Assembly: GCA_018646625.1 (NCBI GenBank)
Contig: JABGUJ010000002.1
Location: 1-64,000, forward strand
Origin: Candidatus Woesearchaeota archaeon
GTDB taxonomy: Archaea > Nanobdellota > Nanobdellia > Woesearchaeales > JABGUJ01
DNA length: 64,000 bases
Reading direction: 5' to 3'
Shown here: positions 1 to 64,000 of the stretch, piece by piece
Position numbering within the stretch: position 1 is the stretch's first letter
How the letters are laid out: the number at the start of each line of letters is the position of its first letter
Translations under genes and position numbers: made by a program
Notes under the pieces: model-generated
Database searches by the model: none
What the model was told of the DNA's origin: nothing
Seen by the model: only the letters and a program-made list of their open reading frames with translations

Positions 1-969
<969 letters not shown>

Positions 970-1076
970 TTATTTTCGTACGCTCGCTTAATTAGACTTT
1001 TTAGAAACTTAAATCAATAGGAATTGACTTAATTACAAGGTTAATTGATCTCTATTCAACCAATTACGTGTTCACC

Positions 1077-1135
1077 AATACTTAATCTTGATCATTAAGT
1101 ATTATTTGCCTAGAATTCCCCCAAACTCGGAATTC
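1077..1135 (-). other. 16S leader with two perfect inverted repeats (candidate processing or regulatory hairpins)
   Basis: AATACTTAAT(1077-1086)/ATTAAGTATT(1094-1103) and GAATTCC(1113-1119)/GGAATTC(1129-1135). Confidence 0.55.
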
Positions 1136-1182
1136 GTGGTGTTGATTAGACTTTCAAGGGCAATTTGTTCAAAAAACTTCCC

Positions 1183-1198
1183 CTTTAAATAACTTTCC
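1183..1198 (-). promoter_or_regulatory. Putative archaeal BRE/TATA promoter of the 16S rRNA gene
   Basis: Minus strand reads GGAAAGTTATTTAAAGGGG, a purine-rich BRE-like element followed by a TATA-like box, upstream of the 16S leader. Confidence 0.45.
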
Positions 1199-1370
1199 AA
1201 AGGAAGAATTTTATGATCTTTATGAAGCTCGTTTTCTTTTCTCTTTCCGGATTCTCTTCCGTTGCCATTTCCATCTCATTTGGCCTTTCTTTTTCCAACG
1301 TCTTGAACTTCTTTTCATTTGTAAGTGCTGGTCGATACAGGGTATTTATTAATGTTTCTCTTTCTAATGC

Positions 1371-2567
1371 CTATTTCCTGCCTGTTCCGCCTAACCATCT
1401 GGGTAAGTATGATCTCAGTTTTCTTTTTGGTTCTGGAGTTGCGACAACTGATGTTGGTGCTGGTTCAACTGTTTCTCCAGCTTTTAATCTTTCAATTGCA
1501 TCACCATATGGTACAGTGCCTGTGGCTTGGAACGGACCCTGTGGTAGGTCTGGAACATCTGTCTCGCCACTAGCTGCGATTGGTATTCGTACTGCGGGCA
1601 TTCCCGGAATTGTGTCGCCTGTTCTTGAATCTTCTAATGCTTCGTCGTCTGGTATAATTGGTATTCCTGCATTTGGATTGTCTACAGGTACTTCCTCGAA
1701 TGGTAATTGTGCTACCGTATGCTCTACAGGTTCATACCTGTCGGATACGGGTCTTCTGTTTTCTGTTTCTTCTCTTAATATACGTGCACTGTCATCTATT
1801 GATTCTACATCCGCTGGTTGGATTTCAATCTCGGGTTCGCCAAGCGTGTGTAGATATGCACCTGAAAGAGCTCTCACCATTTCTACTCTTGCTTCAATTT
1901 CTGCAACAATTGGTTTAAGATGTGTTTCATATTTTTCCATTAGTGCATCTGCAACAGTTTGGTTTCCGTTTCTTAGTAATGTTTCATACACATTTGCAAC
2001 TGGATCAACAAGTATTGAGTCAACATCAATTTGTGATTTGCTTAAGTTTAAGTTTTCTTTTTGAGTCTTTATGTGTAAATATCTTTTTTTAAGACCAATT
2101 GCTTGTTCTGCATCGTCGATTGAACCTTCCCTTGTTAGTGTATCAATTCTTCTGCTAAGTTCTTGTAGTTTGTTCTCAACTCTTCTTCCGTTCTTTGTAT
2201 AAAACTTTTGAGCTTTTGCTTCGTTAGTTCTTAGTAGGTGTTCATAAGTGTCTAGTGCGAAAAGTGATGCGTATCTTTTCGTAAGTGCATCTTTTCTTTT
2301 TGTTTGTCTTCTTGTTTCACTTCCTTCTATTGTTAGAAGTGTGTCGAGTTCTTTGTCAACTTCTGCAATTGCATCATCAATTTCTGTTTTGTTAACTTTG
2401 TAATATGATTCTGCTCTGCTGTTTCCTTTTGCAACAAGTGCTGCGTATTGATCGAGATATTGATTTGTTTCTTGTGCTGGTGCTTTGTGATGTGATTCTG
2501 AAGCTCTCGCTTCCAAATTTGATGCGTTCATTGATGCATCTTGTGCAATTGCGTGTTGGTATAACAT
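1371..2567 (-). CDS. Hypothetical protein, helical/coiled-coil N-terminal part and Pro/acidic C-terminal part
   Basis: 398 aa ORF, charged heptad-like composition; the opposite-strand ORF overlaps as a shadow. Confidence 0.75.
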   Translation of the reverse strand: MLYQHAIAQDASMNASNLEARASESHHKAPAQETNQYLDQYAALVAKGNSRAESYYKVNKTEIDDAIAEVDKELDTLLTIEGSETRRQTKRKDALTKRYASLFALDTYEHLLRTNEAKAQKFYTKNGRRVENKLQELSRRIDTLTREGSIDDAEQAIGLKKRYLHIKTQKENLNLSKSQIDVDSILVDPVANVYETLLRNGNQTVADALMEKYETHLKPIVAEIEARVEMVRALSGAYLHTLGEPEIEIQPADVESIDDSARILREETENRRPVSDRYEPVEHTVAQLPFEEVPVDNPNAGIPIIPDDEALEDSRTGDTIPGMPAVRIPIAASGETDVPDLPQGPFQATGTVPYGDAIERLKAGETVEPAPTSVVATPEPKRKLRSYLPRWLGGTGRK

Positions 2568-2681
2568 TTTGATAGATTCCTCCTAATTACTAGTATTATA
2601 GACTTTTGAGGACCTATATAAAGGTTTCTATTTTAACCACTAGCAGGTAATGAATAAAAAAATAAGTAAAAAAAGATAGAA

Positions 2682-2891
2682 TTAGAATCCTCTGCTTTTT
2701 TTGTGACATTCAGAACAACGTACTTCTTTACCTTCTGTAGGTTGGAACGGTACTTTACATTCTTGGCCGCAATCACAGCAAACTGCATCGTGCATTTCTC
2801 TTGGTCCGTTGTTGAACCTTCTTGGGCCTGAGCCTCGTCTGTCGTTTCCGCCTCTTCCTTGTGGTCTGAAACCACCATTTCTATTATCCAT
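2682..2891 (-). CDS. Small zinc-ribbon protein (CxxC-x17-CxxC type)
   Basis: Gly/Arg-rich N-terminus followed by CCDCGQECKVPFQPTEGKEVRCSECHKK. Confidence 0.75.
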   Translation of the reverse strand: MDNRNGGFRPQGRGGNDRRGSGPRRFNNGPREMHDAVCCDCGQECKVPFQPTEGKEVRCSECHKKSRGF

Positions 2892-3058
2892 TTTTTTCCT
2901 CGGTTTATTTTATCATAATAGTTATTTTGTCTATTATGTTGGCAGCTTTCTGTCTGCAGTGTATATATGTCTTTGTTTATTTAGTTTAGAGAATAGAATG
3001 CCCCGAACGGATACATACCCGGTACGGTTAATTAAGGTCTAAAATCAAAGAATATTAG

Positions 3059-3319
3059 TTATTTCCGTCTCGTTTTTCGAGTCCTTGCTCTATAACTCTT
3101 TCTTGGCTTACGTATTGTTCTAGTTCTTACAACTCTCTTAACAGTACGCGTTTTTTTTGGTCTTGTGAGTTTCCTCCATACATGATTTGGTAAATCATTT
3201 GCATAAAGTTTTTTGCCACATTTTTTACAAAACCAATTACACCATTTTTTATCATATCTAGCTTGATGCTTACAGAATGCTGATCTTATGTAACATTTGA
3301 TTGAATATATTAGTCCCAT
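3059..3319 (-). CDS. Small basic Cys-containing hypothetical protein
   Basis: 86 aa; CNWFCKKCGKKL motif and Arg/Lys-rich C-terminus; 1 nt from the next ORF upstream. Confidence 0.5.
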   Translation of the reverse strand: MGLIYSIKCYIRSAFCKHQARYDKKWCNWFCKKCGKKLYANDLPNHVWRKLTRPKKTRTVKRVVRTRTIRKPRKSYRARTRKTRRK

Positions 3320-3320
3320 T

Positions 3321-3674
3321 TTACCTCATCGTATACTTTTTGACAATACCGTGCTTCTCTAACAAGTATTTTCTAACTTTTTGACGATTCATATGGCCTT
3401 GTCTTCCTTTTGTCCATCTCCTGACATTTCTACCTTTAACCGGAAACGTATGATGGCTTGCTGCAATAACTACTCTAAATAAGTCGTCTTTGGTCGGTTT
3501 ACGTCGGTGAGTTTTCTTGAATTTATTTAACAGCATACTGTATTTTCTATTTGCTTTAGCTATGTTCTTTTTAGAAATTCCTGGCGTTCTTCTGCTGCGC
3601 CTACCAGTGCGTCTTCTTGTCCTAATGGGTTTGCTTAATCTGAATAATCTTTTTAGCCAGTTTAATATTCCCAT
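3321..3674 (-). CDS. Small highly basic hypothetical protein
   Basis: 117 aa, Arg/Lys-rich, tightly linked to the 86-aa ORF. Confidence 0.5.
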   Translation of the reverse strand: MGILNWLKRLFRLSKPIRTRRRTGRRSRRTPGISKKNIAKANRKYSMLLNKFKKTHRRKPTKDDLFRVVIAASHHTFPVKGRNVRRWTKGRQGHMNRQKVRKYLLEKHGIVKKYTMR

Positions 3675-3809
3675 TTTACTTTCTTCACATCAATTCCTTT
3701 GCTGCTTGTGAAAGTCTCTTTTTCTCATGAGTATTTGTATAGAATTAATAAAAAACCCTGGGAAAACGCAGTGACTTGCGCCATAATGCGTTAACCGTAG
3801 GGATATCAT

Positions 3810-3883
3810 GCCCCGAACGGGATTCGAACCCGTGTCCACGGCACGAAAGGCCGTAATGATTGACCGGACTACACCATCGGGGC
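3810..3883 (-). tRNA. tRNA-Glu (TTC)
   Basis: GCCCCGA...TCGGGGC acceptor; anticodon stem-loop ACGGC-CTTTCGT-GCCGT; T arm ACGGGTTCGAATCCCGT. Confidence 0.95.
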
Positions 3884-3899
3884 GTATAAAATGTATGAT

Positions 3900-4020
3900 G
3901 GGCCTGGGGGGATTTGAACCCCTGACCTCTGGCTGACTTAAATCCATGCCTTTGATTGTGATTTTGGAAGACATGCGGTCTTATAAGACCAGCGCTCTAA
4001 CCAGACTGAGCTACAGGCCC
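3900..4020 (-). tRNA. tRNA-Ile (TAT) with 47-nt intron (genomic 3935-3981) at position 37/38
   Basis: GGGCCTG/CAGGCCC acceptor; CTGGT/GCCAG anticodon stem; BHB motif with CTTA/TAAG central helix, bulges TAA and TCA; the spliced loop is CTTATAA, anticodon TAT. Confidence 0.85.
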
Positions 4021-4065
4021 AATGAGGGCAAGAATTTCTACACTACTTTTAAAGGTTTCGATGTC

Positions 4066-4635
4066 TTACCACCTGTATCTTATTTTTCTATATTCTTCAA
4101 AAAGCACCGAATCTGATAAAACTTGATACCTTCTGTGCTTTACATTAAATCTTTCATAGGCTGGATCGACTAAAAATTCGCCAACCTCTGTTAGAACTGT
4201 TGCGCATGCATGATCAACTCTATCTCCTTTATGATCTTTTGAAACCTCTGTGTAATATGAGTCAATGCCAAGACATCGTGCAATCGTGATGTAAAGAAAA
4301 GCCATCTCTCCGCAAACACCGGTTTTATCTCTTAATACTTCTATTGAATTTCGATATATATATGGGAACCCTGTTTTTTTCTCATCTTTTCTTTCATAAT
4401 CGTATGTTATGTTTCTTAGCATCCAATCAAAGACTGCTCTTGATTTCTCATGTTTTGATTCTGTATGTGTTGTAAATGCATTTATTACCTTGGCCAGATC
4501 TTTGTCAATTACAAAAGGATAATCTGTTAGATCGCAACAAACTATTAGTCTGTAATCTGTATTGATGTGGGTAATATCTAGATGAGGTTTGTTATTTTGA
4601 TTGCTGTGTTTTATTCTAGTAACTAGGTCTGACAT
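4066..4635 (-). CDS. Transglutaminase-like (papain-fold) protein, last gene of the ubiquitin-like operon
   Basis: GVCGEMAFLYITIARCLGIDSYYTEV ... VDHACATV ... FLVDPAYERF fits the Cys-His-Asp transglutaminase core; overlaps the JAB ORF by 13 nt. Confidence 0.85.
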   Translation of the reverse strand: MSDLVTRIKHSNQNNKPHLDITHINTDYRLIVCCDLTDYPFVIDKDLAKVINAFTTHTESKHEKSRAVFDWMLRNITYDYERKDEKKTGFPYIYRNSIEVLRDKTGVCGEMAFLYITIARCLGIDSYYTEVSKDHKGDRVDHACATVLTEVGEFLVDPAYERFNVKHRRYQVLSDSVLFEEYRKIRYRW

Positions 4636-5831
4636 TTTAACTTTAGAAATATATCTTCTATTTGTGTTCTGTATCTTCTAGATGCATATCTATTTCTCTT
4701 TATAATCCTAGATAACATATCTACGTCTGCGACACTATATTTGGTGTCTTTCATTACTTTTCTCACTTCTGTTATTCTATCTTTCCAGAAATAAGTTCTT
4801 TTGTTATCTTGATAGAAATCTCCTGAGAGAATCTTTGCAATTCTTGCAATGCTTTTTGTTTCAGATATGTAAAATTTTCTGATTGCTTTTGTATAATTAA
4901 GATCTTTGTATTTTATTCTTTGTTCTAGTTTTGTAGTTCTATTTTTGGAGCTTGCCGAGATTTGATGATGGTTTGTGTCTATTTCATTAAGTATTTCTTC
5001 AAGTCTTTCTGGTGGGGGATTGCTGGACGCGATATCGGACTTGATCTTACCTCTTATATCATTACATATTTCTCTGATCTCTTTTGTTCTTACTCTGCGA
5101 TCATCGTCAACAATAACTATTTTTGGTTCGACTATGGTGTCTTCTGAAGACTCTTGTTTTATTTCTCCGTATGGTTCTTCATCTAATGAGTTAACTACTA
5201 CACTATATGCAAATCCTTTCTTTATTTTTCGTTTACTAGTTATGTTTTTGACATTTGGTTGATTTATTCTAGTCTCTTCAATTTCAATCTCAATTACTCT
5301 GTCTAGATTCTGAGGATCTCTTATTCTAAGAGTTCTGCTATCATTGTTTATCCACTCCGCTTTGTGCTCTGTTTCTTTCCATTGTACTCTTTCTGTTTCT
5401 ACTGTGAGTTGGTTGTGAGAATAAAGCATTGAAGATAGTCTAGAAAAGTTTTCTACATCTGTAGTTGAATGAAATGTTGGATGATCTCCATGACTGTGCC
5501 ACCATCCTATTATTTTTCGGTTATCAGATCTTATTTGTTCTATTGTTCTTAGTTCACTATCAGGATTGACTGTACAACTACTTGTTGTTACATATTGTTG
5601 AACTGGTATTATTGCGTCCGTTGCAATTCCGTCATCTTTGTCTCTTTCGGCTGTGAGATATCCATAACATTCTAGTGGTGATTCTGTGATTGATTTTATT
5701 AACTTGGCATACAAATGCATTTTAGTATATGCATAACGAGTTATTGTGATTTTATCAGGCATGATGAACTCAGCAGGTGTGGCCAAGAGTTCTCTGACTT
5801 TATAATTGGGCGAGATCATGTGTGTTCGCAC
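4623..5831 (-). CDS. JAB/JAMM (MPN) metallopeptidase-domain protein with long C-terminal extension
   Basis: Upstream Glu in PLECYGYL and WWHSHGDHPTFHSTTD, a complete H-x-H-x7-S-x2-D JAMM motif. Start may be the internal ATG at ~5819 (ATGA overlap with the E1 stop). Confidence 0.88.
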   Translation of the reverse strand: MRTHMISPNYKVRELLATPAEFIMPDKITITRYAYTKMHLYAKLIKSITESPLECYGYLTAERDKDDGIATDAIIPVQQYVTTSSCTVNPDSELRTIEQIRSDNRKIIGWWHSHGDHPTFHSTTDVENFSRLSSMLYSHNQLTVETERVQWKETEHKAEWINNDSRTLRIRDPQNLDRVIEIEIEETRINQPNVKNITSKRKIKKGFAYSVVVNSLDEEPYGEIKQESSEDTIVEPKIVIVDDDRRVRTKEIREICNDIRGKIKSDIASSNPPPERLEEILNEIDTNHHQISASSKNRTTKLEQRIKYKDLNYTKAIRKFYISETKSIARIAKILSGDFYQDNKRTYFWKDRITEVRKVMKDTKYSVADVDMLSRIIKRNRYASRRYRTQIEDIFLKLKCQT

Positions 5832-7006
5832 CTCTGTATTGTTTTTCGTATTCCTAGCGGATGATCGTCGAGGGAACTATAGAATAATTGTCCTTTAGTT
5901 GGTGAACTATTTGAAAGAATTCGTTTAGCTTCTGTAATTACTGCACATCCTATTACGCAATTTGTGTAAACTACCGATGGCTCGTGGCTATTGGAGATGC
6001 AACTATTTGTGTTATTTTTTTCAAATTTATTATCTACTAGTGGTGCCTGACACTCGATACATGCAGTTTTATCTGGTTGGTATGTTGTAACTTGTCCGTC
6101 GAATGGTGTTGTACCTCCATCAATTAGCGCGATTCTATTTGTTCTACATATTTGATTAAGATATTTTCTCGTTTCCGCATTATCGACACATGATATTATT
6201 AAATCATATTGTGCTTCGACAACTTTTGTTTCGTCAAAATAGTTTTCTGCTGCTTTTTGTTTTATTGATCTGAATCTTAACTGTGGGTGTATTTCTCTTA
6301 GTCTTCTAACACAGATGTCTGCTTTTGATTTTCCTGTGGATTCATCCAGTGTAAATAATGGTTGTCTGTTCTTGTTAGTTTCTTCAATTAAATCATCATC
6401 ACAAATAGTGATGTTGAATCCTTCTGCTGCGGCACAAAGACTTGTATAGTTTCCAAGTGCTCCTGCGCCAACTATTAGAATATTTCCTTGTGTTTTTTTT
6501 TGAATTGGATTGTTCTCGACTGTATTCCTGCCGCTTATAGTTCTTTCATAATCTCGTAGTCTAAATGCACTTCTCCGAATTTTATTAGTGATTGTGCCTG
6601 CGAGTATACCTAAGAAATCTATTTCGCAACTATGATTGAAGATTGTCTGTTGAGATTTGATGGTATATTTACTACTTGTTGTGTCAATAACAACACTTGA
6701 ATCGGTGCACATGTATGGGTGGGGGTGAGAGTGAAATGCATTAACAACTATCTCGGGATTCATCTTTTTAACAAGATCTTCTAGTTGTAAAACTCTGCTT
6801 TCTTGTGAGGGTACAAGAATAATTTCATTCTCTTTTGTTGCGTATGTGTGGTCGATTAAGGTTATTGCACCAACTTCAATTCCTGTGAGTGTGCATACCA
6901 TAAATTGTGCTAATGCATTAGTTCCGATTAGTGTAACTGAAATATCTTTAAGTGCGTCTTGATTCCAACCGATGATTTGTTCTTGTGTTAGTGTTCTTTG
7001 TCTCAT
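5816..7006 (-). CDS. E1-like/ThiF adenylyltransferase with an extra degenerate N-terminal adenylation-like domain
   Basis: NILIVGAGALGNY, DDDLIEETNKNRQ, STGKSKAD, ISCVDNAETRKYLN, CIEC; the N-terminal half shows VTLIGTNALAQF..GAITLIDH..TKENEIIL..KMNPEIVVNAF. Confidence 0.9.
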   Translation of the reverse strand: MRQRTLTQEQIIGWNQDALKDISVTLIGTNALAQFMVCTLTGIEVGAITLIDHTYATKENEIILVPSQESRVLQLEDLVKKMNPEIVVNAFHSHPHPYMCTDSSVVIDTTSSKYTIKSQQTIFNHSCEIDFLGILAGTITNKIRRSAFRLRDYERTISGRNTVENNPIQKKTQGNILIVGAGALGNYTSLCAAAEGFNITICDDDLIEETNKNRQPLFTLDESTGKSKADICVRRLREIHPQLRFRSIKQKAAENYFDETKVVEAQYDLIISCVDNAETRKYLNQICRTNRIALIDGGTTPFDGQVTTYQPDKTACIECQAPLVDNKFEKNNTNSCISNSHEPSVVYTNCVIGCAVITEAKRILSNSSPTKGQLFYSSLDDHPLGIRKTIQRCEHT

Positions 7007-8149
7007 TTAATTCACATAATTATTTGGAAAATTGTCTGGAGAAAGATCTTTGTAGGGTGTTGCACCCTCTAAGTAACCATGTACGATATTATTTGCAGCT
7101 AGAACTAAGTTTGCATATGCTTTTTCATGCGGAATTGCGATTGAGTCGGGAATCTTATTTGTCCCCATACATATATTTTGAAATGATTTGTTTCTTTCTG
7201 ATAAGAATGGATGAGAATAATGTTCAACAATTTGTGGGTGTGATTGCTGTATTGTTCCGTGTCTTATTCTTATCTTTGTAGCAACACGACAACTGTTGAA
7301 ATAGTATTTCTCACTAGTACATTGATGAGTGGTTCTAATTGAGAAATTAGGAATTCTTAAGTAAATATAATAATCATCACCTTTTGAAAATACTCCTAAA
7401 TTATCTTTTTCGCAGAATCCATTTTCTTTTAACTCGAGAAGCAACCTGCTTTTTTGAGTCGCTAATTTATCATCATATTTGGTTTGTAATTTGATTGAAG
7501 AACTTAACTCTGATTGTACTCTTCTTTCTAATTGGTTAAGGTTGGCTGAGCTGGTGGAGATCTCTAGATGCTGTTCTCCATATTTAATCTGAAAATTCGC
7601 AGGATTGTGTTGTGAGTTTAATGAATAAACTCTGTTCTGCCACACAAGAATGGTGTTATTTGTTAACGGAGTGGGGAGCTGAGTTGTTTGGTTGGATTGG
7701 AGGGTGTGGAGTAATTTTGTTAGATTGGTGGACCAAGATAGCAATCTTTTTGTTGTTTGATTATGAACTCTTGAGGTGTGTAGAGGTAGTATCTTTTCAA
7801 AGATTTCATTTAGAATTACTTCTTGACTGAGATTAGTATAGTATTCTGTTTCACGTTGACGTGATTTGACTAATTGCTTAGATCTTAGTAAATTGACTGC
7901 TGCATCTATTTTATGTTTTTGAGATCTTATGTAATATTTGTGTAGATCATCTAGCGAGCAAGACCTTTCCAAAGGAATTTCTTCAGCCCCTATTACGAGT
8001 TTTGTGTAAGAAGAGGTTTTGAAATTTTTGCAAGGCTCCCATAATCTGTTATCGAGAAGTGCACATAATTTTATACTTTTCAGGTGATGTATTATTGTGT
8101 GCGTTGGAAGCTCTGCTATACCTTTGACTTTTGTAACCAAGTCCAACAT
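7007..8149 (-). CDS. Hypothetical protein with a possible C-terminal E2/RWD-like domain
   Basis: HPQIVEHYSHPFLSERNKSFQNICMGTNK near the C-terminus resembles the HPx...G-x-(I/V)-C-(L/M)-G region of prokaryotic E2-like proteins; the gene directly precedes the E1 gene. Confidence 0.55.
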   Translation of the reverse strand: MLDLVTKVKGIAELPTHTIIHHLKSIKLCALLDNRLWEPCKNFKTSSYTKLVIGAEEIPLERSCSLDDLHKYYIRSQKHKIDAAVNLLRSKQLVKSRQRETEYYTNLSQEVILNEIFEKILPLHTSRVHNQTTKRLLSWSTNLTKLLHTLQSNQTTQLPTPLTNNTILVWQNRVYSLNSQHNPANFQIKYGEQHLEISTSSANLNQLERRVQSELSSSIKLQTKYDDKLATQKSRLLLELKENGFCEKDNLGVFSKGDDYYIYLRIPNFSIRTTHQCTSEKYYFNSCRVATKIRIRHGTIQQSHPQIVEHYSHPFLSERNKSFQNICMGTNKIPDSIAIPHEKAYANLVLAANNIVHGYLEGATPYKDLSPDNFPNNYVN

Positions 8150-8150
8150 C

Positions 8151-8609
8151 TTATTTGTATCCGCCTAGACCTTGGGTTGCAACTTCTATATCGAGTCCTT
8201 TGTATTTCTGTGAATCTATAGAACGTTCCTCAAAAAAGAATGGATTTCCATCTAATGCTCTTGCGTTGGGATTAAGGTATTTTTTTGGCTCGACGTCATC
8301 TCTTTCTAGATATCCGTTATCAAATTCTCTTTGATTACCTTCTTCATCTAATGCTCTTATTGCTAGAATCTCTATGCCTGTTGTTTGTGGATTTTCTAAG
8401 AACGCGTTGCACCTTGTTAACATTTCATTAACTGAATTTGCTATGTTTTTCTCGTCGTCATTAAATCCATTATCTTTAACTAAGTAATGTATTAGATCTT
8501 TTATTGTGGTTTCTGGATTTGATTCTAGTTTCTCAGTTACTTCTTTTGTTATTGGCTCAACTTCTGCAAATGGATGCTTAAGTCTAGCGATGTATCTATC
8601 TTTGCTCAT
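8151..8609 (-). CDS. GG-tailed small protein; candidate ubiquitin-like modifier precursor or substrate
   Basis: 152 aa ending ...EVATQGLGGYK; first gene of the operon; 1 nt before the E2-like start; RBS-like GGGTGATAATATG. Confidence 0.7.
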   Translation of the reverse strand: MSKDRYIARLKHPFAEVEPITKEVTEKLESNPETTIKDLIHYLVKDNGFNDDEKNIANSVNEMLTRCNAFLENPQTTGIEILAIRALDEEGNQREFDNGYLERDDVEPKKYLNPNARALDGNPFFFEERSIDSQKYKGLDIEVATQGLGGYK

Positions 8610-8844
8610 ATTATCACCCTTAGATTTTGTTGAGAATTAGTTGTTTTGTAGACTTAATGTGACTTTGGTGTTAGAATTCGGAGTTTATTTCATACTGGTT
8701 CTATAGTTTTTAATTATTTAGAAATTCATTTCGTTTAATTACGGAGTCGTAAATTTATTTTATGATTTGATTTCTTTTTCCATTACTTATTTTCTTATTT
8801 AATCGAAACATTTATAAACAAAATTGAGCTGTTTTTAAACATCA

Positions 8845-9945
8845 ATGAAAAAGAGGGGTAGGAAAGCGTCTACTGCTAGTGCGGGGCGTAAAAAAGGGGT
8901 GAAGAGGAAATCTTCTTCTAGATCTGTTGTTAAAAAACGCACTTCTAAGTCTATTAAGAAAAAGACTGTTAAACGAAAAAAGTCGACTAAGAAAAAGGCT
9001 GTGCGTAAAGCTTCTACAAAGAAGAAAACAGTACGTAAAGCGTCCGTTAAACGTAAGGTTGTTAGAAAAATAAAATCACGTTCTAAAGTTTCGAGAAAAG
9101 AAGTTTGGGCTGTTAAACGTAGACGAGTTGTTAATAAATTTGAACATCTGGTGAAGGATGAGCTTGTTAAAGTTGAGAGATCGGTAGTTCCGAAAAAAGA
9201 AGGCCACACCATACCAAAGGGTATTAGAGTTCTGGTTGGTTATTTTTCTGTTATTGCGTTACTTTACTTAGTTTTTATGGTGCTTGGATTCGCATCACCC
9301 GTTGCATTGTTGTTTTCTAATGTTTTACAAGGCGGATGGGCGATGTTCGTTAATGTTATTGTGTTTCTTCTTCTTTGTTACATAATATATGGTTTTATTA
9401 GAAGAGCGAAAGCTTCATTTTATATTGCATTTGCTTGGATGTGTTTGGGTATTATTAATTCAATCACATCGTTAGTATTCATTGAACGAACAAGTCTAGA
9501 TGCCCTGAACAATCTAATTGCGCTATCTTCATATGCTGTGTTGCTGATTAACGGACTAGTTATATGGTATTTATTACATGAACATCACTATTTTTTTGAT
9601 TTACATTATAAGCGAAAAGAACTCATGAAACAAGACAAGTGGTTTATTTCAGTTATATCTGTTATCTGGATTGTTATATTGTTATCATCTCTGTTTGTTG
9701 GTGTCGATTTCTACAAACATACAACTCAATTAACAGACGATATTGTTGATGAGATTAGTCAGAAATATTTCTGGCAAATAGGATCACATTGTGATTCAAA
9801 GATGGGAGATTCTCGAGATTTATGCTTTATGATTCATGCAGCTTTGAAAAAGCGAGAAGGTTATACGAATTATGCTCGAACTTGCGATAAAATAAGTTCA
9901 GATGTTTACAAATTCACTTGTCAGAGGTTGGTAGAAGAGTGGTAA
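8845..9945 (+). CDS. Membrane protein with a histone-H1-like Lys/Ser-rich N-terminal tail
   Basis: ~75 residues of KKKAVRKASTKKKTVRKAS-type repeats, then several hydrophobic segments. Confidence 0.85.
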   Translation: MKKRGRKASTASAGRKKGVKRKSSSRSVVKKRTSKSIKKKTVKRKKSTKKKAVRKASTKKKTVRKASVKRKVVRKIKSRSKVSRKEVWAVKRRRVVNKFEHLVKDELVKVERSVVPKKEGHTIPKGIRVLVGYFSVIALLYLVFMVLGFASPVALLFSNVLQGGWAMFVNVIVFLLLCYIIYGFIRRAKASFYIAFAWMCLGIINSITSLVFIERTSLDALNNLIALSSYAVLLINGLVIWYLLHEHHYFFDLHYKRKELMKQDKWFISVISVIWIVILLSSLFVGVDFYKHTTQLTDDIVDEISQKYFWQIGSHCDSKMGDSRDLCFMIHAALKKREGYTNYARTCDKISSDVYKFTCQRLVEEW

Positions 9946-11636
9946 ACTTTAGGAACAAAAGATCTCAGATTACTATCTTTATGATAATTGGAATTATATT
10001 ACTATTTTCTACTGCGATTGTTATGTATATTAGAGCTCAAGTTGTTGATGCTGAGGTTAGGGAGTTTCAACCAGTGGTTGAGGAAGTCCCTTTGCAAGCC
10101 AAACCAATCAAGGCTTATGTTGAACAATGTGTTTATGATCTTGGTTTAGAAGCGGTTGAGAAACTAGGTATGCAAGGTGGATGGATCGATTTTGATGATG
10201 TTCAATTGAATGGTGGGGAGTATTTTAGAGACCTTCCTCTCCCTGCTGAAGGTGATTTAACTAAAGGTGTTGGTCCACAGAAGACCACATATTGGAGTTA
10301 TTTATCATCTAGAAACCGTGATTTTAGTGATCCTCAATGCGGTAGCAAGCGTCCAGAACTTGAAAGTCAGAATATTGATGGTGCCGAAAGAGGGGCGTAT
10401 GATACATCTATCGAAGCTCAGATTGATCGTTATGTTAAGAGAGGAATTGACGAATGTTTAGATGGTTTCAGATCCTTCAGAACTCAAGCAATCAATGTTA
10501 ATACTTTAGAAGATCCCGTCATTACAACTATTGTAACAGATGAAGATGTTTCGATTAATGTGGTTTATCCTATGGAGATGATTTCAGCTGCCGCCAGAAC
10601 CGAACTTAGTATTTTTAATGCAAGAGTCCCTGTTAATCTTAGAAAGGTGTACTCTCTTGCTTTGGGTATTACTGACGCAGAAACTTCATCTTTATTTTTA
10701 GAATATGGAGCTATGGCTTTGATGGTATTGTATATGGATGATGATCGTGACAGTTTGCCCCCTATTAGTTCTAATCCTTCCCTTTGGGCAACTAAGTATC
10801 CTATTTGGATGATGAATAATGTTAATAAATATTTAATGAAAAACGTTTTGCCACAACAAGCGGTTAAAACTAGGCTATTTGGAACTGCTAACTCCGATCA
10901 TTTGGAAATCGAGGGAGTGCAGGATAGTCTGATCCAAGAGATGACTCAAGGCCAAGAATTGGTTCATTTGTTTAATCTTGATGATTTCTTTGAAGGATAT
11001 TACAATTATTCAGATTTGAATGTTGACATGTTTTATACGGGAGAAGAACCTTATTTGGATATTAAGCCTAGTAATGGTATTGTTATAACTCCTGTGACAA
11101 CTGATGTGAATCTTAAATTTATTACTTTGACGGAAACTAAATATGGATTTAAGTATTATTTATCTTATCCATCTGTTTTTGTTATTGAGGATCCTGACGC
11201 GTTGAATGGTAGAGGATATTTCTTTCAGTTTGCTTTAGAAGTTAACATCCGAGGTAATCAGGGTTATAATTGTTCAACACCTATTGTTGCATTAGAGCGT
11301 GGTCCTTCTAATCTATTTGCGGAATACAGACAAAGGTTAAGTGGTAATATTACTATAGAGACTGTTGATGCGGAAAGTAATGATCCTATTGATCTTGTGG
11401 TGGCGAGATATGGTTGTGGTCCCAAGTCTGTCGTTATTGGTGCAACTGAGATTCAAGAAGTTAATGATCCTGCAACTGGTGCAATTGTTGAGAGAGCAAT
11501 ACTTGAAGAAAATTTCCCATTATGTCCTGCAGGTGGAATGTTAGAACTAACAAAATATGGTTACTTAACTCTTAGAATCCCTTTCAATACTTTTGCTTAC
11601 AAAGAACCTGCATATTTATTGTTTAAAATGGAGTAA
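9918..11636 (+). CDS. Surface protein with N-terminal pilin-like (KRSQITIFMIIGIILLF) segment
   Basis: Single N-terminal hydrophobic segment preceded by KRSQ; clear resemblance to the 42117-44195 product (KAYVEQC.., ECL.GF.SF). Confidence 0.8.
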   Translation: MSEVGRRVVNFRNKRSQITIFMIIGIILLFSTAIVMYIRAQVVDAEVREFQPVVEEVPLQAKPIKAYVEQCVYDLGLEAVEKLGMQGGWIDFDDVQLNGGEYFRDLPLPAEGDLTKGVGPQKTTYWSYLSSRNRDFSDPQCGSKRPELESQNIDGAERGAYDTSIEAQIDRYVKRGIDECLDGFRSFRTQAINVNTLEDPVITTIVTDEDVSINVVYPMEMISAAARTELSIFNARVPVNLRKVYSLALGITDAETSSLFLEYGAMALMVLYMDDDRDSLPPISSNPSLWATKYPIWMMNNVNKYLMKNVLPQQAVKTRLFGTANSDHLEIEGVQDSLIQEMTQGQELVHLFNLDDFFEGYYNYSDLNVDMFYTGEEPYLDIKPSNGIVITPVTTDVNLKFITLTETKYGFKYYLSYPSVFVIEDPDALNGRGYFFQFALEVNIRGNQGYNCSTPIVALERGPSNLFAEYRQRLSGNITIETVDAESNDPIDLVVARYGCGPKSVVIGATEIQEVNDPATGAIVERAILEENFPLCPAGGMLELTKYGYLTLRIPFNTFAYKEPAYLLFKME

Positions 11637-11640
11637 TTAA

Positions 11641-12516
11641 ATGAGAATAAAGACCCAATTATTAGTTGTGTTGGCAGTTTACTTAATAGTTATGCTGCCA
11701 TCTTCTGTATTAGGTTTTGAAAGAACTTATTTCGAAGCAGACGGTGAAACTATTATTGAGGCTGATAATAAATATATTAAAATTGGTATGATGCGTGAAA
11801 GATGTATTAATGCCACAATTAAAAAGAGAACCACTGGTGACATTCACAAGCTTCTTGATATGGGGTTCGATCCATTCACTTATGCGCAATCTATGAATGC
11901 AATTACTACATCTCTGACCGAACATGAGCAAGTAATTTTGATGTTTGAGAGATTAAAATCTCCTTTTGAAGATGAACATATGGCCTTTGCTGGCTTTAAT
12001 GGTTCTTCTTCTCAGACTGAAGTTTGTTTGTATCCTGGTAAGTATTCAATTGAGGGATATTTGATAAGGCAAAATCCTGATAATTTTGTTCTTGAAGAAG
12101 ATAAACGAGAATATTGTATTGGTATTGGTGGTGGAACTACTTTGCAAGGTTCTGAAAAAGTCAAGCAGATGACCGAGCAGGGCGTTGGCATGCTTATGGG
12201 ATTTATTGCTGCTGGTGGTAGTGTTGGTGCTGTACTTGGTGCTGCAGTATTTTTGTATACTAATGTTTTAGGTCAATGTATAGGTGAAACTAAGACAATT
12301 ACTATTCCTGAGACTGACTTGGGTGATACTTTGGTTGTAGGTGGAGTATCTCTTCCAGAATATACTTTTAGTTCTACTGCATTAGACTATGGTAAGATGA
12401 CTTTCTTTGTATTTTCATCGCCTAATCCAACAATTATTGAAGAATTAGCAATAATGAATGATTATTATACTCTCAGTGAGAGTTATCCATTTTTGATTCA
12501 ACCTCATATGGGTTGA
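11641..12516 (+). CDS. Secreted/membrane hypothetical protein
   Basis: Signal-peptide-like N-terminus (TQLLVVLAVYLIVMLPSSVLG) and an internal Gly-rich hydrophobic stretch. Confidence 0.75.
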   Translation: MRIKTQLLVVLAVYLIVMLPSSVLGFERTYFEADGETIIEADNKYIKIGMMRERCINATIKKRTTGDIHKLLDMGFDPFTYAQSMNAITTSLTEHEQVILMFERLKSPFEDEHMAFAGFNGSSSQTEVCLYPGKYSIEGYLIRQNPDNFVLEEDKREYCIGIGGGTTLQGSEKVKQMTEQGVGMLMGFIAAGGSVGAVLGAAVFLYTNVLGQCIGETKTITIPETDLGDTLVVGGVSLPEYTFSSTALDYGKMTFFVFSSPNPTIIEELAIMNDYYTLSESYPFLIQPHMG

Positions 12517-15500
12517 GTGAGAAAGATTTAATAAGAAACAAGGTATTTACGTGGTATAACATGGAAAAAAAGGGGCTTGAGAGGTATTATTTGATTGCGT
12601 GCTTTATGATCTTTCTTGTAGTCTCTATACCCATTGCTGCGTCTAATGCATATGGTGCTGTTTCGATAAAAACTATGAGTGTTTCTGGTGAAGATGGTAT
12701 TGAGGGGTATAAAACTCTTGAAGATTCTACAGTTATTGAAACTATGATTGAATATGACGATGGTAATAACATCACTCCAAATAGAGTTAGAAGTCTAGAA
12801 AGTGGACTTGAGTTTAACACTTGTGAGAATTTTGGTAACAAAGCAATTTGTTTATACGAACGAGCAGATTATCCTGCATCTTCTGGTGTAACTAGAGATA
12901 TTCAAATTGGTGTGTACGATGAAGATAATCATTTGCAAGATTCCGAGTCTCGAAAATTGAGTATAGATGATCGAGGTCCTCTTGTTGCAGTTGATTCTGT
13001 TGAACAAGGTATTAATGGTGTATTTGTAACTTTAGATATTCAAGATAAATCTTGCGATGATTGTGATTTAGTTAATACTCCTTGTTCTGGTGTGAGAGAT
13101 GTTATTGTTTATGTTGGTAGTAATACTCAACTTCAACCTGCTTTGAACATTCCTGCACCCTACTATAGTCTAGATTTTAATCAGAATCCTTCTGGTGAAC
13201 ATTGTATGACTCCTCATCCTTCTAAGATTGAAGTCTTGCCAGAGGAAGGTGCTGTGGTGGATATTGTTTCAGGCAATAAAGTCCGATTAAAAATATTAAA
13301 TCCTGAAGTTATTGGTGATGGTTGGCATACAATCTCTGCTAGTGCTATTGATCATTTAGGTAACCCATCCATTAATACTATAAGTGAAGATTATGAGTTT
13401 GATTTCTCAGCTCCGGATCCTTTAGAAGTTATCTTGTACAAATATTATGGTTCTGGCTCTCAGATTGAGGTAGACTACGTTACGCCGATGCCTGTTGATC
13501 AAATTGTTGCTGTGATTAAAATTAAAGATTCTACATTTAATCCTAGTACTGATTCGGTTACTGCGGATTTTAGTGATTTATTTGATGCACCTGGATCTGA
13601 AGCATATGCTGAAAAGCATCCTATTCTTTGTGCTGAGAGTGAGATTACAGATGTTTGGGAGTGTAGATTTACTGGTCTTGTTATTGCTTTAGCTTCTCAA
13701 GCTAATGTGGAAATTCCCGTTACTGTTGTGGATCAAAAAGGTAACGTTGGAGAAAACACTTTATTTTATAGTATAAATGTTGATTTATCTCAACCTTCTG
13801 TTGAAGACCTTGAAACTCGATTCGTTACTGCAGATACTGACTCTGGTGACCAATGTTGGAGGGGGACTTGTTTCTTAAAACCCGGTAATAATACTATTGT
13901 TGCAATCATAGATGAGCAGGGAGCGGGAATGGATTCTCACTATGTTGTCATGGATCTTAGTCAGGTTCATGGTTCTGCGGTACATAGTCTTGATTCTGTT
14001 GGTGATGGTCACAGAGCTGAAGACTGTATTCAATCATCTGGAAGATGGGATTGTATGTTTCCCGTTGGTGTTATTCACCCTCAAGAGCAATTTGGTGACG
14101 AAGATATGCCTGATCTGTTGCCTATTGTTGATTTGAATGGTCGAGTGACTTATTATTTATCTGAGTCTGTTTGTTTGGATGGGGATTCTGTTTGTGTTGA
14201 TGAAGACTCTCTTAGAAATTCATTGAATTCTGATGTTCTAGTTGAGCAAGGAATTGTTGTTGATGATTGGGGTGTTGAGTTGACTTCTAGTCTTGCTGAG
14301 ACTCGATATGTTGAAGTGGGATTGATTAATAATTTTTTAGGTGATGTATCTGAAGCATATATTTCAGCTGAGTATGGTGATGAACCTTTGGAAGAATCTA
14401 CTGCGTCTCTTCCTGTTGAACATGATTATTTATCTCATGTTTATGTTAAAACTATCGAAGGTTATGATGATGCTGAACAACCTTTACTTAATGATGATGA
14501 AACATTTGTTTATGATGCGATGCCTCCAAAATTGGTTGGTGTAGATGCTGTGACTATCAGAGGACAAGATGCAACTGATTATGAAGATATGGATGGTGCG
14601 GAAAATGTTATCTTGGAAGGAGATGGTCTGAAGCTTTTGTTTTATTTTGAAGAAGATTATTACATGGATAATTCTCAAGTTTATTTGAATCTAACTAATC
14701 CTGCCGTGCCTTCTAGAAGTTTAATTAGTGCATATAATGATTCTAACTTTGCTATAATGAGTCCTGAACAGGAATGTGATTATGTTGAGGCTCTTAATCA
14801 GTGGGTTTGTGGATTTATGATTTATAATGTTGAAAATACTGTAAAAATGGTTGACCTTGAGCAGGAACTTTCTGAAACCTCTTTTGTTCTTCACGTAGCT
14901 GATAAGTTTGGTAATTATGGAGATTTTAAATTTGAAGCTCAAGTCTTTGCGTTTAATAAATCCTTTAATTTATCTAATTATCCTGGTATGTTTGAGTTTG
15001 GCGTAACTAATTTAATTCCTGAGAGTATTGATCGTCGTACTACTATTCAACTTTCTCAAAAACTTATGGCTTATGTTCATGTTAAAAAAAATTATCTTGA
15101 ACGTGAAGAGATTGATATTGTTAGAGGGGGAATATCTTTAGTTCCTGGTTGTCCTAGCAATCCTATATTTGTTACTGAAGAAGATTCTCTGATGTATGTT
15201 TCAGATGATGAAGATGAAAGTGAAGGAACCAATGTCTTTAATAATGCTGCAAGTTTTGGTGAAGATGACGAATCTGATGAAGAAGATGACTCTGATGAAG
15301 AATCTGAAGATGCTACTTCTGCAGAAGACATCATGGCGGTTACTTTTGACACTGTAATAGAAGATGTTAGTGCATTTGGTCTCATTTATGATCCTGCGTA
15401 TAATTATTCTGATTTTAGTTTATTTATTCGAACTAAGAAATTAGAAAATCCTCCCGATATTAGTCATGTTATATTGAATTGCAGCTTTGATGTTTTTGCT

Positions 15501-17159
15501 GCAAGTAAGAAGATTGGAGTCTTTTTTCCTAAACAAACTTTTGACCTGAAGTTTGATATAAATATGTCTCATGATCCTGTAACTGATGATCTAAGTGAAG
15601 CTTTGATAAACAAGTTGAAAGGTGAAATTGAATATTTGAACATGGGCTTCTACGTTTTGTATATTATTAATAAGATTTTTAATGTTCTTAGAACAATTTG
15701 TGATCTTGGTGGAGTTCTTAAGATGGCTTATCAAGCTGTCATTCTTCTTAGAGAACTAACTATGCCTTTGTTTATTGCTATCTATAATATTGCTGAGAAG
15801 GCGGATGCCGGTGGCAGCGTCGCGAAAGGTACTCAAGATATATGGGATTATATTAATTTGTTAGCTTGCAAGTTAAAAGAGGGTAAGCTAGGTGTTTGGT
15901 CTCTTGAGAAAGATAGAAATGCCATTCTTGGGAGTGACCGAAAAGTAGGTGATGGTCCTGGAACTGGTACTTCGGATAGAGTTGGTGGAACTAGATATGG
16001 TGCTCTTGGTTGGGTTGAAGAAACTGGTTCTGATATTTGGGGTTCTCAGGCAGGTGTGGAAGATGGTGATGATAAAAAGAGTTGGGGTAACATTATACGA
16101 TCTATTTGTGGTGTGGTAACTTGTGCTCAATGTACTGCAGAAGATGACATTGGAGGTCACGCTCAAGATACTTTTGAAACTTGGTTAACTACTGGAAGTC
16201 ATAATTCTTTATCTGAAAAAGGTGATCTTGGTGCAACATGGACTGAAGGAACACAAGGGGGCATTTTTGGTACTGATGCGCACGCTGGTGGTGATTCTAC
16301 TGATTTTGGATTGAGTGGCGTTGGTAGTGGTGATTTCGAGGACTCTGCTGCACGTGAGTATCGTGAAGGTGCAAGTTCTGCTACAGATAATGACTGGGAT
16401 GCCGGTGCAAATGCGGATTCTTGGCTATCGGGTATGAGCGGTGCTGGTGGCGGAATTGTTGGTGATCTTTTTGCAAAAAAAGCTTTAGATCCTTTTGATA
16501 ATTTTTATGCAGCAGTTATGTGTTTCTGTATTCCGGGAATATTGTATCATTTGAATAAATTACGGCAAATAGACTGTAAGTATTTAGAGTGTGCGTATTA
16601 TCAATCAATTAATGTTAAAGGTATTCAAGTTTGTGAAGAAATTAGAAGTATGGAAGTTTGTTTAGCTTGGACCTCGGGTTTATGGCAACTTGTTCCTTTC
16701 TCTGATGTCTTTGAGAATCTAATGGCTCTTGTTGCGATGTTTACTCACAGTTGGCCAACTCTTGTAATAATGGCTGTAAAAACATTGTTAGCTTGTAATA
16801 CTATTGCTTCTGATGTGAGCACGGGTGGTGATGATGCTGGTGAGATCTCGCCTCATGATATGGCCAGTGCAGAACCTGATTGTAGATTCCAGGCTGGTGC
16901 GAAAAAAGGCCAACCTAGAGCTACTTGGCCTCTTAAGATGACTCAGAATACGGAAGATGCTACATTCATGGATTATTTTAGTGGAATTATTTGTGGTGGG
17001 TTTGATGCTTATGTTTGGATAGCGACTATGCCTCACTGGGCTGAAGAGTTCATTGATCCTGATACTTATTTAGATCAGATGCAGTTATATGAATATGATT
17101 ATTGTGAAAGCGACATTGTTGCAAAACTTATTGATGAAGTAGGTGGCGAAAATGGTTAA
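12513..17159 (+). CDS. Giant surface protein (1548 aa); likely start ATG at 12561
   Basis: The track start at 12513 is a TTG; MEKKGLERYYLIACFMIFLVVSIPIAASNAYG after 12561 is a signal peptide. Acidic tract EDDESDEEDDSDEESED and a Cys-rich membrane-like segment FDNFYAAVMCFCIPGILYHLNKLRQI. Confidence 0.85.
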   Translation: MSEKDLIRNKVFTWYNMEKKGLERYYLIACFMIFLVVSIPIAASNAYGAVSIKTMSVSGEDGIEGYKTLEDSTVIETMIEYDDGNNITPNRVRSLESGLEFNTCENFGNKAICLYERADYPASSGVTRDIQIGVYDEDNHLQDSESRKLSIDDRGPLVAVDSVEQGINGVFVTLDIQDKSCDDCDLVNTPCSGVRDVIVYVGSNTQLQPALNIPAPYYSLDFNQNPSGEHCMTPHPSKIEVLPEEGAVVDIVSGNKVRLKILNPEVIGDGWHTISASAIDHLGNPSINTISEDYEFDFSAPDPLEVILYKYYGSGSQIEVDYVTPMPVDQIVAVIKIKDSTFNPSTDSVTADFSDLFDAPGSEAYAEKHPILCAESEITDVWECRFTGLVIALASQANVEIPVTVVDQKGNVGENTLFYSINVDLSQPSVEDLETRFVTADTDSGDQCWRGTCFLKPGNNTIVAIIDEQGAGMDSHYVVMDLSQVHGSAVHSLDSVGDGHRAEDCIQSSGRWDCMFPVGVIHPQEQFGDEDMPDLLPIVDLNGRVTYYLSESVCLDGDSVCVDEDSLRNSLNSDVLVEQGIVVDDWGVELTSSLAETRYVEVGLINNFLGDVSEAYISAEYGDEPLEESTASLPVEHDYLSHVYVKTIEGYDDAEQPLLNDDETFVYDAMPPKLVGVDAVTIRGQDATDYEDMDGAENVILEGDGLKLLFYFEEDYYMDNSQVYLNLTNPAVPSRSLISAYNDSNFAIMSPEQECDYVEALNQWVCGFMIYNVENTVKMVDLEQELSETSFVLHVADKFGNYGDFKFEAQVFAFNKSFNLSNYPGMFEFGVTNLIPESIDRRTTIQLSQKLMAYVHVKKNYLEREEIDIVRGGISLVPGCPSNPIFVTEEDSLMYVSDDEDESEGTNVFNNAASFGEDDESDEEDDSDEESEDATSAEDIMAVTFDTVIEDVSAFGLIYDPAYNYSDFSLFIRTKKLENPPDISHVILNCSFDVFAASKKIGVFFPKQTFDLKFDINMSHDPVTDDLSEALINKLKGEIEYLNMGFYVLYIINKIFNVLRTICDLGGVLKMAYQAVILLRELTMPLFIAIYNIAEKADAGGSVAKGTQDIWDYINLLACKLKEGKLGVWSLEKDRNAILGSDRKVGDGPGTGTSDRVGGTRYGALGWVEETGSDIWGSQAGVEDGDDKKSWGNIIRSICGVVTCAQCTAEDDIGGHAQDTFETWLTTGSHNSLSEKGDLGATWTEGTQGGIFGTDAHAGGDSTDFGLSGVGSGDFEDSAAREYREGASSATDNDWDAGANADSWLSGMSGAGGGIVGDLFAKKALDPFDNFYAAVMCFCIPGILYHLNKLRQIDCKYLECAYYQSINVKGIQVCEEIRSMEVCLAWTSGLWQLVPFSDVFENLMALVAMFTHSWPTLVIMAVKTLLACNTIASDVSTGGDDAGEISPHDMASAEPDCRFQAGAKKGQPRATWPLKMTQNTEDATFMDYFSGIICGGFDAYVWIATMPHWAEEFIDPDTYLDQMQLYEYDYCESDIVAKLIDEVGGENG

Positions 17160-18384
17160 GAGGGGAATGATATTATTGTTACTTACAGTGGCGTTCGTGT
17201 TTACGCTAAGTTTTGCTTCTTTGGTGAATGCTGTCTTCTTGGATAAACACGGGGGAAACAAGCCTTCGGGTTGGGGTGTGATGGGTCATCCATCCTACAA
17301 TAGAATGTATGAGGGTGGAAATATTCTAGGATATAATTTTATTGGTGATATGCCTTGGACTGATGAGCCGGATGAATATGCTTATGACGTCATAATGGCA
17401 TTTACTACGCCGGATTGGTTGGGATTAGCTATTTGTGCTGCTTCAACTACTATGGACTTTGGTACTGCTGTTGCTGGTGGCGGCATTATGGGTAGAAATA
17501 GAGGCAGTTTCTATGTTAGTGCAAATGCTGAGATTGGAAAGCCCTTCTGGAACTTTGATAAGTGTGGTAATCCATTTAATAGTACTTACATGGAAGATGA
17601 GGGTCTTACTAATTGTAATGTGATGGAAATGGAATCGATGACCGATCCTACATCAGCTAATTTTCGTAATTGCTCTCCTTGTATGAGTGTGCCTTTGTAT
17701 GCTGAATGGAAAATAGGAATACCTGCAACTAGTAAAGGTCTTACAGGAGATCTAGAAGACCATTTATATTATTCAGTTTACTTCATTAATGATGATGAAA
17801 TAGGGATTGAACCTGGTGAGGGTGATTACGGAATGGGTGAAGAACTTGTGCTCTCAGAATATGGAGAATATGAAGAAGGTGGCTGGGGTTCTGGTTGGGG
17901 TGAACCTAGTGAGGACATTAGATCTTCTGAGATTGAAATTGAGAAACTTATTTTTGCTGAGAATCCTGAAGGTGTTAAGTATGCCTGTTCTTATTTGACT
18001 GGTGATGACAGAGGCAGCGGAGATTACGATGATATTTTGGATATCTGTAAAGTGTCTGCCGGCGGAAACTCTCACAAGTTTGCAACTGCTTATATTCCTG
18101 CAACTTCATTCTTAACTGAAGCTGTGGATTTCATCGTAGTTGAAGGCAAAATGTGGGATGAAGACGATCTAACTGAAGAATTCGCATATCCTTTTCCTGT
18201 AATAAGTTATAGACATGTTCCTTCAGAACAAGTACTTCAAGAGATGTGCGAGGGTAGTGATGATTTTCCGTGTAGTGAACTGGATTTTGATTATGACAGT
18301 AGTTCAACTAGTTCTTCTAGTTCTTCTTCTGGTGGTGCTGCACTCGGGAATTCAGGAAGTTTTGGAGCGAGTCATTCGGAGTGA
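17143..18384 (+). CDS. Secreted hypothetical protein with Ser-rich C-terminus
   Basis: Signal peptide MILLLLTVAFVFTLSFASLVNA; overlaps the 1548-aa ORF end by 17 nt. Confidence 0.8.
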   Translation: MAKMVKRGMILLLLTVAFVFTLSFASLVNAVFLDKHGGNKPSGWGVMGHPSYNRMYEGGNILGYNFIGDMPWTDEPDEYAYDVIMAFTTPDWLGLAICAASTTMDFGTAVAGGGIMGRNRGSFYVSANAEIGKPFWNFDKCGNPFNSTYMEDEGLTNCNVMEMESMTDPTSANFRNCSPCMSVPLYAEWKIGIPATSKGLTGDLEDHLYYSVYFINDDEIGIEPGEGDYGMGEELVLSEYGEYEEGGWGSGWGEPSEDIRSSEIEIEKLIFAENPEGVKYACSYLTGDDRGSGDYDDILDICKVSAGGNSHKFATAYIPATSFLTEAVDFIVVEGKMWDEDDLTEEFAYPFPVISYRHVPSEQVLQEMCEGSDDFPCSELDFDYDSSSTSSSSSSSGGAALGNSGSFGASHSE

Positions 18385-19169
18385 TGAAATTGAAGAAAGC
18401 ATCTTACTTTTCGAAATTAGTGAGCGATTTCGGTAAAAGTTTTTCTTTTAAATTGAATCACCTTTATATCTATCTATCCGATTTTGTTTTGTTTGCTGTT
18501 ATTATAATCTCTTATTTGATTTTTCAGAGTGTGTTGCATGTTAAATCAAAAGCGTTAGAGAGTTCACTTAAAATATCGCCTGAGGCGTTGATTGAGAGTA
18601 TAACTGCACTTGATCCTTTTTTTGATGTGGCGAAAAACTTTATCTTCTCCATAGTTGGGGGATTCATAGTTGTGTTAATAATTATTCTTGCAGTTTATGT
18701 ATTATCGAGAGGATTCATCTGGCATCTTTATTTCGATAGGAAATTAAGCACTAAATATTTCTTAAAGTTTCTTTTGATGAGTGTACTATGGTTTGTCATA
18801 GTTATCTTATTCATAACAGCACTAAAATTTATGTTTAGGGAAACACTTTTCTTTATCTCATTGTTTATATTGGTTCCATTCTACATATATTTTACAACAT
18901 ATCTACACATACTTTGGGATGAAAAGAATGCGTGGAAAACAATTAAGTTAGCTATAAAGACGGGGTTTAAACACTTAAAGTATCATATTGTTCCTGCGAT
19001 TTTGGCATTGATTATTCTAATCATTGTCTCGATAATACTAATAGGCCTTGAGATGTTCTTAGCAAGTGCATTTGACACTATAATGGCGCTTATCTTGATA
19101 CTCTATTTAGTGTGGTTGAGAAACTATATTTATCATGTTTATCTCTCCATATCTAAGCGTAAGCATTAA
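18381..19169 (+). CDS. Multi-pass membrane protein, paralog of 41356-42120
   Basis: Four or more hydrophobic segments; same topology and scattered identities with the 254-aa ORF. Confidence 0.75.
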   Translation: MMKLKKASYFSKLVSDFGKSFSFKLNHLYIYLSDFVLFAVIIISYLIFQSVLHVKSKALESSLKISPEALIESITALDPFFDVAKNFIFSIVGGFIVVLIIILAVYVLSRGFIWHLYFDRKLSTKYFLKFLLMSVLWFVIVILFITALKFMFRETLFFISLFILVPFYIYFTTYLHILWDEKNAWKTIKLAIKTGFKHLKYHIVPAILALIILIIVSIILIGLEMFLASAFDTIMALILILYLVWLRNYIYHVYLSISKRKH

Positions 19170-19194
19170 ATAAGGGTTTTTCTTTGTTTTTGTT

Positions 19195-21171
19195 ATGAAG
19201 TTAAGAAAGATAGAAGTTATTTTGTTGATTATTCTCGTCTTATTTGCATTTGGAGTCAGATTAGTAACGCTACCTAAAGGAGATTTCCTGGGAGCAGATA
19301 ATTTCTATCATTATTCTATCTTAAAGCAATCTTATGAAAATAAAGAACTGTCTACTGATAATAATCTAGATGTGTGTTATGAGGGTGTTAAAGGTGGACA
19401 TCCTGTTGGATTTTATTTAATTCCTTATTGGTTATCCTATATTATGGGTCCTTTTAATGCATTAGCAATATCATCAGCGCTATACGCTGCCATCTCGATC
19501 TTACTCTGTTTTCTTCTGTTTAAACTATTGTTCAACTCACAAATTGCGTTCATTGCATCATTCCTAATTGCGGGAACAAATGCGCACTTAGCGCGTAGCG
19601 TTGCGTTGATATACAAAGGAGACAACTTGATCTCTATTTTTCTCTTCTTGGGCTTGATATTTGCTGTAAAGATGCTTGAAGAAGATAGACTGCGTCTTAA
19701 GTTATACTATGCATTAGGTGTTGGGTTTGCAACAGGGCTGGCGACGATGTTCTGGAATGGCTATTTACTTGTTCTTGCAATAGTTAATACTTCGATTATT
19801 CTCTATATTCTTTATGAGTATATTAAACAGAAGGAGGTTAGATTAAACTTAATTGCTGCCTCAGTTGCTTTGGCGGTACAATTTGTTCTAGTTGAAGCAT
19901 TAGGTCATATGTTTGTAACTATTTTTGCTGATTTCTATAAAGTAACTTATATTTTATATTTTATTCTACCTGCTTTTATTCTATTTGGAGTATTAGAGAT
20001 ATTTGGTAGACTAGGACAAAAAGATGTTAGATTAAGATATTTGCCGTTTGTATTGTTTGCTCTATTTGGATTAATTATTTTTGTTTGGAAGTTTGCAATG
20101 ATTCTAGAAATACTGACTGGTTTTGGTTACATTAAAGCTGACGATCCATTCTCGCAGAATATACAAGAATTAACTCCTTTAACTTGGAGCTATCTTTGGT
20201 TTCATGTTTGGTTTTTTATTCTAACTGCAATTGGCGGACTGTATTTTCTATTTAAGAATATGACTGCAAAAAGAGTCTTTGCGATTTTACTGGTTGTGGT
20301 GTTTGGTTATATGATGATTGTTTCCAAGCGATATGTCTTTTTAGCGTCTATCCCTATACAACTTTGTTCTGCATTATTCATCTATGCATTAATTAATAGT
20401 TTTAAGAAATATAAGAAGTGGCTATATGTTGTTCCTATTTTGTTGATTTTAGTTAATGCTGCTTATTCTGTTAATGCGGTTACTACTCACCTTAATCCTA
20501 GGGTGGATGATGATTTTAAGAATTCATTGTATTATTTACAAGATAATTCTGAAGATAAAAGTTGTGTTATTTCAACTTGGGAAAAAGGTGGGATGGTGCA
20601 AGCGTATTCTGGAAGACATTCTTATACCTCGTCTGTTGGTGGGCAACACATAGAAAGAATTAAAACAGTAAACGATTTCTTTCTAAATAACATTAATCAA
20701 TTCACACAGGAAAATCTATACGTTCTTGTACAAGAATCTGACTTGCTTCAAATCAAAAGCATGACTCCTTTGATTGAAACGGAGAACATTGGTGGTTCTA
20801 TTATTGCGGTAACTTCTTTGCAAGACAAAGGAGAATACGAGGAAATGATTCTACAATCTAATGTCGATGGCAAGAGATATATGATTAATCGTTACAAAGA
20901 TGGATCGAATGTTGAGTTCTATATTCTGAATGGTGCGGAGAGAACATCTATCAAGACTCTTATTGTCAAACAGACAGATAAGCCGACTGCAGTTGTTGAA
21001 AAATCAGAATATAATGATGATGGTTGTTTATTTATAGGGAACAAAATCTCTGCTTATTTTTCAAGAGCACTTTGTGACTCTAATCTTGTTAGGTTAATTG
21101 CGGATTTAGATGTTGAAGATTTAACTAAAACATATTCGGGTAGAGGAATTTCTATATACAAGTTTAATTAA
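19195..21171 (+). CDS. Stt3/AglB-like oligosaccharyltransferase family membrane protein
   Basis: GADNFYHY near the first TM segment, multi-TM body, soluble STWEKGGMVQAYSGRHSYTSSVGGQ corresponding to the WWDYG region. Confidence 0.75.
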   Translation: MKLRKIEVILLIILVLFAFGVRLVTLPKGDFLGADNFYHYSILKQSYENKELSTDNNLDVCYEGVKGGHPVGFYLIPYWLSYIMGPFNALAISSALYAAISILLCFLLFKLLFNSQIAFIASFLIAGTNAHLARSVALIYKGDNLISIFLFLGLIFAVKMLEEDRLRLKLYYALGVGFATGLATMFWNGYLLVLAIVNTSIILYILYEYIKQKEVRLNLIAASVALAVQFVLVEALGHMFVTIFADFYKVTYILYFILPAFILFGVLEIFGRLGQKDVRLRYLPFVLFALFGLIIFVWKFAMILEILTGFGYIKADDPFSQNIQELTPLTWSYLWFHVWFFILTAIGGLYFLFKNMTAKRVFAILLVVVFGYMMIVSKRYVFLASIPIQLCSALFIYALINSFKKYKKWLYVVPILLILVNAAYSVNAVTTHLNPRVDDDFKNSLYYLQDNSEDKSCVISTWEKGGMVQAYSGRHSYTSSVGGQHIERIKTVNDFFLNNINQFTQENLYVLVQESDLLQIKSMTPLIETENIGGSIIAVTSLQDKGEYEEMILQSNVDGKRYMINRYKDGSNVEFYILNGAERTSIKTLIVKQTDKPTAVVEKSEYNDDGCLFIGNKISAYFSRALCDSNLVRLIADLDVEDLTKTYSGRGISIYKFN

Positions 21172-21188
21172 AAAAATAAGAATAAGAT

Positions 21189-21401
21189 TTACTCTGTTTT
21201 CTTGGTAACAAACTCAGTGTAATTGCATTTACCGCAAGTTACTCTGTTTTTATGCTGACCTAGAAAAACTCCTACACCGCATTTAGGACAGAACTTATGG
21301 TCTCTTTCTGCTTTATCACCTGAGACTTTATAGTGTTGCCATTTCTTTGATGTTAGCTTCGTCTTCTTCTCTTTCTTTCCTTTTGCTTCTTTCTTTGCCA
21401 T
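21189..21401 (-). CDS. rps27ae: 30S ribosomal protein S27ae
   Basis: [29 protein letters not shown]. Confidence 0.92.
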
Positions 21402-21414
21402 TTTCTAGTGTGAT

Positions 21415-21852
21415 TTATTCAGCAGGTTTTTCTGCTTCTTTCTTTTTTTCTTCTTCAGCTGGTTTCTCTTCAGCAGGAGCTTCTTCTTTTTTCTCTTCCT
21501 CGGCAGGCTTTTCCTCTGCTGCAGGTGCTTCTTCGGCTGGTTTTTCTTTAGCAGGAGCTTCTTCTTTTTTCACTTCAGGTTCCTTATGTTTCTCAACCAG
21601 TTTCTTAAGCTCGAATTTTTCTAGTTCTTCTTTATTATCGTAAACGTGAGCAATAACTTTAACATCGCTTTTTCCATATTTAGGATAAATGTGTTTTAGA
21701 ATAACTAATTCAGGATCTTTATTAAGTTTCTTTGCTAATTGTTTTTTAAGATCTAATCTAGATGGTGTTGGACCTTCTGATTGAATCATAGCAGAGACTC
21801 TTTTTCTCGATAGTAACTGCATATCTTTTTCTTTTAAAATCTCTATATCCAT
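21415..21852 (-). CDS. rps24e: 30S ribosomal protein S24e with long Ala/Lys/Pro/Glu tail
   Basis: RKRVSAMIQSEGPTPSRLDLKKQLAKKLN..HIYPKYGKSDVKVIAHVYDN; syntenic with spt4 and rpoE. Confidence 0.92.
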   Translation of the reverse strand: MDIEILKEKDMQLLSRKRVSAMIQSEGPTPSRLDLKKQLAKKLNKDPELVILKHIYPKYGKSDVKVIAHVYDNKEELEKFELKKLVEKHKEPEVKKEEAPAKEKPAEEAPAAEEKPAEEEKKEEAPAEEKPAEEEKKKEAEKPAE

Positions 21853-21858
21853 TTTAAC

Positions 21859-22044
21859 TTACCTACACTTTATTGCATATTCGCCTTTAACTTCAATTCC
21901 GATCTTTTGTGCGACTTCTGATTTGTTTGCGTCACTTATATAGATTCTTCCTTGCCAGTTAGTCGAAAAATTAGATGTTTTATCGACCGGGCATTCGTCG
22001 CCTTCAATAAACATCTTGCATGATTTGCATACTTTCTTTTTCAT
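21859..22044 (-). CDS. spt4: Transcription elongation factor Spt4 (RNA polymerase subunit E'')
   Basis: KVCKSCKMFIEGDECPVDKTSNFSTNWQGRIYISD. Confidence 0.92.
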   Translation of the reverse strand: MKKKVCKSCKMFIEGDECPVDKTSNFSTNWQGRIYISDANKSEVAQKIGIEVKGEYAIKCR

Positions 22045-22053
22045 TTTATCCTC

Positions 22054-22617
22054 TTACTTAGCTTTTTTAGGTTTGTTTTTATCTTCTTCCATCCATTCAA
22101 ACTTACCTAACCATGGTTGTCTCATAGTTAATCCGAGTTTAGGATTATTTACATCTTTAAAGCTAACTGCGATCATTCTTGCTCTACATCTATCTCCGCC
22201 TTTAAGAGATCTCTTGGATTCTTTTCCGTTAAGTACTCCGTCTTTACCGAAGCTTACGAAATCATCCATTGTTTGTGAAACGTGAATCATTCCCTCGATC
22301 GGGCCTATGTTAATGAATGCACCAAAATCAGTTATGTCTTTTATTCTACCAAGAACAACTTCTTGCATTTCTGGTTTGTATGTTACTAATTCAAATTCAG
22401 AACTATAAAATGATGCACCGTCGCCAGGTATCACAGTTCCATCTTCGATTTTTTTAACATCTGAAACATCAATTACGATGCCTATCTCTGGAGAGATGTA
22501 ACCATCGTACTTCTTCTTAATCATTTTTATGACCGCTTCTTTTGTGCTAACTCCGAATAACTCGGGTGACACTCTGATGTGGTCTTTTACAGTTGTTTTG
22601 TAAAACATTTCACACAA
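22054..22617 (-). CDS. rpoE: DNA-directed RNA polymerase subunit E' (Rpo7)
   Basis: VKDHIRVSPELFG N-terminus and S1 domain VVLGRIKDITDFGAFINIGPIEGMIHVSQ. Confidence 0.93.
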   Translation of the reverse strand: MCEMFYKTTVKDHIRVSPELFGVSTKEAVIKMIKKKYDGYISPEIGIVIDVSDVKKIEDGTVIPGDGASFYSSEFELVTYKPEMQEVVLGRIKDITDFGAFINIGPIEGMIHVSQTMDDFVSFGKDGVLNGKESKRSLKGGDRCRARMIAVSFKDVNNPKLGLTMRQPWLGKFEWMEEDKNKPKKAK

Positions 22618-23002
22618 ACCTCAGATATTTTTTTTGTCTAAGCGTTAAGACCTTAGCTTTCTTGGCTTTTACGCGCTCTTTGAGCCCTTTGTCTTGTGTA
22701 CAGACAACCCAATTTTCATCGACAAGCTCAACTATCTGATCATCAACGTATGAGTCCGATTCTGAACTTATGATATTTATTTGTTGCGCTTTTAATATGT
22801 CTAAAGCCAGCTTCGAAGCTCTTTTATCTGCTCCTTTGCCGCATTCTAAGATCTTATCTATCTCTTTTAAGCTATCCCTTAGTATATTGAGCTTACTTTT
22901 CGGTCCACAGTTCTCTCTGATCTCTGTATAGATATCTACGCCAAATTGGCCCGGTATGAGTAGAAAGTTCGTATCTAAGAGCACTTTTGCAGGTTGAGCC
23001 AT
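22610..23002 (-). CDS. PIN-domain FCF1/Utp24-like nuclease
   Basis: LLDTNFLLIPGQFGVDIYTEI ... CTQDKGLKERVKAKKAKVLTLRQKKYL; canonical position upstream of rpoE. Confidence 0.88.
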   Translation of the reverse strand: MAQPAKVLLDTNFLLIPGQFGVDIYTEIRENCGPKSKLNILRDSLKEIDKILECGKGADKRASKLALDILKAQQINIISSESDSYVDDQIVELVDENWVVCTQDKGLKERVKAKKAKVLTLRQKKYLRFV

Positions 23003-23011
23003 ATTTAAACG

Positions 23012-25027
23012 TCAGCTTTGTCTTTTTATAAAGCTTTGTGTCGCCTTGAATTGGGCAACTATGAATTTATCTGATTTGTAGAGCCATCTTCTTATCTTTT
23101 GCCAGAAGCTCAATTTATTCAACCAAGTGTTAAATGTAAGATCTTCCGTGTATTGGTTTCCTTTCTTGTCTTTAAACGATATACTTATTCTTCCAACATT
23201 GTCTCCATCCTTTAATCCCATTGAACTAAAGCTTAATGTGAATTTCTGATCGCCATCTAAGATAGGTGTGTGAAATTCTTCGAAGTCTCCATTTTGTTGA
23301 ATAATTAAGTTTACATCTTGAGGGTTGGAGGTTGAATGTTTCTCAACAATGAATGATACATCGTAGTATTGATTAAAGTCAACTTTTTTTGGTACTTTGA
23401 TTTCATTAACTATTATCTCTGGTTTGTCTGCGATGTAGGATTGAATGTAATCTTTTTTGTTGATTGATTCTCCTCTTAATGAGAACATTAGTTCTTGAAC
23501 GCCTAGTGTTGTTATTTGGTTTTTGAGTTTAATTGTTTTCTTTTCATTTTCGTTTATTGATGTTTTTGTACATTCGTTTTCAAAACAAACACTAACTGAT
23601 GCGTATCTCTTATTTTCTTTATTATTTATTGTACACTCTGCTTTTATTTCTTCATAATTATAATAGAATTCATCTTGAACTTCACACTTAAATTCAATAC
23701 TGTCTTCTTCAACTATGGATTCTTGAGTTGCGTGTGATTCGACGTATCTCTCTGTAAACAATCTATCGTCGAATGATGCGCTAAAGCTGACTTTCGATGT
23801 TCTGTTAAATTGATCATATATTGTTATAGGGAAATTATATATTTTTCTTCGATCTAGTGTGTCTGAGATTCTAACTTTCCAGAAAATATGTTTTGTTTCT
23901 TTTGGTTTTAGTAGAATATGTTTAGTGAAGTCATCAAAATATTCTAACAATGTGGTTTTTGCAATACTTATGGTTACAGGTGAGTAATAGTCTTCAGTGT
24001 TTGTTAATTCTATAACTGCTAAGTTGTATGATCCAAAACCTACTGCTTTTTCTAGAACTTTGGTCTTGATTGCTAGTGGATTCTTAACTTCGCCTTTTCT
24101 TTCGATGATTTTGGTTTGTATTGCGGGTTCAGTTACTTCTAGATTAACATTTTTACCTTGCCATTCAAATTCAGTTGTACTCTCGCTAGAGTCTACTCCT
24201 ATCTTGCATGTTATGTGTAGTGGATTAATCCAACCAAATTCTGCATAAGTGACATCAAATGGAATCCAACCATATCTTGGAAAGTACACTTCTGACCAGC
24301 CATGCAATCCCCAGCTATCGTCAAATAGTTGTGAGTTTGTGTATGATATTCCAGAAACGAATCTTGCGGGAATGCCTGATGCTCTGCAAAGTCCGATGAA
24401 TAAATTTGTTAGTTCATCGCACACTCCCCTTCTTGTATTGAGCACTACACTGGATCTTTCTGATGCTTCTAACGATAGTGTATCGAGGCTATAGTTTATG
24501 TTCTTGTTCACCCATTCTGCAAGTGTGAATAATACTTCGTATAAGTCATTTTTATCTCCTATTAGTTGATTAGCAGTTTTCTTCACGACTGGATGATCTG
24601 AGTCAATGTTTGTTGATGGTTCTAGATATTTGTGTGTATCTTCAGGTAGATCTGTTAATGGGTACTGAACTTTACTTGTAACTTTCTTTATTCTGTTTTT
24701 AGCTTCAATCACAGAAGTTAGAGAGTAACTCATTTGTTGATCTGGATTGTTCCATTGAAATATGTATGAGTCTCCAAAATTTACTCCTTGGGGATCTGCT
24801 TTTATTGATAATATTTCTTGTTGCCATGTATTTTTTGGTATGAAAGACAAATTTACAAAAACATTTTTCAGATAATAGTTGCTTGAAGATGGTTTGACTG
24901 TCATCTCTGAGCTAATGGAATTTTCAATCAGAAATGATTCTGTATTGTAAAGCCATGAACTATCTTGGGCAGCTATTGCTGGGAGAATTATAAAGATCAT
25001 TAGAATTAACAGCATTACCTTTTTCAT
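23012..25027 (-). CDS. Secreted transglutaminase-like domain protein
   Basis: Signal peptide; NTRRGVCDELTNLFIGLCRASGIPARFVSG..LHGWSEVYFPRYGWIPFDVT. Confidence 0.9.
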   Translation of the reverse strand: MKKVMLLILMIFIILPAIAAQDSSWLYNTESFLIENSISSEMTVKPSSSNYYLKNVFVNLSFIPKNTWQQEILSIKADPQGVNFGDSYIFQWNNPDQQMSYSLTSVIEAKNRIKKVTSKVQYPLTDLPEDTHKYLEPSTNIDSDHPVVKKTANQLIGDKNDLYEVLFTLAEWVNKNINYSLDTLSLEASERSSVVLNTRRGVCDELTNLFIGLCRASGIPARFVSGISYTNSQLFDDSWGLHGWSEVYFPRYGWIPFDVTYAEFGWINPLHITCKIGVDSSESTTEFEWQGKNVNLEVTEPAIQTKIIERKGEVKNPLAIKTKVLEKAVGFGSYNLAVIELTNTEDYYSPVTISIAKTTLLEYFDDFTKHILLKPKETKHIFWKVRISDTLDRRKIYNFPITIYDQFNRTSKVSFSASFDDRLFTERYVESHATQESIVEEDSIEFKCEVQDEFYYNYEEIKAECTINNKENKRYASVSVCFENECTKTSINENEKKTIKLKNQITTLGVQELMFSLRGESINKKDYIQSYIADKPEIIVNEIKVPKKVDFNQYYDVSFIVEKHSTSNPQDVNLIIQQNGDFEEFHTPILDGDQKFTLSFSSMGLKDGDNVGRISISFKDKKGNQYTEDLTFNTWLNKLSFWQKIRRWLYKSDKFIVAQFKATQSFIKRQS

Positions 25028-25104
25028 TGATTTGATATCTTGTTTATTGATTTATAAAGATTTACTTAGAAATACTTAAAAATAATCCTTTGATTCGTGT
25101 ATCC

Positions 25105-25254
25105 ATGACAACTTATAGGCTAAATAAAGACGTTTTGAGGAAGGCTAAAGAATTGGGGCATTGCCCTTGTGATTTGAAGAAGGTTTGTCCCTGTGACGAA
25201 TTTCTGAATGATGATAAGTGTCATTGTAAAGCTTATGAAGTTGTTGAAGAGTAA
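25105..25254 (+). CDS. 49-aa ferredoxin:thioredoxin reductase catalytic-subunit-like mini protein (not in the ORF track)
   Basis: Translated by hand: MTTYRLNKDVLRKAKELGHCPCDLKKVCPCDEFLNDDKCHCKAYEVVEE; CPC-X5-CPC-X8-CHC. Confidence 0.75.
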   Translation: MTTYRLNKDVLRKAKELGHCPCDLKKVCPCDEFLNDDKCHCKAYEVVEE

Positions 25255-25279
25255 TTCTGTTTATTGTATAAAAGAAAAC

Positions 25280-25393
25280 GCCGCGGACGAGATTTGAACT
25301 CGCGTGCCCCGAAGGACATCGGATCTTCACAGGCCACCTAAAAGGCAGTGCCAATAGCAATCCGACGCTATGGCCAGACTAAGCGACCGCGGC
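25280..25393 (-). tRNA. tRNA-Ser (GCT) with 30-nt intron (genomic 25325-25354)
   Basis: GCCGCGG/CCGCGGC acceptor; TCGGA/TCCGA anticodon stem; long variable arm TGTCCTTCGGGGCA; spliced loop TTGCTAA; BHB-like TTGC/GTGA central helix. Confidence 0.9.
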
Positions 25394-25472
25394 ATTGAGC
25401 TAGAAGTAAAATAGTTTATTTTTAAACGTTTCTATACCAATCTTTATATATCCATTTTGTGGCTCAAATACT

Positions 25473-26618
25473 ATGAGAATTGCGCTAATTAATGATATGA
25501 TCTATCCATATACTAAAGGTGGTATTGAGGTTAGAAACAAGCAGATCGCTGAGCGTCTTGCTAAACTAGGTCATGAAATCCATATATTTGGAGCTAGGCT
25601 TTGGGATGGGGATGATTTTGTAAGGAATGCTGTTAATTATCATGGCGTTCATTATTATAAACGAGTTTATGATGCTTCTGGAAAGCGAGATGCACTGAAT
25701 CCATTCATTTTTGCAAAAAAACTTCCAAAGGCTTTATCTAAATATGAGTTTGATGTAATAGACTGTAGCAGTTCTACTTACTTCCCCGCAATTAGTTGTG
25801 AAAGATATTGTAATCGTAATAATATTCCTTTAGTTGTTAGTTGGAACGAAGTTTTTGGTGATTATTGGGATGAATATGCTACTAATCCTATGAGCGCGAG
25901 AGTTGGTAAACGATATGAGAAAAAAGTTATGAACTTGAATGCAAATGTTTTGGCAGTTTCTAAATTTCTAAAGAATAGACTAGTTCAGTTTGGTGTTGAT
26001 GGTAAAAAGGTTACTGTTATTTCAAATGGTGTTGACCTTAAAGCTATTGGCCAAGCGAAAGCGGGTAAGAAAAAGTTTGATTTAATGTTTGCGGGCAGGT
26101 TGCAAAAATTGAAAAATGTGGATATGTTTGTTGAAGTGGTTAGGATTCTAAAAAAAGGGCATCCTAAGATATCTGCAATCATTTGTGGTGAGGGTCCTGA
26201 ACGGGATAGACTTAATCAATTAGTATTAAAACATAATCTTGTTAAGAATATTACTTTTACTGGTGCTGTGGAACAGTCTAAGGTTTATTCTTATATGAAA
26301 TCTTCTAAGATGTTAATTATGCCTTCAGAAACAGAAGGGTTTGGTATTGTTGCGATTGAAGCTGCCGCTGCGAGATTACCTGTGATTACTATTAATACTT
26401 TAAGAAATGCTGTTGTTGATGTGGTTAAAGATAAGAAAACTGGATTTGTTGTCGCTAAAGACGTGCTTCTTCTTGCCAAGGTATCTGAGATTTTGTTGAA
26501 AAACTCTAAGCTTAGAAAAAAGATGGGTGCCGAAGCATACAAATTAGTCAAAGAGAATTACACTTGGGACAATGTTGTTAAAAAGATCGAGAAATATTAC
26601 AAAAAAGTTAGTTCTTAG
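25473..26618 (+). CDS. Glycosyltransferase family 4
   Basis: YPYTKGGIEVRNKQIAERLAKLGHEIHIFG..; MPSETEGFGIVAIEAAAARLPVI. Confidence 0.92.
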   Translation: MRIALINDMIYPYTKGGIEVRNKQIAERLAKLGHEIHIFGARLWDGDDFVRNAVNYHGVHYYKRVYDASGKRDALNPFIFAKKLPKALSKYEFDVIDCSSSTYFPAISCERYCNRNNIPLVVSWNEVFGDYWDEYATNPMSARVGKRYEKKVMNLNANVLAVSKFLKNRLVQFGVDGKKVTVISNGVDLKAIGQAKAGKKKFDLMFAGRLQKLKNVDMFVEVVRILKKGHPKISAIICGEGPERDRLNQLVLKHNLVKNITFTGAVEQSKVYSYMKSSKMLIMPSETEGFGIVAIEAAAARLPVITINTLRNAVVDVVKDKKTGFVVAKDVLLLAKVSEILLKNSKLRKKMGAEAYKLVKENYTWDNVVKKIEKYYKKVSS

Positions 26619-28026
26619 TCATTATCTTCTTTAATTCTGTTATATCTTCTTTGTGAATCCCTTTAATTATATACATTATTGCTAAGTAAATTATTATTCC
26701 TGCAATTAGGTTTATTACAACATGCAATACATTCGCTAAATAGAATACTGCAACCCCCATAATTATTGATGAGATTATTGGTTTTATTGATGACTTGAAT
26801 ATGAGTGAAGATGTGTGTTTTTGTAGATATATTCTAAGTGCAATAAAGATTATTGCTTGAGTTGCTATTGCCGCTATTCCTGCACCTATGATGGAATATT
26901 TAGGTATTAATATTAAATTCAATACTATGTTTATTATTGCTGCAATAAGAATAATTATGGTGTGTACCTGTTGTTTGTTGATTGCATTCACTGTTGTTGC
27001 GAGTATATAATTCAGAAACATAATTCCTAATGCCCAAACTAGTATTTGCACACCTATTGTTGCATTCACAAACTCAATGGAGAATAATAAGACTACAAAC
27101 TCTTTTGCAAGCAAGGTTGTGCCAATCATCATTGGCCAGATAATAATGGAGATAATTCTTGTTGAATTATTAAATATCCTGTTTAGGTTTTCTTTCGATT
27201 TCTTAAAGTTAATCGACATCTGTGGTAGAATGGATTCTGATAGTGCAATGGGTATGAACAATAATGAGTATATCATTGTTGTTGCTGCTCCGTACCATCC
27301 AACTACTTCATCTCCTTTGAAGAATGATAGTATGATTACGTCAATTCTGAAATATAGTGCGATGAGTAATGCGGTTATCATGAAGGGGGCTGACTCTTTT
27401 AATATCTTTTTTGTTAGAGCTATGTCTGGTTTCAAGTTTGGTCTTGAGAACTTTGTAGATCCGATAATGAATGTTGCTGCTAAGTATACTATGCTTAGGA
27501 TGAGAAATGCCATCAATAAACTAACAATGTTTGGGTTGGTTAATAATATCAATAGTCCTACTAAAACTACTGCTATTCTATAAACTACTAATAGAATTGC
27601 TTCATATTCCATTTGCTCATATGCTTTGAAAGTTGATCTATACGCCAAAGCAATAAATTCAACAAATGTGTATAGTGCTACCAAATACGCAATATTCTTT
27701 GTTGCTTGAGGATAGTCTAGTACGTTAACTACAATAACTAGGAGAATAAATGTAATTATTGAAAGAACTAATTTTATGTTTAACGCATTACCTATATATT
27801 CTGCAGCTTGTTTCTTCTTTCTAGATATTTCTCTTATCAAATAGGTATTTAATCCGAAATCTGCAACTGTTGCGAAGATAACTGCTAAAGATAATGCGAA
27901 GGTATATTTTCCAAAAACTACATCTCCTAGAGTTCTTGCCATTACAAATAATAGAATGAATGAAAGTAGATTGTTTAATGCATTTGATGCTATTAACAGC
28001 GTAGTGTTTCTACTTATCTTTTTCAT
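26608..28026 (-). CDS. Wzx-like oligosaccharide flippase (MOP superfamily)
   Basis: Multi-TM; ARTLGDVVFGKYTFALSLAVIFATVADFGLNTYLIREISR. Confidence 0.9.
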   Translation of the reverse strand: MKKISRNTTLLIASNALNNLLSFILLFVMARTLGDVVFGKYTFALSLAVIFATVADFGLNTYLIREISRKKKQAAEYIGNALNIKLVLSIITFILLVIVVNVLDYPQATKNIAYLVALYTFVEFIALAYRSTFKAYEQMEYEAILLVVYRIAVVLVGLLILLTNPNIVSLLMAFLILSIVYLAATFIIGSTKFSRPNLKPDIALTKKILKESAPFMITALLIALYFRIDVIILSFFKGDEVVGWYGAATTMIYSLLFIPIALSESILPQMSINFKKSKENLNRIFNNSTRIISIIIWPMMIGTTLLAKEFVVLLFSIEFVNATIGVQILVWALGIMFLNYILATTVNAINKQQVHTIIILIAAIINIVLNLILIPKYSIIGAGIAAIATQAIIFIALRIYLQKHTSSLIFKSSIKPIISSIIMGVAVFYLANVLHVVINLIAGIIIYLAIMYIIKGIHKEDITELKKIMTKN

Positions 28027-29506
28027 CTTTAACGGTTAGTGCGAGTGTTATAAAAAATAGTAATGTTATTTCTTGATAAAAGAAGATATGTTCGACTAAT
28101 CCTTGAACTAATAGTGCAAATATTCCCGAATACAAGCCTATATTGAGTGTGCTGGTTTTATGTTTCAAAGGATATTTGAAAAGTGTTAATAACATCCATA
28201 TAAGTACTGCGAGCACTATTAGCCCTGATTCAATTGCAATATTCAGAAATACATTATGCGCGTGCTGTGCATTCTTTGCATCAGGGAAGTTTTCTTTGTA
28301 CTCTGGTATGAATGATCCGACGCCATATCCGTGTAGAGGACTTTCTTTTATCATTTGTAGTGAATCAGTCCATATTGGTACTCTGCCTGCTAAACTTGGA
28401 TTAATGGTTCTTTCTTTGAGAATAAAATAAGATACTGGTGCTGAGATGATTAGTAGTAGTACAATTGCAATGGCTCCAGTTAATATTTTGTTTTTATTTG
28501 TTAGTTTTGTTTTTAGGATTGTGAATAGTACTAAACCTGCGATTAACCCTAGCCATGCACCTCTAGATGCGGTTAAAAAAAGACATACAACTCCTATGAG
28601 TGTTAAGAGAATCAAAGGTATTTTTATTTTTATTTTCTTTACATAGAATGTTAGTGCAATTAAAAGTGGAGTTACTAGTACTAAATATTCTCCTAAGATG
28701 TTTGGATTTCTAAATGTTGAAGATAATCTTTTTTGATAGTATGTGTCGGATGTTGATAATATGTGGGAGCTAATGCTTTTTATTTTAGGAAATAAAAATT
28801 CGGCAATGCCGTAAAGTGTAACGATCGCATATCCTATAACTAGTGCAATGATTGCTTTCTTTTTTTCAATTGGATTATTAAGAATATAGAAGTACATAAT
28901 TATTGCAACAAGCATATGGATAAACATAACTAATCCGTATAGTACATAATTTGATCCTTCAGTTACTAATTCGTATGTATTTGTTATTAATGAGGTTTTA
29001 TCTTGAAGGTGTGTGCTTATTGTGGGTACTGATGGTATGAGTGATACAACTAAAAGAATTGCAAAAATAATTAGGGGTACATTAAGTCTTGATTTCTTAA
29101 ATTTTATTTCTTTAGCTGAGATTAATTCTGTAACCCACTTTAATATTAACAGATATGCGAGTATGTCTGTGATTGGTACTGGAAACTTAGCAATAAATGG
29201 TTCAAAGTGAAGTGATATTGGGATTATTACTAATAATAGATAAAAAGCGTATTCTTTCTTTTTCCACACAAATAGTGCTAGAATTGCTATCAATGCGATT
29301 GTTGATAGTTTTGAGGTTGCACTAATTATTGACAGCACTAGAGCCCCTGTAATGCCCATAATTGGTAGAATTAGAAGAGCTTTACTAATTGGATTGTATT
29401 TTTTAGGTATCTTCCAATAGTTCATCCTTTCGTTCTGGTGTTTTCCATTTATAAATGTATTCATCTTATTCGCCCAATCCTTCTTTTTTAGGCCTTGTAG
29501 GTGCAA
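28010..29506 (-). CDS. O-antigen ligase/polymerase-like membrane protein
   Basis: TASRGAWLGLIAGL, GRVPIWTDSLQMIKESPLHGYGVGSF, HAHNVFLNIAIESG. Confidence 0.9.
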   Translation of the reverse strand: MHLQGLKKKDWANKMNTFINGKHQNERMNYWKIPKKYNPISKALLILPIMGITGALVLSIISATSKLSTIALIAILALFVWKKKEYAFYLLLVIIPISLHFEPFIAKFPVPITDILAYLLILKWVTELISAKEIKFKKSRLNVPLIIFAILLVVSLIPSVPTISTHLQDKTSLITNTYELVTEGSNYVLYGLVMFIHMLVAIIMYFYILNNPIEKKKAIIALVIGYAIVTLYGIAEFLFPKIKSISSHILSTSDTYYQKRLSSTFRNPNILGEYLVLVTPLLIALTFYVKKIKIKIPLILLTLIGVVCLFLTASRGAWLGLIAGLVLFTILKTKLTNKNKILTGAIAIVLLLIISAPVSYFILKERTINPSLAGRVPIWTDSLQMIKESPLHGYGVGSFIPEYKENFPDAKNAQHAHNVFLNIAIESGLIVLAVLIWMLLTLFKYPLKHKTSTLNIGLYSGIFALLVQGLVEHIFFYQEITLLFFITLALTVKDEKDK

Positions 29507-29530
29507 TATTTAGTTTATCGTCACTAACAA

Positions 29531-30361
29531 ATGAAAAACTATTTAAAGGCTCCTTTCTGCGTGTATATTAAAATGGCAAGAACAAATTCACATTTAATTG
29601 ATTCTAAAGGACGTCTTTTTGGAAAGATCAATGTTATAGATGCTTTAGTTTTTTTATTCATTATTCTGGTTGTAGTAGCAGGATTAAGGTTTGCTTTTTT
29701 TGGACCTGAACCCCAGATGACTATGGTCAAATTAGAACTAAAGAATCAACCTGATTACATTTATGATAATTTACATGTTGGTGATATTCTTCTTTTGAAT
29801 GATAATAATAATTCTATGATTGTTGATATTGCTGTAACTTCAAAGAAAGGCTCTGAGCGTGATTTGTTGATTCTTGCTGATTTGGATGCTGAAGTTGATG
29901 ATGTGAAGATCTTTTTTGGAAATCAAGAATTAAAAGTTGGCAAAACAATTAAGTTGGCAACTCCTTTTGTGGAATTTGTACCCACCATTGTTAGTTTTGG
30001 TAACGATCTGGGTGAAATTACTACGGATAATAAGATTGTAACTGTTCTTTTTGAAAACGTTAAGCCTTGGATTGCTGACTCATTAATTGTTGGAGCGAAG
30101 CAAGAAGTTCAAGGAGATGTTGTAGCTTCTTTACTGAGTAAGGATATTACTCCTGCAAAAATGGTAGTGCAAAGTGAAGCTGGAGACGTATTCCTAAGAG
30201 ATCATCCTCTTAATAAAGATGTTCGGGCTACTGTAGAAATCAGCAGTCAAAATATGAACAACTATAACTACTTTCAAGGATCTGAAGTATTTGTAGGCGG
30301 GTCGCTTACTTTTTATTTTGATGGTCTCACTGTCAGTGGTCATGTAATAAACCTTGAATAA
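29531..30361 (+). CDS. DUF4330-like membrane-anchored protein
   Basis: DSKGRLFGKINVIDALVFLFIILVVVAGLRF; internal ATG at ~29573 is a plausible start. Confidence 0.65.
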   Translation: MKNYLKAPFCVYIKMARTNSHLIDSKGRLFGKINVIDALVFLFIILVVVAGLRFAFFGPEPQMTMVKLELKNQPDYIYDNLHVGDILLLNDNNNSMIVDIAVTSKKGSERDLLILADLDAEVDDVKIFFGNQELKVGKTIKLATPFVEFVPTIVSFGNDLGEITTDNKIVTVLFENVKPWIADSLIVGAKQEVQGDVVASLLSKDITPAKMVVQSEAGDVFLRDHPLNKDVRATVEISSQNMNNYNYFQGSEVFVGGSLTFYFDGLTVSGHVINLE

Positions 30362-30833
30362 AATGTCTTTTTTTTTAGATTTAGGTTCTACTCTGCGTGT
30401 TTACGTTGGGCGGATATGGTCTGGTAGCAATCTTAATAGTAGTTTTAATGCATTTTTCTCTAAATATCCTGATTATTTACTTTCTGCATTGGTGATGAGA
30501 CGGTCTTCACTGGTTTGTTGCTTTGTTGAATCAAAATATCTTGTTAAATTTAAGAACGTGGGATCTCGATTTATTGGTATTTTCAAAGAAAGTGCACTTG
30601 TGACTTGTTGTAAAAGAGTTAGTTCTGATTTTTATGCTGACTCAATGAAATTTGTTTTTTCACTTATATTGTTAAGTTTAGTCCTAAATTTCTCTCTTTG
30701 GTTACTATTGGCCGAGGTAACCTTATTTGGAGTTGTATTAAGAATTCTATTAATTTTAATTGCCGTTCTTATATTATCTCTTAGACATTTACAATCTAAT
30801 TCGATAACTTGTTCGATCACGAGGTTAAAATGA
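30354..30833 (+). CDS. Small hypothetical membrane protein
   Basis: 159 aa, overlaps both flanking ORFs; hydrophobic C-terminal half. Confidence 0.6.
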   Translation: MNKMSFFLDLGSTLRVYVGRIWSGSNLNSSFNAFFSKYPDYLLSALVMRRSSLVCCFVESKYLVKFKNVGSRFIGIFKESALVTCCKRVSSDFYADSMKFVFSLILLSLVLNFSLWLLLAEVTLFGVVLRILLILIAVLILSLRHLQSNSITCSITRLK

Positions 30834-32110
30834 ATAAGAAAATAATGGATTACTTATTTGTTAACCGTAGTAGTAAACAAACTGTGATGAAGAATACTTT
30901 CTGGTTATTTCTTGCTGATGGAGTTAATAAAGTAACATTATTAATTCTTACAATCTTACTTGCGCGTTATCTAGGTGTGGCGGGATATGGTAAATTCAGT
31001 TTTGCACTTAGTTTCGCAGCTTTGTTCACAATTATTGCCAGTTTTGGAATTAATACTCTAACTGTACGTGAGCTGGCGCGCACGAAATCTTCGCACAATA
31101 ACTACCTTAATAATCTATTATTTCTTAAGTGTGTTCTGGCTATTATTGCTATTGTTTTTATAGCACTAGCTTCAACATTTGCTGGTAAGAACTTTGAACA
31201 TCAATTACTAATCTTTGTTTTAGGTTTATATGTAATATTCAACAATTTCAGTGATTTCTTTAGGGCGGTGTTCAAAGCATTCGAGAAGATGCAATATGAG
31301 GCACTGTCTAAAGTGGTGCAGTCGATTATATTATTAATTCTAGTTCTCTTATCTTTCTACTTGCGTGTTTCTATTAATTGGATTGCTGCTTGTTATGTTG
31401 CGGCTAGTGTGATTGGTTTGCTAGTCACGGGTTTGTTAATTCATACGAAGTTTAGTGGTTTGAGATTTAAATTTGATGCTATTATTTGTAGGCGAATATT
31501 GTCAGAATCTTGGCCATTTGCATTAAGTAGTGTCTTCTTTTTCATATACTTTAGTATTGATACTGTGATGCTTTCATTTATGCGTGGAGATGTTGAGGTT
31601 GGTACATACTCAGTTGCATATTCTTTGATTGCTGCATTATATTTTATTCCTTATCTTATGTCAATGCCTTTTTTTCCTAAGATGTCTAAGTTGTTTGGTG
31701 GTGTAAAGTCCAAAATCAATAGTTTACTTAAGCATTGGTACTCTAATTTAATTCTAGTGTTAGTTCCTTTGTTTATTCTAACTTTTATTTTTGCAGATGA
31801 TATTATTCTTTTATTGTATGGCTATAATTATTCTAAGTCTATATTGGTGTTCAGGATACTACTTATTTCACTCATCTTCAAATTTATGTCACACCCTCCT
31901 GCGTTCTCTTTGTCTGCTTTTAATCAACAGAAGAAACGTATTCTTGTTCAAGGAGTTGTGGCGTTGTTTAATGTGGTTACTAATTTAATTTTTATTCCAA
32001 TATATGGATTTCTTGGTGCGGCAGTTACAACTGTCGCTAGCGAGTTCTTACTATTATTATTGTATAATTTTATATTCTTTAAATCGATTAACGGCGGTGT
32101 GACTAAATGA
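30809..32110 (+). CDS. Wzx-like oligosaccharide flippase (second copy)
   Basis: ARYLGVAGYGKFSFALSFAALFTIIASFGINTLTVRELAR, multi-TM. Confidence 0.9.
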   Translation: MFDHEVKMNKKIMDYLFVNRSSKQTVMKNTFWLFLADGVNKVTLLILTILLARYLGVAGYGKFSFALSFAALFTIIASFGINTLTVRELARTKSSHNNYLNNLLFLKCVLAIIAIVFIALASTFAGKNFEHQLLIFVLGLYVIFNNFSDFFRAVFKAFEKMQYEALSKVVQSIILLILVLLSFYLRVSINWIAACYVAASVIGLLVTGLLIHTKFSGLRFKFDAIICRRILSESWPFALSSVFFFIYFSIDTVMLSFMRGDVEVGTYSVAYSLIAALYFIPYLMSMPFFPKMSKLFGGVKSKINSLLKHWYSNLILVLVPLFILTFIFADDIILLLYGYNYSKSILVFRILLISLIFKFMSHPPAFSLSAFNQQKKRILVQGVVALFNVVTNLIFIPIYGFLGAAVTTVASEFLLLLLYNFIFFKSINGGVTK

Positions 32111-33417
32111 GACGGATGATTGCAAATTATATCAAAGTACGACCAACTTTGAAAATGAAGTACTATGCTCTGAGAAAAGTATTGAAGGGTGAGTTATCTA
32201 TCAAAACAGTTCTCTCTAATTTTCAAAGAAAAATAAAACTCAAATCAGGTTTAGTCAGGCGAGAATCTGTCAGTTTAGATAATCTTATGATTGGTCAACA
32301 AGCAGGCATTCCTTTAGAGCAATGGATAGAGAAAACGAAAGAGTATTCTCGTATCTCGGTTCTTTTATCTGAATCCCCTTATGTAGATATATTAAGATTG
32401 ATAGATGAGAATCCAGCTATTCTTAACAATAAGAGTGAGATCGTGAATACCTCTTACTATAAAATGTGTGATGTTTGTATAAAGCATACTGGACATTTCA
32501 TGGGTAAAAAAACCAGCCGAGGTATTCTCTCATGGATTGGTGAGTATTATGCATTTTATCAGAAGATTAAGAAAGGATCGTGTTGTAAAACTTCTTCTGA
32601 ATTTTCTAACGAAGGCCATTCGAAGGTTGATGATTTAATTCAAGTGTTTAAATTGAATAACTCTGAGTATTACGAAATTGTTGATGGCCATCATAGGTGT
32701 GCAATATATTATCTTCTTGGAAAGAAGACTATTAAATCCAAAGTTCTTGGAGATAAATTTAGCTATTTACAGAGAATTATATTGGGGAGTAAACAAGTAT
32801 TTGATTATGAGGTCTATCAGCCTTTAGATGCGCCTGAAGTTCGAGATTGGCGTCTGGTGAGGGGTTGTGATGACCGTCTATCTATGATGTTCAGTTTTCT
32901 TAAGAAAAAGAAGATTGCAGTATCGCGTATTAGTTATGCAGATCTTCCTTGTTCTTATGGGTATTTTCTTAGCGCTTATAAGAAAAAAGGATCTAAAGTG
33001 AGAGGTATTGATCTTGATAATAGTTCTTTGAGAATTGCAAGAGAGATTAATGGTTTGACTGAGAAAGAAGTAAATAAAGCAGATATCATGACTTTCCTTA
33101 AATCTTCTAAGAGATATGATGTGGTTTCTTGCCTTAGTTTACTTCATCATTTTGCACTTGGAGTTGTTCCAGGTTCTTATGTAAGTCTCCTCGAGAAACT
33201 TGATAAGGTGACTAAGAAAGTACTATTTCTGGATACTGGTCAAGCGCATGAAAAGCAATACAAGGGGAAACTTGATGAGTGGACTGATGAATTTATTATT
33301 TCTGAGATTCTTCGTCATACTTCATTTAAGAAAGTAATTGTATTGGGGAAAGATCATGATAATGTTGGAACACAAAAAGGGGACAATGCTAGAACTTTGT
33401 TTGCATGTGTGAAATAA
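32107..33417 (+). CDS. ParB-like domain fused to a class I SAM methyltransferase
   Basis: EYYEIVDGHHRCAIYYLLGKKTI; CSYGYFLSAYKKKGSKVRGIDLDNSSLRIAREI, DVVSCLSLLHHF. Confidence 0.75.
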   Translation: MRRMIANYIKVRPTLKMKYYALRKVLKGELSIKTVLSNFQRKIKLKSGLVRRESVSLDNLMIGQQAGIPLEQWIEKTKEYSRISVLLSESPYVDILRLIDENPAILNNKSEIVNTSYYKMCDVCIKHTGHFMGKKTSRGILSWIGEYYAFYQKIKKGSCCKTSSEFSNEGHSKVDDLIQVFKLNNSEYYEIVDGHHRCAIYYLLGKKTIKSKVLGDKFSYLQRIILGSKQVFDYEVYQPLDAPEVRDWRLVRGCDDRLSMMFSFLKKKKIAVSRISYADLPCSYGYFLSAYKKKGSKVRGIDLDNSSLRIAREINGLTEKEVNKADIMTFLKSSKRYDVVSCLSLLHHFALGVVPGSYVSLLEKLDKVTKKVLFLDTGQAHEKQYKGKLDEWTDEFIISEILRHTSFKKVIVLGKDHDNVGTQKGDNARTLFACVK

Positions 33418-33420
33418 ATA

Positions 33421-34794
33421 ATGGCTAATAATAATTTGAGTGTGGAATCGCGTATTTTCATTTTGATAGGGGGTATTTTGATTGCATTAATCTCATTATA
33501 CGCTCCTGTGTTTTTATTTGTTATTGTGCCGTTGTTATTGGTTTTTATCTTTAAGAACAAATTTAAAGATCATTTCTTTATTTATCTTTTAGTTATTTTC
33601 TTTCTACCTTTTAGAGGGATAGATATATTGTTTTTCAAAATAAGTGACTTTTTAATAATTATTTTATTGATTATGTTAATCTTATCTAAAAAACGAATGA
33701 AATGTTTGGTGCCTAAAGATATAATTATAGTTCTGGTTGTTTTTATTGCATATGTTGTGTTAAACACACTATTTGCATCACATTTTATTGACGGATTAGT
33801 ACAACTAATTAGATATCTTCTTTTGTTCATATTTTTCCTGTTAAGCACCGTATTAATTGATACCAAACGAAAATTAATGAAATCGATTTATGTTTTTATT
33901 TCAGGTGCTTTGGTGTCTGCAGTTATAGGTTTAGTTGCGGCGGGCGCTTGGTTTAACGGATTACGATTTAATGGTGTTGACACTTTTTTAATTAAAATCT
34001 GGCCCTTTCTTCATGGTTCGGAGTTAAGGATCATGCCCTTTTATACTGATCCAAATCACTATGCGAGTTTGTTACTCGTTCCATTGATTTTCATTTTTAC
34101 TTACTCTTTACTTGCTAAGTTGAATAAACGAGATTATGCATTATCTATTTCTGCATTTATACTTCTAGCTTCCGCATTTATTTTAACGATCTCTAGGAGT
34201 GCTTTATTGGCGCTGGGTTTGGTGTTTTTAATAATTCCATTTTTCGCACGTAAGCGGTGGATCTCAGCTATGTGGGCAGTTTTGCTACTCTTGATAATTC
34301 CTTTGTCACTATTTAATATAGGTGTAATTGGTGATGTGGGTATTCAAACTCTTCAAAAGTATCGTTATGGTGTTAATGCTGATTACGATTCAAGACAAGA
34401 TATTTGGAATTCAGGTTTTAATATGTTATCTGATAACTCTCTTGTTGGTGTAGGTTTGAATGGCTTCCAGTACAATATTCTTAAGTATAAAGAAATTGAT
34501 GCGAGAATATCTCACAAACAATTCTTCCCTCATAATATATACCTTAAATCTTTAACTGAGACTGGTTTAATAGGTTTTATTTTGTTTATACTACTCATAG
34601 GAGTTTTTTTACGTAATGCATTAAGAAATGCGATATTTTGTAATGGCTGCCTGTCTTTTGCAATTCTTTTTGCAATATTGGGGCTTTTAGTTCAAGGCTT
34701 TTTTTTAGATTTATTTACTGCGAGACATCTTTGGTTTGTATTTGCATTGGTTGTTGTAGTTGGTAATTTAGGGGGTGACTCTGTTGAAAGTTAG
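33421..34794 (+). CDS. O-antigen ligase/polymerase-like membrane protein (second copy)
   Basis: TISRSALLALGLVFLII, DSRQDIWNSGFNMLSDNSLVGVGLNGF, FPHNIYLKSLTETGLIG. Confidence 0.88.
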   Translation: MANNNLSVESRIFILIGGILIALISLYAPVFLFVIVPLLLVFIFKNKFKDHFFIYLLVIFFLPFRGIDILFFKISDFLIIILLIMLILSKKRMKCLVPKDIIIVLVVFIAYVVLNTLFASHFIDGLVQLIRYLLLFIFFLLSTVLIDTKRKLMKSIYVFISGALVSAVIGLVAAGAWFNGLRFNGVDTFLIKIWPFLHGSELRIMPFYTDPNHYASLLLVPLIFIFTYSLLAKLNKRDYALSISAFILLASAFILTISRSALLALGLVFLIIPFFARKRWISAMWAVLLLLIIPLSLFNIGVIGDVGIQTLQKYRYGVNADYDSRQDIWNSGFNMLSDNSLVGVGLNGFQYNILKYKEIDARISHKQFFPHNIYLKSLTETGLIGFILFILLIGVFLRNALRNAIFCNGCLSFAILFAILGLLVQGFFLDLFTARHLWFVFALVVVVGNLGGDSVES

Positions 34795-35674
34795 CTACAT
34801 AATTCTAACTTGTAATCGGAGTGATGAATTGTTAGAGTGCATTAAATCAATTAAATCTCAGACCTATCGTAATCAAGAGATAGTTTTGATAGATAATGGG
34901 TCGAAAGAAGATCAAACGAAGTTCATCTCTACAAAGTTTAAGAGAGTAAAGTGTGTTAGATTAAAAACTAATACAGGTGTGTGTGCAGGTAGGAATGTGG
35001 GGATTAAGCACGCATCTGGTGATATTCTGGTCTTTTTAGATGATGATGAAATCTTGCCGTCGAAATATGTGACTAAACGTATTGTTGATAAATTTAAATC
35101 CGACTCATCTATTGGTGTATTGACATTTAAAGTTGTAAATTTTTTTGATAAAAAAGTTGAGCGGCGTACAATACCGAGTAAGAATAAAGAATTAGCGGAA
35201 TCTGAATTTGAAACAAGTTATTTTTTGGGTGGTGCGAATGCAACTCGTAAGGAAGTATTCAATGAATGCGGATTGCTTGCAGAACGATTCTTTTACAGTA
35301 TGGAAGAATCAGATTTGTCCTATAGAATTATGAAAACGAATCATAGAATAGTTTATTATCCTAAGATTAAGTTTATTCATAAACATAGCCTTAAGCAAAG
35401 AAAAGCTTGGCAACATATTTATTATCCTTTTCGAAATCGAATCTGGATGATTACTAAGTATTTACCTTGGAGATATGCATTATCTCAACTGATTATTTGG
35501 GGGGCCTATTACTTTCAATTAAGTCTTCGTCAAGGATTTATTAGATATTATTTTAAATCAATTTATGATGGATTTAATGGGTTAAATACTTCTTTGAGAT
35601 TGCGAGAAGAGTTTAGGCTGGATTCTGTTGCAATTAGAAAGATTAAAAAATTAAATGGGAGGTTGTTATACTAA
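34775..35674 (+). CDS. Glycosyltransferase family 2
   Basis: VSYIILTCNRSDELLECIKSIKSQTYRNQEIVLIDNGS..GDILVFLDDDE. Confidence 0.92.
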   Translation: MTLLKVSYIILTCNRSDELLECIKSIKSQTYRNQEIVLIDNGSKEDQTKFISTKFKRVKCVRLKTNTGVCAGRNVGIKHASGDILVFLDDDEILPSKYVTKRIVDKFKSDSSIGVLTFKVVNFFDKKVERRTIPSKNKELAESEFETSYFLGGANATRKEVFNECGLLAERFFYSMEESDLSYRIMKTNHRIVYYPKIKFIHKHSLKQRKAWQHIYYPFRNRIWMITKYLPWRYALSQLIIWGAYYFQLSLRQGFIRYYFKSIYDGFNGLNTSLRLREEFRLDSVAIRKIKKLNGRLLY

Positions 35675-35676
35675 AA

Positions 35677-36810
35677 ATGATTGAGCTATTATTTGTGCTA
35701 TCTTTGGCTTTGGTCTTATATTTATACTTTGGATATCCTTTGATAATTAGTTTTCTAACTCTCTTTTGTTCTAGAACTGGTGAGAAGTCTTCTGTACTTC
35801 CTAGTGTGACTTTGTTGATGTCTGCATATAATGAAGAAGCAGTTATTGAAAAAAAGATAAAAAATTCTTTGGCGTTAGATTATCCTAAGAAAAAATTACA
35901 AATTATTGTTGTGAGTGATGGTTCTTCTGATAAAACTGATGCCATTGTAAAAAAGTATGGATCTAAAGGGATTATTTTAAACAGAGTTGAAGGTAGAGGT
36001 GGCAAGAACGTTGCTATAAACAAAAGCATGCAGCTTGTTAAAGGCGAAATTGTTGTATTTTGTGACACGAACTCTATGTATGAAAAGAATGCGATTAATG
36101 AATTAGTTTGTTACTTTTCTAATAAACAAGTTGGGTGTGTTTCGGGAGAACTAAGATATTTAGATGCGAAAACTGGTGTTGGTAAGGGTGAAGGTTTATA
36201 TTGGAAATATGAACAATTTATAAAAAAGCAAGAAAGTAAACTAGGCCAACTGCTCTCTGCAAATGGTGCTATCTTTGCGGTTAGAAGAAAGCTGTTTAAA
36301 CAACTTAATCCGAAGGTTGCTAATGATTTTCAAACACCTCAAGATGTTGCAAGTCAAGGTTACAAAGTTGTTTATGCCCCAAAAGCTATTGCGTTTGAGA
36401 GGACGGCTGAGTCTGCTAAAGAAGAGTTTAATAGGAAGACTAGAATAATTGCTAGAGGTTTTGAAGGATCTTTTATTTTATTTGATAAGTTTACTGGATT
36501 CAGATTCTTTGAATGGTTTTGTCATAAGTTTCTAAGATGGTTAGTTTGGATATTCCTAGTTGTACTGTTTATCTCTAATGCATTTTTGCTTGATGTTCTA
36601 GTGTTTAGATGGTTATTTTATCTTCAAATCTTATTTTATTTTATAGCATTATTGGGTCCACTATTGTCAAAAACAAAGCTACCTTTGGTTTCAGTACCTT
36701 ATTATTTTTGTATGGTTAACATTGCAGCAATGATTGGTTTATTCAAGTTTATTACTAGAAAACAAAAAGCAAGTTGGGAACCGCCTAAATCTACTAGGAG
36801 GGAGGATTAG
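35677..36810 (+). CDS. Membrane glycosyltransferase family 2
   Basis: VTLLMSAYNEEAVIEKKIKNSLALDYPKKKLQIIVVSDGSSDKTD.. with C-terminal TM segments. Confidence 0.92.
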   Translation: MIELLFVLSLALVLYLYFGYPLIISFLTLFCSRTGEKSSVLPSVTLLMSAYNEEAVIEKKIKNSLALDYPKKKLQIIVVSDGSSDKTDAIVKKYGSKGIILNRVEGRGGKNVAINKSMQLVKGEIVVFCDTNSMYEKNAINELVCYFSNKQVGCVSGELRYLDAKTGVGKGEGLYWKYEQFIKKQESKLGQLLSANGAIFAVRRKLFKQLNPKVANDFQTPQDVASQGYKVVYAPKAIAFERTAESAKEEFNRKTRIIARGFEGSFILFDKFTGFRFFEWFCHKFLRWLVWIFLVVLFISNAFLLDVLVFRWLFYLQILFYFIALLGPLLSKTKLPLVSVPYYFCMVNIAAMIGLFKFITRKQKASWEPPKSTRRED

Positions 36811-36814
36811 TATT

Positions 36815-37501
36815 ATGGTAGATCATTCGAGAACTTATAAGATTAAGTCAGTTCGTAACGCTCCTCATATTTCCCGCTTAAAGAACATATTATCTATCTT
36901 AGATTCAAAGCCTAAGATTTGTGGGAAATCATATTGTGATGTTGGTTGTAGCAATGGATATATTACTGATATTATTATGAAGCGGTACCGATTATCTGAA
37001 GTGGTTGGTTTTGATCATAGTAAAGATAATCTTAAAGTGGCTCGAGCATTATATTCTGCAATATCTTTTAGAAATATTAATCTGAATCGTACTATAGTTT
37101 CAAATAAGAAATTTAATCTTGTGACTTGTTTTGAAACTCTTGAGCATGTTGGTAATGTTGAATCTGCGCTTAAGAACATACTCAATCTAAAAGATAAAAA
37201 TGGTTGTGTCTTAGTAACTGTGCCAATAGAGATAGGTTTTCTTGGGCTAATGAAATTTATAGCAAAAATGTTGATATACAGATATTCTCTCAATGAGTTG
37301 AGTTCTAAGCGGTTCTTTGTCTTAAATTATTTAGGATTTCTTTTGTCTGGTAAACGATTATCGCTTCTTAGAATAAATAAATCAGGTTGGGGATCTCACT
37401 TTGGGTTTGATTATCGCGATGTTGATGATTATTTATTATCAAATAATATCGAATATGAATCATTTAATAATTTCACCACCCGGTTCTATGTGATAAAATA
37501 G
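36815..37501 (+). CDS. Class I SAM-dependent methyltransferase (start trimmed from track 36734)
   Basis: ATG 36815 follows GGAGGGAGGATT; CDVGCSNGYITDIIMKRY..VVGFDHSKDNLKVAR, LVTCFETLEHV. Confidence 0.88.
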   Translation: MVDHSRTYKIKSVRNAPHISRLKNILSILDSKPKICGKSYCDVGCSNGYITDIIMKRYRLSEVVGFDHSKDNLKVARALYSAISFRNINLNRTIVSNKKFNLVTCFETLEHVGNVESALKNILNLKDKNGCVLVTVPIEIGFLGLMKFIAKMLIYRYSLNELSSKRFFVLNYLGFLLSGKRLSLLRINKSGWGSHFGFDYRDVDDYLLSNNIEYESFNNFTTRFYVIK

Positions 37502-37544
37502 CTATTTAAAATGAAAATATATTTAAAACGTAAAATAGGAGTAT

Positions 37545-38573
37545 GTGTTAATGTTTAATGTAATAACTGCTTCAACAGTTTTAGTGAGTTTCTTTGTTAC
37601 GTTATATCTTCTTCCTAAATGGATTAAGAAGGCTCATTTTGCGGGTTTAGAAGGTAAAGATGTCCATAAACAAGATCAACATTTAGTTGCTGAAGTTGGA
37701 GGAATCTGTGTTATTGCTGGCTTTATTGCTGGGCTATTAGCATATATTGCGACAAGAACATTTATCTTCAAGGGTGGTGTGGGATATATTGACCTTGTAC
37801 TTGCAACTTTAGTTAGTGTTATGATTGCACTGGTTATTGGAGTTCTGGATGATATTCTTGGATGGAAGATTGGGTTGAGTAGAAGAAGTAAAATTTTGTT
37901 AACGTTTGCAATTCCTATCCCTATTATGGTAATTAATGCAGGAGTTTCTAAAATCACATTACCTCTTCTAGGGCATGTTGAACTAGGACTTGTGTTTCCT
38001 TTGGTATTAGTTCCTTTGGCTATAATTGGTACTGCTAATGCATTTAACATGTTGGCTGGATATAATGGATTAGAAGCATTACAAGGGATTGTTATACTTT
38101 CAACTCTTGGATTAATTTCATACTTATCTGGTTCGTCATTTGCAGCCGTAATTGCATTCTGTATGGTGGTTTCATTATTGGCATTCTTATTGTTTAATTA
38201 CTATCCTTCTATGTTATTTCCTGGAGATAGTATGACTTATTCTGTAGGTGCATTGATAGGTATTGTTGCTATATTGGGTAATATTGAGAAATATGCTTTA
38301 ATTATGTTTATTCCCTACTTTTTTGAGTTTGTACTAAAAGCTAGAGGTAAAATGCAGAAAGAAAGTTTTGCAGACAGAAATGTTGATGGTAGTTTAAGAA
38401 ATAGATATGATAAATTTTATGGGCTTGAACATGTTGCCATTGCGTTACTTTCGAAACTTAGAATTAAACCATATGAATGGCGAGTTGTGTGGTCTATTGT
38501 TTCTGTTGAGATTTTGTTGGCAGGATTAGCATTATTTTATTTTTATCTTCACACTTCTCCTTCCTTTTTCTAA
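37545..38573 (+). CDS. MraY/AglH/ALG7-family GlcNAc-1-phosphate transferase-like protein
   Basis: GVLDDILGWKIG, GTANAFNMLAGYNGLEALQG, LFPGDSMTYSVGALIGI, ARGKMQKESFADRN. Confidence 0.9.
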   Translation: MLMFNVITASTVLVSFFVTLYLLPKWIKKAHFAGLEGKDVHKQDQHLVAEVGGICVIAGFIAGLLAYIATRTFIFKGGVGYIDLVLATLVSVMIALVIGVLDDILGWKIGLSRRSKILLTFAIPIPIMVINAGVSKITLPLLGHVELGLVFPLVLVPLAIIGTANAFNMLAGYNGLEALQGIVILSTLGLISYLSGSSFAAVIAFCMVVSLLAFLLFNYYPSMLFPGDSMTYSVGALIGIVAILGNIEKYALIMFIPYFFEFVLKARGKMQKESFADRNVDGSLRNRYDKFYGLEHVAIALLSKLRIKPYEWRVVWSIVSVEILLAGLALFYFYLHTSPSFF

Positions 38574-38588
38574 GAATCTAGTTTTTAT

Positions 38589-39899
38589 TCAAGGTCTTCC
38601 AATGCTTGAATAAATGAAGCCCATCTTTCTCATTTCCTCGGGATCAAGAAGATTTCTGCAGTCTACAAAGCACGCTGTCTTCATAGACTTTTGAATACGT
38701 TTATAGTCTAATTCTTTAAATTCATTCCATTCTGTAACTAATATTATCCCGTGAGATCCGTCTGCTGCCGAGTAGGGATCATTTGTTATTTTCAAATTAT
38801 CATATTTGATTGCTTTCTTAATATTCTCTGATGCGACAGGGTCGTATGCAGTTACTTTAGCTCCTTCCTTTACTAATTGATTAATTAATACTAATGAAGG
38901 CGCTTCTCTAATATCGTCAGTTTCAGGTTTGAAGGCTAATCCGAGTATGCATATGGTTTTTCCCTCTAAGTCATCAATTAGTTTCTTAATTTTAGGTAAG
39001 GCTCTTGTCTTTTGCCTTTCATTTGCACTATCAACTGCTTCAAGAATCCCACTACTGCATTCATTCTCTCTCATCATATGAACTAAAGCTCTGGCATCTT
39101 TTGGAAAACAACTTCCACCATAACCCAGTCCTGCTTGTAAGAATTTAGATCCTATTCTTGAATCTAGTCCCATTCCTTTAGAAACCATTTTAACATCTGC
39201 ATTTAATTTCTCACATAATGCGGAAAGCTCATTCATGAATGATATTCTTGTTGCTAGCATTGCATTGGATGCATATTTTATCATTTCTGCACTTCGAACA
39301 TTGCAGAATAAGATGGGTTTGTTTAAAGTCTCGAATGGTTTATATAATTCTGTTAGAATTTCTTTGGCTTTCTTGTCATCAACTCCTATTACTATTCTAT
39401 CAGGATTCCTGAAGTCGTTCACCGCAGTTCCTTCTTTCAAGAACTCTGGACACGAGACAACAACAAATTCACTATCATTTGTTTGGTTTTCCTTTATTAT
39501 TCTTTTAACTTGATCTGCAGTTCCAACCGGGACTGTACTTTTGTTAATTATTATCTTGTAATCGTTAATGTACGTTCCTATATCTTTTGCTGCTGAGAAT
39601 ATATAGGACATATCAGCACTTTTGTCATTTCCTGAAGTTGGGGTGCCAACGCAGATATAGATTATGCTTGATTGTTCTATTGCCTCTTTAGAATTTGTGG
39701 TGAATTTTAATCTTCCGTTTTTTTTATTCTTTTTTACAACTGATTCTAGTTCAGGTTCATATATTGGAATCTTGCCTGCATTTAATTGAGATATCTTCTC
39801 ATCATCAATATCTAAGCAGGTTACTTCATTTCCTAGATCTGCTAGGCCTGCGCCATTCACTAAACCTACATATCCCGTTCCTATGACTGTAATTTTCAT
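38589..39899 (-). CDS. UDP-sugar 6-dehydrogenase (UDP-glucose/GDP-mannose dehydrogenase family)
   Basis: MKITVIGTGYVGLVNGAGLADLGNEVTCLDID.., GYGGSCFPKDARAL, LGLAFKPETDDIREAPS. Confidence 0.95.
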   Translation of the reverse strand: MKITVIGTGYVGLVNGAGLADLGNEVTCLDIDDEKISQLNAGKIPIYEPELESVVKKNKKNGRLKFTTNSKEAIEQSSIIYICVGTPTSGNDKSADMSYIFSAAKDIGTYINDYKIIINKSTVPVGTADQVKRIIKENQTNDSEFVVVSCPEFLKEGTAVNDFRNPDRIVIGVDDKKAKEILTELYKPFETLNKPILFCNVRSAEMIKYASNAMLATRISFMNELSALCEKLNADVKMVSKGMGLDSRIGSKFLQAGLGYGGSCFPKDARALVHMMRENECSSGILEAVDSANERQKTRALPKIKKLIDDLEGKTICILGLAFKPETDDIREAPSLVLINQLVKEGAKVTAYDPVASENIKKAIKYDNLKITNDPYSAADGSHGIILVTEWNEFKELDYKRIQKSMKTACFVDCRNLLDPEEMRKMGFIYSSIGRP

Positions 39900-39987
39900 C
39901 TTTAATCATTTCTCCTTATTTTGTTAAGATTCGTCCTAATATTTTTCTGTAGCCTTTATTTTTATATATAAAATTTGTTATTAAGCT

Positions 39988-40854
39988 TTAATTTGTTTTT
40001 TTCAAATCACTTGTATCCTTCAAATAGTCTTCTAGAGCCTCTTTCCAACCTCTTAAAGGCGTTATTTTATCATTTAGAAGGTAGCAATATTTTGGCCTTG
40101 TAGCTAATTTCATGCCTGGCTTGTGTATTTTAAGGTCTTCTAAATAGTCATCTTGGTTTAGTGGATTTATTTTACATTCAGAATCCAGCAGTCTTGCCAT
40201 CTCTTTAGCTAGTTCAAATCTTGAACAATTGTATGAATTAGTAACGTGATATATTCCTGGTGGCTTTTCTATAATTTCTCTAAGTGCTATGGCTACATCT
40301 TTTGCATATGTTGGCCTGCCATATAGATCTTGTGCAACATCAACTTCTGTTTCTGTCTTTAATTTCTGTAATATCTCATTAATTCTGCAAATTCCACTTT
40401 TACCATAAAGCCAACAAGTTCTTACAATTCTGAAATCATCCATATGTTTTCTTACTAGATCTTCGCCGATCGCTTTTGCTTTACCATACACGCTTATAGG
40501 TATTTTTGCATCATCTTCTAGATAACCTTCTTTATTCTTACCGTCAAACACCATATATGAGCTAATATGTATTAAAGTGGCATTACATCTCTTACATGCA
40601 GTAGCTATTGCAGGAAGCGAGTGTGCATTAACCTCGTATGCTTTATCGACGTCGTTTTCACATCCGTCAAAATCCGTATATGCTGCACAATTTATTACTA
40701 TGTTTGGTTCTATTTCTTGAATCCTTTTTAGAACTTGTTTCTCATTTGTTATATCTAAATCGTTTACATCCCATGCTATTACTTCTTCATTGGAGAATTC
40801 GTTCACTACTTCAGAACCTAGCATTCCTTTTGCTCCTAATACTAAAACTTTCAT
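39988..40854 (-). CDS. dTDP-4-dehydrorhamnose reductase-like SDR
   Basis: VLGAKGMLGSEVV, INCAAYTDFDGCENDVDKAYEVNA, SVYGKAKAIGEDLVRKH. Confidence 0.88.
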   Translation of the reverse strand: MKVLVLGAKGMLGSEVVNEFSNEEVIAWDVNDLDITNEKQVLKRIQEIEPNIVINCAAYTDFDGCENDVDKAYEVNAHSLPAIATACKRCNATLIHISSYMVFDGKNKEGYLEDDAKIPISVYGKAKAIGEDLVRKHMDDFRIVRTCWLYGKSGICRINEILQKLKTETEVDVAQDLYGRPTYAKDVAIALREIIEKPPGIYHVTNSYNCSRFELAKEMARLLDSECKINPLNQDDYLEDLKIHKPGMKLATRPKYCYLLNDKITPLRGWKEALEDYLKDTSDLKKTN

Positions 40855-41225
40855 GATATCAACTCTTCTTTAAATTTATCTTGTGAATTTTCATCTGTAT
40901 TTGAAATATCTAGTATTTTAGAGTTTTGTAAAGCATGCAAAGAATGTGCTATGCCTGGTTTGATTGTAACAAGATAGCCTTTTTTGAGAGTTTTCTCTTT
41001 AATTTCTTGAGAAAGCATATCTTTGAATGTTGCAGTTAGTTTTCCAGATATGATGAATAGTATTTCTTCTTTAGTTTTATGATAATGATTTCCTGCTTTT
41101 GCGTTCTCTTTTAATTCTACATATAGGAGGGCTCTTGAAGTCTTTGAATTGGCTATTTGCGCTTTGGTACCTTTATCCGAATCAATGAATCTGATATTTT
41201 GTATTGTTACTTTATTATTAAACAT
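40851..41225 (-). CDS. Cupin-fold sugar-modifying protein (WxcM/FdtA-like or uncharacterised)
   Basis: AGNHYHKTKEEILFIISGKLTATFKD...IKPGIAHSLHAL; 4-nt overlap with the reductase ORF. Confidence 0.7.
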   Translation of the reverse strand: MFNNKVTIQNIRFIDSDKGTKAQIANSKTSRALLYVELKENAKAGNHYHKTKEEILFIISGKLTATFKDMLSQEIKEKTLKKGYLVTIKPGIAHSLHALQNSKILDISNTDENSQDKFKEELIS

Positions 41226-41355
41226 CTGTTAACATAGAACAAGCTTCTAAATAAGTGTTTTGCTCTCGTGTATTGTGCTTTTTAATTAGAAACATTTAAA
41301 TAGTGAATTCTGGTCTTTTGTAATAATAATAGGGGTGTTGTTTTAAAAACAAGGG

Positions 41356-42120
41356 GTGATTGGTGTTAAGTCTACGAATCCATTAAGAAGGGAGTTTACG
41401 TTCTTTCTAGACTTGTTTCGAACAATGAGTTTTAAACACCTGTATGTTGTCCTTTGTGATTTATCGGCAGTATTCTTTTCTGTTTTGTTAGTTGCCGGGT
41501 TATATAGATCATTAAAGGTTTGGCAGTTTGGTGAAGTATTTGCTATTAGTATGGCTGTTCTCTTCACTTTATTGGTTCTAGCACAATGGGCTTTTTTAAA
41601 GTCAAAAATATATGATTTGATGTTAGATAAACGATTTAGTTTTGAATTTTATTATAAAATGATTCTTGTGGCTTTGGTTTGGTTTGTTCTATACGCTTTA
41701 GCTATGGGTTTATTGTTGTTTATGAAGTATATCTTCTTTGGCATGGAATATATTCCTTCTGGATTATTTTTCAAGGGTTTGTTCTTAGTTGTACCGGGAT
41801 TGGTGATGCTTTTTGGATTTTACTTTCTGATGGGGATGCTTATTTCTCTAAGAATTTACGGGGATTTTTCTCTAGCTTGGCAATATTTCAAGAAACGATT
41901 TGTTAGAGGGATAAGTGATTTTAAGATTTCATTATTATTTATGGTTGTATTGTTTTTGATTTTAGACATAATTGCTCGTCCTTTGATTAGTTTAGGACAA
42001 CAGTATTATGCTGTGCTTGTCGCTATATTCTTTTCAGTATATTTCATGATATTTAGAAAGTATTTAGTTGATAAAGTTGGTTTAAAGAAAGTTACTGCCA
42101 AGAGGAAGAAAAAGAAATGA
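41356..42120 (+). CDS. Multi-pass membrane protein, paralog of 18381-19169
   Basis: Similar length, topology and genomic context; track start is GTG. Confidence 0.75.
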   Translation: MIGVKSTNPLRREFTFFLDLFRTMSFKHLYVVLCDLSAVFFSVLLVAGLYRSLKVWQFGEVFAISMAVLFTLLVLAQWAFLKSKIYDLMLDKRFSFEFYYKMILVALVWFVLYALAMGLLLFMKYIFFGMEYIPSGLFFKGLFLVVPGLVMLFGFYFLMGMLISLRIYGDFSLAWQYFKKRFVRGISDFKISLLFMVVLFLILDIIARPLISLGQQYYAVLVAIFFSVYFMIFRKYLVDKVGLKKVTAKRKKKK

Positions 42121-44195
42121 TATTTGGGAAGAAAGGTCAAGTTGCTGTCTTCATAATTATTGGAATAATTATATTGTTCTCTGCAGGTACTTATTTTTAT
42201 CTCAAAGGTCAAGTTGGTGAAGCTTTTTTCTTAAAACGAGCTGAAGTTCCTCTTAATCAATATGTTGACGAGTGTATTGACTTTGTTGCTAGTGAGGCGA
42301 TAACTATTATGGGGCAAAGAGGTGGCTACATCTACCTACCTGATTATGTTAAATATGATCCTTTTGCAACCATTCCAGGTCTGAGTGGGTTAGGTATGGG
42401 TGTGACAGCTATGTGGTATCATTCTGGATTGAATCAAGAGCCTATGGATGATGAATTTATTTATGTGATGGAAGATCAAATTAATTCTTATGTTGATTAT
42501 AATTTGTTTAGATGCTTAGGTGGTTTTGAAGGATTTACTGAGTTTGAAGTTATTGTCATGGGTCCTCCAGTTACTAGTACTACTATTGGCGAAGATGATG
42601 TTACTGTTGAAGTTCAATTGCCTTTAGAAGTTAAGAACTTGGAAGAGGATAAGGTGACTACAGTCGATACTTTTGGTGCGATTCTTCCGTATAAAGTGAG
42701 ACATGCATGGGAATTAGCGCGAGATATATTGAAATCTGAGAATAATATACCGTTTATTGAGCAGAAAGTTATTGATTTAATGACTTTAGATGACGATGGT
42801 GGATTTGGCAGCGTTCCTGTGAGTGGTGTTGAGTTTCAATGCTCACCTAAAATGTGGTTAGTTCCTAAAGTTAAGCAAAGGTTGCAAAGATTGCTTGAAA
42901 ATAATATGCCTTTCATTCGTGTTTTAGGTACTGATGTTCCTGATTATAGAGAATATTCAGAAGATGATTGTAAGTTACCTGAGCCTTTAACTATTGAAGG
43001 GGCTTTAGCGTGGAAATCTGATCCTCCTAGTAACCTATGTTATTTCAAAAGTCATTATGAATGGAATGTCTCAAGTGATAAAACGTATCCTGGTATGAAA
43101 GCAGGATTCACATATTCTAGAAACTGGCCGATTGATATGGTTGTTGAACCTAGTGATGGTTTAGTATTGAAATCAGGTAATCAGAAAGGAACTCAATTCT
43201 TATCTTGGCTTTGTTTACAGATCTATAAATTTGCTTATGATTTACAGTTTCCATTAATGGTTACAGTTACAAGTGATGAGATTGGTTATAGGCCTTTTAC
43301 TTTTAATTATGGTATTGAAGTGACTATTAGAAAAAATTATCCTGATAGAACTACCCAAGGTACTGGTGTTAGACGATCCAGGCAGTGGACAACAAATGAT
43401 GAGTTCTGTGAAGATGATTTTCATAATAAGTTAGCCACTATTAGGGTTTGGAACTCTAGAACCAGACAACCTGTTAAAGGTGTTAGAGTGAAGTATACCT
43501 GTGGGAAGTTTAGTTGTAATGCCGGCACAACTGATTGGCGGCGTGGTGAGTACATTGGTGCTTCCGGTGCAATAATTGAGAAAAATCTACCTTATTGCGT
43601 TAGTGCATTATTGACTGCAGAAGATCCTGCGTGCGATAACTATTTCAGTCCTGAGTGTTCATATGATCCTAAAACTGTTTTCTTTTCAAATTCTAAGAGA
43701 AACCCTGAAGATAGGGTTGCGGATATATATCTTAAACCAATTAAAAGAATTGTAGATTATGAAGTTAGAGTTATGAGAACTTCTGGGTTACAGTGGGCGA
43801 GAATGTTGTCTGCGGCGAGAGGTGAAGCTGCATTAATTACTATAAGTAATAAGAATAGAACTTTCACGACTAGTGTAATATATACTCCCGCTAATGAAGA
43901 AATGTTTGCGTTACCAATTGATATGCCCGGTAATATTGATGATGTTTATGATGTTGAAATATATATAATTAAAGGGTTAGCAAGTAATGATGCTGATGAT
44001 TTTGCATTTTTGGGTGGCTATAAAGCAGAGTGGGATGTAAAATGGACTTTGTTAAAAAATGCAGAGAAGATTATTTTTACTGCGGCCGAACAGTTTCCCG
44101 TACCTGAAGATGAAGAGGAACAATTTCAGTTCTTAATGAATTTAGAAGAATATTCAAAAAATGTAACCGAGGTTTATCCTATTAGACTAGAATAA
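42117..44195 (+). CDS. Surface protein with N-terminal pilin-like (KKGQVAVFIIIGIIILF) segment
   Basis: Paralog of 9918-11636: KGQ + hydrophobic segment, YVDECIDFVASEAI, RCLGGFEGFTEFEV. Confidence 0.85.
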   Translation: MIFGKKGQVAVFIIIGIIILFSAGTYFYLKGQVGEAFFLKRAEVPLNQYVDECIDFVASEAITIMGQRGGYIYLPDYVKYDPFATIPGLSGLGMGVTAMWYHSGLNQEPMDDEFIYVMEDQINSYVDYNLFRCLGGFEGFTEFEVIVMGPPVTSTTIGEDDVTVEVQLPLEVKNLEEDKVTTVDTFGAILPYKVRHAWELARDILKSENNIPFIEQKVIDLMTLDDDGGFGSVPVSGVEFQCSPKMWLVPKVKQRLQRLLENNMPFIRVLGTDVPDYREYSEDDCKLPEPLTIEGALAWKSDPPSNLCYFKSHYEWNVSSDKTYPGMKAGFTYSRNWPIDMVVEPSDGLVLKSGNQKGTQFLSWLCLQIYKFAYDLQFPLMVTVTSDEIGYRPFTFNYGIEVTIRKNYPDRTTQGTGVRRSRQWTTNDEFCEDDFHNKLATIRVWNSRTRQPVKGVRVKYTCGKFSCNAGTTDWRRGEYIGASGAIIEKNLPYCVSALLTAEDPACDNYFSPECSYDPKTVFFSNSKRNPEDRVADIYLKPIKRIVDYEVRVMRTSGLQWARMLSAARGEAALITISNKNRTFTTSVIYTPANEEMFALPIDMPGNIDDVYDVEIYIIKGLASNDADDFAFLGGYKAEWDVKWTLLKNAEKIIFTAAEQFPVPEDEEEQFQFLMNLEEYSKNVTEVYPIRLE

Positions 44196-44211
44196 TGAAG
44201 AGAATTTAAAT

Positions 44212-47200
44212 ATGACAACTGATTTAAGCGAAGGAAGAGTGAAAAAAGTTTGGTGGTTAATAGCTTGCTTATGCATTCATCTGATTTGCGTTTTTCCTAT
44301 AGCTTACGCTTTAGAAATCAATTTCTATGAAACTCAAGTTGGTGTTGATGTTGCTCAGATTAATTGGACGACTGATGTCGATACTCTTGGTTGGGTTAAC
44401 TATACTGATGATCCTTTGGATGCTACCAAGTTTTCAGTAGAATCTCCTGGTGGTGGTAAGCAAAATCATAGTGTTTCTTTAACTTCTTTAGAATCTAGCA
44501 CCGAGTATTACTATGCTATCTGGGCGGAAGATGTCGATGGTACGCAGGTTCATACTGAGACTTTACAGTTTACTACCGGTGCTTTAGATACTACCGCGCC
44601 TGGAAAGATAACTAATTTTACTGCTACTGCTATTGACGCATCTACTATTAATCTAGATTGGGCTATGTTGTTGGATGATGTTGATCATTATGAGTTGTTC
44701 AAGAACGATTCTAGCTATGTTAATTTAAGTGTTGATCAGAATTATTACCAAGATACTAATGTCGTTGAGAATACTAATTATGAGTACGGCATTAGAGCCG
44801 TAGATGCTTTTGGAAATGCTGGTGCGATTGTTAAAGCCGAAGCAGATACTCCTAATTTTATTGATTTTGAGATTGAGTATATTGAATATGAAGTGAAAAA
44901 TCTACAAGCTGTTGTTAATTGGTTAACTTCTAAAGCTACGACTTCCAAAGTATGGTGGGGCACATCAATTTCTATGACTACTGCCGTTGATTTGGGTAAT
45001 GAAACCGAATTTACTCATAGTGTGACCTTGCAGACGGATAATCCTGGCGTGATGTATTATTTTAAAGTTGAATCTTGCGATGCGGATGATTGTCTGGTAT
45101 CTGATGTATATAACTTTACTACTGGTAATGATTCTATTCTTTACATGAACTTAACTAATATTCGTAATTGGGAAAATGGCATGACTTATTTGCATAATGC
45201 GCAATATATTGATATTGAGGGTATAACTAAATCATTTACTGATATGTTGGTTTTTGTGAACGACATGGTTACTCCTGAATTTTCTACTAGCACAGGACAT
45301 AGTGGTGAGTTTTCCTTTGGTGATATTGCTTTAGATGTTAATGAGAGTGATATTAGAAACCATCTTAGATTTGAACTAACTGACACTAATGGAGATAAGT
45401 TGAATCAACACTTGTTTGTTGACGTAGATATTATTCCTCCTTTCCTCAATATTAGTACTGAAATTCCCCCGTTTTTGTACAATCCTAACTTTAAGTTTGA
45501 TGCAATCATGAGTGAAGATGGTAATGTTACTGTTAGAGTCGTTCCCGAAGTGTTACCTGAGTTAGGTTCGATAAAAGATGCGAACATGACTGTGGATGAA
45601 GTTGAAGGCAATTCAATTAAATTAGATTGGGAAGATGTAGAAGATGAGTTTACATTTTTGAAAGGATATGCTATGTATGTCGATGATTTGTTTATTGATG
45701 TTGCAACAACTTCCGAGTATACTTTTGAAGAATTAAAGAATAATACGCAGTATAGATTAGGTGTTGCTCCGGTTGATAGATTTGGTAATATTAGAGAGGA
45801 TATGAGTATTACTACTATTACGACTAAAGAAGATGGTGAGAATTTTAGTGGTGAGTTTGAAGAGTATAATGTTTATGAGTTGTTGCCGTTTAAGTCAAAA
45901 GCAGTTAGAGCAGGAGATAACTTATATTTTACGGTAGAATTAGTTAACGGCAGAAACAGTGTTGAGGTTATTGCACAAGATCTTGCTGGCAATCAATTTG
46001 TTCAAAACTTCTCTATCGTGTATGATGCTGAACCACCTACACCTGAATTGGTGTTTCCAAAAGATAATGCTAATATATATGAAATTCCTGCCATGGATGT
46101 TGATATAGAAGGAGTGGTTAATGATCCTGAAGCTAAATTATATCTTTATGTTGATTGTCAGTTATATTCTATGGGTACTGTGCCTGCTGCAACACCTGAT
46201 GAAAATGGAAAATATGCTTTTGAATTTAGTAGTGTGAATTTGTTAGTTCCTAACGTTATTCTTAATATTGGGAATGCAACTGGTGCTCCACCGCCACCAT
46301 CAGGTTCTTTGTTTGACTTTAATGCTGGGCAATTAATTGATCAAGACGATGGTGCAACAACTTTTGCAATTGATACTCATAATTTAATTGATGTTGATAG
46401 TTGGGACTCTTGGGAAGCAAATGCTCCAGAAGCTCGTGCAGAGAAGGTTCCAGGAGTATTTCCTGGGTGCACTGGTCCAACAAATACTCACTCATATGGT
46501 AAAGAATATAATGTTAAGGCGCATATAGTTGCTATTGATCCTGTTGGTAGAATGGGTGAAGTAGAAGCACAATATCATATTAAAAATTGTTTATCAGGTA
46601 ACTTTAGCTTTGTTCCTCAGGTCGTGCAAAGTCGACAAGAGCCTGCTGTGTTGAGTGCAAGACGTATCGAAAGTGGTGTTGAACGGATAGGTTTTTACAT
46701 ACAGTTTGAATATGTTGGTGACGACGAAGATGTTGCAATTACTAGTCCTCCTTCTTTTGAAGCTATGGTTGATGATGAGATTTTGAAAAATGAAGAACCA
46801 TATAAATCTGCAATAGAATTGATACCTCAGTCTCCTTCCGCAGTTGTTCCTTTAGGTAGTAATACCTTTTATGTTTCCTATAGTCTACGTCGTAAAGATA
46901 ATGTTTCTTTCAAGTATGATATCACTGATTCGGATGGAGATCACAAGAGCGCTTTTATTAAAGAGTTAAAGTTCCCTATAAAAACCATAGTTAGATATCA
47001 GTATACTAATCCGAATGCGCCATCTTATGGTGGTTCACAGGCTGCACTTGGTGCACCAAATACTAATCCGTCCGCAACTGGTGCCCCGCCAGGTTATCCG
47101 AATGCAGGTGTTCCGGGAGGTTATAATCCTAATGCTTATTCGCAACAACAATATGGTTCAGGTTATGGTAATAGTTATGGTTCTTTTGGCACGGGATATT

Positions 47201-48927
47201 CTTCATCTTTCTCTTATGAAGAACAAACAGTCTGTTTTGAGATTTCCTATCCTTTAGATTCTGAACAGATTGATTGGCAAGGAACTTTACCAGATTGGTT
47301 ATTGTATGATGTTGTTGGTTATCTGAATACTACGGTTCATTGGTTGAATGAAGCAATCGAGTTCTTAGATGAATATATTATTACTTATGTCTTGTATGCT
47401 TGTGTATTCTCATTACTCGCTAAGACCGCTTGGGGAATATTTAGAAGAATTGCTTGTCATTATTCTTTGAAAGGTAAGACTTTTACAACTTTTGCTAAAA
47501 AGATAGATGATAAAAGTGAAAAACCTAATGTTAAAGGGGGGATTTATTGTCCGGGTAGCGAGATAACTCAAGCATGGATTGATAAGTGTACTCCTGGTCA
47601 GCCTTCATCCGCTACGCATGCTTGTTTTAGTGACATGTATAATCATCGTGTTTCTGCAGATTCTTCTGCTGGTGGAAATTTAAAATATGCTAACTTTGGT
47701 CAAGAAACTGCTAGCTCTAGTGGTGAAGGCGGATTCTCTGGATTATTTTCCAAAGCATTAGGTAAATTTTATTTTAAAGAAAAGTATGTTAGTGATTACG
47801 AACTAAAACACTGCTTCCCTTCCTGTTTTAGATCTTGGAATACTGAACAAGCATTGTATACATTATATAGATTCTTTTGTGATAGAGTTTGGTGTGCATC
47901 AACTCCTGCAAGATGGACTGAAGGTATGTCGGAAGATAAACTTTATACTTTATTAGATATTGAGAATAAGAATAGGTGTGAGGTTGATGATGGTAGTATT
48001 GGTGAACAAGCCATGAGAGGTAAATCTTGTTCTTCATATGATAAAGCACCGTATAATGCCAAAGGTGAAACATATGGATCTTTGATGAAGTCGACTGGTG
48101 CGAGTTCTACGAGACTAGCCATACTCACTACGAACAAGGGGGATGGATATGAACTGTCTACTGATGTTAATTTGGATAAACTATACTCCGATACAACTTG
48201 TTACGAATATAATCACGCGGGTAAAAAAGCACTTTATACTTTAAGCGCAACCCAAGAACAGAAAGCAGTTAAAATGTTGTATTGGTTCTTAGGTGATTAC
48301 AGCGCACCTAGAAAGATACCTGCAACAGGTACTGCACCTAATCATCTTAAATCAGCTTACTTTGGTTCTTGTGAGTATTTGTGCAGTAAGAAAGGATATA
48401 GTGGGTTTGGTTGTGTGGATTCTCAAGTGTGTTCCAATCCTGCAAAGACTAGAGCTGCGTATGTTGATACTAAAAGTCAGAAGCAACAATGTCCTACGCG
48501 AAATAATGATCCTAAATGTAAAGAATCTGGTCCGGGATGTATGCCTATGAATAAATGGAGTAAAGAGTTGTTGGATATGCCAACAGCTGATGAGCGTAGA
48601 AGTACGCCTGGAGAACTTATTAGCAGAGATCAAAAGACAAAGTATGGTCCGTCAGGTTGTGGTCGTTCGGTTGGTAGAACTTTGACTGAAAAACGATCCG
48701 AAACGTTTGATAAATTAACGGAGCCTAACCAATATAAGTGTCTTGGTGGTGAAGATGACTTTGCAAGTGGGAGATCAAAAAGAGTTTGTTGTTGTTGGTA
48801 TGCTCAAGATGTGCCTGAAGGAACTGGCTTAACTGAATATTATCCTTATGTTGATTATGAGTCTGGTAAAGTTATTGGTGTGGAGGCACTGAAACCTGAC
48901 GATCCCTCAGCTGGGAGTAGTCCATAA
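44212..48927 (+). CDS. Giant surface protein (1571 aa) with fibronectin type III-like domains
   Basis: Signal peptide; TTAPGKITNFTATAIDASTINLDWAMLLDDVDHYELFKND.. and later DWEDVEDEFTFLKGYAMYVDD..; C-terminal Cys-rich region. Confidence 0.88.
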   Translation: MTTDLSEGRVKKVWWLIACLCIHLICVFPIAYALEINFYETQVGVDVAQINWTTDVDTLGWVNYTDDPLDATKFSVESPGGGKQNHSVSLTSLESSTEYYYAIWAEDVDGTQVHTETLQFTTGALDTTAPGKITNFTATAIDASTINLDWAMLLDDVDHYELFKNDSSYVNLSVDQNYYQDTNVVENTNYEYGIRAVDAFGNAGAIVKAEADTPNFIDFEIEYIEYEVKNLQAVVNWLTSKATTSKVWWGTSISMTTAVDLGNETEFTHSVTLQTDNPGVMYYFKVESCDADDCLVSDVYNFTTGNDSILYMNLTNIRNWENGMTYLHNAQYIDIEGITKSFTDMLVFVNDMVTPEFSTSTGHSGEFSFGDIALDVNESDIRNHLRFELTDTNGDKLNQHLFVDVDIIPPFLNISTEIPPFLYNPNFKFDAIMSEDGNVTVRVVPEVLPELGSIKDANMTVDEVEGNSIKLDWEDVEDEFTFLKGYAMYVDDLFIDVATTSEYTFEELKNNTQYRLGVAPVDRFGNIREDMSITTITTKEDGENFSGEFEEYNVYELLPFKSKAVRAGDNLYFTVELVNGRNSVEVIAQDLAGNQFVQNFSIVYDAEPPTPELVFPKDNANIYEIPAMDVDIEGVVNDPEAKLYLYVDCQLYSMGTVPAATPDENGKYAFEFSSVNLLVPNVILNIGNATGAPPPPSGSLFDFNAGQLIDQDDGATTFAIDTHNLIDVDSWDSWEANAPEARAEKVPGVFPGCTGPTNTHSYGKEYNVKAHIVAIDPVGRMGEVEAQYHIKNCLSGNFSFVPQVVQSRQEPAVLSARRIESGVERIGFYIQFEYVGDDEDVAITSPPSFEAMVDDEILKNEEPYKSAIELIPQSPSAVVPLGSNTFYVSYSLRRKDNVSFKYDITDSDGDHKSAFIKELKFPIKTIVRYQYTNPNAPSYGGSQAALGAPNTNPSATGAPPGYPNAGVPGGYNPNAYSQQQYGSGYGNSYGSFGTGYSSSFSYEEQTVCFEISYPLDSEQIDWQGTLPDWLLYDVVGYLNTTVHWLNEAIEFLDEYIITYVLYACVFSLLAKTAWGIFRRIACHYSLKGKTFTTFAKKIDDKSEKPNVKGGIYCPGSEITQAWIDKCTPGQPSSATHACFSDMYNHRVSADSSAGGNLKYANFGQETASSSGEGGFSGLFSKALGKFYFKEKYVSDYELKHCFPSCFRSWNTEQALYTLYRFFCDRVWCASTPARWTEGMSEDKLYTLLDIENKNRCEVDDGSIGEQAMRGKSCSSYDKAPYNAKGETYGSLMKSTGASSTRLAILTTNKGDGYELSTDVNLDKLYSDTTCYEYNHAGKKALYTLSATQEQKAVKMLYWFLGDYSAPRKIPATGTAPNHLKSAYFGSCEYLCSKKGYSGFGCVDSQVCSNPAKTRAAYVDTKSQKQQCPTRNNDPKCKESGPGCMPMNKWSKELLDMPTADERRSTPGELISRDQKTKYGPSGCGRSVGRTLTEKRSETFDKLTEPNQYKCLGGEDDFASGRSKRVCCCWYAQDVPEGTGLTEYYPYVDYESGKVIGVEALKPDDPSAGSSP

Positions 48928-48950
48928 CAGGCTTATCGGAAGTATGTAGT

Positions 48951-51900
48951 ATGAAATTTAATAAAACAAACAAGGAAATTGTAGCAATCGTTTGCATTTT
49001 CTTAGTTTGTACTTTGATGTTTGCTGTTCCTTCAACTCCCGCTTCTGCAGTTCCAAATCAAATGGAAGTAGTGTGTAAAGAAAAAGGCTTGTGGGGCATT
49101 TTTGGAGGAGATCCTGCCGTTGAGATTACTTCTGGAGACGCTGGAACAATTAAACCTGAAGATTTAGCATTGGCAGAATGGTGTGATTATAGTTATAGAA
49201 AACAAAATGTAAAATTTGTTACAGTTGAAAGTCAGAAACAATATCATCCGGATAGGTATAACGATGGTAAAGATTGGACTGCTTGTTTTGGTCAGAATAA
49301 TTGGTTGGTTGATGGATTTAAGAATCCAAAGGATGACCCTGATGATCCTGAGTTTCAGATGAAACTTAACCCTAGAAATAGTTGGCTTCTTTCATTTCAA
49401 TGTTTATGCATAGTGGGGATAAGAGATAGATTGGATTTATTAAGGGGAATATTAAGTGCGATAATGGCTTGTTTGATTTCAGTTAGAACTGCTACTTTTG
49501 CCGATTCTACTTTGTGTAAAGAATTGTTTACTACTTATGTTTGTGATCTTATTTGGGAGATCATTCAATGGATAACTAGGGGTTGTATTGGCTGGGGAGA
49601 AAACACTGAGGGCGCTGAATCTAATGGCCTTGTTGAGGTATTTAGTACTACTATTGGTGCGGCGTCAGATGCTGTTACATCCATAGGCGATGATGTTGCT
49701 TCAGATTATGGTAATGCTTTGGCTTCAGGCATCTTTGGTACTTCAGGTGATAATCTTGCAAGAGCTATTTGTTTATGGTTCTTTGGATTTGATTTTCCTT
49801 TAACTTTTGATACTATTTTAGATGCGACCTATGGTCAACCAGGTCAAACGTTAGTAACTTGTGACTTGGTGAAAAGTAGAGAATATCTTTATTCTATTCC
49901 TGGAAGTAAGAAAAACACCATTGAATATAATGTGGGATGTTTAATAAGAGCTGGATGTCCTATTGCTGATGCAAGAATAGAACTTGCGTGTGCAACACAA
50001 TTAGATGAACAAATTCACGAAGGTGTTGATTGTTCAGGACCTGATCCTATGGGTGTTGGAGATGGTAATAAGTGTGATTGTTATAATGTTGCATCGAATG
50101 TAGTAATTCCTCATGCCGTTTATGAGACGTTAGGTAGGATAGACAATAGACAAGTAAATCAACCGTCACCAGGTCCCAAATTATTAAGTATGCCATATAG
50201 ATATGATCATGCAGTCTTAAAGCTAAGATTGGATAAATCTGGACGACAGGTTGGTGGTGGCGCTTCAGGAACATTGGGTGTTTCTAAAGCTTACAGTCCT
50301 GAAGATTGTTTTCCTTCAGGTCATGAAGATGGTGAATGGTGGTTCCCCCTTAAAGATAAGACAAAAGTTCCTCTGGGTGGATGTTCAGTTAGTCCATCAA
50401 CAGGTGAATTTTTCTGTTCTACTTTGTCAGACTTGGGACTAAATGGTAGTGCTTATATTGATAAAGTGCGAATTAACGAGTTTAATGTTGGTGCCGGTGG
50501 TTATGGCCCTAGGCTTTATGATGGTCAATCATTAACTTTTGCTCCAAATATTTTCAAAGATACTGATGACGATTTATGTTTATTAGTTGAATTGTATGAT
50601 CAGAACGGTCAACCTATTCAATTAGATATTGGTGGTACACGTTCAACACGAGCAGCTATTTCAGTTAAAGGTCAAGGTACTCACGAATATCCAACTATGT
50701 TGGTTCGGAGTGTTGGTTCTGGTAGAACAACTACTCAACCGGTACCTAATTTTAGAACTGGTGTGAATGTGATATTTGGTTCACCTTCAGCAGTCATGCC
50801 TCCTACATCTGCACCTGCGGACCAGAAACAAATTGCGATTGAATTTATTGATGGTGGGGCGACTCCAAGTGGTAGTATGAAGTTTTTTGATCCTTATATC
50901 AAACCCACTGATACAATTGTTATTGGCACTGCTCGTAGATTGGTAGGCACCCAATGTAATAACTTGGAGACTGATTATTGTCGAAAACTTCCAGGCAGTC
51001 AAGGTTTAAGAATAAAACACCCGAGTTCTAATTTTGAATTTACAATTAGATCTGTTTCATTGACTGAATCAACCACTTCTGGGACTAACCCTGTTAGTGC
51101 AGTGGAAGGAACTATTACTGCTCCAGATGCTGCAACTGCTGCGAATACCCAAGTCGTTAAATGGGATATAAAATATAGGCTTCTAAGAATGTTGCCTGGT
51201 AAAATTGATTGTAGGACTGGATTCGATGATTCACCTACTGGTGTTGTTTATTCAACTTCGGGTCAACCTCAAATGTTTTTAACATCTATATATATTGCTC
51301 CTAATAATGTTGCAGGAACTGATTCAAATACTGCTAATTTAGTTTCTTGTGAACCTAATAAACCTGCAGTGACTAAATGTTTATGTGGTACTGTTGGCAC
51401 TTGTGAAGCTGGCAGTTATTGTTCTCTTGGTGAATCAATGTATTGTAGCGATACTCCTCAGTGTCCATCATTTAATGTGGGAGCTAGAACAATTGTAAAT
51501 CCTTTAGAAAACTCATTACAGGATTGTGTTTGTGGTGATCAAGATGGCACTTGTACTCAAGACAAATGTTATCCAGCACCAAACGCTCCACCAACTTGTA
51601 ATTCTATTCCTGCTTGTAGATCTGGTGAAGATATTACTGGTGAAGGTGATGGTATTGATCCTGTTTGTGATTGTAAACTTGACGGTGTGCCGAATGTAGA
51701 TGATTTTGGAAGTCATGCTGCTGAATCTGATAATAAAAAAATAAAAAAATTAGTATGTTGTGGTAATGGTTATGTCCACGAAAACTCTTGTCCAGGCCAA
51801 GTTCCTGATTGTGGTGGGATGTTTTCGGGTACTGGTGGATGTATAGAGCCTGCCATGATTGAGAGATTTGGTTGTACTTCCGGAACCGATAATATGGCGA

Positions 51901-52121
51901 TCGGGACGAGTTGTGCATCTCCTACATCTATGTGTTGCAAGAAGGTATGTGATTGTGGTGTGAATGAGAAATGTGATGTTTCTGGTAACAAGTGTATTTG
52001 TGGGGATCCTTCATCAGGTGGTAAAGCATCGAGCGATAAGACTGTTGCGGCCTGTTTGTTAGAACCTACTACTTATTGTGGAACCCCAACCAGTCCAGGT
52101 TGCACTTTACCTCCTCCTTAA
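48951..52121 (+). CDS. Large secreted Cys-rich protein (1056 aa)
   Basis: Signal peptide; segment SFQCLCIVGIRDRLDLLRGILSAIMACLISVR; C-terminal CxCG...C...C Cys-rich units. Confidence 0.87.
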   Translation: MKFNKTNKEIVAIVCIFLVCTLMFAVPSTPASAVPNQMEVVCKEKGLWGIFGGDPAVEITSGDAGTIKPEDLALAEWCDYSYRKQNVKFVTVESQKQYHPDRYNDGKDWTACFGQNNWLVDGFKNPKDDPDDPEFQMKLNPRNSWLLSFQCLCIVGIRDRLDLLRGILSAIMACLISVRTATFADSTLCKELFTTYVCDLIWEIIQWITRGCIGWGENTEGAESNGLVEVFSTTIGAASDAVTSIGDDVASDYGNALASGIFGTSGDNLARAICLWFFGFDFPLTFDTILDATYGQPGQTLVTCDLVKSREYLYSIPGSKKNTIEYNVGCLIRAGCPIADARIELACATQLDEQIHEGVDCSGPDPMGVGDGNKCDCYNVASNVVIPHAVYETLGRIDNRQVNQPSPGPKLLSMPYRYDHAVLKLRLDKSGRQVGGGASGTLGVSKAYSPEDCFPSGHEDGEWWFPLKDKTKVPLGGCSVSPSTGEFFCSTLSDLGLNGSAYIDKVRINEFNVGAGGYGPRLYDGQSLTFAPNIFKDTDDDLCLLVELYDQNGQPIQLDIGGTRSTRAAISVKGQGTHEYPTMLVRSVGSGRTTTQPVPNFRTGVNVIFGSPSAVMPPTSAPADQKQIAIEFIDGGATPSGSMKFFDPYIKPTDTIVIGTARRLVGTQCNNLETDYCRKLPGSQGLRIKHPSSNFEFTIRSVSLTESTTSGTNPVSAVEGTITAPDAATAANTQVVKWDIKYRLLRMLPGKIDCRTGFDDSPTGVVYSTSGQPQMFLTSIYIAPNNVAGTDSNTANLVSCEPNKPAVTKCLCGTVGTCEAGSYCSLGESMYCSDTPQCPSFNVGARTIVNPLENSLQDCVCGDQDGTCTQDKCYPAPNAPPTCNSIPACRSGEDITGEGDGIDPVCDCKLDGVPNVDDFGSHAAESDNKKIKKLVCCGNGYVHENSCPGQVPDCGGMFSGTGGCIEPAMIERFGCTSGTDNMAIGTSCASPTSMCCKKVCDCGVNEKCDVSGNKCICGDPSSGGKASSDKTVAACLLEPTTYCGTPTSPGCTLPPP

Positions 52122-52798
52122 AGCTTTCCCGTCTGAATCGCCCAGTCCCTTACTCTAATTGCATAGGGGTCTCTAAGTCTGATACCTTTTTCTATGGCTT
52201 TTTCTGCTTCGATTTTGTTGTTATCGAATAAGTAGCAGATACCAAGTCCTCCCCACGCATCTCCATCACGAGGATTTAGTTTAAGTGCAGTTTCATATGA
52301 TTCTATTGCTTTATCCAGAAGTGGCCTCCTACTTCTTATGTGTGCTATATAGTGGTTAAGATAAGAATCTCCTAATCGGTTCCAGGCTCTTTGTTGTTTA
52401 GGATCTCGTTTAACTATACCTTCGAAAACATCTGCTGCAGAAATGTAGTCCTTTGCATTGTAAAGAGTTTCTGCAATGTGATATAGATCTTGCATCAATG
52501 GTTCAGTTCTGCCACCTTCGCTTCCAGAACTTTGATTTACTTTTGTAATAATTATTCTCCCTTGAGCATCTCTAACAACAGTGTGGGCGGTACCATCACT
52601 TCCTCTAACAGTTCGAGTATAAGTTCTATCCCCAGTACGATGATCTTGTGTTGTAGTAGTAGTCTCGCGAGGTTCATCAGCATGAACAGGAGTAGAAATT
52701 GTTAACATGACTGCCAAAGCCAAACCACCTAATGCTGCGCCAACAATCGGTCTAAACAAACGACCTTCCAAATCTCCAGAACTCGAATCAGTAGTCAT
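52118..52798 (-). CDS. TPR-repeat protein with N-terminal membrane segment
   Basis: AETLYNAKDYISAADVFEGIVKRDPKQQRAWNRLGDSYL.. ALKLNPRDGDAWGGLGICYL. Confidence 0.85.
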   Translation of the reverse strand: MTTDSSSGDLEGRLFRPIVGAALGGLALAVMLTISTPVHADEPRETTTTTQDHRTGDRTYTRTVRGSDGTAHTVVRDAQGRIIITKVNQSSGSEGGRTEPLMQDLYHIAETLYNAKDYISAADVFEGIVKRDPKQQRAWNRLGDSYLNHYIAHIRSRRPLLDKAIESYETALKLNPRDGDAWGGLGICYLFDNNKIEAEKAIEKGIRLRDPYAIRVRDWAIQTGKL

Positions 52799-52822
52799 TA
52801 TAGAGTGACAAGTCTAAGAACT

Positions 52823-53233
52823 TTATAAATATTTCGTCAAAATTTGCTTTCTGGCCCTTTCGAGTCTGCCTAATATCTCTTTAGCACCATTAATTGAGAT
52901 TTCAACACCATAATAGTTTATTTTGTTTCTTATTCTTCTTGCCTTGTCGAATTCAGAAGCCAGATCAAAATCAAATAATACTTCTTTCAGAAAAGAAGTA
53001 TAACATTCGTGGTTATAAATTTTGTAACCTGATCTAATGGATAATGCTTCAAGAATTTCTCTCAATGCTTCATAGTACAATGATATTTTACTTGTCGCCG
53101 TAGTGCTATTCAAAGGTAATAATTCTGAAGAAGAAACTCTTTTTTCTGATGAATTAATTAGAGAGTTAAATAAGGGACAATCAAATGATATTGATTTTGC
53201 AAGTTTTGTTGACAAACAATCATTCCAGTCCAT
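52823..53233 (-). CDS. HEPN-like domain protein
   Basis: Helical 136 aa protein with ..DKARRIRNKINYYGVEIS.., next to an MNT protein. Confidence 0.75.
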   Translation of the reverse strand: MDWNDCLSTKLAKSISFDCPLFNSLINSSEKRVSSSELLPLNSTTATSKISLYYEALREILEALSIRSGYKIYNHECYTSFLKEVLFDFDLASEFDKARRIRNKINYYGVEISINGAKEILGRLERARKQILTKYL

Positions 53234-53234
53234 A

Positions 53235-53714
53235 TTAATTGAGTTTTAATCCTTTTTGGATATTTTCTTCGAGGGCAGAGTAACTTTCTTTGAAATGTAT
53301 CTCTATCTTTCTGTTAAATAATTTTTCGAAATCTTCAACATCAATATCTTGTTCTGTACAATTTACAAAGATATCTATATCGGATTCTTTTCTTGTCTCG
53401 AGTTTTGTTAATGAACCGAATAACCAAATATCTGGTTCATTTAACTTATTGGATAAATGCTCAACTAGTTTCATAAGTTTAACTGACCAATATGCTAGAG
53501 AAATATGTTTTAAGGCTAAACTATTTCGATTAGTGCGGAAAAGTAAATGATTTCTTTCCAATCTACTAGCTAAAATTCCTTCTTTCTCAAATCTTTTCAA
53601 CCAATCTGATGCGCAAGGTGGTGATATATTAACCAATCTAGAATATTCTCGTACTCCGCTCTCTAAGTAACTATCTTCAAAGAATGGTTGTAGTCTGTTA
53701 AAAATGTCTAACAT
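53235..53714 (-). CDS. MNT-type nucleotidyltransferase with N-terminal winged-helix-like region
   Basis: WLFGSLTKLETRKESDIDIFVNC (GS...SDID); YSRLVNISPPCASDWLKRFEKEGILAS HTH-like. Confidence 0.85.
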   Translation of the reverse strand: MLDIFNRLQPFFEDSYLESGVREYSRLVNISPPCASDWLKRFEKEGILASRLERNHLLFRTNRNSLALKHISLAYWSVKLMKLVEHLSNKLNEPDIWLFGSLTKLETRKESDIDIFVNCTEQDIDVEDFEKLFNRKIEIHFKESYSALEENIQKGLKLN

Positions 53715-53753
53715 GTGTTAGAAATATATTACAAGGTATATTAACCTTTCTAT

Positions 53754-54275
53754 TCACTTATATCGATAATATCTAAGTCTTTTAGGCTTTTTATCGTAGA
53801 ATAGAAGCAAATAAACAGCTAAACCAACTAGAATTATTATTACAATTATACCTAATCCCAACCAGAAATCTGATGATCCCGATCTGGCTTTAGTCATGGT
53901 TGCTGCCTTTTTAGAATCATCTCCTAAAGAAAACGATTCTGAGCATTTGTAATCTCCAGCATCTAAATGTAATGTTAATTTAGAAGGTTTTCCTTGAGAA
54001 CAATCAAGTTCATTTAGAAACATAGTTGCTGGAGCATTTCTTGGAACAAATAATGTCTTTTCAACACCTGTGTCGAGTTCGACAATAAATCCATTAAATT
54101 CTTGAAAACAAGGACCTGTTCCACACTCTTCACTAGTTATTTCAACATTAATATCAGAAAAACACGCATCACTTTCTTTTATGCTTGCTATGTTGAATTT
54201 AATATCATCACATTGGGCATACACAAAAGTAGAAAGTACAATAAACAATGCTAAAACGAGTAATGTTTTTCTCAT
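53754..54275 (-). CDS. Small secreted, C-terminally anchored Cys-containing protein
   Basis: Signal peptide, six spaced Cys, C-terminal TM plus basic tail; paralog of 54308-54868. Confidence 0.75.
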   Translation of the reverse strand: MRKTLLVLALFIVLSTFVYAQCDDIKFNIASIKESDACFSDINVEITSEECGTGPCFQEFNGFIVELDTGVEKTLFVPRNAPATMFLNELDCSQGKPSKLTLHLDAGDYKCSESFSLGDDSKKAATMTKARSGSSDFWLGLGIIVIIILVGLAVYLLLFYDKKPKRLRYYRYK

Positions 54276-54307
54276 ATGGCTGTGTATCGAGACTTTATTT
54301 ATATAGT

Positions 54308-54868
54308 TTATCTTTTATCTCTGATTACAAGGAAATACATTGCTACACCTACAAACAGTGTTAGACAAATAAGCAAAAAGCCAACGACGTCGTTATCCAC
54401 TCTTTCCGGTAGTTCCTCTGTTTCTTCAGGAGTTTCTTCAACCACTGCTACAGATTCTTCTGGCTCTTCTTCTATCTTAACAGAGCTATATAGTTTGAAT
54501 TTAGCTAATTCTTCATCGAAATCAAAACGCTGGAAGCAATTAACATAATCATCTTCTATTCCGATCGTTATCACTTCAGGTATTCCTTTTTCGCAATGTC
54601 CATCTTTTAGTAAAACAAAATACGGATTAGTTGTTGGAATTCTTAGTCTCTTTTCAAAACCATTATCTAAATTTAGAAAGAAATTATCAAATTCAGTAAA
54701 ACAATCTTCTTTACATTCATTATCTTTGTCGATCTGTATAAGTATATCTTTGAAACATTCACCATCGTGGCTTATGTTCTTTAAAGTATAAGAAATTTCA
54801 TTGCACTCTGCAGCGCCTACTGTGAAAACTAATGTTAGTAGAATTAAGATTAATATCAATCCCCTCAT
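54308..54868 (-). CDS. Small secreted, C-terminally anchored Cys-containing protein
   Basis: Paralog of 53754-54275. Confidence 0.75.
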   Translation of the reverse strand: MRGLILILILLTLVFTVGAAECNEISYTLKNISHDGECFKDILIQIDKDNECKEDCFTEFDNFFLNLDNGFEKRLRIPTTNPYFVLLKDGHCEKGIPEVITIGIEDDYVNCFQRFDFDEELAKFKLYSSVKIEEEPEESVAVVEETPEETEELPERVDNDVVGFLLICLTLFVGVAMYFLVIRDKR

Positions 54869-55028
54869 TATGTTCCCTCCTGTTAATGATTAGTGTGAGT
54901 AAGGCAAAGGTGGTATATATAGTTTATTACTTTGGAGAAGTTTAATTTTTTCCAAGTGTCATTCTAGAATAGTCATAAAAGTTTATAAGGAAAATAATTT
55001 ATTAGTTTATAAAAGGGGTGACATGTAG

Positions 55029-57602
55029 ATGGCTATTAGTGGTAATGGTGACACTGAAGACTTGGCTACGCCTCCGCCACCACCAACTCAAAAGAAAGGC
55101 TTTTTCTCATTCATGAAGCATTCTGACACGCCAGATAGCTCTAAGGATAAACAAAAGATTCTGAAAAAGAAAGAAGAGTTGTTAGATAAGCTTGCAAAGG
55201 CTATAGAAGATAAAAAAACCAAACTTGAGAAGCAAGAAGATGCTATTGATAAAAAGTTAGCAAAGCTTGAGAATAAAGAGAAAATCTACGTGGATAAGGG
55301 TGCTGAGAAAAAAGCAGAAAAACTTCTTAATGAAATTAACAAATTTAAGGTTGAGCGAGATTCTATTGCTAGTGAGATTGCGATAAAAAAGAAAGAGTTG
55401 AATGATATTATCAAACATCCTGCGGTTAATGAGATTCATAAGGCTAAGAAAGAACTAGAGAATCTTAATAATAAAGTAACAAAGAAGGCTAAAGAACTTA
55501 ATGAATACGAAGATAAACTTATTTCTAAATCAAGTTTGGTTGATGAAAAAGAAAAAACCTTGAAAGAGACTGCAAAGAAAATTGAGAAAGCTACTAAGCA
55601 TCTTCCTAAAAGTCATCATAAAATTTCTACTGACGTCGAGAAGCTGACGTCTGAGAAAAAAGAACTTGAACGAGAGATTAAGGAGCACAAAGAATCATTA
55701 TTGCATATGCGTAAAGAGGCTAGCTTGTTAACTGAAGAGAATAGTGAAACGCTAACTGAGTTTGAAGAATTACAGAAATCATTATCCGATAAACAAAAAA
55801 TTATGACTCAAGTAGAATCTGAGCAAACTGCTAAAGAAACAGTATTGGCTGAGAAAGAACAACATATTCTGGCTAAAGAAGAGAACATTGGTAAGATTAT
55901 TTCTGCTCTCGAGAACAGAGTTAAAAAGTTAGAAGAAAAAGAAAAAACCTTGATTGCTGAAGTCACTAGATTGGATGATAGAAAAGAAAGCATAAAAGAT
56001 GAATTGTCTAAGAAATCTGAGTTACTACATGATATTGCAGTCGATACAGCTTCAGTTCAAAAAGATAATAAAGGTAAAGCTGAAGAATTGGAAAAACTAA
56101 CAAAAGAAGTTGCTAATCGTCTTGGACTTATTGGTGATGTTGAGATACAACAACAAAAGCGTGCGGAATTCTTAGAAACTAAAGAGAAACTCATTCTCGA
56201 AAAAGAAAAAGAATTTGATAATATTGACGGTAAATTAGAGAAGAAGACTAGAGCATTAGAAGAAAAAGAAAAGAAATTACAATCTGAACTAGCTCTCTTA
56301 AAAGATAAACAAGAGAGTGTTAAGAAAGACATTGAGAAAAAAAGCTCATTGTTAGAGGAAATATCTAAAGATACGTTAGAACTTGAAAGAGTAAATAAAG
56401 ATCGAGAAAAGGATTTGGCTGCAAAAGAGACAGATCTTGACGAGAAAGAAGATGTTTTAGCACACTTAGAATCTGAAAACTTGAGAAAAGAAAAGCTGTT
56501 GGCTGAGAAAGAAAAAGAAGTCACTAGCAAGATTAACGAAGTAAATGCGCGGAATCAAGATTTAGATGCGGAAGCTGAGAAAATAAGTAACCAGATAATA
56601 GAGTTAACTACTAAACTTCATACTTTAGAGAAAGCTACTTTTGATAAACAAGAAGAATTAGACAAACTAAAAGCAGATGAGTCACAAATACTATCAGTTC
56701 TAGATGAGAAAGAATCTGAGATCACTAAAGCGGTACAATTATTAGAAGATGATAAAGAAATCTTGCTTGAGAAAGAAGATGAACTTATTAAAAGTATTAA
56801 AGAATTAGAATCTGACAAGAAACTCTTGTTGACTGAAGAAGATAAGATTATTAAAAAGATAAAAAGACTAGAAGACGATCAGAAAAAGTTAAAACAAAGA
56901 GAAAAAGACTTTGCTAACCGACAATTTGGTATTCTGGAAAAAGTAAAGAAAGAGAAGACTGACGTTAATTTGAAGATTAAAACATTACGTGATAACGAGA
57001 AGGATTTGGTGAAAAGAGAGAAAGCATTAGCTAAAAAACAAGTTAGAATAGATAAAGCTAAAGAATTAAAGGAAGATATCAAAAAATTAAGATCATTGAA
57101 GAAAAAGTTGATTACTGATAAGGAAAAAGCGGTTGATGAAGTTGAAGCAATCGGTTCCAGAGCACTTGACTTATCGGAAGTTGAACAAAAAGAAACAAAG
57201 CTAGCACAAAGAGAACAAATGATGCTTCATAAGCAGAATAAACTTGAGGCTTTGCAGAAAGAGATTGAAAGTGAACGATCTTTGATTCAACAACAAGAAG
57301 AAAGAGTTTCTGATAAAGCATTCCAAGAACAGGTTAGAGGCGAACTAAAACAATATTCTCATAGTGATAAAATTGAGAAAGAAATGATTAGTTCTGATGA
57401 TGTTAGTAGCTATAAATTGTATGAGTTGATTGATAAAGCTCAAAAAGCATTAGGTGATAAAGATCTTACTTTGGCTAAAAAATTGTATGGCCATATTTCT
57501 TATGTATATGAAAGAATACAAGTTCCTGCAGCTGAAAAAAGGAAAGTGTATTATGAAGTTCTAGAATTAAAGACTGATATAGAGTTAGCAGCAATGGATT
57601 AA
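55029..57602 (+). CDS. Large coiled-coil protein (857 aa)
   Basis: Near-continuous Lys/Glu/Leu heptad-like sequence; distinct C-terminal helical domain LYELIDKAQKALGDKDLTLAKKLYGHISYVYERI... Confidence 0.88.
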   Translation: MAISGNGDTEDLATPPPPPTQKKGFFSFMKHSDTPDSSKDKQKILKKKEELLDKLAKAIEDKKTKLEKQEDAIDKKLAKLENKEKIYVDKGAEKKAEKLLNEINKFKVERDSIASEIAIKKKELNDIIKHPAVNEIHKAKKELENLNNKVTKKAKELNEYEDKLISKSSLVDEKEKTLKETAKKIEKATKHLPKSHHKISTDVEKLTSEKKELEREIKEHKESLLHMRKEASLLTEENSETLTEFEELQKSLSDKQKIMTQVESEQTAKETVLAEKEQHILAKEENIGKIISALENRVKKLEEKEKTLIAEVTRLDDRKESIKDELSKKSELLHDIAVDTASVQKDNKGKAEELEKLTKEVANRLGLIGDVEIQQQKRAEFLETKEKLILEKEKEFDNIDGKLEKKTRALEEKEKKLQSELALLKDKQESVKKDIEKKSSLLEEISKDTLELERVNKDREKDLAAKETDLDEKEDVLAHLESENLRKEKLLAEKEKEVTSKINEVNARNQDLDAEAEKISNQIIELTTKLHTLEKATFDKQEELDKLKADESQILSVLDEKESEITKAVQLLEDDKEILLEKEDELIKSIKELESDKKLLLTEEDKIIKKIKRLEDDQKKLKQREKDFANRQFGILEKVKKEKTDVNLKIKTLRDNEKDLVKREKALAKKQVRIDKAKELKEDIKKLRSLKKKLITDKEKAVDEVEAIGSRALDLSEVEQKETKLAQREQMMLHKQNKLEALQKEIESERSLIQQQEERVSDKAFQEQVRGELKQYSHSDKIEKEMISSDDVSSYKLYELIDKAQKALGDKDLTLAKKLYGHISYVYERIQVPAAEKRKVYYEVLELKTDIELAAMD

Positions 57603-57646
57603 AAAAATAAAATTAGTTCAGTGTAGTTTAACACTAAACTGTTTAC

Positions 57647-57775
57647 TTAGAAGAAAAAATCTCTGTGGTTTTCAGTCTTCTTGTAAGGTTTATTATCCCT
57701 ACGAGCTTGAGACTTTTCAACAGAAATTACTTCAAAATATTTTGTATTTACCTTACTTGCAACTGTTCTAGCCAT
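57647..57775 (-). CDS. Possible 42-aa basic protein (not in the ORF track)
   Basis: MARTVASKVNTKYFEVISVEKSQARRDNKPYKKTENHRDFFF by hand translation. Confidence 0.4.
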   Translation of the reverse strand: MARTVASKVNTKYFEVISVEKSQARRDNKPYKKTENHRDFFF

Positions 57776-57904
57776 TTTATAATTTTCCCCAACGCATCCC
57801 CTGACGGGCTAATAATGCGCAATATAGTAGGAAGGAGTGGTGGTATATATAATTATGTGATTTCAAAAGGCATATTTAAATACTGAATTAATTGAATTTG
57901 GATT

Positions 57905-58264
57905 ATGCTTGAGATATATATCCATATCCTAGGTTTTCTGCTGTTTTCAGCGGTTTGTGTAGGTTCATTGATGTTTATTCTGTATGCTTTTGATGCTAAG
58001 AAACAATTAATTGCATTTTCTATCATTGTTGGCTTCATATACTCTCTAGGGGCTCATATATTCAAATTTCTCCAGTTAGATATTGTTTTTCTAAGGATTA
58101 TGTCTTATTATTTTCTACTCATTATAGTGCCTTATTTCGCCATTAAGCTGTTTTATGATGAAAGTTGGATGAGAGCTGGAGCAATGACACTTATTTGGCA
58201 CATAACTAACCTTTTATTGACATTTCTAGTTAATCATTTATTCTTGTTCTTGTATTACTTATAA
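57905..58264 (+). CDS. Small multi-pass membrane protein
   Basis: 119 aa with several hydrophobic segments; TATA-like atttaaata upstream. Confidence 0.65.
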   Translation: MLEIYIHILGFLLFSAVCVGSLMFILYAFDAKKQLIAFSIIVGFIYSLGAHIFKFLQLDIVFLRIMSYYFLLIIVPYFAIKLFYDESWMRAGAMTLIWHITNLLLTFLVNHLFLFLYYL

Positions 58265-58339
58265 AGGATATATAAAGGGACTATGAGATTTCTTCAAAAG
58301 ATTTAAAAACTAAGCGCCCCTATAGCATATTTGGTAAGC

Positions 58340-59731
58340 ATGATAGTTGGCGGGGACTTTTACGACTATGCACAGTGCCCTTGTAGGGTATTTCTTAATA
58401 AACACGGTGATCAAGCTAAGAGAACTGCTGTTTCAGATCTAATTCTTAAGCTAAAACAAGACAGTGTACTTCATAAAAAAGATGTAATTAAAGATATGAA
58501 ATATGCTGAAGTTGTGTTTAAAGATCTAGAAGAAGGCTTTAAGATGACATATTATCTGATGTCTACTGGCGTTCCTTTGATATATAATCCAGTATTAAAG
58601 TATGAAGAGTTCTTGGGTAGACCTGATTTATTGGTTAAAATGAAAGGTAAATCCAGATTTGGAAGCCATCATTATGTTCCTTGTTCTATCAAGATTGGAA
58701 AAAAACTGAAAGAAGAATACAAATTTCATTTAATGTACTATAGTTATTTACTCTCAATAATTCAAGGTGTTTATCCATCTACTGCATCTATCATTAATGC
58801 AGAAAAGAAAGATATCGCATTCAAGACAAATGAAGATAAGAAAAAGTTCGAAAAAGTAGTTGAACACATGAAAAGTATTTGCTTGGATAAAGAAAAAGTT
58901 GAACCTTCTTTAATCTCAGAATGTAAAGAATGTGTTTGGCAAAAACATTGCCTTGAACAGTTGAAAAAGAAAAAAGATTTATCTCTTGTTTATGGGCTGG
59001 GTACGGAAGATAGAGTGCTGCTTGAGAAAAGAGATGTTAAGAATATTAAAGATCTTTCAAAGATTGATGTTCCAAGAGTTGGTAAATTAAAAGGATTTAA
59101 TGAAAAAAAGTTGAAACAATGGGCTTTACAAGCAAAAAGCTTGTTAACTGATGAACCTATTGTTCTAAAAGAAGTTGAGTTTAACAAAGCAGAGACTGAA
59201 GTCTTCTTTGACATAGAGTGTGATTCTTCTCAGGGTGTTAATTATTTATTTGGAGCACTAGTTAGAGAGAAAGGTAAACGTGCAAAGTATATGGAGTTTT
59301 GGTCAGACAATGCTGAACAAGAAGAAGAGAAGTTTAGAGAGTTTTGTAAGTTTATTGATGGCTTAAAAAGAATTAAGATATATCATTATTCTACTTTTGA
59401 GAGAACTATGTTGAAAAAATTGTTGAAGAAATATAAGATATCTAAGAAAATATCTGAGAAGATAACCAAGAATCTTGTCGATCTATTTCCGTTAGTTACG
59501 AAATCTGTTGTATTGCCCGTTAGTTCTTACACTCTGAAGGATATAGCTGACTTTATGGGTTTTGAATGGAAGAATGAAAAATCATCAGGTGGTCAGAGTG
59601 TTTATTGGTATTCTCTTTGGCAAGAAGAAAATGATGAGAAGTACAAAAAATTATTGTTAGAATACAATATGAATGATTGTGAAGCACTTAAGGATATTAA
59701 AGAGTGGCTTGAGAAACAGAAATTAAACTAA
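58340..59731 (+). CDS. TM0106-family RecB-like/RNase H-like putative nuclease (start trimmed to ATG)
   Basis: VGGDFYDYAQCPCRVFLNKHGD, ECKECVWQKHC, EVFFDIECDSSQGVNYLFG, KIYHYSTFERTMLKKL, SYTLKDIADFMGFEW. Confidence 0.85.
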   Translation: MIVGGDFYDYAQCPCRVFLNKHGDQAKRTAVSDLILKLKQDSVLHKKDVIKDMKYAEVVFKDLEEGFKMTYYLMSTGVPLIYNPVLKYEEFLGRPDLLVKMKGKSRFGSHHYVPCSIKIGKKLKEEYKFHLMYYSYLLSIIQGVYPSTASIINAEKKDIAFKTNEDKKKFEKVVEHMKSICLDKEKVEPSLISECKECVWQKHCLEQLKKKKDLSLVYGLGTEDRVLLEKRDVKNIKDLSKIDVPRVGKLKGFNEKKLKQWALQAKSLLTDEPIVLKEVEFNKAETEVFFDIECDSSQGVNYLFGALVREKGKRAKYMEFWSDNAEQEEEKFREFCKFIDGLKRIKIYHYSTFERTMLKKLLKKYKISKKISEKITKNLVDLFPLVTKSVVLPVSSYTLKDIADFMGFEWKNEKSSGGQSVYWYSLWQEENDEKYKKLLLEYNMNDCEALKDIKEWLEKQKLN

Positions 59732-59733
59732 TT

Positions 59734-60315
59734 CTATTTGATCAGTTGTTTGGCTTCAGATGCTAAGAACATAATTAATCCTAGTGCTACCAGGCCAGAT
59801 GAAATAAAAATTCTAGTCATTTCTGAAATCAGATGACAAATAGTATTTGGACTGCATCCTTTGTCTATTAGTACTTCTGCAAATAACATTAGAAATGATG
59901 CGAGAATGAAGATGGCTGCAGATGATTTCACAAATATGGTCGTACTTTCCATTCTTAATGTCAAGTAAGAAACTACAATCACCACTATACTCATGATAAC
60001 TGGCAGTAATCCTGATAATTGGAGTATTTTTACATTTGATCCTATTAACAGTTTACTCATTTGTGGGAAAGTCGTAAAGAATATTGCAAAACATAATAAT
60101 AATATTCCTACGAGTAAAAACCGGCTGTTATCTTCATTATTCTCAATAAAGAATGCGAATATTAGTATTATGAAAGATACTGCAAACATGGCAGATATAA
60201 TGTGTACCATCATACCCCAGTACTGTGTGAGGTCTATGAACATATGATATACATTTGCAAGAAGTACAAGAAATATTGATACCTTCGCTAGATTCTTTAT
60301 GATCTCTGTGCTCAT
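59734..60315 (-). CDS. Hypothetical membrane protein
   Basis: 193 aa, multiple hydrophobic segments. Confidence 0.7.
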   Translation of the reverse strand: MSTEIIKNLAKVSIFLVLLANVYHMFIDLTQYWGMMVHIISAMFAVSFIILIFAFFIENNEDNSRFLLVGILLLCFAIFFTTFPQMSKLLIGSNVKILQLSGLLPVIMSIVVIVVSYLTLRMESTTIFVKSSAAIFILASFLMLFAEVLIDKGCSPNTICHLISEMTRIFISSGLVALGLIMFLASEAKQLIK

Positions 60316-60407
60316 GATTATTATTCTGCTAGTTCGCTTTTAATAGTTTTCGAAAAGATTAGCAAGATTTAATAGTTTGATATAGATTATTTCATCTAGG
60401 TGATAAT

Positions 60408-60599
60408 ATGGAATATGAGTTTCTTTCAATTTTGATCATAGTGTTGTTAGGACTTTGGAGTTTGCCTTGGAAAGGGGTGGCTTTATGGAAATCTGCAAGG
60501 AATAAGCAGAAAGTGTGGTTTGTTGTGCTATTCTTGGTTAATTCTTTAGCAATTCTTGAGATTATCTATCTTGTACGGTTCCAAAAGAAAAAGCGATAG
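60408..60599 (+). CDS. Small two-TM protein (DUF5652-like)
   Basis: LWSLPWKGVALWKSARNKQKVWFVVLFLVNSLAILEIIYL. Confidence 0.65.
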   Translation: MEYEFLSILIIVLLGLWSLPWKGVALWKSARNKQKVWFVVLFLVNSLAILEIIYLVRFQKKKR

Positions 60600-60639
60600 T
60601 TGCATAAGATTTATTAACTATTGAGATCATTTGCCACTT

Positions 60640-61206
60640 ATGGAGGAACAAGCACATCAATATACTATGAGGCATCACGGGCCTGGTACTTTTATGAGAT
60701 TTCCTCATACCAGATATGCCAGAACTGGAACTCAGGATGGTGATCTTGAAAGTGCAGTCGAAACTCCTGATTCTGATATTAATCTTCATCTGATGATTGC
60801 AGAACAGATTGGACTTAGTAGAATAGGTGATGGTGCAGGACTGTTTGATATTTTTTCACCGATGGCATCTTCAACTCATGCTTTAGTTTATTCTATTTCT
60901 GTTTACAGAGATCACCCGATGGACTGGTGGGGTCCACGTCTTGCTCATAGAGTTGGAATGTTGGATCGAAAGCAATGCAGTGCTGTCGGTGGAATGATAA
61001 TAAAACCTGGTGATTTTATTGGCGTAACTAGGGCAAGTCAATATGGAGATGTTGTGACGCATTTGTTAAATAATGATTTTGCAGGCGCCGTTTCACCAAT
61101 TAATATACATACTTATGATGAACCTGAAGAAATTGTAACTCAACGTGTTGTTGATAGAGCATTAGACTCACTAGTGGAATCAGGTGCTTGTTTAAGACTT
61201 GGTTGA
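60640..61206 (+). CDS. Hypothetical protein (start trimmed to ATG 60640)
   Basis: ORF starting MEEQAHQYTMRHHGPGTFMRFPHTRY...; no recognised family. Confidence 0.65.
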   Translation: MEEQAHQYTMRHHGPGTFMRFPHTRYARTGTQDGDLESAVETPDSDINLHLMIAEQIGLSRIGDGAGLFDIFSPMASSTHALVYSISVYRDHPMDWWGPRLAHRVGMLDRKQCSAVGGMIIKPGDFIGVTRASQYGDVVTHLLNNDFAGAVSPINIHTYDEPEEIVTQRVVDRALDSLVESGACLRLG

Positions 61207-61433
61207 TTTTTTTTTCTGTATACTGCGAAGTAATATATCATAGCAATTAAGCCAAGACCATAACCTGAGATGAAGAATATTACGAAGAGAATTATCCATT
61301 CCATCAATCCTTTCTTACATGCATCTATTAACATGTAAATTCCAAATAAATATGATGCAACTAATGTAGTTATTAACAAGATTACAAGAATGACGATTAA
61401 TACAATAAGTATTGATCCCTCCGAGTATATCAT
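61140..61433 (-). CDS. Small membrane protein
   Basis: Two or three hydrophobic segments; overlaps the HAD ORF by 4 nt; 3' end overlaps the opposite gene. Confidence 0.6.
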   Translation of the reverse strand: MIYSEGSILIVLIVILVILLITTLVASYLFGIYMLIDACKKGLMEWIILFVIFFISGYGLGLIAMIYYFAVYRKKNQPSLKQAPDSTSESNALSTTR

Positions 61434-62110
61434 TTTAATATTTTTGTGAGTTCACTAATGTCATTAATAATATGATCTGCTTTAACATTCAACTTCTTTG
61501 TTTTATTATATTGCTCATAGCCGTATAATGCAAAACATGTTTGCATTCCTAGTTTTCTTGCACCGCCAACATCTTTAGCAGGTTGATCTCCCACCATCAT
61601 TACTTCTTCAGGTTTTAATTTAAGTTCTTTTAGAGCTTTTTCAAAAGGTATTCTTGATGGCTTTCTTTCTTTAACATCTCCAAATGCCACAACTAAGTCA
61701 AAGAAATGATCTAACTTTAATTCTACCAATCTAATCCAAGCTTTTAGTCTTGGAGCATCAGATACTATTGCAAGTTTGTATCCTCTTTCTCTTAGTTTAA
61801 TTAAAGTAGGAATTACATTAGGGTAAGGTTCAATAAGAGATATCTGTGCTTTTCTATATGCGATGATACCTGCCGCCAATATTCTGTAATCTATTTTTTT
61901 GTTTATTACTTTAAGAAAATCTTCAAAGACGTGCTTATATTCCATACCGTGTTTATCATATATCTTGTAAAGAACCTTTTTTGCTTTATCTGCGGAGACT
62001 GGTAGACCCGCTCCAATCATTGCAAAAACTGCTGCTGAGATACAATCGTGTTTCATACGAAGAAAGTCCATTAATGTGTTGTCTAAATCGAATAATATTG
62101 CTTTTACCAT
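61430..62110 (-). CDS. HAD-superfamily hydrolase
   Basis: MVKAILFDLDNTLMDF, LAIVSDAPRLK, VMMVGDQPAKDVGGARKLGMQT. Confidence 0.92.
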   Translation of the reverse strand: MVKAILFDLDNTLMDFLRMKHDCISAAVFAMIGAGLPVSADKAKKVLYKIYDKHGMEYKHVFEDFLKVINKKIDYRILAAGIIAYRKAQISLIEPYPNVIPTLIKLRERGYKLAIVSDAPRLKAWIRLVELKLDHFFDLVVAFGDVKERKPSRIPFEKALKELKLKPEEVMMVGDQPAKDVGGARKLGMQTCFALYGYEQYNKTKKLNVKADHIINDISELTKILK

Positions 62111-62173
62111 ATGAATTTGAGGGTTTAAGCGATATTTAAGTGTTTTGATGGTTTTGAGAAAATTTATAAATAA

Positions 62174-62668
62174 TTGCTTAAATTCTTGATGTTAGGTGGA
62201 ACTAAGATGGTTGATTACGATACATTAAATTCATATGTTGATAGAACTAGTGAAGCGATTGAGCTTGCTAGAATTAGACTCGATCAGAGTCCTGCAGTGT
62301 ATAGAGTCGCATTAGGCGCAATTGAGCAACTCAAAAGTATGATTGTAAAGGCGCATCATGATACTTTAGATGTAGTTCCTGATATGGATCTGGCAGACCT
62401 TTTTACAGGGGATGTGTCTGACTATGCGCAGGCTTATGCTGTAGCTGAAGGGTATATTCTTAAAAGAATGGGTATGGTGGAATCTGTTGGTCCCGGTATT
62501 GGTGGCGTGCATCAAGTTCTTGCAGATGTAACTAGATTTAGATCGGATGGTAGACCGAATACAGTAGCATGTCAAGCTTTGGGAATTAGACTTGCAGAGT
62601 CTCCGGATGTCGCACTAGTTGATAGGGTTTTGAAAGAAACTTTTGAGATGGCTGTGCGAAAAGCGTAA
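62174..62668 (+). CDS. Hypothetical protein
   Basis: 164 aa ORF; internal ATG at ~62207 (MVDYDTLNSY) is a plausible start. Confidence 0.6.
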   Translation: MLKFLMLGGTKMVDYDTLNSYVDRTSEAIELARIRLDQSPAVYRVALGAIEQLKSMIVKAHHDTLDVVPDMDLADLFTGDVSDYAQAYAVAEGYILKRMGMVESVGPGIGGVHQVLADVTRFRSDGRPNTVACQALGIRLAESPDVALVDRVLKETFEMAVRKA

Positions 62669-62704
62669 GGAACTTTTTTATATTAATTCTTTATTTCTAT
62701 TTAT

Positions 62705-64000
62705 ATGATAAAAGAGGTGTTGGAGCTTATTTCTCCTTTGAAAAAAGCACTAAAGTATGTTTTCCTTGGTGCGTTGATATTAGAATTGCTTAAGCTAATT
62801 CCTAATGTAATATTCAAAGAGTTAATAGATTCATTAATAGTATTTGATAAATCTGGAATAAACTACGTTATATTTCTAGTTGTGCTTTCATTTGCTGTTT
62901 CAATAGTGGTTTCATTAACTGAAAAATTCTTTTATAATTTTAGTATTAAGACTATCGTAAAATCAGAAGTATCATTGATGAAAAAAGCTCAACAGAAACT
63001 AATGAATTTATCATTAGGTTATCATGAGAAACATCACACTGGAAAACAAGTTACAAGACTGACAAAAGGAATACATCACTTAAACGTTTTGATGTGGCAC
63101 TCAATATTTGACTTCATACCTGTGTGTCTACAAATAATCTACAGTACAACGTTCATTTTTTTTGTAAGTTGGAAAGTGGGAATATTATTTGTGATATTCA
63201 TACCTATATTCTTAGTCTACACTCACAAGATGGCGTTAAAAATACAACCCATTAGACACATTTATCATGAATGTTTTGAGAAAGCTTCTGGAAAACTTGG
63301 AGAGATGGTAATTAACATAAGAACAGTTAAAGATTTTAATCAAGAAGACGCTGAAAAAAAACTTTTTGATAACCAACTAGACTTATATCACCAATATGTA
63401 CAACAAAGAAGAGAATTTGAGAACTTTCATTTCACAATAAGAGATGTCATACTTCAAGTAGGAAGAATAATCACGCTTAGTGTCTCAATATATTTAGTAT
63501 ACATTGGAGAAATAACTGCGGGAAGTTTAGTTTTGATTGTTACTCTTAACGAGAAAGCATTTGCTTCTGTATATCGTGTTGGTAGAACTTATAATTATGT
63601 AGGAGATTCAATCTCAGGTGTTCAAAGACTAATTGATTTGATGAAAGAAAAAGCTTTGGTTATAGATAAGAAAAGTGCTAAATTATGCAAGAAACTTAAA
63701 GGAAGTATCGAGTTCAAGGATGTAGATTTTAGTTACACAAAAGGAGAACAAGTTCTAAAAGATATAAATTTCAAAGTAAAGCCTAAACAAGTGATAGCTT
63801 TAGTTGGAAGATCTGGCTGTGGGAAAAGCACAATAATAAAACTATTATACAGACATTTTGATATTGATTCTGGAACCATTCTATTAGATGGAAAAGATAT
63901 TACATCTTTCAAGATGGAATCTTTTAGAAAACATTTTGCTATTGTCTCTCAAGACGTAGAATTGTTTAATGCATCAATCTTAGAAAATTTGACATATGGT
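62705..64000 (+). CDS. ABC transporter, fused permease/ATPase (partial, runs off the right edge; not in the ORF track)
   Basis: Open frame from ATG 62705 to window end; multi-TM then VALVGRSGCGKSTIIKLLYRHFDIDSGTILLDGKDI..HFAIVSQDVELFNASILENLTYG. Confidence 0.92.
   Translation, partial: MIKEVLELISPLKKALKYVFLGALILELLKLIPNVIFKELIDSLIVFDKSGINYVIFLVVLSFAVSIVVSLTEKFFYNFSIKTIVKSEVSLMKKAQQKLMNLSLGYHEKHHTGKQVTRLTKGIHHLNVLMWHSIFDFIPVCLQIIYSTTFIFFVSWKVGILFVIFIPIFLVYTHKMALKIQPIRHIYHECFEKASGKLGEMVINIRTVKDFNQEDAEKKLFDNQLDLYHQYVQQRREFENFHFTIRDVILQVGRIITLSVSIYLVYIGEITAGSLVLIVTLNEKAFASVYRVGRTYNYVGDSISGVQRLIDLMKEKALVIDKKSAKLCKKLKGSIEFKDVDFSYTKGEQVLKDINFKVKPKQVIALVGRSGCGKSTIIKLLYRHFDIDSGTILLDGKDITSFKMESFRKHFAIVSQDVELFNASILENLTYG

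Follow-up and report, generated by a model that had tools for sequence, protein, structure and literature searches.

A Woesearchaeota archaeon carries a five-gene operon that very probably (roughly 0.8 by our estimate) encodes a self-contained, reversible ubiquitin-like conjugation system. The operon consists of minus-strand ORFs running from position 8609 to 4066 of the window, by which we mean the whole 64,000-nucleotide stretch of DNA analysed, and encodes, in this order, a candidate ubiquitin-like modifier (UBL), a probable E2-like conjugating enzyme (E2L), an activating enzyme (E1), a JAMM metalloprotease (JAB), and a transglutaminase-fold protein (TG). A ubiquitin-like conjugation operon with a modifier, an E1, an E2-like protein, and a JAMM enzyme was the original prediction for this locus, and it is upheld by conserved active sites, by the co-location of the genes in related genomes, and by a beta-grasp model of the modifier. 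Re-reading the sequence returned the coordinates and the tight packing of the genes as first described: UBL and E2L are separated by 1 nt (TAAGATG), E2L and E1 abut (TAAATG), JAB, when read from the ATG at 5819, overlaps E1 in ATGA (the frame called by the ORF tool reaches back to a GTG at 5831), and JAB and TG overlap by 13 nt (4623-4635). The flanks are also those first reported, namely a tRNA-Ile on one side (3899-4020, an Rfam tRNA match with an intron of ~48 nt and a UAU anticodon loop), adjoined by a tRNA-Glu (3809-3883), and on the other a divergent gene that begins at 8845 on the plus strand. The GC and GC3 values of the operon match those of the rest of the window and thus give no sign of recent foreign origin; recent horizontal acquisition is unsupported by base composition. 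The source genome measures 1.57 Mb in 4 contigs and is 96% complete. Its assignment to a DPANN archaeon, proposed from the sequence, agrees with the finding that related loci of its taxonomic order belong to named Woesearchaeota/Nanoarchaeia MAGs.

Relatives of the operon are scattered among the kin of its host. A single-sequence search with the 380-aa E2L protein found matches in 21 of the 244 genomes of the order (its own included), with E1 and JAB genes adjacent in their neighbourhoods, and a profile search with the E2L family found matches in 34 of the 284 genomes of the phylum, with up to five in one genome. The combined set comprises 58 E2-like ORFs. On the same strand and no more than 5 kb away, 51 of them have a member of the E1 family and 45 a member of the JAB family; a recognised Ubl occurs at 36 of the 58 loci. 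The commonest gene orders are Ubl-E2L-JAB-E1 and Ubl-E2L-E1-JAB, the second being that of the window operon. E2L had been the entry point to all these loci, and the Ubl profile was therefore also searched by itself as a non-circular check. It recovered four loci outside the earlier set, three of them with adjacent E1 and JAB genes; two of these three also have a recognised E2L, and the fourth locus is an orphan Ubl. By these counts the UBL/E2L/E1/JAB gene set occurs together beyond chance, and the original prediction, which would have failed had orthologues not been co-located elsewhere, stands on this point. A search of the genome-contig collection with the window E1 alone found no relatives, which came to light only when whole genomes of the order were searched. 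A profile of the closer subgroup of the 380-aa family found nothing in viral contigs, and tblastn gave no match for the 380-aa protein in plasmids or for UBL in phages. No account of an operon of this kind from Woesearchaeota or DPANN was found in the open-access literature searched.

The function of the system had been placed among signalling, protein tagging, and defence. For 123 neighbouring proteins, among the matches listed, the Pfam families are mostly housekeeping ones and the PADLOC families are kinase models. Because the flanks look housekeeping-like and the listed PADLOC matches are kinase models, we narrow the role to protein tagging, which is the well supported part of the reading, and leave the proposed defence role as unsupported. 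Anti-virus defence, with infection blocked by Ubl attachment to proteins of the virus or the host in the manner of Bil or of type II CBASS, is in our opinion rather unlikely. The patchy distribution described above, with several matches in a single genome, would suit it, as would the weak to moderate matches of PADLOC E1-E2 and JAB models to the operon and the Ser/Thr protein kinases found in one subgroup of related operons. However, neither a match to the CD-NTase family nor any other known defence effector was found in the operon, the neighbours are those just listed, GC3 is normal, and no mobile signature was seen.

UBL (8151..8609, minus strand) is a predicted 152-aa modifier precursor with the C-terminal tail TQGLGGYK. 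It had been described as a GG-tailed protein, and the pair is indeed present (Gly149-Gly150, codons at 8160..8165, minus strand, the predicted processing and conjugation site), but the protein ends in GG-Tyr-Lys and not in GG, so that processing would be needed. Its homologues carry 2-13 residues beyond the GG. Of the 41 UBL family members, 20 have a GG pair among their last 20 residues, compared with 24 of 370 control ORFs (Fisher p 3e-11, an optimistic value given that the family members are related); about half of these 41 homologues have no such pair and show GA, SG, or other endings. At a meaningful level, no Pfam, NCBIfam, or PADLOC family was found for UBL or for the 380-aa protein, and a profile search of the UBL family against PDB sequences gave nothing useful. 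The AF2 model of UBL (pLDDT 85, pTM 0.82) has the architecture beta-beta-alpha-(alpha)-beta-beta-beta, which is the strand and helix order of ubiquitin plus one extra helix. In a Foldseek search with this model no match fell below E 0.001, and the top matches were mostly UBL domains (USP11/15/7/4, Caldiarchaeum ubiquitin, FAT10). The model and its neighbours bear out the expectation that the 152-aa protein folds as a modifier, and UBL is by this prediction a beta-grasp protein with C-terminal glycine(s).

E2L (7007..8149, minus strand) has an N-terminal half made of a duplicated module (two repeats, hhalign 97.4%) and a C-terminal domain that appears UBC-like (residues about 204-378), as judged from a conserved motif, hhalign, and the structural model. 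The predicted thioester site, Cys327 (codon at 7169..7171, minus strand, placed by sequence and alignment), is present in all 58 rows of the family alignment that cover it and is preceded by the conserved His313 (93%) and Pro314 (97%), forming an HPx(n)C motif; no conserved His is listed beyond the cysteine. In the model of the C-terminal half (pLDDT about 85-95), a long helix leads into several strands, after which come the HPx(n)C segment and a second helix, a predicted order that fits a UBC domain. In an hhalign control against a profile of three human E2s, Cys327 fell unguided on the catalytic cysteine, with a marginal score (P 0.023; one of 150 column shuffles scored as high). Foldseek with the E2L model returned noise and no significant match (the E2 Atg10 stood at rank 38, E 2.1), none of 27 family members matched the Pfam E2 model (PF00179) at E 1, and a profile search of the family against PDB sequences gave nothing useful. 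The E2-like C-terminus first suggested for this protein is thus strongly borne out by its motif but not by Foldseek, and the E2 fold of E2L is the weakest link of the ubiquitin-like reading. From the motif, the strand order, and the marginal profile match, we regard E2L as a probable E2. The blank Foldseek, Pfam, and PDB profile searches would also be compatible with a scaffold or substrate of unrelated fold, conjugation then proceeding straight from E1 in a SAMP-like manner. We think this unlikely in view of the cysteine present in every covering row with HP upstream in at least 93%, its placement on the E2 active site by unsupervised profile alignment, and the predicted UBC-like order of helices and strands.

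E1 (5816..7006, minus strand; Pfam ThiF 3e-45) comprises a pseudo-Rossmann domain (residues 1-165) and an active ThiF domain (166-396). Its N- and C-terminal halves are homologous (hhalign 99.7%), which makes it a tandem enzyme, as originally proposed, with one inactive and one active half, as in conjugating E1s. Residues G180, G182, D203, D205, N211, R214, K228, and D275 are invariant in the rows covering them (about 50), and the candidate catalytic cysteine, Cys336 (codon at 5999..6001, minus strand), is 98% conserved within the motif SC..(8)..V...N, which runs on to V and N349 in nearly all rows. Matches among PDB sequences include, among the best, the SUMO E1 subunit UBA2 (3e-15), and we take the Cys336 motif to be equivalent to the catalytic-Cys region of UBA2. 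To judge from these residues, the nucleotide site and candidate catalytic cysteine of E1 are intact. So is the protease motif E/HxHx7Sx2D of JAB (4623..5819, minus strand; Prok-JAB 2.4e-11), whose residues E54, H112, H114, S122, and D125 (numbered from the GTG start) are 98-100% conserved. JAB is a long protein, as first noted, of about 398 aa from the ATG, with the JAMM domain at its N-terminus followed by a long C-terminal extension.

Several observations would also suit a sulfur carrier of the Urm1/SAMP/MoaD kind, in which E1 would form a thiocarboxylate on the modifier for tRNA thiolation or cofactor synthesis: no ThiF-family gene besides that of E1 was detected in the genome, which is 96% complete, the catalytic half of E1 scores highest with ThiF/MoeB/UbaA models, and one related operon encodes a class-V aminotransferase (desulfurase-type family) whose cluster relatives lie in two others. 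Such a function is nonetheless improbable, since it offers no role to the conserved JAMM enzyme or to a Cys-bearing E2-like protein, E1 has no rhodanese domain, and its tandem form is like that of conjugating E1s; moreover, Iyer et al. 2006 argue that E1-JAB pairs are closer to ubiquitin transfer (PMC1779556). Finally, TG (4066..4635, minus strand; Transglut_core 1.3e-9, DUF553 4.9e-9) has an intact Cys108/His142/Asp157 triad, invariant in 6 of 6 members, and is tightly coupled to the operon in the window, but it lies within 5 kb of E2L at only 5 of the 58 other loci, and the transglutaminase is thus unsupported as a defining part of the system. The eight genomes scanned hold one to four Transglut_core genes each, several unrelated to the operon. 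With both counts against it, a role of TG as the ligase in place of E2L, with the modifier crosslinked to glutamines, is very improbable.

The genome of the host provides possible downstream machinery for a tagging system. It contains two proteasome-family matches (20S alpha and beta) and genes for a 762-aa protein carrying two AAA domains and for a 388-aa ATPase with an AAA match that sequence inspection suggests is PAN-like. AAA+ genes also occur in some related operons, one of them with proteasomal-ATPase OB domains. No RING pattern was found in 168 operon-associated ORFs, on which ground we reject a RING E3 in the operons, and no small RING ORF is present in that of the window. The proteasome and AAA+ genes, together with the mostly housekeeping neighbours, the kinase models among the PADLOC matches listed, and the lack of a RING pattern, lead us to favour reversible tagging with a possible AAA+/proteasome link. 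We infer the following course of reactions. JAB would trim the UBL precursor after Gly150, removing Tyr-Lys; in Caldiarchaeum, pro-ubiquitin is trimmed by the Rpn11 JAMM enzyme ahead of E1 activation (PMC5654768). The tandem E1 would adenylate the exposed GG and form a thioester on Cys336, UBL would be handed to Cys327 of E2L, and the modifier would become attached to target lysines. Because no RING E3 was found, the duplicated N-terminal module of E2L may aid the binding of E1, modifier, or substrate. JAB, perhaps with TG, would take UBL off its targets. The output would most plausibly be regulated unfolding or degradation by the Cdc48/PAN-20S proteasome machinery of the host; that tagging feeds this machinery is possible, given the presence of the genes and the minority of operons that include AAA+ partners.

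Aigarchaeota and Asgard archaea are known to have complete E1-E2-JAMM-modifier systems, from which an archaeal origin of eukaryotic ubiquitin has been argued. The present operon, with its highly varied relatives across the kin of its host, suggests that a system of the ubiquitin type exists beyond the archaeal groups in which complete ones were known. Tentatively, and at somewhat less than even odds, DPANN archaea may have their own radiation of such systems, which would form a third lineage in archaea next to SAMP/Urm1 and Caldiarchaeum/Asgard, with new Ubl and E2 families, several paralogous systems in one small genome, and AAA+ partners encoded in the operons routing tagged proteins to unfolding or degradation. 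If true, this diverse unannotated family would enlarge the range of sequences known for ubiquitin-type machinery, the reduced DPANN genomes would offer minimal systems for biochemistry, and existing surveys would miss such systems, their Ubl and E2-like proteins being unseen by Pfam, NCBIfam, and PADLOC. The single or repeated origin of E2s with a His-Pro...Cys motif also becomes testable.

As the original prediction held for Bil, type II CBASS, and Caldiarchaeum-type systems, the layout is unlike theirs, and it is also unlike that of SAMP. With the Caldiarchaeum/Asgard operon (Ub, E1, E2, small RING, and Rpn11/JAMM; PMC5654768, PMC6043591) it shares an archaeal operon with an E1, an E2-type protein, and a JAMM enzyme, a modifier with a short propeptide after the GG, and a proteasome-bearing host. 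In contrast with that system, the modifier and E2L are unrecognised by ubiquitin or UBC Pfam models, the operon has no RING protein, E2L bears two extra N-terminal repeats, E1 is a tandem enzyme in one 396-aa chain, and the JAMM protein is long. The Bil systems (BilA-D) and operon type 6d of Iyer et al. 2006 resemble it in their four-gene set of Ubl, E2 (a probable one in the present operon), JAB, and tandem E1, and the E1 found here is of the Bil type, with inactive and active adenylation domains, although its PADLOC match to BilD reaches only 8.5e-4. BilB has a CEHH motif with a conserved His after the Cys (PMC11354881) and the 6d E2s have no upstream His (PMC1779556), whereas E2L is like classical E2s in having His-Pro before its cysteine. 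The modifier here has one Ubl domain and BilA two. Type II CBASS Cap2/Cap3 and the 6a/6b E2-E1(-JAB) fusions share the E1 and JAB chemistry and probably that of the E2, but here E1 and E2L are not fused, the operon has a Ubl of its own, and it gave no CD-NTase match. On motif and layout we reject membership of Bil or CBASS. The SAMP/UbaA and Urm1 systems of Haloferax and Sulfolobus are alike in having an archaeal Ubl, a MoeB-like E1, and a JAMM desampylase (a weak match), but they operate without an E2, with a single-domain E1 and ThiS/MoaD-like modifiers, whereas in the operon described here a tandem E1 is encoded next to E2L.

In the JAMM metalloprotease (JAB) encoded in the window at 4623-5831, residues 210-214, located C-terminal of the JAMM domain, display an S-V-N pattern (S210, V212, and N214) with conservation of 78-90%. 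Three related operons (loci L032, L034, and L045) each contain two JAB genes, one short and one long, as well as a second gene for the ubiquitin-like modifier (Ubl), located further upstream and lacking the GG. Beside the window operon lies a tRNA-Ile gene (3899-4020), which is detected by Rfam but not by ARAGORN at default settings; its anticodon loop carries UAU, and its intron is ~48 nt long.

Many related operons also encode a family of large proteins downstream of the E1 activating enzyme gene (L029, L042, L048, L053, L085, L086, L087, L090, and L092), one cluster of which comprises 14 ORFs. A Pfam scan of some members of this family yielded no matches among those scanned; these proteins are candidate adaptors or ligases. 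The L086 operon includes a class-V aminotransferase gene, with cluster relatives in L087 and L090, and the small protein preceding the E2-like protein has no GG at its tail in most of these three loci, a combination that may hint at a link with sulfur.

Directly 5' of the Ubl gene, L037 encodes an AAA+ ATPase (9157-10650) endowed with proteasomal-ATPase OB domains, and L042 a cluster relative of it in the same position (9606-11090). These AAA+ genes possibly connect the Ubl system directly, at the operon level, to a proteasome-type unfoldase.
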